A stretch of 64,000 bases of DNA. Source: an uncultured beta proteobacterium. Its GTDB lineage: Bacteria; Pseudomonadota; Gammaproteobacteria; Burkholderiales; Burkholderiaceae_C. The notes under the pieces were generated by a model. The model was not told the DNA's origin and made no database searches. It saw only the letters and a program-made list of their open reading frames with translations. Below, piece after piece: positions 1 to 64,000 of the stretch. How positions within the stretch are numbered: position 1 is the stretch's first letter; each line of letters begins with the position of its first letter. Location of the stretch: positions 1 to 64,000 of the forward strand of contig CAILZB010000080.1 in NCBI GenBank assembly GCA_903838565.1, written 5' to 3'. Position numbers and translations under genes: made by a program.

Positions 1-608
1 CCGCGGTAGAAGCCGCGCGTGCCGGAGAACAGGGCCGCGGCTTCGCGGTGGTCGCAAGCGAGGTGCGCAGCCTGGCCGGACGCAGCGCCGAAGCGGCGAA
101 GGAAATCAAGTCTCTCATTTCCGCCAGCGTGGAGCGTGTGGAACAGGGCACGGTGCTGGTGGATCAGGCCGGCACGACGATGCAGGAAGTGGTGAGCAGC
201 ATCCGGCGCGTGACCGACATCATGGGTGAGATCAGCGCCGCCAGTCAGGAGCAAAGCCTGGGCGTGGCGCAGGTGGGCCAGGCCGTCACCAGCCTGGACC
301 AGACCACGCAGCAAAACGCCGCACTGGTGGAGCAGATGGCCGCTGCGGCCAGCAGCCTGAATTCGCAGGCCGGTGAACTGGTGCAGGCGGTGGCGGTGTT
401 CAAGTTGGCGGGCGCTCAGGGTAGCCACGCCACCCGCATCCCGAACCGAACCGCTGCGCCCAAACCCTATGCGCCGGCTGCTCGGCGCGCGGCCCCGGCG
501 CCCCGACCCGTGGCCAAGGTCAGCGCTGCCGCCAAGGCGCCGCAGATCACCTCGAAGCCTGCGCCACCGGCAGCGGCTGCGGGAGGCGATGATTGGGAGT
601 CTTTCTGA
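1..608 (+). CDS. Methyl-accepting chemotaxis protein, C-terminal part (partial)
   Basis: The frame is open from the window edge, so only about the last 200 residues of a chemoreceptor are seen. The first visible residues are the hairpin tip of the cytoplasmic signalling domain ([16 protein letters not shown], then [16 protein letters not shown]). This is the most conserved part of all chemoreceptors and the place where CheA and CheW bind. The coiled coil continues to about residue 130 of the visible part, followed by an Ala/Pro-rich linker of about 60 residues and the terminal sequence DWESF. That ending fits the xWxxF pentapeptide that tethers CheR or CheB to a receptor by a flexible arm. 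The ligand-binding domain and membrane segments lie outside the window, so the signal sensed is unknown. Confidence 0.95.
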
Positions 609-692
609 TACTTTGCGGGAAAGACCAAAGCTACGCGCAGCGAGCGTGCTCTGTCCCCAACTGATCAGAGGTGGTTTGCGGGACAGGAGTCT

Positions 693-1880
693 TCAGTCCC
701 CTTGTCGCAGCGGGCTGCGCTTTTCCAGTTCCTCTAGATAGCCGTCGATCCCCTCGCCTTCACGCTCCAGAAAGCGCTGCACCGCGTCGGCGAAGGCTGG
801 ATGCGCGAGCCAGTGCGCGCTGCTGGTTTTCACCGGAAGCAGGGCGCGCGCCATCTTGTGCTCGCCCTGGGCACCGCCTTCAAAGCGCTGCACGCCGTGG
901 GCGATGCACCATTGCAGCGGCTGGTAGTAGCACAGCTCAAAGTGCAGGCAGTCCACTCGTTCCAGCGCGCCCCAGTAGCGGCCATAGGCGACCCTGGGCG
1001 TCGGATCCCCGGGCAGCACGTCCGACAGTCCGATCAAACTGCTGGCGACAGGCTTGCCGTCGCGCTCGGCCACAAACAGCAGCCAGTTGCCCGCCATGTG
1101 ATCGGCCATGGCCTGGAAGAAGCTGTGGTTCAGGTAGGGCGCGTTGCCATGCTCCAGGTAGGTGCGCTCATAGCAGCGGTAGAAAAAGTCCCAGTCTGGC
1201 GCGCTGATGTCCTGCCCCCGTGACCACCGAATCGTCACCCCGGCGTTGCTGACCTTGCGTCGCTCCTGGCGGATCTTCTTGCGTTTGTCCTGCGCCAGCG
1301 CTTGCAGGAACTGATCGAAGTCCTGGTAGCCAGCATTCTTCCAGTGGAACTGCACGCTGTGGCGCAGCATCATTCCGGCCTGCGCACACACCGCTTCATC
1401 GTCCTCTGCGATGAACAGCAGGTGCAGCGACGACAGGTTCTGTTCTTGGCACCAGTGCAGCAGCGCGTCCAGCAGGGCCGCCCGCGCCGGGTCATCGGTT
1501 GCCAGCAACCGGCTGCCGGGGACGGGGGTGAAAGGCACGGCCCCCAGTGCCTTGGGGTAGTAGGCCAGGCCGTGCTCGGCGTAGGCGTTGGCCCAGGCCC
1601 AGTCGAACACGTACTCGCCGTGGGAGTGGGTCTTGAGATAGAGCGCGCAGGCCGCGCACAGCTGCATGTCACCGTTGGCATCGCGCTGCCACAGCGTCAG
1701 GAAGCGCGGCGTCCAGCCGGTCTTGGGCAGGGCGCAGCCGCTGGTGTGCAGCGCGCAGAGGTATTCGTGACGCATGAACGGGTTGGGGTGCGACTGGAGC
1801 GAAAGCAGCGTGTTCCAGGCGCTCGCTGCGACATCCAGCGGCGAATTCAGCACCCGAATGACATAATCAGCTGCACTCAC
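693..1880 (-). CDS. FemAB/GNAT-like N-acyltransferase (COG3146 type)
   Basis: About 395 residues resembling the uncharacterised COG3146 family, which has the double GNAT fold of FemAB-type peptidyltransferases. The conserved N-terminal stretch (SPLDVAASAWNTLL, then NPFMRHEYLCAL) and C-terminal stretch (FEGGAQGEHKMARALLPV) are intact. The substrate is unknown; the family is often labelled peptidoglycan-related without direct proof. I chose the GTG start at 1880, just before the conserved sequence. The longer frame would begin with a TTG at 2000 inside the divergent nadE gene and would add 40 poorly conserved residues. The gene is divergent from nadE and ends about 85 bases from the chemoreceptor stop. 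Confidence 0.8.
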   Translation of the reverse strand: MSAADYVIRVLNSPLDVAASAWNTLLSLQSHPNPFMRHEYLCALHTSGCALPKTGWTPRFLTLWQRDANGDMQLCAACALYLKTHSHGEYVFDWAWANAYAEHGLAYYPKALGAVPFTPVPGSRLLATDDPARAALLDALLHWCQEQNLSSLHLLFIAEDDEAVCAQAGMMLRHSVQFHWKNAGYQDFDQFLQALAQDKRKKIRQERRKVSNAGVTIRWSRGQDISAPDWDFFYRCYERTYLEHGNAPYLNHSFFQAMADHMAGNWLLFVAERDGKPVASSLIGLSDVLPGDPTPRVAYGRYWGALERVDCLHFELCYYQPLQWCIAHGVQRFEGGAQGEHKMARALLPVKTSSAHWLAHPAFADAVQRFLEREGEGIDGYLEELEKRSPLRQGD

Positions 1881-1973
1881 GCCGTATCCCGTCGGCGCAG
1901 AAATCTTCCGGCGGTGATGCGCATCCGCTCGAGGGCTGGAACCCGCCGGACCCACACTTTGATCTGTGTACTC

Positions 1974-3656
1974 ATGACTCTCAAAATTGGCGTCGCTCAA
2001 CTCAACTTCGTGGTGGGTGACCTGACCGGCAACGCGAACAGGATCATTCTCGCCGCCAGGACCGCTTACGCACAGGGCGTGCGTCTGCTGCTGACGCCGG
2101 AACTGGCGATTTGCGGCTACGCCGCCGAAGACCTGTTCCTGCGTCCGTCCTTCATTGCAGCCTGCGATGATGCCGTGAAAACAGTGGCCCGTGAACTGGC
2201 CGGGTTAAAGGGCCTGAACGTGGTCGTGGGACGCCCGCAGCACGACCCGCTCGCCCACGCCCAGCGCAGCCGTTCTGTCGCCGTGCCTGACCTGTTCAAC
2301 GCCGCCAGCGTGCTGTGCGAAGGCCGGATCGTGGCGCACTACGCGAAACGTGAATTGCCCAACTACCAGGTGTTTGATGAGCGCCGCTATTTCGTTCCCG
2401 GTCACGAGAGTTGCGTGTTCGAGGTCGATGGCGTCAGGGTGGGCCTGCTGATCTGCGAAGACGCGTGGTTCGAGGCGCCGGCACGCGAGGCCAAGGAGGC
2501 GGGCGCCGAGGTGCTTGCCGTCATCAACGCTTCTCCGTTTCATGTGGGCAAGGGGGGCGAGCGGCGCCAGCGCATGGCCGAGCGCGCGCGCTGCGTGGGC
2601 TTGCCGCTGCTGTATGTGCATCTGGTGGGTGGCCAGGATGAAGTTGTCTTTGACGGCGCCTCGTTTGCGCTCGATGCCGCGGGCGCCGTGACGGCACGGG
2701 CCGACAGCTTCAGGGAAGAGCTGCTGCTGTTGGAGCTGCAAAGAACGGCCCCGGCCATGGCGCTGGTGGCGCGCGGACCTGTGGTGCAAGACCCCTCGGA
2801 CGAGGCCGACCTGTGGGACGCGCTGGTCATGGGCGTGCGTGACTACGTCGGCAAGAACGGTTTCCCGGGCGTGCTGCTGGGTCTGTCAGGTGGCATCGAT
2901 TCGGCCCTGGTGCTGGCCATCGCGGTCGATGCCCTGGGCGCGGACAAGGTGCGCAGCGTGATGATGCCCTCGCCCTACACGGCCGACATATCCTGGATCG
3001 ACGCGCGCGAGATGGCGCAAAGAATGGGTGTGCGCTACGACGAAATCTCCATCACGCCGGAATTCGAGGCGTTCAAGGCCTCGCTGAGCACCGAGTTCGC
3101 CGGGCGCGCGCCCGACGCGACGGAAGAGAACATCCAGGCCCGCATCCGCGGCACGCTGCTGATGGCGCTGTCCAACAAGTTCGGCTCCATCGTGCTCACC
3201 ACCGGCAACAAGAGCGAGATGGCGACGGGCTATTGCACCCTGTACGGCGACATGGCGGGCGGCTTTGCGGTGATCAAGGACCTGGTGAAAACCACGGTGT
3301 TCAAACTGGCCCATTGGCGCAATGCGCACGATCCGTACGGCAGGGGCGTGAGTCCGATCCCCGAGCGCATCATCACGCGCCCACCCAGCGCCGAGTTGCG
3401 TGCTGATCAGACAGACCAGGACAGCCTGCCGCCTTACGACGTGTTGGACGGCATTTTGCAGCGCTACATGGAGGACGACCAGAGCAGCGAGGACATCATC
3501 GCTGCGGGTTACGACAGCGAGACCGTGCACCGTGTCACGCACCTCATCAAGATCAACGAGTACAAGCGGCGTCAGTCGCCGGTGGGAATTCGCGTGACGC
3601 ACCGTAGTTTTGGCAAGGATTGGCGGTATCCTATTACCAGCAAATTCAAGGCTTGA
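1974..3656 (+). CDS. nadE: NAD+ synthase, glutamine-hydrolysing
   Basis: A 560-residue two-domain enzyme for the last step of NAD synthesis: deamido-NAD+ plus ATP and glutamine-derived ammonia gives NAD+. The N-terminal nitrilase-like glutaminase domain carries the Glu-Lys-Cys triad near residues 43 (TPELAICGYAAED), 125 (AHYAKRELPNY) and 161 (GLLICEDAWF). The C-terminal synthetase domain has the ATP pyrophosphatase loop LSGGIDSALVLAIA at about residue 304. The frame extends upstream without a stop, but the ATG at 1974 places the N-terminus at MTLKIGVAQLNFVVGD, the usual nitrilase opening. glnB follows after 38 bases, a common Burkholderiales arrangement that suggests co-transcription of two glutamine/nitrogen-linked genes. 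Confidence 0.96.
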   Translation: MTLKIGVAQLNFVVGDLTGNANRIILAARTAYAQGVRLLLTPELAICGYAAEDLFLRPSFIAACDDAVKTVARELAGLKGLNVVVGRPQHDPLAHAQRSRSVAVPDLFNAASVLCEGRIVAHYAKRELPNYQVFDERRYFVPGHESCVFEVDGVRVGLLICEDAWFEAPAREAKEAGAEVLAVINASPFHVGKGGERRQRMAERARCVGLPLLYVHLVGGQDEVVFDGASFALDAAGAVTARADSFREELLLLELQRTAPAMALVARGPVVQDPSDEADLWDALVMGVRDYVGKNGFPGVLLGLSGGIDSALVLAIAVDALGADKVRSVMMPSPYTADISWIDAREMAQRMGVRYDEISITPEFEAFKASLSTEFAGRAPDATEENIQARIRGTLLMALSNKFGSIVLTTGNKSEMATGYCTLYGDMAGGFAVIKDLVKTTVFKLAHWRNAHDPYGRGVSPIPERIITRPPSAELRADQTDQDSLPPYDVLDGILQRYMEDDQSSEDIIAAGYDSETVHRVTHLIKINEYKRRQSPVGIRVTHRSFGKDWRYPITSKFKA

Positions 3657-3685
3657 AGCAACGCCTGGCATTTCATCTTTTTTAA

Positions 3686-4610
<925 letters not shown>

Positions 4611-4614
<4 letters not shown>

Positions 4615-5024
4615 GCCAGCCACCTTTGCGCCAGCGCCGCTGACCAGATGCCCGCGCAAAGGATCAGGCTCAGCAGCACGGCCGCGCTTCCCATGTCCTT
4701 GGCGCGCTTGGAGAGGTCGTGCCATTCGGGCCCGATGCGGTCGATGGCCGCTTCGAGACCGGTATTGAGCAGCTCGACGATCATGACCAGCAGCATCGAG
4801 CCCGCGAGCAGGGCGGTTTCGACCCAGCTGCGGCCGAGCCAGAACGACAGCGGAATGGCCAGCAGCGCCACCTTGGCTTCCTGCCGGAAGGCAGGTTCAC
4901 CCCAGCCGGCCTGCAGGCCCTGAAGCGAATAGCCGGTGGCATGCCATAGGCGATTCAAGCCGGTGCGCGCTTTTTGCGGATTGACCGGGTCCATGGCGAG
5001 AGGTTGTGGAGCATGAGAAGACAT
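4611..5024 (-). CDS. dgkA: Diacylglycerol kinase, DgkA type
   Basis: A 137-residue small integral membrane kinase that phosphorylates diacylglycerol to phosphatidic acid and so recycles lipid left from envelope glycan synthesis. The conserved active-site segment VELLNTGLEAAIDRIGPEWH and the following KRAKDMGSAAV match the E. coli-type enzyme. Three hydrophobic segments follow an amphipathic N-terminal region. I chose the ATG at 5024; the longer frame begins with a GTG inside the RDD gene. The stop overlaps the LOG start (ATGA), which suggests translational coupling. Confidence 0.93.
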
Positions 5025-5049
5025 GCGCCGATTGTCGTCGACGAATAAG

Positions 5050-5547
5050 TCAGGGAGTGGCCGGCGCACACGAGATCAGCCGCGTGCCGGCGAGTGCGTC
5101 GTGCCAGAACTGCCGATGGGGGTGAAGGCGGCTCAGCACCGCCCATACCGCAATCCAGCCCAGGATGATCACAGCCGAATCGCGCCCCGACAGGTGAAAG
5201 GGCGCCATTGCCGCCAGCGGCGGCAGGAACCACAGCCAGCTCAGCAGATATCGGAGCAGGGCGCGCCATTGTGTCAGCGGCTGGCCCTGGCGGTCGACCA
5301 CGCGGATATGCCAGGTTTTCATCGCCAGGGTCTGCCCCTTGGACCAGAACCACGTGAAGTAGATGCCGAACACGACGAACAGGAAGGCCTGCAGCGCATT
5401 GCGGTTGTCCATCGCATTGCGGGTCTGGCTCAGGGTGCCGAACAAATAGGCGGCGACAAAGACCACGCCAAACATCAGCAGGCCTTCGTACATCAGGCAA
5501 GCCAGGCGCCGCCACAGGCTGGGTGCAATGAGCAAGCTGGAAGGCAT
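5050..5547 (-). CDS. RDD family membrane protein
   Basis: A 165-residue inner-membrane protein of the RDD family. The namesake pattern is seen as an early Arg (SLWRRLACLMYEGLLMF) and a later Asp-containing stretch (LAMKTWHIRVVDRQGQPL). There are roughly four hydrophobic segments, with the C-terminal part ending LHPHRQFWHDALAGTRLI, a usual RDD ending. The function of the family is mostly unknown; a few members are linked to ion transport. It sits between DUF3106 and dgkA in the sigma-factor operon, which consists mostly of membrane or exported proteins. Confidence 0.88.
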   Translation of the reverse strand: MPSSLLIAPSLWRRLACLMYEGLLMFGVVFVAAYLFGTLSQTRNAMDNRNALQAFLFVVFGIYFTWFWSKGQTLAMKTWHIRVVDRQGQPLTQWRALLRYLLSWLWFLPPLAAMAPFHLSGRDSAVIILGWIAVWAVLSRLHPHRQFWHDALAGTRLISCAPATP

Positions 5548-5607
5548 CGGGGCGTGGGCAGGCAGGCAGGCCGGTCGTGGCGAGTCGGGCCCGCAAGACC
5601 GAAGCGA

Positions 5608-6378
5608 TCAGTCGGTCGAGCTCAGGCTGGGTGCAGCCGAAGAAGCCGCTGGCATGAGCGCGGGTGCGGGATCGGCCGCGGGGGCCGTCACCGCCAGCGC
5701 TTTTTCGGGCTGGGGCAGCAGGGTTTTCTGGTCGATCCTGTGCGTCGCGGTGGCGATCTTCTGTCCGGGCTTGACCGACTTTGCCGATGTCGGTACCACG
5801 GTCAATTGCGCGCCCGTGTCGGGTTTGACAACCGGCGCCGCGCCCTTCGGCGTCGGATGTTTGCTGGCCAGCCTGTTTTTTTCTTCAGGGCTGAGCGCCT
5901 GGTAGGCCTGCCATTTTTCCTGCTTCTCGGTGGGTGAAATGGCCTTGGCCTGGGCGTAGTTCAGGCGTGCCTGCGTACGTTGCTCAGCGCTGAGCGTGAC
6001 CCACTCCGTCATCCGCGCCTGCAACTTGACCTGTTCGGCGCCTGCCATATTGGGGTAATTCTTGGAAAGGGCCAGCCATTTGCGCTTTTGCGCATCGCTC
6101 AGGCCATTCCAGTGACCGTGCAGCGGTTGCAGCGCGAGTTGCTGGGCCGGCGTCAGTTCAAGCCAGAGCGGTCCCGAGGGTGCGCTGGCGTCTGTTTTCG
6201 GGGTCGAGGTACGCTGAGCCGATGGCGCGCTGGCGTGGGATGCAGGCCGCGCCGCGCTGGCAGAGGTGGCGGGCTCGCCCGCGGCCACCCATCCTGCGGT
6301 CACCAGCAGCAGCGCAACAGCCGCACCCGTCCATTGCGTGCTGCGCAGCTGCATCAACGCGAACAAGCGCTTGCGCAT
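5608..6378 (-). CDS. DUF3106 domain protein, exported, LTxxQ-like
   Basis: A 256-residue protein with an N-terminal signal or anchor sequence (basic start MRKRLFALMQL, then a hydrophobic stretch ending near residue 33). A low-complexity Ala/Ser/Thr linker leads to a helical region of about 100 residues with repeated motifs: LTPAQQLALQPL, LSDAQKRKWLAL, LSAEQRTQARLNY, LSPEEKNRLA. The family is annotated only as DUF3106. These motifs resemble the LTxxQ motif of CpxP/Spy-type periplasmic chaperones and metal sensors; that link is my inference. The C-terminal tail is Ala/Pro-rich. It lies 11 bases after the DUF3619 gene, in the operon headed by the sigma factor. Confidence 0.82.
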   Translation of the reverse strand: MRKRLFALMQLRSTQWTGAAVALLLVTAGWVAAGEPATSASAARPASHASAPSAQRTSTPKTDASAPSGPLWLELTPAQQLALQPLHGHWNGLSDAQKRKWLALSKNYPNMAGAEQVKLQARMTEWVTLSAEQRTQARLNYAQAKAISPTEKQEKWQAYQALSPEEKNRLASKHPTPKGAAPVVKPDTGAQLTVVPTSAKSVKPGQKIATATHRIDQKTLLPQPEKALAVTAPAADPAPALMPAASSAAPSLSSTD

Positions 6379-6389
6379 GCCGTCGCGCC

Positions 6390-6827
6390 CTAGCGAGCCT
6401 GATCCTGGTCTGCCTTGAGGAAATTGACGAAGCCGGGGTCGGCATAGGCCGATGGCGGCAATTCGTCGGTGAGAATGGCCGAGTCAATTTCCGCCACTTC
6501 GTCGGCACGGTATTGGTTTTGCACCACATTGATGCCGATCAGTCCCATCGCCAGCACCACCAGCGGGACGGCAGACACCAGACGGCTCCACCAATTGAGA
6601 CCTTCGTCGCCAAATGTGAGTGTGGCGGCGCCGCCCGAGCCCATCACCGCGGTCGCGGTGCGCGTCACGGCGATCTTGCGCTTGGCCAATGCCTGCACCC
6701 GCGATGCACGCAGGCGTTCTGAAATGTCGTAGGGCAATTCTGCGGTCGCACCCGACAACCGTGCTGCCACTTTGAGCCCGTATTGGTTTTGCAGGTTTTC
6801 TGCCTGGCGGTGTAGCGAATCAGTCAT
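6390..6827 (-). CDS. DUF3619 family protein, single-pass membrane protein (putative anti-sigma partner)
   Basis: A 145-residue protein with a soluble N-terminal part of about 80 residues (including YDISERLRASRVQALAKRK), one hydrophobic segment (LVSAVPLVVLAMGLIGINVV), and a C-terminal tail ending ELPPSAYADPGFVNFLK, the conserved end of DUF3619. Its start overlaps the sigma-factor stop by 4 bases (ATGA), the coupling usual for sigma/anti-sigma pairs. A cytoplasmic N-terminus, one membrane span and an outer tail match the topology of many anti-sigma factors, but no known anti-sigma domain is recognisable. The anti-sigma role is inference from position and topology. Confidence 0.82.
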   Translation of the reverse strand: MTDSLHRQAENLQNQYGLKVAARLSGATAELPYDISERLRASRVQALAKRKIAVTRTATAVMGSGGAATLTFGDEGLNWWSRLVSAVPLVVLAMGLIGINVVQNQYRADEVAEIDSAILTDELPPSAYADPGFVNFLKADQDQAR

Positions 6828-7432
6828 ATTTTTATTCCCTTGGCTTTAAGTGCGGCACTCAGCGCTTGTGTAGCCCTGAAGCAGTGCACTTTCACACTAC
6901 CTTCCGAGCAGCCCATTGCAGCAGCGGTCTCGGCAACGTCCATTTCCTCCCAGTAACGCATGAGGAACGCTTCCCGTTGACGTGGCGACAACTGTTGCAA
7001 CTCAGTTTCGATCTCACGCAAGACTTGTGCCCGACTGGTCGTGGTTTCGGCGCTTTCCGTACCATCCGACTCGTTTTCGACCTCCAAAGTTTCCAAAATA
7101 TCAAATTCTTCGTCCTCAGCGCTGGCGTGGTAGTCGCTGAAGTTGGAAAACAGCGCGTTGCGCGTCTTCTGCCTGCGAAACCAGTCCAGCGTGCAATTGG
7201 ACAGAATACGCTGGAACAGCAAGGGCAGTTCAGCCGCAGGCTTATCCCCGTAGTGTTCTGCCAGCTTCATCATGCTTTCCTGCACGATATCCAGCGCGGA
7301 TTCCTCGTTCCGGACGTGGTAAACGGAACGCTTGAACGCACGTTTTTCCACCCCCTTGAGGAATTCTGAAAGCTCGAGTTCTGTGGCCAAAGGCGGCGCC
7401 GTCCGGTAATGGAGTGACCCCGACGCGCTCAT
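6824..7432 (-). CDS. RNA polymerase sigma factor, ECF-like sigma-70 family
   Basis: A 202-residue group IV-type sigma factor with region 2 (NEESALDIVQESMMKLAEHY, then TLDWFRRQKTRNALF) and region 4 (LQQLSPRQREAFLMRYWEEM, then MGCSEGSVKVHCFRATQAL, the helix-turn-helix that reads the -35 element). An acidic linker of about 40 residues joins them. The ATG at 7432 is used; a TTG two codons upstream is less likely. It is the first gene of a minus-strand run of six closely spaced genes (DUF3619, DUF3106, RDD, dgkA, LOG). The downstream set suggests an envelope-related regulon. I could not identify an autoregulated promoter. Confidence 0.9.
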   Translation of the reverse strand: MSASGSLHYRTAPPLATELELSEFLKGVEKRAFKRSVYHVRNEESALDIVQESMMKLAEHYGDKPAAELPLLFQRILSNCTLDWFRRQKTRNALFSNFSDYHASAEDEEFDILETLEVENESDGTESAETTTSRAQVLREIETELQQLSPRQREAFLMRYWEEMDVAETAAAMGCSEGSVKVHCFRATQALSAALKAKGIKI

Positions 7433-7707
7433 GGGCAAGCGTCAGGAATGAAGATTGCCCAAATTATCGCATTGCCGCAAGGCGGCCGGTCCGGGGCCGC
7501 TGGTGCGCAATTCAATTCCGGGCTTCGACGAAAATGCTGCAATGCAATGCGATAATCGCAGCGCAAGTCATCAAAGGCAAAAGGGTCTCGGCTCGGCGGC
7601 AATTAATTCCGCTTATGGCCTTGGCCTCAAGTCCCGACACCGCCCCACAAAGGCATGGCGAAGGGGCACCCAAGGTTTTTCGTTAGAGAAATTCACAAAG
7701 GTTCATC
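7433..7707. other. Intergenic region between sigma factor and ilvI
   Basis: About 275 bases between two divergent transcription units. I see a GATAAT at 7551-7556 that could be a -10 element for ilvI, but no well-spaced -35 element. I found no Ile/Val-rich leader peptide and no terminator hairpin, so attenuation like that upstream of leuA is not evident here. A ribosome-binding AAAGG lies about 7 bases before the ilvI ATG. Confidence 0.4.
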
Positions 7708-9492
7708 ATGGAAATTTCAAAGGCCGAATCGTCGGCCACATCGGCAATGCCTCATCCCGCGCCCAAATCCGTCCCGGAACTCATGGGTTCGGAGATTCTG
7801 ATCAAGACGCTTCAGGCCGAAGGCGTCAAGTACATCTGGGGCTACCCCGGCGGCGCCGTTCTGTACATCTACGACGCCCTGTACAAGCAGGACACGATGC
7901 AGCACGTACTGGTGCGCCACGAACAGGCCGCCGTGCACGCGGCTGACGGCTATGCGCGCGCCACGGGCGACGTGGGTGTGGCGCTGGTCACCTCCGGCCC
8001 GGGCCTGACGAATGCCGTCACCGGTATCGCCACCGCCTACATGGACAGCATTCCTATGGTGATCGTTGCGGGCCAAGTGCCCACGCACGCCATCGGGCAG
8101 GACGCATTCCAGGAATGCGACACGGTGGGCATCACGCGCCCGGTGGTGAAGCACAACTTTCTGGTGAAGGACGTGCGTGACCTGGCGCTGACGATGAAGA
8201 AGGCGTTCCACATCGCGCGCAGCGGCCGCCCGGGCCCGGTGGTGGTGGACATTCCGAAGGACGTGTCCTTCAAGAAGACGCCCTATGCCGGCTACCCGGA
8301 AACCGTGGAAATGCGTTCCTACAACCCGGTGCGCAAGGGCCATTCGGGCCAGATCCGCAAGGCGTTGCAGCTGCTACTGGCTGCCAAGCGCCCGTACATC
8401 TACACCGGCGGCGGCGTGGTGGCGAGCAACGCCTCGGCCGAACTGCGTGCCTTGGTGGACATGCTGGGTTATCCGACGACCCAAACCCTGATGGGACTGG
8501 GCTCGTACCCGGCGAGCGACCGCAAGTTCCTGGGCATGCTGGGCATGCACGGCACCATGGAAGCCAACAACGCGATGCAGAATTGCGATGTGCTGCTGGC
8601 CGTGGGCGCGCGCTTTGACGACCGCGTGATCGGTAACCCCAAGCATTTTTCGCAGAACGAACGCAAGATCATTCATATCGACATCGATCCGTCGAGCATT
8701 TCGAAACGCGTCAAGGTCGACATTCCGATCGTGGGCGATGTGAAGGACGTGTTGACCGAGATGATTGCGATCATCCGTGAAGGCAGCGTCAAGCCCGATC
8801 CTGCAGCGCTGAGCGCGTGGTGGGAGACGATTGAAGGCTGGCGCCGCCGCGACTGCCTCAAGTACGACCACGGCAAGGGCGACGTGATCAAGCCGCAGTA
8901 CGTGGTGGAAACGCTGTGGAACATGACCAAGGACGCCGACGCCTACATCACCTCGGACGTGGGTCAGCACCAGATGTGGGCGGCGCAGTATTACCGCTTC
9001 GACGAGCCGCGGCGCTGGATCAATTCGGGCGGGTTGGGCACCATGGGCGTGGGCATCCCCTACGCCATGGGCATCAAGCTGGCCAAGCCCGAAAGTGAAG
9101 TGTTCTGCGTCACCGGCGAGGGTTCGGTGCAGATGTGCATCCAGGAACTCTCCACGTGCCTGCAGTACAACACGCCGATCAAGATCCTGGCTTTGAACAA
9201 CCGCTACCTGGGCATGGTGCGCCAATGGCAGGAGATCGAGTATTCGGGTCGCTACAGCCACAGCTACATGGACGCGCTGCCCGATTTCGTCAAGCTGGCG
9301 CAGGCCTATGGCCACGTCGGCATGCTGATCGAGCGCCCTGAAGACGTGGAGGGCGCGTTGCGCGAGGCGCGCAAGCTCAAGGACCGAACCGTGTTCATGG
9401 ACTTCCGCACCGACCCCACGGAGAACGTGTTCCCGATGGTGAAGGCCGGCATGGGCATCACCGAAATGCTGCTTGGCGCGGAGGACCTCTGA
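7708..9492 (+). CDS. ilvI: Acetolactate synthase large (catalytic) subunit
   Basis: A 594-residue ThDP enzyme, the full family length. It condenses two pyruvates to acetolactate or pyruvate and 2-oxobutyrate to acetohydroxybutyrate, the first common step of Val, Leu and Ile synthesis. The N-terminal PYR domain has [15 protein letters not shown] and the ThDP-activating Glu in [18 protein letters not shown]. The middle domain binds FAD. The C-terminal domain has the metal/ThDP motif beginning at [14 protein letters not shown] and ending at [13 protein letters not shown]. The ATG at 7708 has an AAAGG about 7 bases upstream. The small subunit ilvH follows after one base, so the two subunits are probably made together. 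Named ilvI for its pairing with ilvH; ilvB is an equivalent label. Confidence 0.96.
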
Positions 9493-9493
9493 C

Positions 9494-9985
9494 ATGAAAC
9501 ACATCATCGCTGTCTTGCTGGAAAACGAGCCCGGCGCACTGTCGCGCGTGGTGGGGCTGTTCTCGGCCCGTGGCTACAACATCGAGTCGCTGACGGTGGC
9601 GCCGACCGAAGACCCGAGCCTGTCGCGCATGACGATACAGACCACGGGATCGGACGACGTGATCGAGCAGATCACCAAGCACCTGAACCGCCTGATTGAA
9701 GTCGTCAAGGTCGTGGACCTGACCGAAGGCGCCTACACCGAGCGTGAGCTCATGATGGTCAAGGTGCGCGCCGTGGGCAAGGAGCGCGAGGAGATGAAGC
9801 GCATGGCCGATATCTTCCGCGGCCGCATCATTGACGTCACAGAGAAGAGTTACACGATTGAGTTGACCGGCGACCAGGGCAAGAACGACGCTTTCCTGGA
9901 AGCGCTGGAACGCGGCGCGATCCTGGAGACGGTGCGCACCGGCTCCAGCGGCATCGGCCGGGGAGAGCGTATTCTGCGGGTCTGA
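9494..9985 (+). CDS. ilvH: Acetolactate synthase small (regulatory) subunit
   Basis: A 163-residue regulatory subunit with an N-terminal ACT domain (MKHIIAVLLENEPGALSRVV, then GLFSARGYNIESLTV) and a C-terminal ALS_SS domain (RELMMVKVRAVGKEREEMKR). It binds valine for feedback inhibition and activates the catalytic subunit. The start is set at the ATG 9494, one base after the ilvI stop; a longer reading would overlap ilvI by 20 bases. The essential Gly of the first turn (ENEPGALSR) is present, so valine sensitivity is expected but not proven. Confidence 0.96.
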   Translation: MKHIIAVLLENEPGALSRVVGLFSARGYNIESLTVAPTEDPSLSRMTIQTTGSDDVIEQITKHLNRLIEVVKVVDLTEGAYTERELMMVKVRAVGKEREEMKRMADIFRGRIIDVTEKSYTIELTGDQGKNDAFLEALERGAILETVRTGSSGIGRGERILRV

Positions 9986-10011
9986 GTTTTTCCAAGTCCG
10001 TGCGCGCGTTT

Positions 10012-11131
<1,120 letters not shown>

Positions 11132-11147
11132 TCTTCTTGTGACAAGC

Positions 11148-11174
11148 AGGGCCACTTCGGTGGCCCTTTTTTTT
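11148..11174 (+). terminator. Rho-independent terminator of the ilv operon
   Basis: A perfect stem AGGGCCAC/GTGGCCCT around a UUCG tetraloop (arms 11148-11155 and 11160-11167) runs directly into an eight-T tract (11167-11174). It lies 16 bases after the ilvC stop. Confidence 0.93.
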
Positions 11175-11224
11175 GGTGTTGCAGAGCGTACACTTGCGGC
11201 CTGTCCACAGTCCAAACCCGATCC

Positions 11225-12034
11225 ATGAACGACGACGAATCTGTCAGTACCAAGTCGGATGAAATCCCGGCGATTCCCAAGCGCCGCAAGGGCATCTATG
11301 TGCTGCCCAATCTGTTCACGCTGGCGGCACTGTTTGGTGGCTTCTACGCCATCGTGATGGCCATCAACGGGCGCTTTGATCTGGCGGTGGTAGGTATTGC
11401 CTGTGCCATGGTGCTGGACAGCCTGGACGGTCGCGTGGCGCGCATGACGAACACGCAAAGCGCCTTTGGCGAGCAGATGGACTCGCTCTCGGACATGGTG
11501 TCGTTTGGCGCAGCGCCCGCGCTCATCTCCTACATCTGGGCGCTCAAGGGTCTGGGCCGCTGGGGCTGGATCGCGGCCTTTGTCTACATCTCGTGCGCTG
11601 CCTTGCGCCTGGCGCGCTTCAACGTCAACACCGCCGTCGTGGACAAGCGCTACTTCCAGGGCCTGCCGTCGCCCGCGGCGGCGGCCATCATCGCCAGTTT
11701 CATCTACACCATGAACGACCTCGATATCTCCGCAGCGAGCGTGGCCTGGCCGATGTTTGCGCTGGCGCTGTACGCGGGCCTGACGATGGTGACGAACGTG
11801 CCCTTCTACAGCTTCAAGGATGTGTCCAAGAAGAGTGTCCCGTTCGTGGTGCTGGTCGCCATCGCGCTCATCATCGCCGCCATCAACATCGATCCGCCCA
11901 AGGTGCTGTTTGGCATCTTCATGCTCTATGGCATCAGCGGCTACGTGATCTATGGCTGGCGCAAGGCCAAGGGGGTGCCGACCAGCGTCATCAGCACCTC
12001 GACCGATGAACCGGACGAGAAGGGGCTGCACTGA
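11225..12034 (+). CDS. pssA: CDP-diacylglycerol--serine O-phosphatidyltransferase
   Basis: A 269-residue inner-membrane enzyme making phosphatidylserine, the precursor of phosphatidylethanolamine. The CDP-alcohol phosphotransferase signature is intact: DSLDGRVARMTN, then GEQMDSLSDMVSFG, fitting DGxxAR(x8)Gxxx D xxxD. About eight hydrophobic segments follow the N-terminal KRRKGIYVLPNLFTLAALFG. In related bacteria pssA often sits between ilvC and leuA, as here. It is probably transcribed on its own, because a terminator precedes it and the leuA leader follows. Confidence 0.94.
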   Translation: MNDDESVSTKSDEIPAIPKRRKGIYVLPNLFTLAALFGGFYAIVMAINGRFDLAVVGIACAMVLDSLDGRVARMTNTQSAFGEQMDSLSDMVSFGAAPALISYIWALKGLGRWGWIAAFVYISCAALRLARFNVNTAVVDKRYFQGLPSPAAAAIIASFIYTMNDLDISAASVAWPMFALALYAGLTMVTNVPFYSFKDVSKKSVPFVVLVAIALIIAAINIDPPKVLFGIFMLYGISGYVIYGWRKAKGVPTSVISTSTDEPDEKGLH

Positions 12035-12039
12035 GCAAG

Positions 12040-12051
12040 CTGTGCTACAGT
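12040..12051 (+). promoter_or_regulatory. Probable promoter (extended -10) of the leuA leader
   Basis: TGCTACAGT (the -10 hexamer TACAGT at 12046-12051 preceded by TG) fits an extended -10 element. No good -35 is seen. Transcription would begin around 12057-12059, almost at the leader ATG (12058), so the leader peptide may be translated from a leaderless or nearly leaderless transcript. Confidence 0.45.
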
Positions 12052-12057
12052 GGTGCC

Positions 12058-12114
12058 ATGAAGAATATTTCGCTAGCGCTACTGCTATCAGTCCGACACG
12101 GGCAGGTTCAGTAA
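12058..12114 (+). CDS. leuL: leu operon leader peptide (18 aa, attenuator)
   Basis: A short ORF reading MKNISLALLLSVRHGQVQ and ending in TAA. Codons 6, 8, 9 and 10 are Leu (CTA, CTA, CTG, CTA). Three CTA codons, which are rare in a genome this GC-rich, make the ribosome very sensitive to charged tRNA-Leu supply. The ORF is followed by mutually exclusive RNA hairpins and a terminator in front of leuA. These are the features of a ribosome-mediated leucine attenuator. The gene name is used by analogy with enterobacterial leuL; the sequence is unrelated. Confidence 0.85.
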   Translation: MKNISLALLLSVRHGQVQ

Positions 12115-12171
12115 CGTCTTGACGATCACTGTTTTCCAAAGGCCCGTATGCATTCGCAACGGGCCTTTTTT
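12098..12171 (+). terminator. leuA attenuator: terminator with competing antiterminator
   Basis: The terminator stem is AAGGCCCGT (12139-12147) with ACGGGCCTT (12159-12167), followed by a T-rich tract (12166-12171). An upstream ACGGGC at 12098-12103, inside the last codons of the leader peptide, can instead pair with GCCCGT at 12142-12147 and block the terminator. A ribosome that finishes the leader (stop at 12112) would cover 12098-12103 and allow termination. A ribosome stalled on the first Leu codons (12073-12081) leaves it free. A further 9-base complement (12152-12160 with 12184-12192) offers a third structure. Confidence 0.85.
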
Positions 12172-12218
12172 CTTTCCATTCATGTTGCGAATTTCCATCT
12201 TTTTTATCGGAGCGAACC

Positions 12219-13757
12219 ATGGCTGACAAGCTGATCATTTTTGATACGACATTGCGCGACGGAGAGCAGTCTCCCGGCGCCTCCATGACGCGCGACGAAA
12301 AGCTGCGCATTGCGCGCCAGCTCGAGCGCCTGCGCGTGGATGTGATCGAGGCTGGTTTTGCGGCCAGTTCCAATGGCGATTTCGAGGCCATCAAGGCCAT
12401 CGCCAACGTGATCAAGGACTCCACCATCTGTTCGCTGTCGCGTGCCAACGACCGCGACATTTCGCGTGCCGCCGAGGCGCTCGCAGGTGCCAGCAGCGCC
12501 CGCATCCACACCTTCATCGCGACCAGTGCCCTGCACATGGAGAAGAAGCTGCGCATGACGCCGGATCAGGTGTTCGAGCAGGCCAAGCTGGCCGTGCGCT
12601 TCGCCCGCAACCTGGTGGGCGATGTGGAGTTCAGTCCCGAGGACGGCTACCGCAGCGACCCCGACTTTCTTTGCCGCGTGATCGAGGCGGTGATTGCCGA
12701 GGGCGCCACCACCATCAACGTGCCCGACACGGTGGGCTATGCGATCCCCGAGCTCTATGGCAACTTCATCAAGAATCTGCGCGAGCGCGTTCCCAACAGC
12801 GACAAAGCCATCTGGTCTGTCCATTGCCACAACGACCTGGGGATGGCGGTGGCGAATTCGCTCGCTGGCGTGAAGATCGGCGGCGCGCGTCAGGTCGAGT
12901 GCACCATCAACGGCCTGGGCGAGCGCGCCGGCAACTGTGCGCTGGAAGAGGTCGTGATGGCGATCAAGACGCGCCGGGATTATTTCGATCTGACGATGGG
13001 GATCGATACCTCGCAGATCGTCGCGGCCAGCCGCATGGTGAGCCAGACCACTGGTTTTGTGGTGCAGCCGAACAAGGCGGTGGTGGGGGCCAATGCCTTT
13101 GCGCACGCTTCAGGCATCCATCAGGACGGCGTGCTCAAGGCGCGCGACACCTACGAGATCATGCGCGCCGAGGATGTGGGCTGGAGCGCCAACAAGATCG
13201 TGCTGGGCAAGCTCAGCGGACGCAACGCCTTCAAGCAGCGCCTGCAGGAGCTGGGCGTGCAGATGGAGAGCGAAGCCGATATCAACACCGCCTTTGCCAA
13301 GTTCAAGGAACTGGCCGACCGCAAGAGCGAGATCTTCGACGAGGACATCCTGGCCCTGGTGAGCGAAGAAGCGGTGACGCAGCAGCGCGAGCAATACGGC
13401 TTTGTCTCGCTGTCGCAGCACAGCGAGACCGGTGAACGGCCGCACGCCAGCATCGTCTTCACGGTCGACGGCAAGGAATTCACCGGCGAGTCCGACGGCA
13501 ATGGACCGGTGGATGCTTCGCTCAAGGCGATCGAAACCCATGTCAAGAGCGGCGCCGAGATGGTGCTGTATTCGGTCAACGCCATCAGCGGCTCCACCGA
13601 GAGCCAGGGCGAAGTGACGGTGCGACTGCAAAACAGCGGCCGCGTTGTGAATGGCGTGGGCGCGGATCCGGACATCATCGTGGCCTCGGCCAAAGCCTAT
13701 CTGAGCGCGCTCAACAAGCTGCAAAGCAAGGCCGATCGGGTCGCGGCGCAGGGCTGA
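12219..13757 (+). CDS. leuA: 2-isopropylmalate synthase
   Basis: A 512-residue enzyme for the first committed step of leucine synthesis, condensing acetyl-CoA with 2-oxoisovalerate. The catalytic HMGL-like TIM barrel opens with [17 protein letters not shown] and contains the metal-binding [17 protein letters not shown]. The C-terminal leucine-binding (LeuA dimer) domain, from about residue 390, includes [14 protein letters not shown] and gives feedback inhibition. The gene follows a leucine-rich leader peptide and attenuator, so it is controlled both by transcription attenuation and by allostery. A terminator follows at 13810-13841. Confidence 0.97.
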
Positions 13758-13809
13758 ACCGCGCGCTTGGGCGGGACCGAAGAAGTGATTCGTTACGGGA
13801 TTAACAAGC

Positions 13810-13841
13810 TCACGCAAGTATTTGATCTTGCGTGATTTTTT
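13810..13841 (+). terminator. Rho-independent terminator after leuA
   Basis: A 9-bp perfect stem TCACGCAAG/CTTGCGTGA (13810-13818 and 13827-13835) with an 8-base loop is followed by TTTTTT (13836-13841). A TACACT at 13851-13856 just downstream may be the -10 element for the next gene. Confidence 0.9.
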
Positions 13842-13891
13842 CCCCTTGTGTACACTCGCGCCACTGTCACAAGCGCATAGAGGATAAATAG

Positions 13892-14953
13892 GTGATCCGT
13901 TCCATCAGCAGGGTTTCAAGAAAGCTACTCGCACTCACGGCGCTGCTCGCGTTGGTGACGACCTCCGTCTCAGCGCTGGCCGAAGAAGCGGTTCAGTCCG
14001 CACCCGCGGTGCATAAGAAAGCGACACCCGCGAAGAAAGTCAAGCTCAAGGCCAAATCGGCGAGCGCAAAAGCATCCAGAAATCGCTCCACGGTGGCGTC
14101 CAAAGCGTCGTACGGCCAGCGCGCCGGCCTGCAAGGGACGCATGACCCGCTGGTCTTGAAGTCGAGCGCAGCGCTGGTGATCGACCAGGATACACACGAG
14201 GTGCTTTACGGCAAGAATCAGCAAGCGGTGCTGCCGATCGCGTCCCTGACCAAACTCATGACGGGTCTGCTGGTGACCGAAGCGAACCTGTCGATGGACG
14301 AAAAGATCACCATCACGCAGGACGACGTGGACACCGAAAAAGGCAGTCGGTCCCGCCTGAAGGTCGGCACCACACTGACGCGCGGCGAACTCATGCATCT
14401 GGCGCTGATGTCGAGCGAAAACCGCGCCGCCCATGCCCTGGGACGCACCTACCCCGGTGGCCTGGAGGCCTTTGTCGCACTCATGAACCAGAAGGCCCAG
14501 TCGCTGGGAATGCAATCCACCCGCTACGTCGAGCCCACGGGGCTGTCGAGCCGCAACCAGTCGACGGCGAGTGATCTGGCGATTCTGGTCGGGACCGCTT
14601 ACGGCGAGCCCTCGATGCGCGAGCTCACGACTTCACCCGATTTTCAGGTGGCAGTGGGAAACCGGACGATGCAGTTCAACACCACCAACCGGCTGGTGAA
14701 AAGCCCGAACTGGGATATCGGCCTGCAAAAGACCGGCTACATCTCCGAAGCAGGTCGCTGCCTCGTGATGCAGACCAAGATCGCCGGGCGCAAGCTGATC
14801 ATGGTGTTTCTGGATTCGGCCGGGAAATTCACGCGTCTGGCCGATGCCGAGCGTGTACGGCGCTGGGTCGAGACCAAGCCGGCACAGTTGCCTTTGGTCA
14901 AACCCGTCATCAGTTCCGCGCAACTGCCCCCGGCCAAACCCGTCATCAGTTAA
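13892..14953 (+). CDS. pbpG: D-alanyl-D-alanine carboxypeptidase/endopeptidase, PBP7 type
   Basis: A 353-residue periplasmic serine peptidase of the S11 family. The signal peptide runs from the GTG start to about residue 30 (basic n-region, then LLALTALLALVTTSVSALA). A Lys/Ala-rich linker precedes the catalytic domain. All three penicillin-binding motifs are seen: SLTK (SxxK), SSEN (SxN) and KTG in LQKTGYISEAG. It trims or opens peptidoglycan cross-links. The C-terminus carries a repeated KPVIS segment ([18 protein letters not shown]) encoded by a short DNA duplication. The stop overlaps that of the convergent IclR gene by 4 bases (TTAA). Confidence 0.92.
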   Translation: MIRSISRVSRKLLALTALLALVTTSVSALAEEAVQSAPAVHKKATPAKKVKLKAKSASAKASRNRSTVASKASYGQRAGLQGTHDPLVLKSSAALVIDQDTHEVLYGKNQQAVLPIASLTKLMTGLLVTEANLSMDEKITITQDDVDTEKGSRSRLKVGTTLTRGELMHLALMSSENRAAHALGRTYPGGLEAFVALMNQKAQSLGMQSTRYVEPTGLSSRNQSTASDLAILVGTAYGEPSMRELTTSPDFQVAVGNRTMQFNTTNRLVKSPNWDIGLQKTGYISEAGRCLVMQTKIAGRKLIMVFLDSAGKFTRLADAERVRRWVETKPAQLPLVKPVISSAQLPPAKPVIS

Positions 14954-15735
14954 TGGTCGTTGCCCTGGTAGCCCAGGGCGGCTGAAATCTCTCGGGCGGT
15001 GGCCTGCAGTTTGGCCAGCCAGCCTTCGTCCAGGCGGTCGGCGGGCGCGGAGATCGACAAGCCTGCAACCAGTTTTTCCTGATCGTCGTAGATGCCTGCG
15101 GCCATGCAGCGCACCCCCAGCTCCAGTTCTTCATTGTCACGTGCGATGCCGTATTGCCGTACTTTGGACAGTTCGCGCTCCAGCACGGGCAACTGCGTGA
15201 TGCTGTTCTTGGTGTGGCCCGGAAGACCGGTGCGCGTTGCGTAGGCGCGCACCCGCTGCGGATCGTCTGCTGCCAGGAACAGCTTGCCCACCGAAGTCAG
15301 ATGCAGCGGTGCGCGCCCACCGATGGCACGCACCACCTGCATGCCGGAGCGTTCGCTGAAGGCACGCTCGACATAGACGATTTCATCGCCCTGACGCATG
15401 CTCAGGTTCACCGGTTGCTGGATCAGTTTGTGCAGTTCGCGCATCGGTACCAGAGCCGCGTCGCGCGCGCTCAGGCGACCCTTGACCAGGTTGCCCAATT
15501 CCAGCAGGCGCATTCCCAGGCGGTAGCGGCCGGCGACCGGACGGTCGACGAAACGCCCCTGCGTCAGATCGTTCAGGATGCGGTGCGTGGTCGATGGGTG
15601 CAGCCCCGCCTGGGCGCTGATCTCCTTCAGAGACACGGGCTCTTCATGGGCGGCCAGCACGTCGATCAAGGTGAACATGCGCTCGATCACCTGAATGGTG
15701 GGGCTCAAAGGCAGAGTCGAGTCGGTCGTTTTCAT
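14950..15735 (-). CDS. IclR family transcriptional regulator
   Basis: A 261-residue regulator with an N-terminal winged helix-turn-helix ([20 protein letters not shown], then [10 protein letters not shown]) and a C-terminal effector-binding domain containing [17 protein letters not shown] and [17 protein letters not shown]. IclR proteins usually control small carbon-compound catabolism in response to an organic acid. Its start overlaps the bpt stop by 4 bases, so it is the third gene of an aat-bpt-iclR operon. Its target is not apparent from the neighbours, which concern protein degradation. Confidence 0.92.
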
Positions 15736-16535
15736 GGTCCAGGCGATGTGTGTGAGGACTGAATTTTACCTTGTGAAATCTCATCTCGCTCCAGCGTCGG
15801 GTCTGTGACCCTCCATTGCCCGTCGATCAGCAGCTCGTGGGGACCGTACCGGGTCTTGTAGTTCATCTTGTCGCTCTGAGCGATCCAGTAACCGAGGTAG
15901 ACATGGGGCAGCCCTGACAGTCGCGCCTGTTCGATCTGCCAGAGCACGCCGTAGCTGCCGAAACTGGCGCGTTCATCGGGCTCAAAGAAAGTGTAAACGG
16001 CAGAAATTCCATCCTCCAGGATGTCCACGACGCTGACCATCTTGAGCGCTCCCGCAGTGGTGCCGTCGTCCGGTGCACGAAACTCCACCAGCCGGGTATT
16101 CACGTGGCTTTGCAGCAGGAACTGGGCGTACTGATCCGCGCTGTCATGGTCCATGCCGCCACCCGCATGACGGGAATTCTGGTAGCGCAGATACAGCGCA
16201 TAGTGTTCGGCGTCGAATCCCAGTTCCATGACCTTGACCTGGAGCGATTGATGGAGGCGCCAGGCCCGGCGCTGGCTGCGGTCGGCAACGAAGTCAGCCA
16301 CCGGGATGCGCAGCGGCACACAGGCGCTACAGCCGTCGCAGTAGGGTCGGTAGGTGAAGAGGCCGCTGCGGCGAAAACCCTCCTGCACCAGCTGCGAATA
16401 GGCACCCTGGTGCACCCAGTGGCTGGGCGTGGCGACCTGTGAGCGCGCCTGCCGGCCACTGATATAGCTGCACTCGTAGCCGGCAGTGGCGTAAAACTGC
16501 AAACTGCGCAGAGGAATTTCCTGGAGATGGGTCAC
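15732..16535 (-). CDS. bpt: Aspartate/glutamate leucyltransferase (Bpt)
   Basis: A 267-residue aminoacyl-tRNA-protein transferase that adds leucine to N-terminal Asp or Glu, turning them into primary N-degrons. The N-terminal Cys-rich region ([18 protein letters not shown]) and the C-terminal conserved block ([20 protein letters not shown], then ELLIDGQW) are typical; bacteria have this arginyltransferase-like fold but use Leu-tRNA. The start is a GTG whose GTGA overlaps the aat stop. Together with Aat and the ClpS/ClpA pair at 53.7-56.5 kb it makes up most of an N-degron pathway. Confidence 0.94.
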
Positions 16536-17296
16536 GCTGGTTGATGTGATGTTGGCATCAGTTCATCCCAATAGTTTGGCTGAAATTTCCATTCGGGTGA
16601 CGACTTCAATTGGCTCAGCGCCAGCTGCGCAACGAACTCCCGGCGCGGCATTTCAGCCGCACCCAGCGAGGCAAGGTGACGGGTGTTCTGCTGGCAATCG
16701 ATCATTTCGATGGCGTGGGCACGGCAAAAACCCACGAGTGCGGCCAGGGCAATCTTCGAGGCATCGGTCCGGCTGGCGAACATGGATTCGCCAAACACCG
16801 CCCGTCCGATGGACACGGCGTAGAGCCCGCCCACCAGCTCGCCTGCGACCCAGGTTTCCACGCTGTGGGCAAAGCCGGCCTCGTGCAGTGCCTCATAGGC
16901 GCGCACCATCTCGGGAACGATCCAGGTCCCCGACTGACCCTTGCGCGCCTGGATGCTGCAGGACTGGATGACCTGCGAAAAAGCGCTGTCAAAACGGATT
17001 TCGCAGTGGGGATCGAGCCGGAATTTGCGCAGCGTCTTGCGCAACGAGGGGTGCAATTGGAAAGCCCCGGTGCGCAGCACCATGCGCGGATCGGTGCTCC
17101 ACCACAGGATGGGCTCGTTGCGGCCAAACCATGGGAAGATGCCCGCGCTGTAGGCGCGCCTGAGCGTGTCAACGTCCAGCGCTGCGCCCGCGGCCAGCAG
17201 GCCGGGCGCCGAAGTACCGTGCCCCCAGGCCTGATCGGTGGGGGGGAAGCTGTCCCCGGGCGTGAGCCAGGGCAGGGCGGGTTCGCTGCTTTGCAT
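16532..17296 (-). CDS. aat: Leucyl/phenylalanyl-tRNA--protein transferase
   Basis: A 254-residue enzyme that adds Leu or Phe to proteins with N-terminal Lys or Arg, marking them for ClpS/ClpAP. The signature region is intact: [40 protein letters not shown], and later [20 protein letters not shown]. It heads the aat-bpt-iclR operon; each junction is a 4-base stop/start overlap. In related genomes pyrD commonly follows bpt; here an IclR gene occupies that place. Confidence 0.95.
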
Positions 17297-17385
17297 GCCA
17301 GGACTTTACCGAAATTGTTATGGCACACTCGCGCCTTTGAATTTTTCTCACTGCCAACTGGCCTCAGTTCGGCCTCAATCGCCTC

Positions 17386-19779
17386 ATGCAAAAAATCATT
17401 GCGCAGATCGCGCAGGAAATCCGGGTTCAGGAAAAACAGGTCAGGGCCGCAGTGGATCTGCTCGACGGTGGCGCCACCGTTCCCTTTATCGCGCGCTACC
17501 GCAAGGAAGCCACCGGTGGCCTGGACGACATCCAACTGCGCGAGCTCGAGTACCGGTTGGGCTACCTGCGCGAGTTGTGGGAGCGGCGCGAAGCGATCCT
17601 CAAAAGCATCGAAGAGCAGGGCAAACTCAACGCCGAATTGATGGCAGCGATTCTGGCCGCGCCGACCAAGCAGGAACTGGAAGACCTGTACCTGCCGTTT
17701 AAGCAGAAGCGCCGCACCAAGGGGCAGATTGCGCGCGAGGCAGGCATCGAGCCGCTGGCCGAACTGCTGTGGGCCGATCCGACGCTGGAGCCGGCAATGC
17801 AGGCCCAGTCCTTTGTCAAGACGCAGAAGGGCGAAGACGGCAGCGATTTCACGACGCTGCAGGCGGTTCTCGATGGCGTGCGCGACATCCTGAGCGAGCG
17901 CTGGGCCGAGGACGCGGCGCTGGTGCAGGGCCTGCGCGAGTGGCTCTGGCGCGAAGGCCTGCTGCAGAGCAAATTGATGGAAGGCAAGGACGCCAACCAT
18001 GTCGACGTGTCCAAGTTTCGCGACTACTTTGAATACGACGAACCGATCGCGCGCGTGCCCTCGCACCGTGCGCTGGCGGTGTTTCGCGGGCGTACGCTGG
18101 AAATTCTGGAGGTCAAGCTGGTGCAACCCCAACCCCAGGCTCCCAGCGCTGCCCTGGACGCGCGCAGTGCCTCCAAGGCGCCGGTGGTGACGCTGGCCGA
18201 AGGCCGCATCAGCCTGCATCTGGGTTGGAGCCACCAGGGCCGAGCGGGCGACGACTTGCTGCGCAAATGCGTGGCCTGGACCTGGCGCGTCAAGCTCAGC
18301 CTGTCGACCGAGCGCGACCTGTTTGCGCGCCTGCGCGAAGACGCCGAAAAGGTCGCGATCAAGGTCTTTGCCGACAACCTGCGTGACCTGTTGCTGGCCG
18401 CACCCGCCGGTCCCCGCGTGGTGCTGGGCCTGGATCCCGGCATTCGCACAGGCGTCAAGGTGGCGGTGGTCGACGGCACCGGCAAGCTGGTCGAGACCGC
18501 CACAGTCTTTCCGCACGAGCCGCGGCGCGACTGGGACGGTGCGCTGCACACGCTCAGGCGCTTGTGCCAGCAGCACGGCGTGAACCTGATCGCCATTGGC
18601 AACGGCACGGCCAGCCGCGAAACCGACAAGCTCGCCGGCGAGCTGATCGAGCTGCTGGCGAAAACCGGCAGCGCTGGGTCGGACCTCAAGATCGACAAGG
18701 TGGTGGTGAGCGAGGCCGGCGCCTCGGTCTATTCGGCGAGCGAGTTCGCGTCGCAGGAAATGCCCGACGTGGATGTGAGTCTGCGCGGCGCGGCCAGCAT
18801 CGCGCGTCGCTTGCAGGATCCGCTGGCCGAACTGGTGAAGATCGATCCCAAGGCGATCGGTGTGGGCCAATACCAGCACGATGTGAATCAGAGCGAACTG
18901 GCGCGCAGCCTGAACTCGGTGGTGGAAGACTGCGTGAACTCGGTCGGCGTGGACGTCAACACCGCCAGCGTGCCGCTGCTCAGCCGCGTCTCCGGTGTGA
19001 GCCCCAGCGTGGCCAAGGCCGTGCTGCGCTGGCGCGAGTCGCACGGTGCGTTTCGCAATCGGCAACAACTGCTGGATGTGGCCGGCCTGGGCGCCAAGAC
19101 CTTCGAGCAATGCGCCGGCTTTCTGCGCATCCGCGGCGGCGACAACCCGCTGGACATGACCGGGGTCCACCCTGAAGCCTACAGCGTGGTCGAAAAAATC
19201 ATGAGCCAGGCGCAGCGCCCGATCCATGAGCTGATGGGCCGTGCCGACATGCTCAAGACCTTGCGCCCCGAGCTGTTTGCGAACGAGCGCTTTGGCGTGA
19301 TCACGGTCCGGGACATTCTGGGTGAGCTGGAAAAGCCCAGCCGCGACCCGCGCCCCGACTTCAAGGTGGCGCGCCTGAACGAGGGCGTGCAGGACATCCG
19401 CGATCTTCGAGCAGGCATGCTGCTCGAAGGCACGGTCAGCAACGTCGCCGCCTTTGGCGCCTTCGTCGATCTGGGCGTGCACCAGGATGGCCTGGTGCAC
19501 ATGAGCCAGCTCAGCAACAAGTTCGTGACCGACGCGCGCGAGGTGGTGAAGACCGGCGACATCGTCAAGGTCAGGGTGGTCGAAGTCGACGTGGACCGCC
19601 AGCGCATCAGCCTGTCGATGAAGCTCGATGTCGATGGCGGCGCCTCCGCCTCGAATCGGCCGCGCGAGAATCGCTTTGAAGGCGCGGCGCGCGCACAGGC
19701 ACCCAGGCGTGCACCCGAACTGCCGGTGCAATCCGCCATGGGGTCGGCCTTTGCCAAGCTGCAGTCGTTGAAGAAATAG
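17386..19779 (+). CDS. tex: Tex family RNA-binding transcription accessory protein
   Basis: A 797-residue Tex protein, full length. The order is an N-terminal helical Tex domain, a YqgF/RNase H-like domain (VVLGLDPGIRTGVKVAVVDG), helix-hairpin-helix repeats (about residues 520-570), and a C-terminal S1 RNA-binding domain (LLEGTVSNVAAFGAFVDLGV, then HQDGLVHMSQLSNKFV). Tex binds single-stranded nucleic acid and influences transcription; its exact role is unsettled. The gene is divergent from aat with about 90 bases between the starts. A 1031-codon open frame on the opposite strand is a GC-skew artefact. Confidence 0.96.
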   Translation: MQKIIAQIAQEIRVQEKQVRAAVDLLDGGATVPFIARYRKEATGGLDDIQLRELEYRLGYLRELWERREAILKSIEEQGKLNAELMAAILAAPTKQELEDLYLPFKQKRRTKGQIAREAGIEPLAELLWADPTLEPAMQAQSFVKTQKGEDGSDFTTLQAVLDGVRDILSERWAEDAALVQGLREWLWREGLLQSKLMEGKDANHVDVSKFRDYFEYDEPIARVPSHRALAVFRGRTLEILEVKLVQPQPQAPSAALDARSASKAPVVTLAEGRISLHLGWSHQGRAGDDLLRKCVAWTWRVKLSLSTERDLFARLREDAEKVAIKVFADNLRDLLLAAPAGPRVVLGLDPGIRTGVKVAVVDGTGKLVETATVFPHEPRRDWDGALHTLRRLCQQHGVNLIAIGNGTASRETDKLAGELIELLAKTGSAGSDLKIDKVVVSEAGASVYSASEFASQEMPDVDVSLRGAASIARRLQDPLAELVKIDPKAIGVGQYQHDVNQSELARSLNSVVEDCVNSVGVDVNTASVPLLSRVSGVSPSVAKAVLRWRESHGAFRNRQQLLDVAGLGAKTFEQCAGFLRIRGGDNPLDMTGVHPEAYSVVEKIMSQAQRPIHELMGRADMLKTLRPELFANERFGVITVRDILGELEKPSRDPRPDFKVARLNEGVQDIRDLRAGMLLEGTVSNVAAFGAFVDLGVHQDGLVHMSQLSNKFVTDAREVVKTGDIVKVRVVEVDVDRQRISLSMKLDVDGGASASNRPRENRFEGAARAQAPRRAPELPVQSAMGSAFAKLQSLKK

Positions 19780-19806
19780 GGCCAGGCAGGCTGGCAAAAT
19801 TCACCG

Positions 19807-20955
19807 ATGAAAGCCCTTAGCATCTACGCCGGGCCGCGCGCCTTTGAGCAGATTCAGCGCCATGGCTTGAGGCCCGAGGACGTGGGTGTGATTCCGGGCG
19901 CCGCGGGTGGGCCCAAGGGCCTGATGCTGGGCGCGCTGGACCGCTTCATCTTCGGCGACTGGCTCGAGCGCTCGCAGCAGCCGGTGCACCTGGTGGGCGC
20001 GTCCATCGGCGCCTGGCGCATGGCCACCGCCTGCCTGATGGATCCGGTAGCGGCCTTCGAACAGCTCGAGCACGATTACCTGCATCAGCACTACGAACTG
20101 CGGCCGGGGCAAAAGCGACCCACGGCCGATTTCGTGAGCGAGCGCTTTGGCCAGAGCCTGCAGGATTTCTTTGCCGGCCACGTGCGCGAGGTGCTGGAGC
20201 ATCCGCGCTATCGGCTGCACATCGTCACCTCGCGCGGACGCGCGCTGCTGCGGCGCGAACATCCGTTGGGGACGCCGCTGGGCTACCTGGGCGCCTTCCT
20301 GACGAATGCGGTATCACGCCGGGCCATGGGAGCGTGGCTGGAGCGCGTGGTGTTTTCCTCGGCCGAGCCCGGCAGTGACGCGGCGCGTTGTGCCGCGTTG
20401 CCGTTCGGCGTGCAGGACTATCGCAGCCAACAGCGCCCGCTGACGGAGTCGAATTTTCGCCAGGCGCTGCAGGCGAGTTGCTCGATCCCGTTCCTGCTGC
20501 GCGCGGTACCGGCCATTGCCGGCGCACCGGACGGCGCCTACTGGGATGGTGGCATCACGGACTACCACCTGCATCTGGACTATGCTCATAAAAGCAGAGC
20601 AGCGGATTCGGGTTCCGTGGTTCCCGCTGCGGGCGCGCAAAAGCTGGTCCTGTATCCGCACTTTCAACGCGCCGTGGTGCCGGGCTGGCTGGACAAGAGC
20701 CTGACCTGGCGCCATCGGGCGACAAGCTTTCTGGACACCACGGTGCTGCTGGTGCCGCAAGCCGACTGGGTCAAGTCCCTGCCCAACGGCAAGCTGCCGG
20801 ACCGCGCAGATTTCACCCACTACGGCAACGATCTGGCCGGCCGGGTCAAGGCGTGGCAGGGCGCGATCGCCGCGAGCCAGCAGCTGGCGGATGAATTTCA
20901 ATCGTGGCTGGAGCGCTGCGAGCGCACTGGCGCCGCCGAGCTGCACCGCCTTTGA
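19807..20955 (+). CDS. Patatin-like phospholipase family protein
   Basis: A 382-residue protein with the three features of patatin-fold acyl hydrolases: a glycine-rich oxyanion loop (GAAGGPKGLMLGAL), the nucleophile elbow GASIGAWR (GxSxG) and the catalytic Asp in YWDGGITDYHL (DGG). There is no signal peptide, so a cytoplasmic lipid acyl hydrolase is likely. The substrate is unknown. It starts 27 bases after tex and may be co-transcribed with it. Confidence 0.9.
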   Translation: MKALSIYAGPRAFEQIQRHGLRPEDVGVIPGAAGGPKGLMLGALDRFIFGDWLERSQQPVHLVGASIGAWRMATACLMDPVAAFEQLEHDYLHQHYELRPGQKRPTADFVSERFGQSLQDFFAGHVREVLEHPRYRLHIVTSRGRALLRREHPLGTPLGYLGAFLTNAVSRRAMGAWLERVVFSSAEPGSDAARCAALPFGVQDYRSQQRPLTESNFRQALQASCSIPFLLRAVPAIAGAPDGAYWDGGITDYHLHLDYAHKSRAADSGSVVPAAGAQKLVLYPHFQRAVVPGWLDKSLTWRHRATSFLDTTVLLVPQADWVKSLPNGKLPDRADFTHYGNDLAGRVKAWQGAIAASQQLADEFQSWLERCERTGAAELHRL

Positions 20956-21058
20956 AGCCCGCATCGGCTGCTTCATGAACAGATTGTTACGCACTGGGCC
21001 ATGCCGCGCGCGACACTTGGGCTGCTGAGGCCGCGGCTTCGTCGAAACTCATGGCATC

Positions 21059-22357
21059 ATGGGCCCCATGGCAGAAAGCAAGACCGTATTTATTGACATC
21101 GACGAATTGCGCGTGGGCATGTTCGTCTACCTCGATCTGGGTTGGATGTCCCATCCCTTTCCTTCGAGCAGCTTCAGGATCGGCAACGAAAAGCAGCTCG
21201 AGACGATTCGCTCTCTGAACCTGACGCGGGTCCGCTACAGCGCCGAAAAAAGCGATCAGCCGCACGATGCCGAAGCGGCTGCATTGGCGACCCAGGCGGC
21301 GCCGACGCAGGCTGAAGTCGATGAGGCGGCGCAAACCCAGGCGGCGCAGGCCCTGAGGCTGCGCGAAATCCTGGCGACCCAGCGCGAGCGATTTGCGGTT
21401 TGTGAGCAGAACTTTGTGCGCGCCACGCAGGCTTGCACCCAGGTCATGAACTGCGTCGGTCCTCAGCCTGACCTGGCGCGGGAATTGAGTCAGGTGTTGA
21501 TCGGAGAGATCGTCGGCCAGATGATGGCCGAAGGTGAATCCATGGTGCACCTGCTGTCGGACGGATCGGGGGACCGCGCCGCGTTGCATCCCGTGAATGT
21601 CACCGTCATCTGTTTGTTGCTGGGCAAGGCCATGGGCTTGAGCGAGCCGCAGTTGCAGCTGCTGGGCATGGCCGCGCTATTGCACGATGCCGGCAAGTCC
21701 CAATTGCCCGAGCGGGTGCGTTGGCGCGAACCGACCTTCACTGCGATGGAGGACAAGATTCACCAGGAGCACGTGGCCATGAGCGTGACCGCAGCCCAGC
21801 GCATGGGCCTGTCGGCGCCGATTCTGCTGGGCATTGCGCAGCACCACGAAATGGTGGATGGAACCGGTTTTCCGCTCGGACTCAAGGGCGAGGGCATGAG
21901 TCCCGCGGCCCGGATTCTGGCGCTCGTGAACCGCTACGACAATCTGTGCAACCCCGCCAATCCGAATCTGGCGTTGACACCGCATGAGGCGCTGGCGCTT
22001 ATTTTTTCCCAGACCAAGACGCGCTTTGACGCGGCGAGCCTGAACGCTTTCATTCGGCTCATGGGGGTCTATCCACCGGGATCGGTGGTGCAACTGGTGG
22101 ACGACCGCTTCGCCCTGGTGATGTCGGTGAACTCGTCGCGTCCGCTGCGGCCCCAGGTCATCGTGTACGACCCCCAGACGCACAAGGATGACGCCCTGGT
22201 GCTGAACCTGGAGCTGCAGCCCGAGTGCGGCATCAAGCGCAGCCTCAAACCCGTGCATCTGCCGCAGGTGGCATTGAGCTACCTCTCGCCGCGCAAGCGC
22301 ATCAGCTATTTTTTCGAGCAATCCGTGAGGTACGAGGGCAGCGAGGCGCACGCATGA
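21059..22357 (+). CDS. HD-GYP-type phosphodiesterase with N-terminal DUF3391
   Basis: A 432-residue cytoplasmic protein. The N-terminus (VFIDIDELRVGMFVYLDLGW) matches DUF3391. The central HD domain has LLHDAGKSQLPERVRW and the downstream block QHHEMVDGTGFPLGLKGEGM, close to the HHExxDGxGYP motif of c-di-GMP phosphodiesterases but with Phe in place of the Tyr of GYP. The metal-binding His/Asp residues are kept, so hydrolysis of c-di-GMP is plausible. The next gene, a GGDEF/EAL protein, starts inside its stop codon (ATGA), so two c-di-GMP enzymes are translationally coupled. A second ATG lies three codons in. Confidence 0.88.
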   Translation: MGPMAESKTVFIDIDELRVGMFVYLDLGWMSHPFPSSSFRIGNEKQLETIRSLNLTRVRYSAEKSDQPHDAEAAALATQAAPTQAEVDEAAQTQAAQALRLREILATQRERFAVCEQNFVRATQACTQVMNCVGPQPDLARELSQVLIGEIVGQMMAEGESMVHLLSDGSGDRAALHPVNVTVICLLLGKAMGLSEPQLQLLGMAALLHDAGKSQLPERVRWREPTFTAMEDKIHQEHVAMSVTAAQRMGLSAPILLGIAQHHEMVDGTGFPLGLKGEGMSPAARILALVNRYDNLCNPANPNLALTPHEALALIFSQTKTRFDAASLNAFIRLMGVYPPGSVVQLVDDRFALVMSVNSSRPLRPQVIVYDPQTHKDDALVLNLELQPECGIKRSLKPVHLPQVALSYLSPRKRISYFFEQSVRYEGSEAHA

Positions 22358-24774
22358 CCGACCCTGACTGGCGCTCGCTGATCGAGGGCATGCTGGAGGG
22401 CGTGTGGGTTCTGGAGCCGGTGACGCTGCATATTCTGGCAGTCAACGCGGCCGCCGCCAGCATGCTGGGGGTCGATGCTGGCACGCTGGTGGGCAAGCTC
22501 GTGCTCGATCTGGCGGCAGCTCCAGAGGACATGTTCTTTTGGGAGGATGTCGCTGCCGGCCTGGCCGACAGCATTCAGTCCGAGACCTTGCTGCGCCACG
22601 CCAACGGAACCACGCTGCATGTGGAGCGGCGCGTGAGCCGCGTCTGGTTCGATGCCGGGCGTGCAGTGTTCGTGGTCAGCGTGCGTGATCTGTCGGAAAA
22701 ACGTCGCTCCGAGCAGGAGCTGGAGAAGCTCGTGGCCGAACTGCGCGCCACGCTGGAGTCCACCACCGAAGGGGTGCTGGTGACCGATCTGAGCGGCGCC
22801 GTGCGCAGCTTCAACCAGCGCTTTTCCTCGATCTGGGACCTTCCGCCAGAACTGCAGAAGGTCCGTGACGACGAGGCGCTTTCGCGGCACATGCAGGACA
22901 GCGTGCTGGACGTGAAACACTACGCCCAGCGCCTGAACGAAATGCTGGAGGCGCCCCTGCTGGAGGGGTCGGATGTGCTGCATCTGCGCTCCGGCCAACT
23001 GATTGAACGCGTGACGCTGCCACAGTACAGCCGGGGGCAGGCGATCGGGCGCGTGTACTCGTTTCGCGACATCACGCAAAAGCGCGCCGACGAGGCGCGC
23101 CTGGAACTCGCGGCCAAAGTGTTCGAGTCCAGTCTGGATGCGATTTTCATCACCGCTCCCGACCACCACCTGCTGGCCGTGAATCCACACTTCAAGTCCA
23201 TGACGCTTTGCGCCAGTGAGGGCTTGATGCAGCGTTCTGCGGACAATTTCTTTTATGACCCGCAGGATGGGGTTCTGTCGCAGCGCATCGCCCAGGCCCT
23301 GGACTTGGAGGGCGAGTGGGAGGGCGAAGTCTGGTGCCGGCGCGACGACGGCGAAGCGTGTCCGGTGCGCTTGTCGTGGGTGGCCTCGCGCGACAGTCTG
23401 GGCATGGTCACCAACACCATCGGCATTTTTCGCGACCTGTCGGAAAAGCTGGCGGCGCATCGGCGCATAGAGCAGCTGGCCTACAGCGACGCACTCACTG
23501 GCGTGCCGAATCGGCTGGCGCTGGCCCAGCGCGTGGGCGTGGCCTTGAGTCTGGCGGAGCGCCGGGGCGGCAGCTTTGCGATCCTGTTCGTGGACCTGGA
23601 CCGGTTCAAGAACATCAACGATTCCTACGGTCACCAGATGGGCGACGGCGTGCTGCGCGAGGTCGCCGGACGCATCCAGCTGTGCCTGCGCCAGGAAGAC
23701 ACCCTGTGCCGCCTGGGGGGTGACGAATTCGTGGTGTTCCTCAACGGTGCCCAGGCGCGCGGCGCAGAGAACATGGCCAGGCGCATGCTGGATTCGCTGG
23801 CCTTGCCGTTCACCGTGAACCAGGAAACCTTCTCTGTCGGATGCAGCATCGGCATCGCCATGTACCCCACCGATGGACGCTCGCTGGACGCACTCATCAG
23901 TTGCGCCGACACGGCGATGCATCGGGTCAAGGAGCACGGACGCGGCAACTTTCGCTTCTATCAGCCGCAGATGAACGTCGACTTGCTGGCGCGCATGAAG
24001 CTCGATCACGCCATGCGCCAGGCGTTGGAGCAGGGGCTGTTCAGCTTGCACTATCAACCCAAGGTCGAGCTTGGAAATGGTCGCATGGCGGGCGCGGAGG
24101 CGCTGCTGCGCTGGCGCGATGCGGCGCTGGGGGATGTGTCGCCAGGCGTCTTCATTCCGCTGGCCGAAGAGTCGGGTTTCATCATCACATTGGGTTCGTG
24201 GGTGCTGGACGAGGCCGTGCGCCAGGCGGCCCAGTGGCAGCACGCCGGCCATCCCGTGATGGTGGCCATCAATGTGTCGGCCCTGCAGTTCCAGCAGGTC
24301 GACTTTGTGCAGCGCGTGGCGCAGGCGTTGGCGCGCGAAAACCTGGCGCCGAACCTGTTGGAGCTGGAGCTGACCGAGTCGATCCTGGTGCAAGGCGTGG
24401 ACGAAGCCATGCAGCGACTGGACGCGCTCGCCGCGATGGGCGTGGGACTGGCGATCGACGATTTCGGCGTGGGCTATTCGAGCCTGGCCTACCTGAAGAA
24501 ATTCCCCATCCAGACGCTGAAGATTGACCGGTCCTTTGTCATGGGTTTGGCCACCAACGAAAGCGATTACGCCATCGTCAGCGCCATCATCAACCTGGGG
24601 CATGCGCTCAAGCTCAAGATCGTCGCCGAGGGGGTGGAGACGCCGGCGCAGCGCGACGTTCTGCAAGTGCTGGGCTGCGATCAATACCAGGGATTCCTGT
24701 TTTCAAAGGGATTGCCGGCTTCGGACTTTGAACGACTCATGCAGGCCGAACTTGTGCCGGTCCCGCCGGCTTGA
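22354..24774 (+). CDS. PAS-GGDEF-EAL protein (c-di-GMP turnover)
   Basis: An 806-residue protein. Three PAS-type sensory modules occupy roughly residues 1-370, the first starting at SLIEGMLEGVWVLEPVTLHI. A GGDEF domain follows with an intact RLGGDEFVVFL, so diguanylate cyclase activity is possible. The EAL domain has AEALLRW, the metal-binding IDDFGVGYSSLAYL and KIDRSFV with EGVET, so phosphodiesterase activity is also possible. There are no membrane segments or signal peptide. The ATG at 22354 gives a 4-base overlap with the HD-GYP gene. Which activity dominates cannot be read from the sequence. Confidence 0.95.
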   Translation: MTDPDWRSLIEGMLEGVWVLEPVTLHILAVNAAAASMLGVDAGTLVGKLVLDLAAAPEDMFFWEDVAAGLADSIQSETLLRHANGTTLHVERRVSRVWFDAGRAVFVVSVRDLSEKRRSEQELEKLVAELRATLESTTEGVLVTDLSGAVRSFNQRFSSIWDLPPELQKVRDDEALSRHMQDSVLDVKHYAQRLNEMLEAPLLEGSDVLHLRSGQLIERVTLPQYSRGQAIGRVYSFRDITQKRADEARLELAAKVFESSLDAIFITAPDHHLLAVNPHFKSMTLCASEGLMQRSADNFFYDPQDGVLSQRIAQALDLEGEWEGEVWCRRDDGEACPVRLSWVASRDSLGMVTNTIGIFRDLSEKLAAHRRIEQLAYSDALTGVPNRLALAQRVGVALSLAERRGGSFAILFVDLDRFKNINDSYGHQMGDGVLREVAGRIQLCLRQEDTLCRLGGDEFVVFLNGAQARGAENMARRMLDSLALPFTVNQETFSVGCSIGIAMYPTDGRSLDALISCADTAMHRVKEHGRGNFRFYQPQMNVDLLARMKLDHAMRQALEQGLFSLHYQPKVELGNGRMAGAEALLRWRDAALGDVSPGVFIPLAEESGFIITLGSWVLDEAVRQAAQWQHAGHPVMVAINVSALQFQQVDFVQRVAQALARENLAPNLLELELTESILVQGVDEAMQRLDALAAMGVGLAIDDFGVGYSSLAYLKKFPIQTLKIDRSFVMGLATNESDYAIVSAIINLGHALKLKIVAEGVETPAQRDVLQVLGCDQYQGFLFSKGLPASDFERLMQAELVPVPPA

Positions 24775-24777
24775 GAT

Positions 24778-25593
24778 TCAGCCCGCCAGACCCTTGTAGA
24801 GCATGGTTGCTGCCAGCAGCAACAGGATGCTGGCAAAGACGCGCTTGAGCCCTTGCACCGGCAAGGCGTGCGCCGCACGCACGCCCAGCGGCGCCGTGAA
24901 AACGCTGCAGGCGGCGATCAGCGCCAGCGCCGGCAGCCAGATGTAGCCCAGCGACCCCACCGGCAACTGCGCCGCGGTCTGCCCGCTGATGACGTAGCCC
25001 ACGACGTTGGCCAGAGCGACGGGAAAGCCCAGCGCGGCGCTGGTGGCCACGGCGTTGCGGATGTTCACGTTGCACCGGGTCATGAAGGGCACGCTGATGA
25101 AGCCGCCGCCGGCAGCGACGAGGCCGCAGAGAAAGCCGATCAAGCCGCCCACCGCGAGCTGGCCCGCGGTGCCGGGCATCTGGCGCGAGGGTGACGGCTT
25201 GCGCTCCAGAAACATCCGGATCGCCGAGAAGCCCACGAACAGGCCGAAGAAGATCGCCAGCGACGAGCCCTTGATGAGGGCGAAAACGCCCAGGCTGGCC
25301 GCCATGCCGCCAGCGACGATGCCCGGCGCAAGACCGCGCACGATGTCCCAGCGCACGGCGCCGCGCTGATGCTGGGCGCGCACGCTGGAGAGAGAGGTGA
25401 AAAGGATCGTGGCCATGGAGGTGGCGATCGCCATCTTCACCGCCAGGTCGGCGCTGACGCCACGACCGCTCAGCATGAAACTGATGAAGGGCACCATGAT
25501 CATGCCCCCGCCAATGCCCAGCAGCCCGGCCAGAAAACCGGTGCTCAAACCCAGCAGGCAGAGCTCAAAAATCAGTGCTGGTTCGAGGTGCAT
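24778..25593 (-). CDS. TauE/SafE family sulfite/anion exporter
   Basis: A 271-residue membrane protein with about eight hydrophobic segments and the paired TauE/SafE repeats: STGFLAGLLGIGGGMIMVPF near the N-terminus and GLIGFLCGLVAAGGGFISVP in the second half. Members export sulfite, sulfoacetate or related organosulfur anions. I use the ATG at 25593; the longer reading begins with a TTG. It is convergent with the GGDEF/EAL gene, with only 3 bases between the two stop codons. It lies downstream of 6S RNA on the same strand. Confidence 0.92.
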   Translation of the reverse strand: MHLEPALIFELCLLGLSTGFLAGLLGIGGGMIMVPFISFMLSGRGVSADLAVKMAIATSMATILFTSLSSVRAQHQRGAVRWDIVRGLAPGIVAGGMAASLGVFALIKGSSLAIFFGLFVGFSAIRMFLERKPSPSRQMPGTAGQLAVGGLIGFLCGLVAAGGGFISVPFMTRCNVNIRNAVATSAALGFPVALANVVGYVISGQTAAQLPVGSLGYIWLPALALIAACSVFTAPLGVRAAHALPVQGLKRVFASILLLLAATMLYKGLAG

Positions 25594-25719
25594 AAACAAC
25601 GGCGGTCAGAGTTGGGATTCCGTTTCTCATTCGATGCGAGATGAGGCGCGTCGCCGCTGACAGTGCACTAGCACGGCAAGGCGGCGCAACGACATATCGC
25701 GTTGAATGAGGAATGGAAG

Positions 25720-25898
25720 AAGGTGTCTGCAGTTGCCGCCGGACCGTCATCCTGAACCGGGGTTCAGGTGGGCGAGGTCAGCCGAGGCTTTGGGTTCATC
25801 TGACGCGAGATGATCACGCATTCCCCTGCGATGTTCCAAGCCCGGTGCTACATGAGCATTGGTTCAAGGAAATATAAAGCCCGGCGCGCACTGCAGAC
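25720..25898 (-). ncRNA. ssrS: 6S RNA
   Basis: About 180 nt on the minus strand, directly downstream of zapA, the usual place of ssrS. The 5' end (from about 25898) reads TCTGTCTGCAGTGCGCGCCG and pairs with the 3' end (CCGGCGGCAACTGCAGACAC, ending near 25720) to form the long closing stem. Near the 3' side is CACCTGAACCCCGGTTCAGG, which matches the E. coli 6S segment CACCTTGAACCAAGGGTTCA in the arm next to the central bubble. 6S RNA mimics an open promoter and holds the sigma-70 polymerase in stationary phase. The ends are estimates. Confidence 0.85.
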
Positions 25899-25904
25899 AG
25901 ACCG

Positions 25905-25910
25905 ATTGTA
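25905..25910 (-). promoter_or_regulatory. Probable -10 element of the 6S RNA promoter
   Basis: TACAAT on the minus strand, 7 bases before the predicted 6S start near 25898. The matching -35 would lie at the end of zapA and is weak. Confidence 0.5.
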
Positions 25911-25922
25911 GGGCCGCGCGGA

Positions 25923-26252
25923 TCAAAGCAGATGTCCGTCGTCACCCAGGGCTGCATTCACCCGCTCCAGCAGCGAAGCCAGTGCCGTGTCGTGATCACC
26001 GTCCGGTGCCGGCGGCGGTGTGGCGGTGGGCGTTTCGGTGCTGGGGCCCTGCACTTTGTCTGAAAGCTCGAACGCCAGATTCAGCGCGGCCAGCACCGCA
26101 ATCCGGTCCCGCGCCTTGACCTTGCCGGCGTCGCGGATGCGGCACATGGCGGCGTCCACGCGCTGCACGGCTTCGCGAAACTGCAGTTCGCCACCTTCGG
26201 GGCAGCCCAGCAGATAGTTCTGACCCATGATCTGCACGTCGAGCTGTTTCAT
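25923..26252 (-). CDS. zapA: Cell division protein ZapA
   Basis: A 109-residue ZapA, which cross-links FtsZ filaments at the division site. The N-terminal globular domain has the family opening MKQLDVQIMGQNYLLGCPEG and the block FREAVQRVDAAMCRIRD. A helical segment follows (RIAVLAALNLAFELSDKVQG). The C-terminus is a variable tail. The start overlaps the upstream zapB-like stop (ATGA), and 6S RNA follows. Confidence 0.93.
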   Translation of the reverse strand: MKQLDVQIMGQNYLLGCPEGGELQFREAVQRVDAAMCRIRDAGKVKARDRIAVLAALNLAFELSDKVQGPSTETPTATPPPAPDGDHDTALASLLERVNAALGDDGHLL

Positions 26253-26473
26253 GCCTCGCCTTTCGGGCTGGTTGCGCTGCCGGGCAGCCGCTCGAGCAGC
26301 GCATCGACCCGCGCCCGTGCCGCGCTCAGACGCGATTTGAGCGAATCACGTTCGTGCGTGAGCAAGGCCAACTGCTCGCTCAACAGGGCGTTGGTGCGCT
26401 GCTGCTCCTGGTAACGCAGCAGCAGTCGCTCGACGCGTTCGGTGATCAGTTCGATTTGGGTCTGAGTGGCCAT
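26249..26473 (-). CDS. ZapB-like coiled-coil protein (TIGR02449 type)
   Basis: A 74-residue, almost fully helical protein (ITERVERLLLRYQEQQRTNA, LLSEQLALLTHERDSLKSRL). It fits the small TIGR02449 coiled-coil family always found upstream of zapA and thought to be a ZapB-like partner of the division ring. The 4-base overlap with zapA supports a joint function. The division role is inferred from position. Confidence 0.85.
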   Translation of the reverse strand: MATQTQIELITERVERLLLRYQEQQRTNALLSEQLALLTHERDSLKSRLSAARARVDALLERLPGSATSPKGEA

Positions 26474-26538
26474 GAATATTCGGTGTGAGAAGCTGATTGT
26501 AAGGATTCGCCTGGCGGGAATTGAATAAAATACGCCTG

Positions 26539-26790
26539 TTGGTGCTCGCGGTGTGGTTCACATGCCGCAGTTCAACGGGAAGCAGGAAGGTCAGTCGTTG
26601 GCTGCGGGACAGGTCTCGCAGCCCATCGATGAGCCCCGCCTGCGCTGCCCCCGCAACGGTCAAACGGACGAGTCTTCGGCATTTCATGCTGAGGGTTCAC
26701 TTTCATCAACAGCCACTGAGCGCCTTGAACAAGTGCTTGGGAAGGCGATGAAAGCAGCGCCGCCAGCCCGGATACCGGCCAACACGGTGA
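26539..26790 (+). promoter_or_regulatory. Cobalamin riboswitch upstream of btuB
   Basis: The conserved core of the adenosylcobalamin-binding element is present in order: GGTGCTCGC (26541), CGGGAAGCAGG (about 26576), the B12-box-like GCTGCCCCCGCAACGG (about 26643), CCACTG with GGGAAGGCG (about 26716-26747), and GCCAGCCCGGATACCGGCCA (about 26762). An extra stem of about 45 nt is inserted between the second and third blocks. A perfect 14-base palindrome (26793-26806) follows and may be part of the expression platform. High B12 should repress the btu operon that follows. A TAAAAT at 26526-26531 may be the promoter -10. Confidence 0.93.
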
Positions 26791-26868
26791 GACTGCGCGC
26801 GCGCAGCCTCGTGTCGCTCATGCACTGGCGGGGAAGCCGGTGCTGGCACTTGTCGCCTTTGTCCATCC

Positions 26869-28707
26869 ATGAAAAACCGTCTCTTCACTGCACGCGCTTC
26901 GGCGCTTTTCTGCGTTCTTTCTTCCACTCTTCCCTGCCACGCCCAGTCCACTTCGCTGGCCCCCGTCGTGGTGACGGCCAGCCGCACCGATCAGCGGGCA
27001 CAGGATGCCCTGCCTGCGACGACCTTGATCTCCCGCGCCGACATCGACGCCGCCCAGGTGCCCGATTTGCCCAGCCTGCTGCGCAACGTGGCGGGCGTGG
27101 AAGTCACGCAAAACGGCGGCATGGGCACGCTGTCCAGCGCCTTCATTCGCGGCGCGGATTCGCGCCACACGCTGCTGCTGATCGACGGCGTGGCGGTCAA
27201 TAACCTGAACTTTGGCCTCGCGGCGCTGGAGCAGGTGCCGCTGGACAATGTGGAGCGCATCGAGGTCGTGCGTGGCAATGTCTCCAGCCTTTACGGCAGC
27301 GCGGCCATCGGCGGCGTGATCCAGATCTTCACGCGCCAGGCAACGGCCTCGCCGCAGCTCAGCCTGGCGCTGCAGGCGGGATCAAACAACCTGCATCAAC
27401 TCAACGCCAGCCTGTCAACCGCACTGGGTTCTTCCACGCGTCTGAGCGCCACGATAGAGACCTTGGGAACAGCCGGATTCAACGCCACGAATCAGAGCGA
27501 AATCCCCGGCACCAACCCCGACCGCGACGGCTATTCGCGCCATGCCGCATCACTGGGCCTGGCACAGGATCTGGGGCTGCTGGGCGGCGGCACGCAACAG
27601 AGCAGCCTGGGGTTGAGCCTGCGCGACACCCACGGTTCAACCCAGTATGACAGCCAGTTTGGTCCGGCGAATCAGGCCGATGCGTCGAAATACGCCGAGC
27701 GCGGCGCGGTGCTGGACGGCAAGTTCTATCTCGCGAATGGTTTGAAACTGAATGCGGCGTTGACCCGCAGCGAAGACAATCTCAACGCCGATGTCACAGC
27801 CTATCCCTATTGGGTGAACTCTTCGAGCACCGGCTCGCAACTCGGGCTGGAGTGGGCGTTTTCGCCAGGCCAGCGCGTCACGAGCGGCTATGAAGCCACG
27901 TCCCAGCGCATCGCCAGCGACACCGTGTACACGCAGACTTCGCGGCAGCAGGACAGCCTGCGCCTGGGGTATCAGGCAGACTACGCGCAAAGTCAGGTGC
28001 AGTTGAATTTCAGGCAGGACAAATACTCGGATTTCGGCACCGCCAACACCTACTACGCCGGTTACGCCTGGCGCATCACGCCGCAGTGGCGCGTGAACGT
28101 CTCCCGTTCCAGCGGCTTCAACGCGCCCACCTTCAATGATCTGTACTACCCCTGGGGCGGCAACGCCTTGCTGCGTCCGGAGCGCGTGAAGTCGGGTGAA
28201 CTGGGTCTGCAATACGCCAGCAGCGACCAGGAACTGCGCGCTGTGCTGTTCGACAACCGCTACACCGATCTGATCGCCAACGACGCCAATTACAACCGCG
28301 TGAACGTGGATTCGGCGCGCAATCACGGCGTCGAGTTGAGCTACAGCGGCCGTCTGGGTGCAACCCGTGTGCACGCCAGCGCCACGTCGCAGGATCCGGT
28401 CAACCTCGGCACCGGGCAACGCCTGACGCTGCGTGCCGCCACGCTGGCGCAGCTGGGCTTGGGCCGCGATTATGGTCAGTGGGGTGTGGACGCGAATCTG
28501 CGCTACAGCGGAACGCGTCCCGACGGCAGTCATACGCTGGCAGCCTACACCGTGCTGGACTTGAGCAGCCAATACGCCATCAACCGCGAGCTCAAGGCCA
28601 GTGCGCGCGTGCAGAACCTGCTCGATCGCCACTACGAGACGGTCTACGGCTACAACCAGGCCGGGATCACCCTGGTGCTGGGCCTGAACTGGCAGCCCAA
28701 GCTCTGA
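26869..28707 (+). CDS. btuB: TonB-dependent vitamin B12 outer-membrane receptor
   Basis: A 612-residue outer-membrane receptor. The signal peptide ends near residue 25 (CHAQS). A TonB box-like segment APVVVTASR follows, then the plug domain (LPSLLRNVAGVEVTQNGG, TLLLIDGVAVNN, VERIEVVRGNVSSLYGSAAI) and a beta-barrel of about 470 residues ending in alternating hydrophobic residues (AGITLVLGLNWQPKL). The terminal residue is Leu, not the more usual Phe. The length and plug resemble BtuB, and the preceding B12 riboswitch and following btuF-btuC-btuD settle the substrate as cobalamin or a precursor. Confidence 0.95.
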   Translation: MKNRLFTARASALFCVLSSTLPCHAQSTSLAPVVVTASRTDQRAQDALPATTLISRADIDAAQVPDLPSLLRNVAGVEVTQNGGMGTLSSAFIRGADSRHTLLLIDGVAVNNLNFGLAALEQVPLDNVERIEVVRGNVSSLYGSAAIGGVIQIFTRQATASPQLSLALQAGSNNLHQLNASLSTALGSSTRLSATIETLGTAGFNATNQSEIPGTNPDRDGYSRHAASLGLAQDLGLLGGGTQQSSLGLSLRDTHGSTQYDSQFGPANQADASKYAERGAVLDGKFYLANGLKLNAALTRSEDNLNADVTAYPYWVNSSSTGSQLGLEWAFSPGQRVTSGYEATSQRIASDTVYTQTSRQQDSLRLGYQADYAQSQVQLNFRQDKYSDFGTANTYYAGYAWRITPQWRVNVSRSSGFNAPTFNDLYYPWGGNALLRPERVKSGELGLQYASSDQELRAVLFDNRYTDLIANDANYNRVNVDSARNHGVELSYSGRLGATRVHASATSQDPVNLGTGQRLTLRAATLAQLGLGRDYGQWGVDANLRYSGTRPDGSHTLAAYTVLDLSSQYAINRELKASARVQNLLDRHYETVYGYNQAGITLVLGLNWQPKL

Positions 28708-28721
28708 GCGGGATAAGGCTC

Positions 28722-29600
28722 GTGCAGCAACCACGTCGTTCCCAGAGCGTGCGCATGCTCGTAGCGCTGCTGCTGTGCGCGCTGGCCACGGCGGCGCAGG
28801 CGCTGCAGATCACCGATGACCGCGGCGTGACGCTGCATTTTGACGCGTCGCCGCGGCGCATCGTGAGCCTGCTTCCCTCCTTGACCGAGACCGTGTGCGC
28901 GCTCGGCCAATGCCCGCGGCTCGTCGGCGTGGACCGCTCTTCCAACTGGCCCGAATCGGTGCGCAGCCTGCCGCAGCTGGGCGGTCTGGATGACGCTCCG
29001 ATCGAGGCGATCGTGGCCTTGAAGCCCGACGTGGTGCTGCTGGCCGCATCGGCGCGCGTCACCTCCCGGCTGGAGTCGCTGGGCATCAAGGTGTTGGCGC
29101 TGGAGCCGAAGAATTTCACCGACGTGCAGCGCGTGCTGCGGCAAATCGGTGTGCTGCTCAATGTGCCCGATGCGGAGCGCGTCTGGCGCGGCATCGACGC
29201 CGCGATGGCCACAGCCGTGGCTTCGGTGCCGGCGCGCGCTCGCGGGGCCAAGGTGTATTTCGAAGTCAGCCGCGAACCCTATGCAGCCGGCGCCTCGTCC
29301 TTCATCGGCGAGATGCTGACGCGCCTGGGCCTGGGCAATATCGTGCCGGCGGAGCTCGGGCCCTTTCCCCAGTTGAATCCGGAGTTCGTGGTGCGCGCGA
29401 ACCCGGACCTGATCATGATCGGCGACGGCAGCGCCCAGGGCCTGGAGCAGCGGCCGGGCTGGGGCGGCATGCGCGCACTGCGCGAGCAACGCATCTGCGC
29501 CTTCAAGCCCGAGCAGGCCGACATGCTGGTGCGGCCGGGGCCGCGCATGGCGCAGGCCGCGCAACTGATTGCGCAATGCGTGCGCGGCCAATGGCCATGA
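28722..29600 (+). CDS. btuF: Periplasmic cobalamin-binding protein
   Basis: About 292 residues of a class III solute-binding protein that passes B12 from BtuB to the BtuCD transporter. The typical opening of the mature protein is PRRIVSLLPSLTETVCALG, with two lobes joined by a long helix. I chose the GTG at 28722 because it gives the signal peptide a basic n-region (QQPRRSQSVRM before LVALLLCALATAAQA) and follows GGATAAGG. The ATG at 28755 is an alternative giving 281 residues. The stop codon overlaps the btuC start. Confidence 0.92.
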   Translation: MQQPRRSQSVRMLVALLLCALATAAQALQITDDRGVTLHFDASPRRIVSLLPSLTETVCALGQCPRLVGVDRSSNWPESVRSLPQLGGLDDAPIEAIVALKPDVVLLAASARVTSRLESLGIKVLALEPKNFTDVQRVLRQIGVLLNVPDAERVWRGIDAAMATAVASVPARARGAKVYFEVSREPYAAGASSFIGEMLTRLGLGNIVPAELGPFPQLNPEFVVRANPDLIMIGDGSAQGLEQRPGWGGMRALREQRICAFKPEQADMLVRPGPRMAQAAQLIAQCVRGQWP

Positions 29601-30610
29601 ACCAGGTTGTGAAATATCACCGTGTGGCGCTCCTGCTGGCATGGGGACTGCTGCTTGTCAGTGCCCTCCTGATGGTGTTGGGCGCAGGCGTGGGCAGCAC
29701 TGGATTCGAGCGCGTCTGGAACGCGTGGCAAGACCCTGTGGCATGGCAGATCGTCTGGGACATCCGTCTGCCGCGCACCCTGGGCGCCTGGGCTGCCGGC
29801 GCCTTGCTGGGGCTGGCGGGCGCCGTGGCGCAGGGCTTGTTTCGCAATCCGCTGGCCGACCCCTATCTGCTGGGCAGCGCCTCCGGCGCCACGCTGGGCG
29901 TGGCCCTGGCGCTGGCGCTGCTGGGCAGCGCCGGCGTCGCCAGCAGCTGGCTGCTACGCCTGGGCCTGACCGGCGCCGCCTTTGTCGGAGCCAGCGCCGC
30001 CGTGCTGCTCACGCTGCTGCTGGCCAAAGGACTGCAGAACAGCCTGCGCCTGCTGCTCGCGGGCGTGGTGGTGGGCGTGGTGCTGGGTGCCATGAGTTCG
30101 CTCGTGGTGCTGCTGGTGCCGCAGATCACCCAGACCATGCAGGCCTTCATGCTGGGCAGCACCGGCTACGTGAGCTGGAGCGCCTGCGTGCTGATGGGGG
30201 CGGTCTGGTTGCTGTGCGCGCTCGTGGCCTGGCTCTTGAGTCCGGTGCTCGACGGCCTGGCGCTGGGCGAAGCCACGGCGCACAGCCTGGGCCTGCCACT
30301 GGCGCACATGCGCGCCGTGCTGGTGGCCGTGCTGGCGCTGGCCACGGGCACGGCGGTGGCGCAGACGGGCCTGATCGCGTTTGTCGGGCTGGCGGCACCG
30401 CACCTGGTGCGCTCGGTGCTCAAGACCACGCATGATCGCCTGCTGCTGCTCTCCAGCCTCGCTGGCGGCGTTCTGCTGCTGGCAGCGGACATCCTGGCGC
30501 GCAGCCTCATGGCGCCGCAGGAACTGCCCGTGGGCGTGTTGACGGCGGTGCTCGGCGGCGGCTATCTGCTGTGGCTCATGCGCCGTCCTCAGGGGAGGGT
30601 GGCGACATGA
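29597..30610 (+). CDS. btuC: Cobalamin ABC transporter permease
   Basis: A 337-residue FecCD/BtuC-family permease with about ten membrane segments. The family landmarks are DIRLPRTLGAWAAGALLGLA, FRNPLADPYLLGSASGA and TGLIAFVGLAAPHLVRSVL, the last being the loop that contacts the ATPase. The ATG at 29597 gives an ATGA overlap with btuF; ATGs slightly upstream are less likely. Its stop in turn overlaps the btuD start, so the whole operon is translationally coupled. Confidence 0.95.
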   Translation: MNQVVKYHRVALLLAWGLLLVSALLMVLGAGVGSTGFERVWNAWQDPVAWQIVWDIRLPRTLGAWAAGALLGLAGAVAQGLFRNPLADPYLLGSASGATLGVALALALLGSAGVASSWLLRLGLTGAAFVGASAAVLLTLLLAKGLQNSLRLLLAGVVVGVVLGAMSSLVVLLVPQITQTMQAFMLGSTGYVSWSACVLMGAVWLLCALVAWLLSPVLDGLALGEATAHSLGLPLAHMRAVLVAVLALATGTAVAQTGLIAFVGLAAPHLVRSVLKTTHDRLLLLSSLAGGVLLLAADILARSLMAPQELPVGVLTAVLGGGYLLWLMRRPQGRVAT

Positions 30611-31374
30611 GTTCCATGGCGCTTCAGGCCTGCAAGGTGTGCGCCACGCTGGGGTCGACGCAGGTATTGCACGACATCGATCTGGAACTGCCGGCGGGGC
30701 GCTGGATCAGCGTGGTCGGGCCCAATGGTGCGGGCAAGTCCACGCTGCTCAAGGTGCTGGCGCAGTTGCTGCCGCACAGCGGCGAGGTGCTGCTGCTGGG
30801 CCAGGACGCGGCGCGCATGCCCCGGCGCCAGCGGGCGCAGCAACTGGCCTGGCTGGGGCAGCACGAAGCCAGCGCGGATGACCTGCTGGTGTACGACGTG
30901 GCCATGCTGGGGCGCCTGCCGCACCAGAGCTGGTTGGTGGGCCCCACCTCGCGCGACCATGAAGCGGTGCAGCAGGCGCTGCGTGCGACCCAGGCCTGGG
31001 ACTGGCGCGCCCGGGCACTGGGCCAGCTGTCGGCTGGCGAGCGTCAGCGCGTGCTGTTGGCGCGCGCGCTGGCGGTGCAGGCCCAGGTGCTGCTGATGGA
31101 CGAACCGCTGGCCAATCTGGACCCGCCGCACCAGGCCGACTGGCTGGCCCTGGTGCATTCCCTGGTGGCCTCGGGCAAGACCGTGGTGAGTGTGCTGCAC
31201 GAGGTGTCGATGGCGCTGCAGGCCGACGAGATGGTGATCCTGTGCGAGGGCCGCGTGCAGCATCAGGGGCGCTGTGCCGACGTCAGCACCCAGCGCGCGC
31301 TGGAGCGCGTGTTTGACAACCGGATCTGCGTGCACAGCCTGCTCGGGCAACCGGTGGTGCTGCTGAAAAAGTAG
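30607..31374 (+). CDS. btuD: Cobalamin ABC transporter ATP-binding protein
   Basis: A 255-residue ABC ATPase. The Walker A is GPNGAGKST, the Q-loop region contains LAWLGQHEAS, the signature is LSAGERQRV, the Walker B is VLLMDEPLANLD, and the switch His is in VVSVLHEVSMAL. The start at 30607 overlaps the btuC stop (ATGA). This is the last gene of the riboswitch-controlled btuB-F-C-D operon; no cobalamin biosynthesis gene is attached. Confidence 0.95.
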   Translation: MSSMALQACKVCATLGSTQVLHDIDLELPAGRWISVVGPNGAGKSTLLKVLAQLLPHSGEVLLLGQDAARMPRRQRAQQLAWLGQHEASADDLLVYDVAMLGRLPHQSWLVGPTSRDHEAVQQALRATQAWDWRARALGQLSAGERQRVLLARALAVQAQVLLMDEPLANLDPPHQADWLALVHSLVASGKTVVSVLHEVSMALQADEMVILCEGRVQHQGRCADVSTQRALERVFDNRICVHSLLGQPVVLLKK

Positions 31375-31389
31375 CGAGGCGCAGGCCAC

Positions 31390-32028
31390 TCAGGGCGCGG
31401 GCGTCTTGTCCTTGAAGTCGCAGTAGCGCGCCACGCTGCACTGCCAGCACTTGGGCGCGCGCCCCAGGCAGACGTAGCGGCCGTGCAGGATCAGCCAGTG
31501 GTGCGCATCCGTCAGGTACTCCTTGGGAATGCGCTGCAGCAGCTTCATCTCCACTTCGAGTGGCGTCTTGCCCGGCGCCATGCCGGTGCGGTTGGCGAGC
31601 CGAAAGATATGCGTGTCCACCGCCATTGTGGGCTCGCCGAAGGCGCAATTCAGCACCACGTTCGCGGTCTTTCGTCCGACTCCGGGCAGCGCCTCCAGCG
31701 CCGCACGATCGCGCGGCACCAGGCCGTGATGCCGCTCCAGCAGCAAGCGGCAGGTCTGCATCAGGTGCCGTGCCTTGCTGTGGTACAGGCCGATGGTCTT
31801 GATGTAACTCTCCAACCCTTCCAGGCCCAGGTCCAGCATTTTTTGCGGCGTGTTGGCGATGGCAAATAGTTGGCGTGTCGCCTTGTTCACGCTCACGTCC
31901 GTGGCCTGCGCGCTCAGCAGCACGGCCACCAGCAGCTCAAACACGCTGCTGTATTCCAGCTCCGTCACCGGTGTGGGATTGGCCGCCTGGAGCGTGGCGA
32001 AGAAGGCTCGGATCTGGTCGCGGGTCAT
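31390..32028 (-). CDS. nth: Endonuclease III (DNA glycosylase/AP lyase)
   Basis: A 212-residue base-excision repair enzyme for oxidised pyrimidines. The helix-hairpin-helix LPGVGRKTANVVLN contains the catalytic Lys, the catalytic Asp is in AVDTHIFRLANRTG, and the C-terminal [4Fe-4S] ligands fit Cx6Cx2Cx5C (CLGRAPKCWQCSVARYC). The length is the family norm. It is convergent with btuD (15 bases apart) and divergent from the methyltransferase. Confidence 0.96.
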   Translation of the reverse strand: MTRDQIRAFFATLQAANPTPVTELEYSSVFELLVAVLLSAQATDVSVNKATRQLFAIANTPQKMLDLGLEGLESYIKTIGLYHSKARHLMQTCRLLLERHHGLVPRDRAALEALPGVGRKTANVVLNCAFGEPTMAVDTHIFRLANRTGMAPGKTPLEVEMKLLQRIPKEYLTDAHHWLILHGRYVCLGRAPKCWQCSVARYCDFKDKTPAP

Positions 32029-32105
32029 GCTGTGCTGTGCTGCAGTGGTGAAGGACAGCCAAAGTGTGCCCTATAGTTGCGCCCTGGACCGATTCCCAAA
32101 GCCCC

Positions 32106-32927
32106 ATGACCCAAGATAAATTTCCCACCGACGCTGCGGCCATCGACCTGCACGAATGGCTGAAGACGCCTGCGGGGCGCTATCTGCTCGCCTGGGAGCA
32201 GGGCCAATTCGACAGCGCGGTGAGCGATATTTTCGGCTTCAACGCGCTGCAGCTGGGTCTGCCTGAGCTCGACGGGCTGCAGGCCAACCGCATGCCGCAG
32301 CGCTGGCTCGCCTGCGACGATGCACAGCAACGCCCGGTGCGTGCCGCCTTGATCACCGACTTTTCCGCCTTGCCTTTTGCAGCCGCCAGTCTGGACCTGG
32401 TACTGTTGCCGCACGCGTTGGAATTGCACCCGGATCCCCACGCCACGCTGCGCGAAGTGGAGCGGGTACTGGTGCCCGAGGGCCGCGTGGTGATTTGCGG
32501 CTTCAACCCGACCGGTCTATGGGCGCTGCGCCAGAGGCGCGCGCGCTGGACGCGGCGTCTGGGCTTTGGCGAGCGCTTCCTGCCCGACGTGGGCCAATGG
32601 ATCGGTTACTGGCGTTTGCGCGACTGGTTGCGGCTGCTGAGTTTCGAGGTCGAACAGCACCGGTTCGGCTGCTATCGACCGGCGATGCACAGCCCGGTCT
32701 GGCTGGAGCGCTGCGCCTGGATGGACCGGGTGGGCGCACGCTGGTGGCCGATCTTTGGCTCGGCCTATTGCATCGTCGCCGTGAAACGCGTGCGCGGCAT
32801 GCGGCTGCTGGAGCCGGCCTGGAAAGCGGCCAGCCAGGTTGCCACGGCGCCGGTCTCGATCGCCAACCAGGTGGGCGCCGCCAAGCCCGCTCACTTCATC
32901 AAGAAAGAAAGAGAAACTGCCCCTTGA
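32106..32927 (+). CDS. Class I SAM-dependent methyltransferase
   Basis: A 273-residue protein with a Methyltransferase_11-type core: [20 protein letters not shown] (the post-motif strand), [20 protein letters not shown] and [16 protein letters not shown]. The upstream glycine-rich SAM loop is poorly conserved. The substrate is unknown. It occurs next to rnhA in many Burkholderiales. The stop codon overlaps the rnhA start (TTGA), so the two are coupled. Confidence 0.88.
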
Positions 32928-33394
32928 ATTCCATCGACATCTATACCGACGGTGCCTGCAAAGGCAATCCCGGACCGGGCGGCTGGGGCGCGCTGCTCAA
33001 GTCCGGCCACACCGAGAAGACGCTGTTTGGCGGCGAACTTGAAACCACCAACAACCGCATGGAGATGACCGCGGTGATCGAGGCCTTGCGCGCCTTGAAG
33101 CGCCCCTGCAAGGTCACGCTGCACGTGGACAGCCAGTACGTGCTCAAGGGCATGACCGAATGGCTTACGGGCTGGAAAGCCAAGGGCTGGAAGACAGCGG
33201 CCAAGCAGCCGGTGAAGAATGTCGACCTGTGGCAGCAGCTCGATGCACTGGTGAATGGCGGCTCGCACCACATCGAGTGGCGCTGGGTCAAGGGCCATGC
33301 GGGCGACCCCGGGAACGAGCGCGCCGACGCGCTCGCCAACCTGGGTGTGGAGCAGGCCCTGTCCGGGGCGCAGGCGCAGACAAACAGGACATAG
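32924..33394 (+). CDS. rnhA: Ribonuclease HI
   Basis: A 156-residue RNase HI that removes RNA from RNA/DNA hybrids. All four catalytic acidic residues are seen: Asp in [17 protein letters not shown], Glu in [10 protein letters not shown], Asp in LHVDSQYV and Asp in [13 protein letters not shown]. The start is a TTG at 32924 whose TTGA contains the stop of the methyltransferase gene; no ATG or GTG fits upstream of the conserved N-terminus. In related genomes dnaQ usually follows rnhA, but here a sensor kinase does. Confidence 0.95.
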
Positions 33395-33561
33395 CGGTCG
33401 CGAACCGCGCTCGCAACAGTGCCGACCGCGCCGCGGCCGACGCCCATCCAGTGATGGACTCGACTAGATTCCAATTTGAATACGATATAGTGCACCTGCG
33501 AGCCCCCTTTGACTTCAGGGCAAGGGGAGAGTCCGGTTTGACCGAACAAAGGATGGGCACC

Positions 33562-35154
33562 ATGAGTTTCACGGAAAGGCGCCGGGGCAACGGCGGCACT
33601 GCGCCCCCCCGCGATTCGGAGCGGCGCCGCAACGCGGAATCGATCGCGCAAGAAGAACTGAACGCATCCCAGGCGGACGTTGAGCCGATGTCCATCGAGG
33701 CGACGCGCGCCATGCTGCATGAATTGCACGTGCACGAGATCGAGCTGGAGATGCAGAACGAGGAGTTGCGACGCGCGCACATGGAGTTGCACCTCGAGCG
33801 GGCGCGCTATTTCGATCTCTACGATCAGGCCCCCGTGGGCTATGTCACGCTCAGCGCCGAGGGCTTGATTCTGCAAGCGAACCTGACGGCTGCGGAACTG
33901 CTCGGTCTGCCACGCTCGGAGCTGATCAATCAGCGCATTTCGCGTTTCATCCAGCGCGAGGATCAGGATACCTACTACCTCATGCGACGGCGGTTGCTGC
34001 ATTCCGATGAGCCTCAGTCATGCGAATTGCGCATGCTCAAGGACGACGGGGCGCTGGTATGGGTGCAGCTGGCGGGGACGGTGACGCGTGACTGCGGCAC
34101 CGCGCCGACGCTGCGCGTGACCATGAGCGATGTGACCGAGCGCCGGCAGGATCAGGAAAACCTGCGTGTCGCCGCCGTCGCGTTCGAGGCCCAGGAGGGG
34201 ATCTTGGTGACGGACGCGAACAATGTGATCCTGCGGGTGAATCGCGCCTTCACGAAGACCACAGGCTACAGCGCGCAGGAAGTCATTGGAAAGACGCCTG
34301 GCATGCTGAAGTCGGGGCGCCAGGACAAGGGCTTTTATGCGGTGATGTGGAAAATCATCAAGGCCACCGGCTCGTGGCAGGGGGACCTGTGGAATCGACG
34401 CAAGAGCGGCGAGGAATTTCCCGAACATCTGTCGATCACCGCGGTGAAGGACGAGCACGCGAGGGTCACCCACTACGTCGGCTATCTGGTCGACGCGACC
34501 AACTCCCAGTTGCTCGAGCAGCAGCGCCTGCTCAACGAAGCCGCGCACCGCGACATGCTGGTGCGCGAGGTGCATCACCGCATCAAGAACAATTTGCAGG
34601 GCATCCTGGGCATTCTGCGCAGGTTTGCCAACAAGCACCCCGAAACCGCCGAACCGATGCACCACGCGATCAGCCAGGTTCAAACCATCTCCGTCATCCA
34701 CGGCTTGCAGGGTCGCAGCGTCGCCTCGCCGGTGTTGCTGTGCGAATTGGTCCGCGCCATCGCCAGCGAGATCGAAGGCTTGTGGCAGACCCCGATCACG
34801 CTCGATATGCCGCCGCAATGGCATGCGCACGTGGTTTCCGAGGACGAATCCGTTCCCATCGCGCTGGTCCTCAACGAACTGGTGCTGAATGCCGTCAAAC
34901 ACGGCGGCCAGTCGCACGGGCACGTGGACATCACCATGCAGGCGGGCGAGGCACCAGGTGTCGTGCAGATCAGGATCGTCAACCAAGGTCAATTCGTGCA
35001 CGATGGCAGTGCGACTGGAATCAACCGCAGCGGCCTGCACCTGATCTCGGCCCTGATGCCGAGCCGCGGCGCCCGCATACTCAGGGAGCAGCGGGGGGAG
35101 GATGTCGTCACCGTGCTCGAGCTTGAATCACCGGTTATCTCACTCAATACCTAG
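33562..35154 (+). CDS. PAS-domain sensor histidine kinase, HisKA_2 type
   Basis: About 530 residues, no membrane segment. An N-terminal helical region (SIEATRAMLHELHVHEIELE) is followed by two PAS domains (about residues 90-200, YFDLYDQAPVGYVTLSAEGL; and about 205-320, with TGYSAQEVIGKTPGMLKSGR). The kinase core has the HisKA_2 phosphorylation site VREVHHRIKNNLQGILGIL and the ATPase N-box ALVLNELVLNAVKHG. The ATG at 33562 has AAAGGA 8 bases upstream; ATGs at 33454 and 33553 are alternatives. HisKA_2 kinases often pair with ANTAR regulators, as in EutW/EutV. Such a gene follows after 8 bases, but it is interrupted. Confidence 0.9.
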   Translation: MSFTERRRGNGGTAPPRDSERRRNAESIAQEELNASQADVEPMSIEATRAMLHELHVHEIELEMQNEELRRAHMELHLERARYFDLYDQAPVGYVTLSAEGLILQANLTAAELLGLPRSELINQRISRFIQREDQDTYYLMRRRLLHSDEPQSCELRMLKDDGALVWVQLAGTVTRDCGTAPTLRVTMSDVTERRQDQENLRVAAVAFEAQEGILVTDANNVILRVNRAFTKTTGYSAQEVIGKTPGMLKSGRQDKGFYAVMWKIIKATGSWQGDLWNRRKSGEEFPEHLSITAVKDEHARVTHYVGYLVDATNSQLLEQQRLLNEAAHRDMLVREVHHRIKNNLQGILGILRRFANKHPETAEPMHHAISQVQTISVIHGLQGRSVASPVLLCELVRAIASEIEGLWQTPITLDMPPQWHAHVVSEDESVPIALVLNELVLNAVKHGGQSHGHVDITMQAGEAPGVVQIRIVNQGQFVHDGSATGINRSGLHLISALMPSRGARILREQRGEDVVTVLELESPVISLNT

Positions 35155-35162
35155 GAGTCAAC

Positions 35163-35777
35163 ATGGCAGCAGACAAAGCACCCGCTGGACGCAAGCAACT
35201 GCTCGTTGTGGACGATGACCGACTGGTCCTCTCGCTCATGGCCAGCGGGCTCACGGACGCAGGCTACGAGGTCACGACCGCGGATTCGGCTGAGGATGCC
35301 GAGGCCTGACTGGCCAGCGGGGAGCGCCCCGACCTGGCGATTCTTGACGTGCGCATGCCGGGCCAGGGCGGCCTGTATCTGGCGCAGCGACTGCGCGAAC
35401 TGGATCACGTCCCGTTCATGATGCTGAGCGCCTACAGCGAGGCCCAAATTGTCGAGAAGGCAACGCAATGTGGTGCCTTGGGTTACGCCGTCAAGCCGCT
35501 GGACATTCCGCAATTGATCCCCGCCGTGGAGGCCGCGCTGGCCCGGGCCAACGAACTCCAGGGCTTGCGCGAAACCCGCCAGCAACTGCAGCGAGCGCTG
35601 GATGCCGAGCGCAACATCAGCGTTGCCACCGGCATCTTCATGATGAAGCACCGACTCCCACGCCAGGAGGCCTTTGGGCTGCTGCGCGACACGGCGCGCA
35701 GTCAGCGGCGAAAGTTGGCCGACGTCGCAGACGACGTTGTGGGCGAACGCGAATCGGGAAGAGCCATTTCCCGCTGA
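35163..35777 (+). pseudogene. ANTAR-domain response regulator interrupted by an in-frame TGA
   Basis: A 205-codon frame starting at an ATG with AGGAG 5 bases upstream. It encodes a receiver domain (QLLVVDDDRLVLSLMASGLT) and a C-terminal ANTAR RNA-binding domain (ISVATGIFMMKHRLPRQEAF). Codon 49 is TGA at 35307-35309, between AEDAEA and LASGERPDLAILDVRMPG; the frame is otherwise open and conserved. A single G-to-A change from TGG (Trp) would explain it. The stop falls before the phosphoacceptor Asp (AILDVRMP), so the truncated 48-residue product cannot work. Either the gene is recently inactivated or there is a sequence error. ANTAR proteins act as antiterminators on leader RNAs. Confidence 0.88.
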
Positions 35778-35870
35778 TGCCGAGGCTTGCGCTGCGGCGC
35801 ACTTCGGCGACCTGCCCGCTGGCGTTTATATTACGTGGGCTCGAAAGTCCGCGCTGTCCTCGCTGGTTCC

Positions 35871-36608
35871 ATGATTTGCAGTTTTCGCCGTTGCCTCGTT
35901 CTGCTTGCCCTTGGGTGGGGCGCAGCCTGCGCCTACGGCCAGGGCGCGGCGCCGTTTGAAGATTCGATGGCCCAGCGCCTTCTTGCCTGCACCGGCTGCC
36001 ACGGCAAGCAGGGGCGAGCAGGCCCCGACGGCTACTATCCGCGCCTGGCGGGCAAGCCTGCGGGCTACTTGTACAACCAGCTGCACAACTTTCAGAGCGA
36101 CCGGCGCCACTACGCCTTGATGGTCAATTTGCTCGAACCGCTGTCCGACGCCTACCTGCGGGAAATCGCCGACTACTTTTCGGCGCTGGATGTGCCCTAC
36201 CTGTCCCCGCTGCGCCCGACGCAAGCCGCGCGTGTGCTGGAGCGCGGACACGAGTTGGCAAAACAGGGCGATGCAGCGCGCAAGCTGCCGGCGTGCACGC
36301 GTTGCCATGGTGAATCGCTGATGGGTCTTGCGCCTTTCATTCCGAGCCTGCTGGGTCTGCCGCGCGACTATCTGAATGCCCAGCTGGGCGCCTGGCGCTC
36401 GGGTGAGCGCCGCGCCCAGGCACCCGACTGCATGGCCGATGTGGCCAAACGGCTGACGCCCGAAGACCTGTCTTCGGTGGTCGCGTGGCTGGCGGCACAG
36501 CCGGTGCCCAGCCCAGCCAAGGCCGCCACCACGTTGCCCAGGCCGATGCCCTTGCAGTGCGGCTCCAGTCCTGAAGCAATGGGTGCGACCACCGGAGCCA
36601 GGCCGTGA
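35871..36608 (+). CDS. Diheme c-type cytochrome (c4-like), exported
   Basis: A 245-residue protein with a signal peptide (MICSFRRCLVLLALGWGAAC, cleavage near AYGQ) and two heme-binding CxxCH sites: CTGCH in the first half and CTRCH in the second. The repeated layout (YYPRLAGKPAGYLYNQLHNF, and FIPSLLGLPRDYLNAQLGAW) is that of cytochrome c4, a periplasmic electron carrier. The next cytochrome gene starts inside its stop codon (GTGA). No dehydrogenase or oxidase gene is adjacent, so the electron donor is unknown. Confidence 0.9.
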   Translation: MICSFRRCLVLLALGWGAACAYGQGAAPFEDSMAQRLLACTGCHGKQGRAGPDGYYPRLAGKPAGYLYNQLHNFQSDRRHYALMVNLLEPLSDAYLREIADYFSALDVPYLSPLRPTQAARVLERGHELAKQGDAARKLPACTRCHGESLMGLAPFIPSLLGLPRDYLNAQLGAWRSGERRAQAPDCMADVAKRLTPEDLSSVVAWLAAQPVPSPAKAATTLPRPMPLQCGSSPEAMGATTGARP

Positions 36609-37888
36609 CGCGGCGCTGGCTTGGATTGGGCTCGCTGTTGCTGTTGCTGGCGCTGGCGGGCGCATGGCTGCTGCGCAGCATGGAAGACACGGCTCAGGGG
36701 TCGATGAACGGTGTTGCGGCGCAAGCTGCGGGCGATGCGCTGCAGCGCGGCGAATATCTGGCCCGTGCGGGCAACTGCCGGCACTGCCACACGCAGCGCG
36801 GTGGCGCGTCCTACGCGGGCGGGCGTGCCCTGGAAACGCCGTTTGGCACGGTCTACAGCAGCAACCTCACGCCGGATTCCGGCACTGGCATCGGCCTGTG
36901 GAGTGCGCAGGATTTCTGGCAGGCACTGCACCAGGGCCGCTCCAGGGATGGGCACTGGCTGTTGCCGGCCTTTCCCTACGGCAATTTCACTTTTGTGAGC
37001 CGAGCAGATTCCGACGCGCTCTACGCGTTCCTGCGCAGCGTGCCGGCGGTGCTGCAGGCGAATCGATCTCATGCTCTGGCTTGGCCCTTCAATTCGCAGT
37101 GGGCGCTGGGTCTGTGGCGCGGTTTGTTCTTCAGGGCCCAGGAATTCCTGCCTGACGCGAGTCGCTCGGCCGATTGGAACCGGGGCGCCTATCTGGTGCA
37201 AGGTCTGGGGCATTGCAGCGCCTGTCATGCGCAGCGCAACGCCTTGGGCGCCAGCGGTGACGCCACGGCGCTGGCTGGCGGCATGATCGCCGTTCAGGAC
37301 TGGTACGCGCCCTCGCTGGCGGCGCGCCCTGTGAATGGCGCGCCGCAGCGCGAGACCGAGGAAACGGTGCAGTTGCTGCACTCCGGGATATCCGCGCACG
37401 CTGCGGTCTCGGGCCCCATGGCCGACGTGGTGCTGCACAGCACGCAATACCTTGAGCCGTCCGACCTGCAGGCGATGGTGCGCTATCTGAAAGACCTGCC
37501 GTCAGGTCCCGATGCGAACTTGCCCGTCCGGAATGCCGAGAAACCGGATCCCGGCGCCAACCCGGCAGGCGCCAGGCTGTACAGGGAGCACTGCGCTCAA
37601 TGCCATGGCGATGAAGGACAGGGCGTGGCGCTCGCCTACCCGGCCCTGGCGGGCAGCGCTGCGGTGAACCTGGCGTCACCCGTGAATCTGGTTCAGATCG
37701 TCCTGAATGGCGGCTTCGCGCCGGCCACAGGCGCCAACCCGCGGCCTTTCGGCATGCCGCCTTTTGCGCTGAGCCTGAGCGACCACGAGATTGCCGCTGT
37801 GCTGAGCTTTGTGCGAACCGCATGGGGCAATCGCGCTGCCGAAGTGACACCGCATGACGTGGATCGATTGCGCGGGCATGCCCGATAA
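36605..37888 (+). CDS. Triheme c-type cytochrome, membrane-anchored
   Basis: A 427-residue protein beginning at a GTG in a GTGA overlap with the diheme cytochrome gene. A hydrophobic N-terminal segment (LGLGSLLLLLALAGAWLL) serves as signal or anchor. Three CxxCH motifs follow: CRHCH, CSACH and CAQCH, the third in a separate C-terminal cytochrome c domain. This layout matches the triheme subunits of membrane-bound alcohol, aldehyde or gluconate dehydrogenases. No flavin, quinone or molybdenum subunit is encoded nearby, so the pair may serve an enzyme encoded elsewhere. Confidence 0.9.
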   Translation: MTRRWLGLGSLLLLLALAGAWLLRSMEDTAQGSMNGVAAQAAGDALQRGEYLARAGNCRHCHTQRGGASYAGGRALETPFGTVYSSNLTPDSGTGIGLWSAQDFWQALHQGRSRDGHWLLPAFPYGNFTFVSRADSDALYAFLRSVPAVLQANRSHALAWPFNSQWALGLWRGLFFRAQEFLPDASRSADWNRGAYLVQGLGHCSACHAQRNALGASGDATALAGGMIAVQDWYAPSLAARPVNGAPQRETEETVQLLHSGISAHAAVSGPMADVVLHSTQYLEPSDLQAMVRYLKDLPSGPDANLPVRNAEKPDPGANPAGARLYREHCAQCHGDEGQGVALAYPALAGSAAVNLASPVNLVQIVLNGGFAPATGANPRPFGMPPFALSLSDHEIAAVLSFVRTAWGNRAAEVTPHDVDRLRGHAR

Positions 37889-38235
37889 AAATGAAGCCCC
37901 GGTCAGCGTAGCCAACCGGGGCTGACGGCGGGCTTGATGCTCATGCCGTCGGGGCTTCGTTCAAGGCGAGAACTTCGTCGCCTTGAACGATGGAGGCAAG
38001 TGATTGCCTCCATGTTTGCCAAGACTGGTTACTTGGCTCCTGCCTGCATCACACAGGCAACTGAATAGTACGCCTGAGGCCACGTTCTCGCAACCCTTTT
38101 TTCGCAACTTTTTTCGCTCGACAAGGTCAATTTCCCGGAGGAAAATTCACGGCCGTTTTGCGTGCGCGAACTGCTCAATCCAGCGCTGTTGGAACTGCGC
38201 TGGACCCAACGCGGTTTCGCGCGCTGCGGCTTGGG
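37889..38235. other. Gene-free region with a run of five hairpins
   Basis: About 350 bases between convergent genes without a credible ORF. Five inverted repeats follow each other: 37895-37903/37915-37923 (9 bp), 37958-37969/37978-37989 (12 bp, perfect), 37990-37999/38004-38013 (10 bp, perfect, GTGA loop), 38018-38023/38032-38037 (6 bp) and 38041-38046/38054-38059 (6 bp). The first is probably the terminator of the cytochrome operon, though without a U-tract. Near 38095-38120 are two T-runs in a repeated TTTTTTCGCAAC context. A structured small RNA or a tandem bidirectional terminator is possible. Confidence 0.7.
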
Positions 38236-39483
38236 TCATGCGGGTTTCTTCGGCGCGTATTTGCCCAGCTCCCACTTCGCAATCGCATTGCGGTGGACCT
38301 CGTCCGGACCATCGGCAAAGCGCAGCGTGCGCGCTCCGGCATAGGCGTAGGCCAAGGGGAAGTCATCGCATATGCCGCCGCCACCATGGGCCTGTATCGC
38401 CCAGTCGATCACTTCGCAGGCCATGGTGGGCGCGACCACCTTGATCATGGCGATTTCGTTGCGTGCGAACTTGTTGCCGCCCGTGTCCATCATCCACGCC
38501 GCCTTGAGCGTGAGCAGGCGCGCCATGTCGATCTTGCAGCGTGCATTCGCGATCCGCTCCTGCGTCACGGTTTGTGCGGCCACCGGCTTGCCGAAGGCCA
38601 CGCGAGCCGAGGAGCGCTTGCACATCAGCTCCAGCGCACGCTCGGCCAGGCCGATGAGTCGCATGCAGTGGTGGATGCGTCCCGGCCCAAGGCGGCCCTG
38701 GGCGATTTCGAAGCCACGGCCTTCGCCCAGCAACACGTTGCTCACCGGAACGCGAACGTTCTCGAACAGCACTTCCATGTGGCCGTGCGGCGCATCGTCG
38801 TAGCCAAAAACGTTCAATGGGCGCACCACGGTCACGCCGGGCGTGTTGGCGGGAACGAGCACCATGCTTTGCTGCGAATGGCGCGCTGCCAGCGGGTCGG
38901 TCTTGCCCATGACGACATAGATGGCGCAGCGCGGGTCGCCCGCGCCCGAGGTCCACCACTTGCGTCCGTTGATCACATAGTCATCACCGTCGCGCTCGAT
39001 GCGGGTCTCGATGTTGGTCGCGTCACTCGATGCGACATCGGGCTCGGTCATGGCAAAGGCGGAGCGGAACTTGCCTTCGAGCAGGGGCTTGAGCCAGCGT
39101 GCCTTGTTCTCTTCGGAGCCGTAGCGCGCAATGGTTTCCATGTTGCCGGTGTCGGGCGCGGAGCAGTTGAAGACTTCGCTGGCCCACGGCACGCGCCCCA
39201 TGATCTCGGCCAGCGGCGCGTATTCCTGATTCGTCAGGCCTGCGCCTTCGTACCCCGAGGCAGCGGCGCTGTCTACCGGAAGGAACAGGTTCCACAGCCC
39301 TACCGCCTGCGCCTTGGGTTTGAGTCGCTCTATGGTCTGCAGCGGCGTCCAGCGTTTGCCCTCCCGGGTGTTGGCCGCGATCTCGTCAAAGTAGGCTTGT
39401 TCAGCCGGGTAGATGTGCTCGGCCATGAACTGCTGCAGCTTGGCCTGCAGTTCCTTGGTCTTGGGGGAATAGTCAAAGTCCAT
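38236..39483 (-). CDS. Acyl-CoA dehydrogenase family protein (ACAD10/11-like)
   Basis: A 415-residue FAD enzyme. The N-terminal helical domain opens [20 protein letters not shown]; the middle domain has [15 protein letters not shown] and ITGRKWW-like [12 protein letters not shown]; the C-terminal domain includes [20 protein letters not shown] and ends with [18 protein letters not shown]. The start lies 15 bases after the upstream kinase-like gene. The same two modules are fused in eukaryotic ACAD10/ACAD11 and paired in the bacterial levulinate pathway (LvaA/LvaC), so the substrate may be a phosphorylated 4-hydroxyacyl-CoA. That is inference; a plain acyl-CoA dehydrogenase role is the alternative. 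Confidence 0.92.
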
Positions 39484-39498
39484 GTTGTTCCTTCGGGG

Positions 39499-40590
39499 TT
39501 AGTGGGTTGTTCGTTGCGCGAATTTCCAGGCCATTTGTGCCAGCGGCCGTGCGCCCGCAGCCGAGCTCACGGCCTGCGCGCTGGCGGCGGTGCCCATCTC
39601 GACCCGCTTGGCAATGCCCTGCAGGATCGCGGCGATGCGAAACAGGTTGTAGGCCAGGTAGAAGTTCCAGTCCGGCTTGAGTGCCTCGGGTGTCACCAGA
39701 CCGGTGCGCTCGCAATAGCGCGCGATGTAGTCGTCTTCGGTGGGAATGCCCAGGCTCACCACGTCCAGACCGCCGATGCCGCGAAATGAGCCCGGCGGAA
39801 TGTGCCAGCCCATGCAGTGGTAGCTGAAGTCGGCCAGCGGATGGCCCAGCGTGGACAGTTCCCAGTCCAGCACCGCGAGAATGCGCGGCTCGGTCGGATG
39901 AAAGATCAGGTTGTCCAGCCGGTAGTCGCCGTGCACGATACTGGCCAGGCTCTCGTCCCGAGCCATCGCCGGAATGTGTTGCGGCAGCCAGGCCATGAGC
40001 TGGTCCATCTCGACGATGGGCTGGGTGACGGACGCCACGTACTGCTTGCTCCAGCGGCCGATCTGGCGTTCGAAATAGTTGCCGGGTTTGCCGAAGCCTG
40101 CCAGTCCTCGATCCGCAAACTTGACGCGGTGCAGGGCCGCGATGACGCGGTTCATCTCGTCGTAGATCTCGCCGCGCTGCGCCGGTGTCATGCCGGGCAG
40201 GGCCTGGTCCCAGAGCACGCGGCCCTGCACGTACTCCATGATGTAGAAGGCGCGCCCGATGACGGACTCGTCCTCGCACAGGCAGTGCATCTTGGCCACC
40301 GGAACGTCGGTGCCGAAAAGGCCGTTCATTACTGCAAATTCGCGCTCCACCGCGTGCGCCGAAGGCAGCAGCTTGGCCACCGGCCCGGGCTTGGCGCGCA
40401 TGACGTAGCTCATGCCCGGCGTGTTCAATTTGTACGTGGGATTCGATTGGCCGCCCTTGAACATTTCCAGCGTCAGCGGCCCCTGAAATCCGGGCAGGTT
40501 TTCTTGCAGCCAGGCGCTCAAGGCCGCCACGTCGACAGCGTTGGAATCGGACACGGCTCGCGTGCCCATGAAGTGGTCGAAATCAGTCAT
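39499..40590 (-). CDS. Aminoglycoside-phosphotransferase-fold kinase (LvaA/ACAD10-like)
   Basis: A 363-residue APH-family kinase. The N-lobe has FKGGQSNPTYKLNT and the ATP-binding Lys in YVMRAKPGP. The catalytic loop is IVHGDYRLDNLIFH (Asp and Asn of the HxDxxxxN type) and the metal-binding Asp is in AVLDWELSTLG. Such genes next to an acyl-CoA dehydrogenase act on acyl-CoA substrates rather than antibiotics: LvaA phosphorylates 4-hydroxyvaleryl-CoA. The ATG at 40590 is used; the longer reading begins with a TTG. It heads a two-gene operon with the dehydrogenase. Confidence 0.9.
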   Translation of the reverse strand: MTDFDHFMGTRAVSDSNAVDVAALSAWLQENLPGFQGPLTLEMFKGGQSNPTYKLNTPGMSYVMRAKPGPVAKLLPSAHAVEREFAVMNGLFGTDVPVAKMHCLCEDESVIGRAFYIMEYVQGRVLWDQALPGMTPAQRGEIYDEMNRVIAALHRVKFADRGLAGFGKPGNYFERQIGRWSKQYVASVTQPIVEMDQLMAWLPQHIPAMARDESLASIVHGDYRLDNLIFHPTEPRILAVLDWELSTLGHPLADFSYHCMGWHIPPGSFRGIGGLDVVSLGIPTEDDYIARYCERTGLVTPEALKPDWNFYLAYNLFRIAAILQGIAKRVEMGTAASAQAVSSAAGARPLAQMAWKFAQRTTH

Positions 40591-40656
40591 GGTTTTCAAT
40601 TCAGTTGAGGACCGAGCACGCGCGCTTCGCGTCGCTTTGGACTGTCCCGCAATGTC

Positions 40657-41370
40657 TCATTCCTCTACTATTTTCATCAGCAGGTCGCGGTTGCGCACCA
40701 CCAGACCGCCTTGCTCGATCCGTATTGCCTCTTCGCGCTCCATCGCCTTGAGTTCCTGATTCACGCGTTGGCGCGAGGCGCCCAGCAACTGTGCCAGTTC
40801 CTCCTGCGCCAAATGTAGTCCGATGCGAATCTCGCCGCCGTCGCTGAGCGAAGGTACTCCGTAGCTGCGCATCAGGTGCAGCAGTTGCTTGGCCAGGCGC
40901 GAACGCAGGGGCAGGGTGTTGAGGTCCTCCACCAGTCCAAAAAGCTGGCGTATGCGCCGCGCGTGCAGGCGCAGCAAGGCTTCGTACAGCTCGACGTGCT
41001 GCGCCAGAATCTTGCGCAGATCGGCGCGTGCCACACACAGGATGGTGGTGCTGTCGTGGGCATAGGCGTCGTGCGTGCGCCGGTCGCCGTCGAAGATCGC
41101 CACGTCGCCAAACCAGATCCCAGGCTCCACATAGGTGAGTGTGATCTGCTTGCCCGACAGCGAGGTGGAGCTGACACGCACCGCGCCGCGTGCACAGGCG
41201 ATCCACTCCTCCGGCGCTTCGCCGCGGGCAGCGATCAGGTCGCCGTCCTTGAATCGTTTGACGTAGGCGCATCGGAGTATGTCGTGCCTCAGGGCGGGAG
41301 AGAGGGTGGAAAACCAGCGACCCGAATTGATCGCTGCGCGTTCATCGATGGTAAGAATAGGGTCGTCCAT
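40657..41370 (-). CDS. Crp/Fnr family transcriptional regulator
   Basis: A 237-residue regulator with a cyclic-nucleotide-binding-fold domain (FKDGDLIAARGEAPEEWIAC, then PGIWFGDVAIFDGDRRTHDA), the dimer helix (ILAQHVELYEALLRLHARRI), and a C-terminal winged helix (LAQEELAQLLGASRQRVNQE). No Cys cluster for an Fe-S centre is present, so it is not an Fnr oxygen sensor. Its effector is unknown. It lies 66 bases upstream of the kinase/acyl-CoA dehydrogenase genes on the same strand and may control them. Confidence 0.92.
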   Translation of the reverse strand: MDDPILTIDERAAINSGRWFSTLSPALRHDILRCAYVKRFKDGDLIAARGEAPEEWIACARGAVRVSSTSLSGKQITLTYVEPGIWFGDVAIFDGDRRTHDAYAHDSTTILCVARADLRKILAQHVELYEALLRLHARRIRQLFGLVEDLNTLPLRSRLAKQLLHLMRSYGVPSLSDGGEIRIGLHLAQEELAQLLGASRQRVNQELKAMEREEAIRIEQGGLVVRNRDLLMKIVEE

Positions 41371-41473
41371 GGCCTGTCTTGTGTGTGACTGATGAGGAGA
41401 TCATTGTCGCTTGAGGGACGCAAGGCCTGGCGCGCAGCAGTCGCATGGGCGTCTGTTGCACCGCCGCAGGAAC

Positions 41474-42250
41474 TCAGGCGCGGCCGCGGGCCTTGGCAAA
41501 AAAGGCGTCAATCGCCTGGCCTGCGTTGGCGTGGTGCAGGTTCTTGACCAGATGGTCGCGTTCGCTGTTGAGCTGGTCGGGCAGGGTGGCGTTGGCAGCG
41601 TCGTTCAGCAGTTCCTTGATGCTCGCCAGCGCATTCGGTGCGCGCGCATTGAGCTGCTCGGCCAGTGCCAGGGCTTGGGCCAGCGCCTGGTCGGGTTCGC
41701 ACACCAGATTGACCAGACCCAGGTCCTGCAGGCGCTGGGCCGCCACCCGGTTGCCCAGCATCAGCAACTCGGTCGCGGCCTGGCGCGGCAGCGCGCGGCT
41801 CAGGTGCCAACTGGCTCCCGCGTCGGGTGACAGGGCGATATTGCTGTAGGCCATCACGAACTTGGCGTTGCGCGCTGCGACGATGAAGTCGCAGGCCAGG
41901 GCCAACGAAAAGCCCGCCCCCGCGGCCGCGCCTTCAACCGCGGCGATCACCGGCTTGGGACAGGTTCGTATGGCCTCGATCCAGTTGTGCAGACCTTCGA
42001 GTTGCTGCGTCATGAACTCGGGCGCTTGATCGCGGCTGGACTGCAGGCGGTGCAGGTTGCCACCGGCGCTGAAGTTGCCGTCGGCGCCCACGATCACGAT
42101 GCTTCGCACTTCCGGATTGGACTCCGCAGCGTTGAAGGCTTCGACGCCGGCCGCATACATCGATGCCTCGAGCGCGTTGTGAAAACCGGGATTGCTCAGG
42201 GTCAGAATCATGGTCAGACCCTGGCTGGCGCTTTTGAGTTCGGCTGTCAT
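41474..42250 (-). CDS. Enoyl-CoA hydratase/isomerase family protein (PaaG-like)
   Basis: A 258-residue crotonase-fold enzyme. The oxyanion-hole segments are GADGNFSAGGNLHRLQ and AVEGAAAGAGFSLALACDF. In place of the two-glutamate arrangement of true hydratases it has the stretch ALSPDAGASWHLSRALP, where PaaG-type isomerases carry a single catalytic Asp, so double-bond isomerisation is more likely than hydration. The ATG at 42250 is used; the longer reading begins with a TTG. Together with the acyl-CoA dehydrogenase and kinase it suggests acyl-CoA degradation in this area. Confidence 0.9.
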   Translation of the reverse strand: MTAELKSASQGLTMILTLSNPGFHNALEASMYAAGVEAFNAAESNPEVRSIVIVGADGNFSAGGNLHRLQSSRDQAPEFMTQQLEGLHNWIEAIRTCPKPVIAAVEGAAAGAGFSLALACDFIVAARNAKFVMAYSNIALSPDAGASWHLSRALPRQAATELLMLGNRVAAQRLQDLGLVNLVCEPDQALAQALALAEQLNARAPNALASIKELLNDAANATLPDQLNSERDHLVKNLHHANAGQAIDAFFAKARGRA

Positions 42251-42371
42251 GTTTGGGACGGGCAAAGTGGGGATTATTGCGTGACACTTGGACCCGCGCT
42301 TGAAGCCGAGCCAAATACGCGCGCGACGGCTCGGCCCGTCTTGTCATTCACGATCGATTGGAAACACCTTC

Positions 42372-43037
42372 ATGGTCCTGCAACTCTGTGGTTTCTCCGC
42401 CAGCAACTACTACAACAAGATCAAGCTGCAGCTCCTGGAAAAGGCCGTTCCCTTCGAGGAGGTTCTGGCCTGGACCGGCAGGGGCGATGCCCATGTGCTC
42501 AGCGCCTCGCCTCTGGGCAAGGTGCCGTTTCTGATAACGCCGCAAGGCCCACTGTGCGAGTCCATCGCCTGTGCCGAATACATCGAGGCGGCCTATGCGG
42601 AAAACCCCTTGCTTCCCGCTGAGCCCTACGCGGCGGCGAAGGCGCGGGAGCTGATTCTGTTCCTGGAGTTGCACCTGGAACTGGTGGCGCGTGAACTCTA
42701 TGCCGAGGCTTTTTTTGGCGCCAAGGTGAGCGATGGCGCCAAGGAGCGCTGCCGCAAGCTTCTGCTCAAAGGCGTTGCAGGTTTCGGCCAGCTGGCAAGA
42801 TTCTCACCCTACGTCGCGGGGGATGCATTCACCTTGGCAGACTGCGCCGCAGTCGTGCACCTGCCCTTGGTGTCCAGCGCGAGCAGGATCATCTACGGCG
42901 AGGACCTGCTGGCCTCACTGCCGGTGCGCGACTACCTCAAGCGCGTGGGCGAACGCGCCACGGTGCAAAAGGTCAACGCTGATCGGAAGACAAGCACCGA
43001 GGCCATGATGGCGTGGAGCAAAGCCAAAGCGCCGTGA
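42372..43037 (+). CDS. Glutathione S-transferase family protein
   Basis: A 221-residue protein with an N-terminal thioredoxin-fold domain (LQLCGFSASNYYNKIKLQLL, then SPLGKVPFLITPQGPLCES, which holds the cis-Pro and the SES-like glutathione site) and a C-terminal helical domain with FTLADCAAVVHLP. The ATG at 42372 gives the usual N-terminus. The substrate is unknown. It is divergent from the enoyl-CoA hydratase and convergent with the dehydrogenase at 43056. Confidence 0.9.
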   Translation: MVLQLCGFSASNYYNKIKLQLLEKAVPFEEVLAWTGRGDAHVLSASPLGKVPFLITPQGPLCESIACAEYIEAAYAENPLLPAEPYAAAKARELILFLELHLELVARELYAEAFFGAKVSDGAKERCRKLLLKGVAGFGQLARFSPYVAGDAFTLADCAAVVHLPLVSSASRIIYGEDLLASLPVRDYLKRVGERATVQKVNADRKTSTEAMMAWSKAKAP

Positions 43038-43055
43038 TATCGGTCGTCAGGCTGG

Positions 43056-44063
43056 TCAGCGCCGCACCTGCAGCGCACCCGGGTTGACGATGTTGGTGGG
43101 GGTTCCCTTGAGGAAATTCACGACGTTGTCGAAAGCGGTGCCGAAGTACAGTTCGTAGCTGTCCTGCTCCACATAACCGATGTGCGGCGTGCAGATGCAG
43201 TTCTCCAGTCGCAGCAGCGCATGTCCCTGCAGGATGGGTTCGGTTTCGAAAACGTCCACTGCAGCCATGCCGGGCCGGCCTCGGTTCAGTCCCGCGATCA
43301 GGGCGTCGGGCTCGATCAGTTCGGCCCGTGAGGTGTTCACCAGCAGCGATGTGGGCTTCATCTGCGAAAGGTCCTCGAGCGTGACCGCACCTCGCGTGGC
43401 GTCGTTCAAACGCAGGTGCAGACTCAACACATCGCTGTCGATAAAGAACTGCTGCTTGCTGCTGGCTGCTGCGTAGCCCTGTGCCAGCGCTGCCTGCCGT
43501 GAGGTTTCGCTGCCCCAGACCAGGACCTGCATGCCGAAGGCCTGACCGTAGCCCGCGAGCAGTTGGCCGATCTTGCCAAATCCCCAGATGCCCAGGGTCT
43601 TGCCTTTGAGTACCGATCCAATGCCGAAATTCGCTGGCATGGAGGCCGCCTTGAGGCCGGACTGTTGCCAGGCACCGTGCTTCAGATTGCCGATGTACTG
43701 CGGCAGCCTTCGCATCGCGGCCATGATCAGCGCCCAGGTCAGTTCCGCTGCTGCCACCGGCGAACCCGTGCCCTCGGCCACGGCGATGCCGCGCTCGGTG
43801 CAGGCAGGAATGTCGATATGGCTTCCGACGCGACCAGTTTGCACAATCAGCTTGAGTTTGGGCAACTTTTCCACCAGTTGCCGATTGATGTGGGTGCGCT
43901 CGCGAATGAGCACGATCACATCGGCATCCTTGAGGCGCACCGACAACTGGCCCATGCCCTTGACCGTATTCGTGTAGACCTTGGCAGGGAATGCTTCGAG
44001 TTTGGAGGCGCACTGCAACTTGCGCACAGCGTCCTGGTAGTCGTCCAATATCACAATATTCAT
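43056..44063 (-). CDS. D-2-hydroxyacid dehydrogenase family protein
   Basis: A 335-residue NAD-dependent dehydrogenase. The cofactor loop is GIWGFGKIGQLLAGYGQAFG, and the catalytic Arg, Glu and His are seen in LLVNTSRAELIE, VDVFETEP and CTPHIGYVEQDSYE. The N-terminus (MNIVILDDYQDAVRKL) matches the subgroup often labelled phosphoglycerate dehydrogenase-like, but it lacks the ACT regulatory domain of SerA. The substrate is probably a D-2-hydroxyacid; which one is not known. Confidence 0.92.
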   Translation of the reverse strand: MNIVILDDYQDAVRKLQCASKLEAFPAKVYTNTVKGMGQLSVRLKDADVIVLIRERTHINRQLVEKLPKLKLIVQTGRVGSHIDIPACTERGIAVAEGTGSPVAAAELTWALIMAAMRRLPQYIGNLKHGAWQQSGLKAASMPANFGIGSVLKGKTLGIWGFGKIGQLLAGYGQAFGMQVLVWGSETSRQAALAQGYAAASSKQQFFIDSDVLSLHLRLNDATRGAVTLEDLSQMKPTSLLVNTSRAELIEPDALIAGLNRGRPGMAAVDVFETEPILQGHALLRLENCICTPHIGYVEQDSYELYFGTAFDNVVNFLKGTPTNIVNPGALQVRR

Positions 44064-44230
44064 GCCCCGATTGTGCCTTGTCGAGGCGGCAAACTCGGCG
44101 CAGGTGCCATCCCATCAGGCAGCCGCATGCAGCACGATTCCCACGACCGCCGAGCTGCGCTACCGCGGCGCGAAGCGGGGCAATGCCGACTTCTGGCGGG
44201 TGCAGAAGCCTATTACCGGTTGATCGCGGG

Positions 44231-44533
44231 CTACGAGCCCGGGCCTTCGATGGCAGCCAGGCGGTCCAGTTCGGCGCAAACGTCGGCCATGCGGCCTGAA
44301 ATCACCATGCGACCAAAGGCGCGGCTGCCCTGAACGCCATCCAGCACGCGCACCACCCGCAGCGGACGCTGCGTGGCCGCTCTCAGGCTGCAGGCCGGAA
44401 GCGAAAGCGGCGAACGGGCGGCGGCGGTCGGCGCGACCCGACGCCATCGACGCGATGCGGCGCTGGCGCAGTCCTGTAGAAAAGTGTGCAGTGGTGCGAA
44501 CAGTTTGGCGGTGGTGAACAAGGCAATTCCCAT
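44231..44533 (-). CDS. Small hypothetical protein downstream of lexA
   Basis: A 100-residue protein of unknown function. It has a hydrophobic N-terminus (MGIALFTTAKLFAPLHTFLQ), an Arg/Ala-rich middle, and a better-organised C-terminal part (RVLDGVQGSRAFGRMVISGR, then MADVCAELDRLAAIE). A good ribosome-binding sequence (AAGGAAAA) lies just before the ATG, and it starts 42 bases after the lexA stop on the same strand, so it may be co-transcribed and SOS-inducible. The C-terminal block looks like conserved coding sequence rather than a shadow. Confidence 0.6.
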   Translation of the reverse strand: MGIALFTTAKLFAPLHTFLQDCASAASRRWRRVAPTAAARSPLSLPACSLRAATQRPLRVVRVLDGVQGSRAFGRMVISGRMADVCAELDRLAAIEGPGS

Positions 44534-44575
44534 GGCTTTTCCTTCAGCGATAGAGGCAGCAACAATGACGACGGG

Positions 44576-45262
44576 TTACATCAACATGGTGTTGCGGATC
44601 AGTCCGACCGCAAGACCTTCAATCTCAAAGGGCTCACCCGGTTGCACCACGATCGTGGCGTAGTCGGGGTTCTCGGCGTGCAGTTCGATCACGCCCTGGT
44701 TGCGCCGAAACCGCTTCACCGTGACGTCGTCGCCGAGTCGCGCCACCACAATCTGGCCGTTCTTGGCCTCCTTGCTGGCCTGCACCGCAAGCAGATCTCC
44801 GTCCATGATTCCCGCGTCGCGCATCGACATGCCGCGCACCTTGAGCAGGTAATCGGGTTGACTTTGGAACAGGCTGCTTTCAAAGCTGTAGGATCGATCC
44901 ACGTGTTCCTGCGCCAGAATGGGAGAACCCGCGGCCACGCGTCCGATCAGTGGCAGCACCAGATTGGCCAGGGTCTGCAGCGGATTGGAAAAATGCTTGA
45001 AGCGGGATTCGTGGATGCTGCGCAGCGTGTCGGTCTTGAGTCGGATGCCGCGCGAGGTCCCGCTGACGAGTTCGATCACGCCCTTGCGCGCCAGCGCCTG
45101 CAGGTGCTCCTCGGCGGCGTTGGCTGACTTGAATCCCAGTTCATGCGCGATTTCGGCCCGCGTGGGCGGGGCGCCGGTGTGGGCAATGGCGTTCTGGATC
45201 AGTTCCAGAATTTGCTGCTGGCGCGCCGTCAATTTGACGGGGAAAGTGGGCAGGTCGGTCAT
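44576..45262 (-). CDS. lexA: LexA repressor
   Basis: A 228-residue SOS repressor. The N-terminal winged helix-turn-helix is [16 protein letters not shown] and [20 protein letters not shown]. The cleavage site is Ala-Gly in [12 protein letters not shown]. The catalytic Ser is in [15 protein letters not shown] and the Lys in VKRFRR, so RecA-stimulated self-cleavage should work. The ATG at 45262 is used; the longer reading is less likely. Two LexA boxes lie upstream, which indicates autoregulation. Confidence 0.96.
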
Positions 45263-45312
45263 GATGGCGGCTCCTGTGGTTTGGGCTTTGCTGGGCAGCG
45301 GCATCAGAAAAC

Positions 45313-45347
45313 CTGTACCAATATCCAGTAGCTGTATTTTTATTCAG
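45313..45347. promoter_or_regulatory. Two tandem LexA (SOS) boxes
   Basis: CTGTACCAATATCCAG (45313-45328) and CTGTATTTTTATTCAG (45332-45347) both fit CTG-N10-CAG, the E. coli-type SOS box, with start points 19 bases apart. They lie between lexA (start 45262) and the divergent asparaginase gene (start 45367), only 20 bases from the latter, so LexA may affect both. Confidence 0.9.
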
Positions 45348-45366
45348 TTTTAAAAAGATTGCAAGC

Positions 45367-47075
<1,709 letters not shown>

Positions 47076-47179
47076 TCAAGATCGGGTGGCGCCGCTGAGA
47101 CGGTGACCGGCCCGCAGCGCTTCGTTGGCTTGAAGAATAGCACGCAAGGCCTTGTGCCCGGCTTACGCGAGCCAGCGCC

Positions 47180-47947
47180 TCATGCGCGAAAGAGTTGCCT
47201 GACCCGTTCCAGATCCTCGGGTGTGTCCACGCCCGGACCCGGTGCCTGGGCGCTCACGTGCACCGCAATCCTGTGGCCGTGCCAAAGCGCGCGCAACTGT
47301 TCCAATGATTCGATCAGTTCCAGTGGCGCCTGCGCCAGGCTCGGGAAGAGCCGCAAAAAGCCCACCCGATAGCCGTAGATGCCGATGTGGCGCAGCGGTG
47401 GCGGCGAGGGCAACTGGGCCATTCCAGGGCTGGAGCCATCGCGCCACCAGGGAATCGGAGCGCGGCTGAAATACAGCGCGTTGCCCGACGCGTCAAGCAC
47501 GACCTTCACGACGTTGGGATTGTTGAACTCGGCCGCGCTGTCGATGGCGTGCGCCGCGGTGCTCATGCTCGCACCGGTCTGCAGTCGCAGCAACTGAGCA
47601 ACCGCCTGCACCAGCGAAGGATCGATCAGCGGCTCGTCACCCTGCACGTTGACGACGATTTCTTCGTCGCTCAGCCCCAGCATGTCACAGGCCTGGGCCA
47701 GACGGTCGCTTCCGGATGGGTGGTCCTGGCGTGTGAGCACCGCCTCGACCTGATGCGCGCGGCAGGCGGCAATGATCTCGGCGCTGTCACCCGCCACCAC
47801 GATGCGCGGTACGGCGCAGCCGCCGATGCTGATGGCAACGCGCTGCGCTACCCGCACCACCATGGGCACGCCGCCAATGTCGGCCAAGGGCTTGTTGGGC
47901 AGGCGGGTGGAGGCCAGCCGGGCCGGAATCAGTACCGTGTAGTTCAT
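47180..47947 (-). CDS. kdsB: 3-deoxy-manno-octulosonate cytidylyltransferase
   Basis: A 255-residue enzyme activating KDO as CMP-KDO for the lipopolysaccharide core. The nucleotide-binding start [20 protein letters not shown] and the later [18 protein letters not shown] are diagnostic. It lies 30 bases after the Trm112-family gene in an lpxK-Trm112-kdsB cluster for lipid A/KDO synthesis. Confidence 0.96.
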
Positions 47948-47977
47948 GTTGCCAGCGACTGGAGAGAAGATGGACGG

Positions 47978-48163
47978 CTACTTCTTTTCAAGCTCTTCGT
48001 CGCTCAGCACCCGAGCCTCGTTTTCCAGCAGCACGGGGATGCCGTCGCGCACCGGGTAGGCGAGTCGGGCACTGCGCGATATCAGTTCCTGCTTGTTGTG
48101 ATCGAACTGCAGCGCTCCCTTGGTAACGGGGCAGACCAGGAGTTCAAGAAGTTTGCTGTCCAT
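47978..48163 (-). CDS. Trm112 family protein
   Basis: A 61-residue protein of the Trm112/UPF0434 family ([20 protein letters not shown], then [20 protein letters not shown]). Of the usual zinc-knuckle cysteines only one (LVCP) is kept, as in many bacterial members. It is found next to kdsB and lpxK in most proteobacteria; its function there is unknown. The ATG at 48163 lies 20 bases inside the end of lpxK. Confidence 0.92.
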
Positions 48164-49190
48164 GGGGTGGTTCTCGGGTGAAGGGTTCGGGCGATGATAG
48201 CTTTGCCTTGAGGGACGCAGGAAGCATGGACTCCAGCGCCGACAGGAACGTGCCCTCCAGTTCCAGCGCCAGCGGCACCGCCAGAGCCGCAGGGTGCGAA
48301 CGCCACAGCTTGGCCGCGTCCTTTTCGGTGCAGAGCAAGATGGTGTCCGGTTGCAGTGAAACGCGCCAGCCATCGAATGAAAAGTGATCGGGCAGCGCGA
48401 TGGTTTGCGCCAGCTCGAGCCCGGCAGCGCGCAGCAGGGCGAAAAAATTCTGCGGGTTGGCAATGCCTGCGAGCGCCACCAGGGACTTGCCACGCAAACT
48501 TGACAGGGCCACGGTCGAACCGTCCTGGCGCAGCGCCTGCGGCGCCAATTCACGCCTGGCCTTGAACCCGGCGAACGCTTTGGTTGCCCCGGTATGCAGC
48601 ACCAGGTCCACCGGGCGCGGCCAGGCCTCGCGCAGCGGCCCCGCGGGCAGGATCCAGCCATTTCCAATGCCGCGATCGTCGAAGACGCAGATGTCGATGT
48701 CGCGCTTGAGCGCCAGGTGCTGCAAGCCGTCGTCGCACAGCAGCACATCGGTTTGCGGATAGCTTGTAACAAGGGCCTGCGCCGCCTCAATGCGCCTGCT
48801 GGCGACGAACACCGGCACCCGGCATCGGCGCTGTATCAGTTGCGCTTCATCACCGACGTCGGCGGCCTGGCTGTGTTCCTGCACCTCGCGGCAATCGTGG
48901 GTCGTGCGGCCATGGCCGCGGGAGATCACGCCCGGATGCAGTCCCCTCGACTGCAGGTGCTGCACCAGCGCCATCACCACGGGTGTCTTCCCGGCGCCGC
49001 CGGCGATCACGTTTCCCACCACGATCACAGGCACGGGCGCCGAATGCGCCACCAGAAAGCCCCACCGGTACAGCACGCGGCGCAGCGCCAGCAAAAAAAG
49101 GTAGCACCACGAGATCGGCAGCAGCAGCCAGGCGAATGGGCCGCGGCGCATCCAGATGAGTGGCAGGAAATTCTCGATGGTGCGTCGCAC
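48144..49190 (-). CDS. lpxK: Tetraacyldisaccharide 4'-kinase
   Basis: A 348-residue inner-membrane-associated kinase that phosphorylates the lipid A precursor. A hydrophobic N-terminal segment ([20 protein letters not shown]) precedes the P-loop [20 protein letters not shown]. Conserved acidic motifs are seen in [20 protein letters not shown] and [11 protein letters not shown]. The start is a GTG. It begins 11 bases after exbB; the exbD gene that normally lies between them in this group is absent. Confidence 0.95.
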
Positions 49191-49201
49191 TGGCGAACCG
49201 A

Positions 49202-49828
49202 TCAGACGAAACGGCGCAATGTCTTGAGGTGGCGCAAAAAGCGTTCGGCCGCCAGTTCCAGCGTCAGCAAGTAGGCGTCGACGCGGGCGCGGAAATAGCG
49301 CCAGAATATCAATGAAGGGATCGCCACCATCAGTCCGAACGCGGTGTTGTACAGGGCCACCGAGATGCCGTGCGCCAATTGGGCCGGGTTGGCACCGCTG
49401 TTGGGCGACTGCGAGCCAAAGATCTCGATCATGCCGATGACCGTTCCCAGCAATCCCAGCAGCGGTGCGGCTGAGGCGATCGTGGCCAAGGCGCTCAGAT
49501 AGCGCTCCATGCGGTGCGCCACTTCGCGCCCGGCGCCCTCCATGGTCGCGCGCAAGTCCTCTTCCGGGCAGTGAGGATTGGCGTTCAGCGCGCGCAGCCC
49601 GCTGGCCAGCACTTCACCCAGCGCGGAATTCTTTTCCAGCCGGGTCACGACGTCCGGCACCGGCACCGCCTCACGCGCCACGCGCAAGGCATCATCCAGC
49701 AGCCTTGGCGGCGCGATGCGCGACTCCTTCAGACTGACGAAGCGTTCGATCACCAGCGCCATGGCCAGCACGGAGCAAACGATCAAGGGCCAGATGGGCC
49801 AACCTGCGGCTTGTATGATCGAAAGCAA
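49202..49828 (-). CDS. exbB: MotA/TolQ/ExbB proton channel family protein (ExbB)
   Basis: A 208-residue membrane protein with three hydrophobic segments: an N-terminal one ([20 protein letters not shown]), and a pair in the C-terminal half ([20 protein letters not shown] and the stretch ending [19 protein letters not shown]). The sequence around the second pair is the typical ExbB proton-channel region. The start is a TTG with GGAG 6 bases upstream; the resulting [15 protein letters not shown] is the normal N-terminus in this group. It would energise TonB with ExbD, but no exbD follows. Confidence 0.92.
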
Positions 49829-50159
49829 GGAACACTCCGGGCTGATGTGGGGCTGAGCGATTATGGCGCAGCTCGGCGCGCCGTTTGGGTCGCGTTCGTC
49901 GGTGCGGCCAGCATCGGGGAGCGTTGCCGATGTGGAGCTGCGGCCATTCTTTGCCCCACAAAATCTGTGGACAAGTTTGTGAACAACCGGACCGCATCGG
50001 GGTCCTGACCCGCACCGCAGCGTCGCCCGGACAGAATGATTAAAGTTTGAGCAGAAATAAATCCAATGAAATCATCCACTTGCACCGCAGATGTAGCGTT
50101 TGAGGCGGTTTTCGCGGTGCGCCAGGGTCGCCATGTCCTCTGTGGGAAAGCCGCACGCC
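49829..50159. other. Intergenic region between exbB and xseA
   Basis: About 330 bases separating divergent genes. I find no credible coding frame and no exbD remnant. A TTGTCCACA (minus strand, near 49968-49976) differs by one base from a DnaA box, but a single weak match is not meaningful. Promoters for exbB and xseA must lie here but I cannot point to clear hexamers. Confidence 0.4.
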
Positions 50160-51485
50160 ATGACTGAGCCATGGGACGCTGCGGCCCCGCTGGAGCCGCG
50201 CACCATGGGTGCAGTGGCCCGGGTCTGGCAGGTCGGTGCCCTTTGCCGCGCCGTGGCCGATGCGCTGGAGGCGCGTTTCAATCCGGTCACGGTGCAGGGG
50301 GAGATCTCCGGCTTTTCGCGCGCGTCCAGCGGACACTGCTACTTTTCCGTGAAGGACGAGCAGGGGCAGATTCGCTGCGCGATGTTTCGCCGGGCCGCCA
50401 GTTTGCTGGATTTTTCCCCACGCGACGGCGAACTGGTGGAGTTGCGCGGTCGCCTGGGTGTGTACGAGCAGCGCGGGGATCTGCAACTGATCGTCGAATC
50501 CATGCGCCGTGCCGGGCAGGGCGCGCTGTTTGAGCAGTTCCTGCGGCTCAAAGCCAAGCTCGAGTCCGAGGGACTGTTTGATGCGGCGCGCAAACGAAGC
50601 CTGCCGCTGATGCCGCGCGCCATCGGCGTCGTCACCTCTCTGGGCGCGGCTGCGCTGCACGATGTCGTGACCGCCTTGCGCCGGCGCGTGCCGCACATTC
50701 CGGTGATCGTGTCGCCGGCGTTGGTCCAGGGCGCTCAGGCGGGCGCCGATCTGGTGCATGCGCTTTCTGCGCTGTATCGATGCAGGCAGGAGGGGTCGTC
50801 CCCGGTCGACGTGATCCTGCTGGTGCGCGGAGGGGGTTCGATGGAGGATCTCTGGGCGTTCAACGACGAAGCCCTGGCGCGCTGCATCGTTCAAAGCCCG
50901 GTACCGGTGATCTGCGGCGTGGGGCACGAGACCGACTTCACCATTGCCGACTTCTGCGCCGATTTGCGCGCGCCCACACCGACCGCGGCGGCTGAACTCG
51001 TGTGTCAGCCGCAGGAGGTGTGGCTGCGGGCCCTGCTGCTGCTGCAAAGACGGTTGGGCGATGCCGCGGATCGGCGCCTCGAGTCGTACAGCCAGAGGCT
51101 CGATTTCGCCGGCTCCCGCTTGGGTCGACCGTCGGGTGGCCTGGCACAGGCGCAAGCACGCCTTGCGCTACAGCAACAGTGCCTGCGGCATGCAGCGCAG
51201 ACCCGGATCAGGCAGTGCCGCACCGACTTGCAGGCGCTACAGATCGGTTTTCCCAGCGCTGTCGGCGCCAGCCTGCAGAACGAGCAGCGGCGGCTGGAAT
51301 CGTTGGGGCTGCGCCTGCAACTCCTGGATCCGACCCGGGTGCTCAGGCGCGGCTACGCCTTGTTGCGTGATGCCAGCGGACGCCCCATCACGAGTGTGCA
51401 GCAGACCCAACGCGGCCAAGTGCTGCGGGCAAGCCTTGCGGATGGCGAGGTTGATCTGAGCGTTTCCAGTGTGAGTCCGAAATAA
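50160..51485 (+). CDS. xseA: Exodeoxyribonuclease VII large subunit
   Basis: A 441-residue nuclease subunit acting with XseB on single-stranded DNA in repair and recombination. The N-terminal OB-fold has [20 protein letters not shown], and the catalytic domain contains [40 protein letters not shown] and [20 protein letters not shown]. The C-terminal half is a long helical region. The ATG at 50160 is chosen; an ATG at 50133 and a TTG at 50100 are in frame upstream. sodB follows after 46 bases, a usual order in Burkholderiales. Confidence 0.95.
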
Positions 51486-51489
51486 TTTC

Positions 51490-51495
51490 TACAAT
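51490..51495 (+). promoter_or_regulatory. Possible -10 element for sodB
   Basis: TACAAT lies 37 bases before the sodB start, just after the xseA stop. A matching -35 inside the end of xseA is not clear, so sodB may also be read from the xseA promoter. Confidence 0.35.
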
Positions 51496-51531
51496 CAGCC
51501 TTTTCCCACCAACTCAAACCCGAAGGAAATC

Positions 51532-52113
51532 ATGGAACACACCCTGCCCGCACTGCCGTACGCGATCGATGCTCTGGCCCCTCACTACTCCCGGGAAACC
51601 CTGGAATACCACCACGGAAAGCACCACAACGCCTACGTCGTGAATCTGAATAACCTGCAAAAGGGCACGGATTTCGAGAACATGACACTGGAGGAGATCG
51701 TCAAGAAGTCCAGCGGTGGCGTGTACAACAACGCGGCGCAAATCTGGAACCACACTTTCTTCTGGAACTGCATGCAGCCCAATGGTGGCGGCGCACCCAG
51801 CGGCGCGCTGGCCGATGCGATCAACGCCAAGTGGGGCACCTACGCGGCTTTCAAGGAAGCTTTCGTCAAGTCCGCAGTCGGAAATTTCGGCTCGGGCTGG
51901 ACCTGGCTGGTGAAGAAGGCCGACGGTTCGGTCGACATCGTGAACATGGGCGCAGCCGGGACGCCTTTGACGACGGGCGACAAGGCCTTGTTGACCGTGG
52001 ACGTGTGGGAGCACGCCTACTACATCGACTACCGCAATCTGCGCGCCAAGTTTGTCGAAACCTTTTTGGACAAGCTGGTGAACTGGGGCTTTGCCCAAGC
52101 CAATTTCGGCTGA
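51532..52113 (+). CDS. sodB: Superoxide dismutase [Fe]
   Basis: A 193-residue cytoplasmic enzyme. The metal ligands are His in [13 protein letters not shown] and [10 protein letters not shown], and Asp/His in [13 protein letters not shown]. The Gln in [13 protein letters not shown] is the iron-type signature (manganese enzymes carry the outer-sphere Gln elsewhere). GAAGG lies 6 bases before the ATG. A strong bidirectional terminator follows. Confidence 0.96.
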
Positions 52114-52143
52114 TCTCATGAACCACGCCGCCTGGCGTGAACC

Positions 52144-52174
52144 AAAAAAAACCGGCATACAGCCGGTTTTTTTT
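52144..52174. terminator. Bidirectional rho-independent terminator between sodB and the DUF192 gene
   Basis: The stem AACCGGC/GCCGGTT (52150-52156 and 52162-52168) is flanked by an A-run on the left and an eight-T run on the right, so it works in both directions for two convergent genes. Confidence 0.93.
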
Positions 52175-52208
52175 AGCCCGTCTCGCGTCTCGACGCGTTT
52201 GGACGCCG

Positions 52209-52694
52209 CTATGGCGCCCGCTCAAAAGGCCTGCCTCCGAGCTTGACGCCGGACTTGATCCCCTTCTTGGCGAACCAACCCTGGTTCATTTCCAGCACGT
52301 AGCGCACGGGCTTGGTCGAGCAGTGGGACTGGGTCGTCTGGGGCTTCATGTCGACCAGATTCACGATGCTGCCGTCGTCAGCGACAAAGGCGGCCGTCAG
52401 CGGGATGAGGGTGTTCTTCATCCAGAAACATTGGGTTGCGGGTTGGTCAAAAACAAACAGCATGCCTTCATGCAATGGCATTTCCCGACGCTGCATCAGC
52501 CCGAGCTGCTTTTGCTCCGCCGTCAGGGCCAGTTGCACCTCGATCTGGTACATCCCGGCCGTCAGTTTGATGCGGGGCAGGTCGAGTTGGGGCACTTCTT
52601 GAGCCCATGCAGGCGGCAGGGCGCTGCCCAGCCCCGTCAGCATGACAGCCGCTACAACCAGCGAATGCCGCAAAATACTTCTCGCTAGCCGCAT
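52209..52694 (-). CDS. DUF192 domain protein, exported
   Basis: A 161-residue protein with a signal peptide (MRLARSILRHSLVVAAVMLT, cleavage near AWAQ) and a DUF192 domain: EVQLALTAEQKQLGLMQRRE, MLFVFDQPATQCFWMKNTLI and KPVRYVLEMNQGWFAKKGIK. DUF192 proteins are small periplasmic or archaeal proteins of unknown function. The ATG at 52694 has GGAGG 6 bases upstream; the longer reading uses a TTG. It lies downstream of the Ala/Lys-rich protein gene, from which it is separated by a terminator. Confidence 0.92.
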   Translation of the reverse strand: MRLARSILRHSLVVAAVMLTGLGSALPPAWAQEVPQLDLPRIKLTAGMYQIEVQLALTAEQKQLGLMQRREMPLHEGMLFVFDQPATQCFWMKNTLIPLTAAFVADDGSIVNLVDMKPQTTQSHCSTKPVRYVLEMNQGWFAKKGIKSGVKLGGRPFERAP

Positions 52695-52711
52695 AAAAGC
52701 CTCCAAAAACA

Positions 52712-52738
52712 AAAATGCCCGCCAAAGGCGGGCATTTT
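52712..52738 (-). terminator. Rho-independent terminator after the Ala/Lys-rich gene
   Basis: A perfect 12-bp stem (52712-52723 and 52727-52738) with a three-base loop, followed on the minus strand by TTTTTGTTTTT. Confidence 0.92.
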
Positions 52739-52754
52739 GACCGAAAAGTAAGAA

Positions 52755-53156
52755 TTACTTCTTGGCAGCAGAAGCAGCAGCAGCGGGAGCAGCAGCCTTG
52801 GCAGCCTTGTCAGCAGCAGCAGGAGCAGCAGCCTTGGCAGCCTTGTCAGCAGCAGGAGCAGCAGCCTTTTCAGCAGCAGCGGCCTTCTTGGCAGCAGCCT
52901 TTTCAGCCTTGGCAGCCTTGGCAGCAGCAGCCTTTTCAGCCTTGGCAGCCTTGGCAGCAGCAGCCTTTTCAGCCTTGGCAGCCTTGTCGGCAGCAGCCTT
53001 TTCAGCCTTGGCATCGGTCTTTGCTTCAGCCTTGGCAGCGGGAGCCGCAGCAGCAGCAGCAGGAGCAGCCTTAGCGGCGGGAGCAGCAGCAGGAGCTTGG
53101 GCGAATGCACCAGCAGCAAACAGACCAGCGATCAGGGCGGCAAGAATTTTGTTCAT
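52755..53156 (-). CDS. Secreted Ala/Lys-rich low-complexity protein
   Basis: A 133-residue protein. A clear signal peptide (MNKILAALIAGLFAAGAFAQ) is followed by about 110 residues made almost only of Ala, Lys, Glu, Pro and Asp, with repeated AKAEKAAA units (four near-identical copies around residues 55-95). The repeats resemble the C-terminal tail of histone H1-like proteins, but the signal peptide sends this one to the periplasm or outside. AGGA lies 8 bases before the ATG and a strong terminator follows, so it is a genuine single gene, perhaps highly expressed. The function is unknown. Confidence 0.82.
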   Translation of the reverse strand: MNKILAALIAGLFAAGAFAQAPAAAPAAKAAPAAAAAAPAAKAEAKTDAKAEKAAADKAAKAEKAAAAKAAKAEKAAAAKAAKAEKAAAKKAAAAEKAAAPAADKAAKAAAPAAADKAAKAAAPAAAASAAKK

Positions 53157-53696
53157 TTGAGAGTCCTAAGATAAAAACGATTTTTCGAAAAATGCCTTCC
53201 CAACTTGGGCAGGTCATCCCGTAACGGGCCCGGTTTACCCCTGGTTGACACAAATCTCGCCTTTTTTTGCAAAAAATGCGAGATTTGGTCCTGCGTCGTG
53301 ACGGGCAGGAGCAAGATGGCGGCCTCGGACTTTTGCTTGTCCGGCCCGGCGCGCGAACTTTGTGCTCATTCATGGGCTCATCAGGGTACCCTCAGCGCGC
53401 ACAAAATCAGCGGCAAAGCCTGGCAGCGTGCCGCATCAGCCGACATTTTGTTGTGTCCTGCGCAAGGTGCGGCGGCACACCGGCCGACAGCGACAAGCCA
53501 GGTTTTTGGACACCGGCGGTGAGTGACCAAGTGTGAACCCTGCCAACATCGACCGCCAAGTTGGCAGCCTGTGCCGGAACCCGGTCATGAGTGCCGTGCT
53601 TTCTCATTGAGATGTGCCACGCCTTGAAACGCGGCAATGCATCTCCAAGTCACCCTACGAGCCCGAAGCAGCGCCAGCACCGCTAGAATGAAACGC
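53157..53696. other. Intergenic region between the Ala/Lys-rich gene and clpS
   Basis: About 540 bases with no convincing gene; the short open frames lack family likeness and good ribosome-binding sites. A perfect TTGACA (53245-53250, plus strand) has no matching -10. A 14-base palindrome ATTTTTCGAAAAAT lies at 53180-53193 in the upstream region of the Ala/Lys-rich gene. A TAGAAT at 53684-53689 lies directly before the clpS start. Confidence 0.45.
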
Positions 53697-54059
53697 ATGG
53701 CAAGCCAAACACCGAATCGACCGACAGCGCCCAAGCTCCCGTTACCGCGGCGCGAAGGCGATGGGGCGGCAGTGCTGGAGCGACGACCGCAGAAGGTGAA
53801 GCCGCCGCAGATGTATCAGGTGGTGGTGCTCAACGACGATTACACGCCGATGGAGTTCGTGGTGCTGGTGATCCAGGAGTATTTCAACAAGGATCGGGCC
53901 ACCGCGACGCAGATCATGCTGAAAATCCACTTGGACGGCAAAGGCGTATGCGGCGTGTTCACAAAGGACGTGGCCGCGACCAAGGTGGATCAGGTGTTGG
54001 GGGCGGCGCAACAGGCCGGGCACCCATTGCAGTGTGTCAGTGAACCCATCGGGCCCTAG
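53697..54059 (+). CDS. clpS: ATP-dependent Clp protease adapter ClpS
   Basis: A 120-residue adapter that binds N-terminal Leu, Phe, Tyr or Trp and delivers the protein to ClpAP. The pocket residues are kept: NDD and Met in [13 protein letters not shown], and the His in [18 protein letters not shown]. The first 35 residues are a flexible Pro-rich tail, needed for delivery. I chose ATG 53697 (MASQTPNR); ATG 53688 is an alternative. A TAGAAT at 53684-53689 would place the transcript start at the ATG. clpA follows after 95 bases. Confidence 0.94.
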
Positions 54060-54154
54060 CCCTTGGGTGTCAAATTTGGGTGGATGCAAGCGGTCGGCGC
54101 ACGACATCCAAAAAGTCATTACAGTTTATTACCGCAAGGGACGAGGAAGATTCA

Positions 54155-56491
54155 ATGATTGCCCAAGAACTGGAAGTTAGTTTGCACATGGCGTTTGTCG
54201 AAGCCAGGCAGCGCCGCCATGAGTTCATCACCGTGGAGCACCTGCTGCTGGCGCTGCTGGACAACCCCAGCGCCGCTGAGGTGCTGCGCGCCTGCGCCGC
54301 CCAGATCGATGATCTGCGCAAGTCGCTGACGAATTTCATCAAGGACAACACGCCCCAGGTGGCGGGTACCGACGATGTCGACACCCAGCCCACGCTGGGG
54401 TTCCAGCGCGTGATCCAGCGTGCCATCATGCACGTGCAGTCCACCGGCAGCGGCAAGAAGGAGGTCACGGGCGCGAATGTGCTGGTGGCCATCTTCGGCG
54501 AGAAGGACTCGCACGCCGTGTATTACCTGCACCAGCAGGGCATCACCCGGCTGGACGTGGTGAACTTCATCGCGCATGGCATTCGCAAGACCGATCCGCC
54601 TGAGCCTGCCAAATCGGGCGAGGCGCCGGCGGAGAGCGAAGAAGGCTCGGAAAAATCGGAAAAGACGTCGCCGCTGGAGCAGTTCACGCAGAATCTGAAC
54701 CAGATGGCCAAGGACGGCAAGATCGATCCGCTGATCGGGCGCGAGTATGAAGTCGAGCGCGTGATCCAGATCCTGTGCCGGCGTCGCAAGAACAACCCGT
54801 TGCTGGTGGGCGAAGCCGGTGTCGGCAAGACCGCCATCGCCGAAGGCCTGGCCTGGCGCATCACGCAAAAGGACGTTCCCGAGATCCTGGGCGAGGCGGT
54901 CGTGTACTCGCTGGACATGGGCGCCTTGCTGGCCGGAACCAAGTACCGTGGCGACTTCGAGCAGCGGCTCAAGGGCGTATTGAAGTCGCTCAAGGACCGG
55001 CCGAACGCGATTCTTTTCATCGACGAAATCCATACGCTGATCGGCGCGGGTGCGGCTTCGGGCGGAACGCTGGACGCGTCCAACCTGCTCAAACCCGCCT
55101 TGAGCTCGGGCCAGATCAAGTGCATCGGCGCCACCACCTTCAGCGAGTACCGTGGCATCTTCGAGAAGGACGCTGCGCTGTCGCGTCGCTTCCAGAAGGT
55201 CGACGTGGTCGAGCCCACGATCGAAGAGACAGTGAGCATTCTGAAGGGCTTGAAGTCCCGCTTTGAGGAGCACCACAGCGTCAAGTACGCCATGGCCGCG
55301 CTGCAGGCCGCGGCCGAGTTGTCGGCGAAATATATCAACGACCGGCATCTGCCCGACAAGGCGATCGACGTCATCGACGAAGCAGGTGCGGCGCAACGTA
55401 TCCTTCCCGCCAGCAAGCGCAAGAAGACCATCACCAAGACCGAGGTCGAGGAGATCGTGGCCAAGATCGCCCGCATCCCGTCGGCCAACGTGTCCAACGA
55501 CGACCGCGGCAAACTCAAGACGCTGGAGCGCGACTTGAAGAGCGTGGTGTTCGGCCAGGACAAGGCGCTGGACGTGCTGGCCTCTGCGGTGAAGATGGCG
55601 CGCTCCGGCCTGGGTCGCGGCGACAAGCCGATCGGCTCGTTCCTGTTCTCCGGCCCCACCGGCGTGGGCAAGACCGAAGCGGCCAAGCAGTTGGCCTACA
55701 TCATGGGCATCGAGTTGATCCGCTTCGACATGAGTGAGTACATGGAGCGTCATGCCGTGAGCCGATTGATCGGCGCGCCTCCGGGCTATGTCGGTTTCGA
55801 CCAGGGCGGACTGCTGACCGAGGCGGTGACCAAGAAGCCGCACTGCGTGCTGCTGCTGGACGAGATCGAGAAGGCGCACCCGGACATCTACAACGTGCTG
55901 CTGCAGGTGATGGACCACGGCACGCTCACGGACAACAACGGACGCAAGGCCGATTTCCGCAACGTCATCATCATCATGACGACCAACGCTGGCGCCGAAG
56001 CCATGAACAAGTCGGTCATGGGTTTCACCAACCGGCGCGAGCAGGGTGACGAGATGGCCGACATCAAGCGGCTGTTCACGCCCGAGTTCCGCAACCGGCT
56101 CGATGCCACGGTCAGCTTCAAGGCGCTCGACGAAAACGTCATCCTGCGGGTGGTGGACAAGTTCCTGCTGCAGTTGGAAACCCAGCTCACCGAGAAGAAG
56201 GTGGAAGTCACCTTCACGGATGACTTGCGCAAGTACCTGGGGAAGAAGGGATTCGACCCGCTCATGGGCGCGCGCCCGATGCAGCGCCTGATCCAGGACA
56301 CGATCCGTCGCGCGCTGGCCGACGAGCTGCTGTTCGGTCGCCTCACCGAGGGCGGGCGCCTCAAGGTCGACGTGAAACTCAGCACCGACGACCAGGGCGT
56401 GGAGACCGGCGAAGTGGTGCTGGACATCCAGCCGCTGCCAAAGAAAGAGGGCAGGGCCAAACCCGAGCCCGAGGAAGCGACCGCGGGTTAA
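54155..56491 (+). CDS. clpA: ATP-dependent Clp protease ATP-binding subunit ClpA
   Basis: A 778-residue AAA+ unfoldase. The N-terminal double Clp-N domain (about residues 1-145), which docks ClpS, is followed by two ATPase domains with Walker A motifs [15 protein letters not shown] and [15 protein letters not shown]. The Walker B is [13 protein letters not shown] in the first and [12 protein letters not shown] in the second. The loop [12 protein letters not shown] is at the place of the IGL/F loop that contacts ClpP. No long M-domain is present, which separates it from ClpB. The ATG at 54155 has GAGGAAGA upstream. Confidence 0.96.
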
Positions 56492-56503
56492 GCGCGTCGT
56501 CGC

Positions 56504-58204
56504 CTACCAGTTGCCCGAGGACTCGGGCAGGGGCGTGCTGACCCGAAGCACCACGCCCGCTGGCGGGCGGCCCTGGGATTCCCCCGAGGCAAGGCGCGAA
56601 CGTGCAACGCCAAGGCTTTCGCCCAGGGATTTCAATCTGCCCTGGTATTGCGCAGCCTGCGTCAGCGCGGGCCCATGGCGCTGGAGCAACTGACCCGCCG
56701 TATCCAGCATGCGCGCGTTCAGGTGCTCGGCGGCAAAGTCCAGGAAGCGTTCAATCGCGCCGCGGTGATCTCCAAGCAGTTGCAGCTTCATGGCCTGTTC
56801 GGACAACTGCAGCAAATGATCGTTGCTGCGCTGGATGATTTGTGCAAACGGCTCATGCGCTTTGGCCGCTGCGGCCAGCAGTGCACAGGTGGCGTCGCTG
56901 GTGCAAAAGCGCTGGCCCAGCTGCTGGATCCGGCTGTCTGCATGCTCAAGGTGGGCCCCGGCGCTGGCCAGCAGCGCGAACAGGCCGAGCAGATTGCAGG
57001 CCAGATCGAAGTCGAAATCCGCCTCGCCCAGCGCCTCAGCCAGATCCTGCGCCGCCGCCATGGCGGCCTGCGGCGAGGGCTGCTGCAGCAGCGCCAAGCC
57101 TTCGATCAGCCGGTCGACCCGACGCAGGCGCACGATGGCGGGCGACTTGCGCAGCAGGGTTTGCGCAAAATCCCGGCAGCGCTGCACGCCGTGCCAGTTC
57201 TCCTGGCCTGCGCGCAGCAGCGCCAGCAGCGCCAGGGTCTGGAAATCAAAAGAACGCGATTCCTGCCCCAAAAGCGTGGCTTGATCGAGCAGCAGTTCCG
57301 CCTCGGCTGCGTCGCCCAGGTAGTACGCCAGCTTGCCCAGCCGTTGCAGGCGGGCGATGGACGAAGGCGTCAGGACACTGGCCCGGCGGTAGCTGCCCAT
57401 CGCCTGTTCCAATTGACCCAGCTTGAGCTGTGCTCGCCCCAGCACGTCGAAGGCGTCGGCAAAATCCGGCTGGTCCTGGGTCAATTCCAGCAGGGCCGCC
57501 GTGCCTTTGACAAACTCCCCCCCGGACAACAGCGCCCTGGCCACGCCAGCGCGAGCCCAGGACTCACCCGTGGCGGTCACGACCGATCGATAAAGCGCAC
57601 CCGCCTGCTCGAACTGCGCCGTGCGCAGCAACAACTCGGCGCCAAGGCGTGCGCTGTAGAGCCAGTAGACACCCCTGGATTCGTAGCGCAGCTGGCACAG
57701 CGAGATCGCCTGCGCCAGCTGCTGCTGTTCCAGCGCATCGAAGATGGGGGCCAACTCCTGCTTGCGCCGGCGCGCGGCCAGCAGCCGCTGCACCAGGTTG
57801 GCGGCCGAATGCGGCTTGAGCAGGTAGCCGTCCAGAGCCGACTCTGCCGCCTGCTCCACCTTGGTGAAGGAGGCGTCCCCCGTCACCATGATGAAGACCG
57901 TGGCGAAGGGCAGCAGGGCGTCGCGCTGCAATCCTTCCAGCAGTTCCTGACCCGTGGGCGAATCGGCGCCGAAGTACTGGGCACACAGGATCACGTCAAA
58001 ACGGCGTGTCTCGATCAGTTCGCGCGCAGGCTGAATCCTGCTGTGCTGCACGATCTCCGCGAAGCCAAATTCCCGCAGCTGTCGCGCCAGCACCGAGCGG
58101 CTGGTGTTGTCACCGTCGGCGATCAGCGCGCTGCAGCCGGCAAGCTCCGGTTCAAAATGAAGCGACTGCTTGCCTCCGGTGGGTTTGAGTGCGAGCGATT
58201 CCAT
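56504..58204 (-). CDS. Receiver-domain protein with TPR repeats
   Basis: About 566 residues. The N-terminal part is a CheY-like receiver (CSALIADGDNTSRSVLARQL, then FDVILCAQYFGADSPTGQEL) in which the usual acidic patch and phosphoacceptor region are altered (ADGD, and CAQYF where a D-based motif is expected). The rest is a long series of TPR-like helices, e.g. ALYRSVVTATGESWARAGVA and FADAFDVLGRAQLKLGQLEQ. No output or DNA-binding domain is seen. The ATG at 58204 is chosen; the frame is open further upstream but with no family likeness. Probably a scaffold or signal-relay protein. Confidence 0.82.
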   Translation of the reverse strand: MESLALKPTGGKQSLHFEPELAGCSALIADGDNTSRSVLARQLREFGFAEIVQHSRIQPARELIETRRFDVILCAQYFGADSPTGQELLEGLQRDALLPFATVFIMVTGDASFTKVEQAAESALDGYLLKPHSAANLVQRLLAARRRKQELAPIFDALEQQQLAQAISLCQLRYESRGVYWLYSARLGAELLLRTAQFEQAGALYRSVVTATGESWARAGVARALLSGGEFVKGTAALLELTQDQPDFADAFDVLGRAQLKLGQLEQAMGSYRRASVLTPSSIARLQRLGKLAYYLGDAAEAELLLDQATLLGQESRSFDFQTLALLALLRAGQENWHGVQRCRDFAQTLLRKSPAIVRLRRVDRLIEGLALLQQPSPQAAMAAAQDLAEALGEADFDFDLACNLLGLFALLASAGAHLEHADSRIQQLGQRFCTSDATCALLAAAAKAHEPFAQIIQRSNDHLLQLSEQAMKLQLLGDHRGAIERFLDFAAEHLNARMLDTAGQLLQRHGPALTQAAQYQGRLKSLGESLGVARSRLASGESQGRPPAGVVLRVSTPLPESSGNW

Positions 58205-58438
58205 CAGAGGACTTTTATCACAGGCAGCTTGCCAGGGTGTGGGTTTGCGTGCCGTTTTCGCATCGAAAGGTATCCGCAGCGGCGACGCCGGAGCATGGAA
58301 AGAGCACTCCAGTCCGACGCCGTTTCTTCGGGTAAACCGCAGGTGCCGGGCCCGTAGAATCCGAATCGAGCGGTGCATACTTGCACAGCCAAATTTCCTC
58401 TCACCCCCGCACGTCACGCGCCTTCAGGAGTCGTTTTC

Positions 58439-59803
58439 ATGAGTCTTCAGACCAAGTATTTGCTGGAAGAAAACCAGATGCCCAAGTTCTGGTACAACAT
58501 TCAGGCTGACCTGCCCAAGCCCGCGCCGGCGGTGCTGCATCCCGGCACCCTGCAGCCTGTGGGCCCGGACGACCTGGCGCCGCTGTTCCCGATGGAACTC
58601 ATCATGCAGGAGGTCAGCACCCAGCGCGAAATCGAAATTCCCGAGCCGGTGCGCGACGTCTATCGCGCCTGGCGCCCGGCGCCGCTGTACCGCGCGCACC
58701 GCCTGGAAAAGGCGCTGGGTACCCCGGCGAAAATCTTTTACAAATACGAGGGTGTCAGTCCCGCCGGCAGCCACAAGCCCAACACCGCCGTGCCGCAGGC
58801 TTTTTACAACAAGGAAGCGGGCGTGAAGCGCCTGGTGACTGAGACTGGCGCCGGGCAGTGGGGCACGTCCCTGGCCTTTGCCGGTTCGCTGTTCGGTCTC
58901 GAGATCGAAGTGTTCCAGGTGCGCGTGTCCTACGACCAGAAACCGTATCGCCGTGCCGTGATGGAGACCTATGGCGCGCGCTGCGTCGCCTCTCCCTCCA
59001 ACGAAACCGTGTTCGGTCGATCCGTGCTGGCGAAGAATCCGAATCACCCCGGCAGTCTGGGCATTGCCATCTCGGAAGCGGTGGAACTGGCGGTGCAGCG
59101 CGAAGACACCAAGTACGCGCTGGGCTCGGTACTGAACCATGTGCTGCTGCACCAGACCATCATTGGCCTGGAGGCGATGGAGCAGATGCAGATGGCCGAC
59201 GCCTGGCCCGACGTGGTGGTGGGCTGCACCGGTGGCGGCTCCAATTTCGCCGGCATCGCCTTTCCGTTCATCGGACACGCGCTGCGCGGCGGCAAGAAGT
59301 CGCGCATCGTGGCCGTGGAACCGGCGGCCTGCCCGTCGCTGACTCGCGGCAAATACGCCTATGACTTTGGCGACACCGGACGCATGACACCGCTGACCAA
59401 GATGCACACCCTGGGCAGCCAGTTCACGCCGCCGGGTTTTCACGCAGGCGGCCTGCGCTACCACGGCATGGCGCCGCTGGTGTCACATTGCAAGGAGCTG
59501 GGCCTGCTCGAAGCCGTGGCCTACAACCAGGTCGAGTGCTTCGAAGCCGGCGTGCTGTTTGCGCGGCACGAAGGCATCGTGCCGGCGCCCGAAGCCAATC
59601 ACGCGGTCAAGGGGGCGATTGCCGAAGCGCTGCGCTGCAAGCGCGAGGGCAAGGCAGAAACCATTCTGTTCAACCTGTGCGGCCACGGCCACTTCGACAT
59701 GACGGCGTACCAGAAGTACTTCGCCGGCGAGCTGACCGACGAGCACTACGACGAGAGCGAGTTGGCCATGGCCCTTGCAGGCTTGCCCAGCGTCCGGGCT
59801 TGA
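58439..59803 (+). CDS. TrpB2-type tryptophan synthase beta-like PLP enzyme
   Basis: A 454-residue enzyme of the TrpB2 group, longer than the usual TrpB (about 400). The PLP lysine is in EGVSPAGSHKPNTAVPQAFY, followed by TETGAGQWGTSLAFAGSLFG, and the phosphate loop is VVGCTGGGSNFAGIAF. AGGAG lies 8 bases before the ATG at 58439; the longer frame is not needed. TrpB2 can make tryptophan from serine and indole but acts without TrpA. No trpA is nearby, and serB (serine synthesis) lies about 280 bases downstream on the other strand. Confidence 0.92.
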   Translation: MSLQTKYLLEENQMPKFWYNIQADLPKPAPAVLHPGTLQPVGPDDLAPLFPMELIMQEVSTQREIEIPEPVRDVYRAWRPAPLYRAHRLEKALGTPAKIFYKYEGVSPAGSHKPNTAVPQAFYNKEAGVKRLVTETGAGQWGTSLAFAGSLFGLEIEVFQVRVSYDQKPYRRAVMETYGARCVASPSNETVFGRSVLAKNPNHPGSLGIAISEAVELAVQREDTKYALGSVLNHVLLHQTIIGLEAMEQMQMADAWPDVVVGCTGGGSNFAGIAFPFIGHALRGGKKSRIVAVEPAACPSLTRGKYAYDFGDTGRMTPLTKMHTLGSQFTPPGFHAGGLRYHGMAPLVSHCKELGLLEAVAYNQVECFEAGVLFARHEGIVPAPEANHAVKGAIAEALRCKREGKAETILFNLCGHGHFDMTAYQKYFAGELTDEHYDESELAMALAGLPSVRA

Positions 59804-60086
59804 GTAGACCCCCACGCTTGTCACTGCCCCGCCGGACTCGTCAGAGTCGGGCGCAGGTACTGCGCTGGACGAGATGGTGCCAAAGGCATCATCCCTTCGT
59901 CCCGTCCATTCCTGCGCAGGCAGGAATGTAGCCGCGGGACTCAGCCCCGAGGGGGCTGCCTTGCTTGGGGCGACGCTGCGCAGCGTTGTGCGCGAAGCTA
60001 TACAGCGAAGCAGCGTCATTGCCGCCCTTCGCCTGGTTCGTTTCACAGACCGACGGCTTCGGGCGGCCCGGCGCTGCGGCTCCCGT
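59804..60086. repeat. Intergenic region with palindromic repeat units
   Basis: About 280 bases between convergent genes. A hairpin CATTCCTGC/GCAGGAATG with a four-base loop lies at 59907-59928, and a GC-rich palindrome-like stretch (CAGCCCCGAGGGGGCTG, near 59942) follows with TTGCTTGGGGCGACG. These resemble small dispersed intergenic repeats of Comamonadaceae, possibly serving as terminators. No gene is seen here. Confidence 0.55.
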
Positions 60087-60803
60087 CTACCTGTAGGCGA
60101 CGGATGGCACAGTAACTTCGAGCAGGCGGTTCAGTCCGCCGCTGTCGATGCAGACGTTGGCGAATTCGCGCACCTTGGGTTTGGCGCGGTAGGCCACCGA
60201 CAGGCCTGCGAGCTGCATCATCTCCAGATCGTTGGCGCCGTCGCCCACGGCAATCACCTGCTCGTGCGAGCAGCCCAGCTGACGGCAGACGTCGGCCACG
60301 GTGTCGCGCTTGGCCTGCGCGTCGATGACGGGTCCGAGGACCCGGCCCGTGAGCCGGTCATCCACTATTTCAAGTTCGTTGGAACGCACATAGTCCAGAC
60401 CCAGGCGGGGCTTGAGCCGATCGGTGAAATAGGTGAAACCGCCCGACACCAGCAGGATCTTCAGGCCGTCCCAGCGTGCATAGGCCAGCAGCTGCAACGC
60501 GCCCGGGTTCAGCCGCAGGCGGTGCTCATAGACGCGCTGCAGCACCGACACCGGAGTGCCCTCCAGCAGCGACAAGCGCCGAGCCAGGCTCTCCTTGAAA
60601 CTCTTGATTTCGCCGCGCATCGCGGCTTCGGTGATCGCCGCCACGGCCGGCCCCTTCCCCACCACGTCGGCGATCTCGTCGATGCACTCGATGTCGATCA
60701 GCGTGGAGTCCATGTCGAACGCGATCAGCCTGAAGTCGCGCAGGCGCAGATGCGGGGCAATGCCTTGAATCACGAGACCGGGCGAGAGGGCGGTGGATTT
60801 CAT
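60087..60803 (-). CDS. serB: Phosphoserine phosphatase
   Basis: A 238-residue HAD-family phosphatase, the last step of serine synthesis. The catalytic DxD motif is FDMDSTLIDIECIDEIAD (Asp nucleophile), motif II is ILLVSGGFTYFTDRL, and motif III is IAVGDGANDLEMMQLAGLSV. The length lacks the N-terminal ACT-like domain of some SerB proteins. mfd follows after 54 bases on the same strand, so the serB stop lies upstream of the mfd stop only through the opposite order; the two are in the same direction with mfd first. Confidence 0.93.
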   Translation of the reverse strand: MKSTALSPGLVIQGIAPHLRLRDFRLIAFDMDSTLIDIECIDEIADVVGKGPAVAAITEAAMRGEIKSFKESLARRLSLLEGTPVSVLQRVYEHRLRLNPGALQLLAYARWDGLKILLVSGGFTYFTDRLKPRLGLDYVRSNELEIVDDRLTGRVLGPVIDAQAKRDTVADVCRQLGCSHEQVIAVGDGANDLEMMQLAGLSVAYRAKPKVREFANVCIDSGGLNRLLEVTVPSVAYR

Positions 60804-60857
60804 TCGATGTATTGTTCTATCGAGGTCGATTATCGTGGTTACGCGCAGGCGCGGGCC

Positions 60858-63800
60858 TCATTCGGAAAGCGCCTTGGGTTGCCCCAGACTGCGCAACACA
60901 TCGCGCACCATCTGCGCGCGCTCCCGGGGTTCGGGCAAGGCCCGCTCGATGCGCAGCTTCTCATTGCCCGCGAGCTTGATGTGGCGGTTCTTCTGGATCA
61001 GTTCGATGATGCGTATGGAGTCGATCGGCGGATCGGGCTTGAAGGTGATGGTGATGACCGTGGGCGCGGCGTCGACCTTGACCACACCGTAGGCGCGGGC
61101 GATCACGCGCAGGCGGTGCACGTCGATCAGGGTCTGCGCCTGCGCCGGGAGTTTGCCGAAGCGGTCGACGATCTCCTCCAGCAGCGCGTCGATCTGTTCC
61201 GTGGTCTTGGCCGTGGCCAGCTTCTTGTAAAAGCTCAGGCGCAGATGCACGTCGCCACAGTAGTCGCTGGGCAAGAGCGCGGGGGCGTGCAGGTTGATGT
61301 CGGTGGTGACGCTCAGGGGCGCGAGCAGGTCGGGTTCCTTGCCGTTCTTCAGGCAGCGCACGGCCTCGGACAGCATCTCGTTGTAGAGCTGGAAGCCGAT
61401 CTCCAGCATGTTGCCGCTCTGGTTCTCGCCGAGCACCTCGCCCGCGCCGCGGATTTCCAGGTCGTGCATCGCCAGGTAAAAGCCCGAGCCCAGTTCTTCC
61501 ATCTGTTGGATCGCTTCGAGCCGCTGGCTCGCCTGCTTGGTCAGTCCCTGGATGTCGGGCACCATCAGGTAGGCGTAGGCCTGGTGATGGCTGCGGCCCA
61601 CGCGTCCGCGCAGCTGGTGCAGCTGCGCCAGGCCGAACTTGTCGGCGCGGCTCATCACGATGGTGTTGGCCGTGGGCACGTCGATGCCGGTCTCGATGAT
61701 GGTGGAGCACAGCAGCAGGTTGTAGCGCTGCGCCACAAAGTCGCGCATCACGCGCTCGAGTTCGCGCTCGGGCATCTGGCCGTGGGCGATGGCGATGCGC
61801 GCTTCGGGCAGCAGCTCTTCGAGTTTCTGGCGCCGGTTTTCAATCGTCTCGACCTCGTTGTGCAGGAAGTAGACCTGGCCGCCCCGCTTGAGCTCGCGCA
61901 GCACGGCTTCGCGGATGACGCCGTTGCTCTCGCTGCGCACAAAGGTCTTGATCGCCAGGCGGCGCTGCGGCGCCGTGGCGATCACGCTCAGGTCGCGCAG
62001 GCCTTCCAGCGCCATGCCCAGCGTGCGCGGAATCGGCGTGGCGGTGAGCGTGAGCACGTCGACCTCGGCGCGCAGCGCCTTCATCGCCTCCTTGTGGCGC
62101 ACGCCGAAGCGGTGCTCCTCGTCGATGATGAGCAGGCCCAGGTCCTTGAAATGAGTGTCCTTGGAGAGCAGCTTGTGCGTGCCCACGACGATGTCGATGC
62201 TGCCGTCGGCAATGCCTTTCATCGCTGCCGTGATCTCCTTGGCCGAGCGAAAGCGGCTCATCTCCGCCACCTTCACCGGCCACTTGGCAAAGCGGTCCAC
62301 CAGCGTCTGATAGTGCTGCTCGGCCAGGAGCGTGGTCGGCGCCAGGAAGGCCACCTGCTTGCCGCCGGTGATGGCGACGAAGGCGGCGCGCAGCGCCACT
62401 TCGGTCTTGCCAAAGCCCACATCGCCGCAGATCAGCCGGTCCATGGGGCGTGGCGAGATCATGTCCTGGATCACGCAGTGGATCGCGGCCTTCTGGTCCG
62501 CCGTTTCCTCGAAGCCGAAGTCGTTGGCGAAGACCTCGTAATCGTTGGGCGAATAGCGAAACGCGTGGCCCTCGCGCGCCGCGCGTCGGGCATAGATGTT
62601 GAGCAGTTCCGCGGCCGAGTCGCGCACCTGTTCCGCTGCCTTGCGCTTGGCCTTCTCCCACTGCCCGCTGCCCAGGCGGTGCAGCGGCGCCTCGTCGGCG
62701 CTGACGCCGGTATAGCGGCTGATCATCTGCAGCTGGCTCACCGGCACGTACAGCGTGGCCTTGTCCGCGTATTCCAGGTGCAGGAACTCCTGCATCTCGG
62801 GCGTGCCGTCGGCCTGCAGCTGACCCAGGTCCAGGTTGATGAGGCCGCGGTAGCGGCCGATGCCGTGCGCCGAATGCACCACCGGGTCGCCCACGTTGAG
62901 CTCGCTCAGGTCCTTGATGAGCGCCTCCACGTCGCTCACCTGTTCCTGCTTCTTGCGTCGGCGCGTGGTCGGGCCCGCGGCGAAGAGCTCGGTCTCGGTG
63001 ACGAAATCGATGCCTTGTTCGATCCAGGCAAAACCGACGTTCAGCGATGAGGTGGCGATGCCGACTTTTTCGTCGCTGGTCTGGAACTCCCGCAGCGAGT
63101 CGAACACTGGCGGGTTCAGGCCCGATGCGCGGAAGAAATCGAGCAGGCTTTCGCGTCGGCCATCGCTCTCGGCCAGCAGCAGCACGCGCTGCGCGCCGCG
63201 CTGGATGTGCTGCTGCAGCTTGGCCAGCGGGTCTTGCGCACCGCGCACCACGGACAGGTCTTCCAGTTTCTGGAACCAGGCGTTGTCGGCAACGTCGGAA
63301 GTGCCGGCCTTGATGGCCAGCTGCGCGTAATCGTTGGCTCGGGCGTAGAACTGCTCCGTGCCCAGGAACAGCGATTCAGGCGGCAGCGTGGGGTGTTCGC
63401 GGTCGCCCTGCAACAGTCGATACCGGTCTTTCGTATCCTGCCAGAAGCGCTGGAACGCACTCTCCGGGTCACCGTGCAGCACCACCGTGGCCTGCTCTCC
63501 CAGGTAGTCGAACACGGTCGCGGTCTGTTCGAAGAACAGCGGCAGGTAGTACTCGATGCCGGCCGTGGCCACGCCGTTGCCGATGTCCTTGTAGATGCGG
63601 CTCTTGGTCGGATCGCCCTCGAGCAGCTCGCGCCAGCGGCCGCGAAAGCGCGCGCGCGCCTCGTCGTCCATCGGGAACTCGCGGCCCGGCAGCAGCCGCA
63701 CTTCAGGCACGGGGTACAGGCTGCGCTGGCTGTCGGGATCGAAGGTGCGGATGCTGTCGATCTCGTCGTCGAACAGGTCGACCCGAAACGGCACCGGCGA

Positions 63801-64000
63801 GCCCATGGGAAAGAGGTCGATGAGTCCGCCGCGCACCGCGTATTCGCCCGGGCTCACGACCTGCGTCACATGGCTGTAGCCGGCGAGCGTGAGCTGAGAC
63901 TTGAGCTTGGCCTCGTCCAGCCCTTGCTTGACCTTGAAGTGGAAGGTGTAGCCGGCGAGAAAGCTCGGTGGCGCCAGGCGATACAGCGCCGTGGTCGCCG
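60858..64000 (-). CDS. mfd: Transcription-repair coupling factor Mfd (partial, N-terminus outside window)
   Basis: About 1,047 C-terminal codons of Mfd; the frame is open to the window edge and the true start lies beyond it. Mfd removes RNA polymerase stalled at DNA lesions and recruits UvrA. The visible part has the end of the UvrB-like module ([20 protein letters not shown]), the RNA-polymerase-interacting domain ([20 protein letters not shown], then [15 protein letters not shown]), and the translocase motor: Walker [21 protein letters not shown] box [16 protein letters not shown], and later [20 protein letters not shown] and [17 protein letters not shown]. The C-terminal TRCF domain is complete. 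serB lies downstream of it. Confidence 0.97.

Follow-up and report, generated by a model that had tools for sequence, protein, structure and literature searches.

A predicted leaderless leucine attenuator upstream of leuA, conserved across a betaproteobacterial family

The window, by which we mean the whole 64,000-nt stretch of DNA analysed, carries pssA and leuA as co-directional genes, and direct reading of the sequence puts a gap of 184 nt between the pssA stop codon at 12032–12034 and the start of leuA at 12219. The downstream ORF (12219–13757, plus strand, as are all features of this locus) has relatives that are 84–97% identical and is taken here, from established family knowledge, to be leuA, encoding 2-isopropylmalate synthase and presumably the regulated gene; a Shine-Dalgarno-like CGGAG precedes it at 12208–12212. 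The gap begins with an extended −10 promoter element, TGTGCTACAGT, which lacks a −35 partner (12041–12051) and within which TGCTACAGT (12043–12051) ends 6 nt before an ATG located 23 nt past the end of pssA. From this ATG runs an ORF of 18 codons plus TAA (12058–12114), encoding the putative leader peptide MKNISLALLLSVRHGQVQ, with the control codons CTA GCG CTA CTG CTA at 12073–12087 (Leu codons CTA at 12073, 12079 and 12085, and CTG at 12082). The predicted transcription start, judged from the −10-to-ATG spacing across leaders, is the A of the leader AUG at 12058, which would make the transcript leaderless and leave no space for a Shine-Dalgarno sequence.

The RNA downstream of the start codon contains four segments that could form alternative hairpins. 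In the minimum free energy fold, region 1 (12070–12084), which overlaps the Leu codons, forms the 5′ arm of a 1:2 protector hairpin whose 3′ arm (12109–12125) includes the stop codon, and within this hairpin GUCCG at 12091–12095 sequesters CGGGC at 12099–12103. Region 2, the 5′ strand of the putative antiterminator (ACGGGC, 12098–12103), lies within the leader ORF, 8 nt upstream of its stop codon, and is the exact complement of region 3 (GCCCGU, 12142–12147), which falls in nearly invariant alignment columns and is common to the antiterminator and the 5′ arm of the terminator. The intrinsic terminator (3:4) has the stem arms AAAGGCCCGU and ACGGGCCUUU at 12138–12168 and a U run at 12166–12171, and the leader region as a whole folds with z = −4.4, beating all 200 shuffles. 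An initial annotation, made from the sequence alone, had described an ORF with four clustered Leu codons, three of them CTA, and the pairing of 12098–12103 with 12142–12147; direct reading bears out both, the ORF coordinates agreeing within one base and the complementarity being exact, and the terminator it had placed at 12139–12167 is present but extends one base further on each side. An intrinsic terminator thus separates the leader ORF from the biosynthetic gene, and on its sequence and conservation 12041–12171 is a complete predicted ribosome-mediated transcription attenuator for leuA.

Relatives of LeuA were collected from 80 loci in a species-representative genome collection and from 61 genomes around the window's own, and the genera in their titles were those of the Comamonadaceae, such as Acidovorax, Limnohabitans, Polaromonas, Variovorax, Hydrogenophaga, Ramlibacter and Rhodoferax, among others. 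Most show the same arrangement, immediately upstream either of leuA or of an intervening LeuA2, a second, distantly related LeuA that adjoins leuA and matches it over stretches of 26–30% identity. In many of them (L007, L008, L013, L023, L028 and others) the attenuator lies ~1.9 kb upstream of leuA, before the LeuA2-leuA tandem; the window locus has leuA only, without LeuA2. In either arrangement, the gene or genes downstream make the amino acid that the leader would sense. When a covariance model built from 75 leader sequences was run over 251 genomes of the family, representing 141 genera, 197 genomes and 120 genera had the element. The arrangement is kept in about 160 distinct leaders; one leader (L072) has GTG as its start codon, and a few leuA genes of the family (L041, L042) lack the element. 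Among 399 genomes of the order outside the family, clear matches were confined to a single genus, belonging to a second family, whose leaders are likewise Leu-rich and built in the same way; the remaining few were weak and terminator-like. One genome of this second family (G045) has the element just before a LeuA relative with 28% identity. Leaders of this type, MDT...LLALLLF...GRR followed by a stop, were seen in a genus of a different family of the order (L124, L125, L126 and L128), in L128 just upstream of a LeuA2-type gene. A search of 274 genomes of the class returned no convincing element beyond the family.

Evidence that the leader is translated came from a frame test anchored on the −10 element, the terminator and CGGG(C/T), with no Leu or ORF criterion used. 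In all 81 distinct loci an ATG lies 4–11 nt past the −10 element, and the distance from ATG to GGG is divisible by three in 76. The ATG frame is free of stops in 81/81 loci, the second frame in 2 and the third in 77, and Leu makes up 32% of codons in the ATG frame vs 8% and 2% in the other two; indels in the leaders keep the frame. The leader ORF, a short ORF with clustered codons for the pathway product that mostly encodes 17–18 aa, is therefore one whose frame conservation points to selection and to translation.

Among the leader Leu codons, CTA accounts for 203 of 390 (52%), compared with 11 of 3208 (0.3%) within leuA itself at these loci and 2 of 184 (1.1%) in neighbouring genes of the window. 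CTA use is also tied to structure: CTA makes up 89% of the Leu codons that pair with the stop and 44% of the others. When the order of the Leu codons was permuted, the native 1:2 region proved more stable by a mean of 0.75 kcal/mol (p = 4e-4), and resampling the Leu codons from host usage left its stability unchanged (p = 0.88); pairing therefore helps to settle where CTA is placed, but not the use of CTA itself. The separate pressure that maintains CTA in leaders is most simply control sensitivity. CTA in the leaders is thus not purely a rare-codon device, given the excess among stop-paired codons, although it is strongly enriched at the other positions too. In the Salmonella leu leader, replacing three CUA codons with CUG lowered sensitivity, according to Carter et al. 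1986 as cited in PMC1183508.

These observations bear on a simpler reading of the locus, in which the hairpin, sitting as it does between two co-directional genes, merely terminates pssA, leuA has its own promoter and the ORF is accidental. The in-frame conservation of Leu and the in-frame indels argue against this, as do the roughly 150-fold enrichment of CTA in leaders and the conserved 2:3 complementarity described below; moreover, a sigma-70 consensus scan of 11100–12400 found no −35/−10 pair, including between the terminator and leuA. We regard it as extremely improbable.

Single-sequence folds of the leaders before the terminator is made pair the Leu codons with the stop-codon region, with an inner helix that conceals GGGC, and a CUA in the leader frame is the partner of the stop codon in 53 of 86 leader folds. 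Most relatives have UAG as the stop, paired with a CUA Leu codon, and a conserved GCGCACGCG downstream of the stop forms the 3′ arm of the 1:2 hairpin; at the window locus, two bases of the UAA stop and the preceding CAG take part in the 1:2 pairing. Over 75 sequences, the 1:2 helix is paired in 80.5% of cells vs 21–53% when slid, with no covariation above shuffles, and the 2:3 antiterminator is paired in 97.3% of cells (8–49% when slid) with one two-sided change. For the one 2:3 pair that varies, a larger set gave 120 paired sequences vs 111.9 ± 2.6 in shuffles that ignore relatedness, an association that lends the predicted antiterminator modest support. Covariation in the antiterminator is thin because regions 2 and 3 are nearly invariant, as expected for strands that each serve two or three pairings. 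The terminator stem does covary (A-U/C-G in 27 and G-C/A-U in 16 of the 75 sequences), and RNAalifold on the whole alignment returned the terminator only, as expected if the states are mutually exclusive and the Leu repeats shift. In the comparison of homologous gaps that the initial annotation had proposed, the Leu run, the terminator, the complementarity of regions 2 and 3 and the spacing from −10 to ATG are all retained family-wide; covariation was found in the terminator stem and only thinly in the antiterminator.

The predicted switch was examined by masked folding of the nascent leader before region 4, with the ribosome footprint forced to be unpaired and its size being an assumption. 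The median probability of the 2:3 pairing was 0.06 with no ribosome, 0.99 at the best Leu stall and 0 with the ribosome at the stop, and at the best Leu stall 93% of leaders exceeded 0.5. Even without a ribosome, 2:3 was predicted to form in 28% of them. For the window leader, the values were 0.14 without a ribosome, 0.99 at each of the four Leu codons and 0.00 at the stop, in line with the geometry first suggested from the sequence, where a stall leaves 12098–12103 free and a ribosome at the stop covers it. In computation, the exclusive antiterminator is thus freed by a stall on the control codons and masked at the stop. The full-length leader at equilibrium goes to the terminator, and control must therefore be kinetic, as in other attenuators.

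We consider it highly likely that leuA is controlled by leucine-responsive, ribosome-mediated transcription attenuation at this element, and that the transcript from which the leader peptide is made has no 5′ leader of its own. We infer that RNA polymerase would start at the A of the leader AUG from the extended −10 without a −35, and that a ribosome would load on this 5′ AUG. With leucine plentiful, the ribosome would reach the stop and cover ACGGGC, and the terminator would form; with no ribosome loaded, the hairpin that joins the Leu codons to the stop region would conceal ACGGGC as well. With leucine scarce, a stall on the CUA and CUG codons would open this hairpin, ACGGGC would pair with GCCCGU and leuA would be transcribed, such that leuA is very probably switched on solely under leucine shortage.

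The proposed transcription start draws on the promoter. Over 86 leaders the −10 consensus is TGTGNTACATT; these leaders were selected in part by its TGNTANANT core but not by the preceding TG. Columns from the −10 up to −40 hold ≤0.21 bits, except for the bases adjoining TGTG, and no conserved −35 was present in the 86 leaders. The gap from the −10 to the ATG in 160 distinct leaders is 6 nt (69), 7 nt (63) or 8 nt (19), and 9–10 nt in the rest. A sigma-70 start usually lies 6–8 nt past the −10, and the promoter would thus put +1 at or near the start codon, with no Shine-Dalgarno sequence. Given this 6–8 nt gap, shared by 151 of 160 leaders, and the lack of a conserved −35, the leaderless leader peptide, raised at first only as a possibility, now appears to be a conserved design, with its start point predicted from promoter position. 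A pyrimidine at −1 was considered as a mark of the start site and dropped, being common before leuA itself and hence without discrimination. It could also be that the leucine attenuator is transcribed from further upstream with an ordinary 5′ UTR, TGTGCTACAGT not being its promoter, and readthrough from pssA is possible with so short a distance to the leader ATG. Against this, TGTGNTACATT keeps a fixed spacing to the ATG in about 160 leaders and recurs at the unrelated DAHP synthase leader (see below), and the bases upstream of the leader ATG are not purine-rich, unlike those upstream of leuA; we think an upstream start unlikely.

In the window's own genome, TGTGNTANANT-N5-8-ATG occurs twice. 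One copy precedes leuA; the other precedes the leader MNAARFYFSYFWFSSAAGGREF, downstream of which lie a terminator and a DAHP synthase gene. This second predicted leaderless attenuator (TGTGCTATATT, leader, terminator and DAHP synthase; L112 and L162, G000:C74:7260–8556, minus strand) is kept in relatives, with a family core of FYFYFWFS and a −10-to-ATG spacing of 6–8 nt in 22 of 23. Aromatic leaders with different −10 regions were seen in some other families of the order (L186–L189). The strict TGTGNTACATT-N5-8-ATG pattern occurs 65 times in 121 genomes of the family and never in the reversed control, and 63 of the 65 matches precede either LeuA-type genes (32) or DAHP synthase with Phe/Tyr/Trp-rich leaders (31); the other two precede an infA-like gene and an unrelated short gene. 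This recurrence, independent of leuA, is the strongest support for the predicted leaderless start. The infA-like gene (translation initiation factor IF-1, L208) would itself be leaderless.

The DAHP synthase leaders carry GGCGG inside the ORF after the aromatic run, which can pair with the terminator arm CCGCC. In masked folding of 22 such leaders, the median antiterminator probability was 0.08 when free, 1.00 with the ribosome stalled at the best aromatic codon and 0.01 once it stands at the stop, with more scatter than among the leuA leaders: antitermination is predicted without a ribosome in several, the window genome's own included, and also at the stop in several with a longer tail. We think it probable, with less confidence than for the attenuator itself, that the leuA and DAHP synthase attenuators share, as a module dedicated to them, the −35-less extended −10 that places +1 on the leader AUG, that leaderless initiation in them would help to synchronise ribosome and polymerase, and that in the leuA version the rare CUA doubles as partner of the UAG stop.

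A search of a collection of open-access papers, which did not cover Vitreschak et al. 2004, the key comparative study of attenuators in proteobacteria, turned up no account of a leuA attenuator from betaproteobacteria. The usual picture of proteobacterial attenuator leader peptides is one of Shine-Dalgarno-led translation. The element resembles enterobacterial leuL (RF00512) in its Leu-rich leader peptide, CUA control codons and terminator/antiterminator before leuA, but the Rfam RF00512 Leu_leader model gave no match to the window element at the gathering threshold or at E ≤ 10. It differs further in its mostly 17–18-aa, predicted leaderless leader, where the E. coli leu leader has 28 aa with 4 Leu (PMC6123439), in its antiterminator strand inside the ORF and stop codon in the protector hairpin, and in controlling leuA alone or LeuA2-leuA. 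A weak minus-strand match to Rfam Bp2_287 was dropped, the reported context of that family (purF, metZ, metX) being unrelated.

Leaderless starts have precedents in other attenuators. In Sinorhizobium meliloti, the trpL attenuator RNA begins at the start codon (ATG) of its leader peptide ORF (PMC7298713), an alphaproteobacterial system that senses Trp rather than Leu and in which the start is established, where here it is predicted. The attenuated leaderless trpL RNA of Sinorhizobium and its peptide also act in trans (PMC7298713), and by extension the present leader could, instead of terminating in cis, act mainly on leuA translation or release a leaderless RNA or peptide that works in trans; this we judge very unlikely, as a strong, covarying intrinsic terminator is conserved and the C-terminal residues of the peptide (HGRRR, HGQVQ, EPRVR) co-vary with the RNA strand that must pair. 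In Corynebacterium glutamicum, the ilvBNC transcript begins a single nucleotide away from the start codon of its leader (PMC11857589), and reported leader peptides include one for leuA, with four Leu codons, and one for aroF, with Phe-Tyr-Phe (PMC4046766); these two match the pathway steps of the leuA and DAHP synthase leaders here, although all are actinobacterial and unrelated in sequence. The mycobacterial polycysteine leaderless short ORFs, amino-acid-responsive attenuators as PMC9031893 describes Canestrari 2020, differ in sensing cysteine, in being actinobacterial and in being described there as regulating translation of downstream genes. The actinobacterial LEU element before leuA has a pseudoknot and pairing of its Leu-codon run with the leuA Shine-Dalgarno box, in place of the terminator switch predicted here.

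There are thus precedents elsewhere for attenuation by leucine, for CUA as a control codon and for leaderless attenuators. What appears new is a family-wide betaproteobacterial leucine attenuator with its antiterminator strand in the ORF and its stop in the protector hairpin, together with a promoter-ATG fusion common almost exclusively to two attenuators. An Rfam-based survey suggested that amino-acid attenuators originate largely in gammaproteobacteria (PMC3766115); the Rfam leucine model misses the betaproteobacterial leuA element. A whole betaproteobacterial family appears to run its leucine and aromatic entry points via leaderless leader peptides, which predicts control of leuA and DAHP synthase across many environmental genera and would offer two conserved native substrates for how leaderless initiation keeps up with RNA polymerase.

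Elsewhere in the window, inspection by eye of 7380–7708, before ilvB, revealed no evident Leu/Ile/Val-rich leader with a terminator. A 6S RNA (Rfam RF00013) lies at 25720–25902 on the minus strand, near a cobalamin riboswitch at 26523–26797 on the plus strand.
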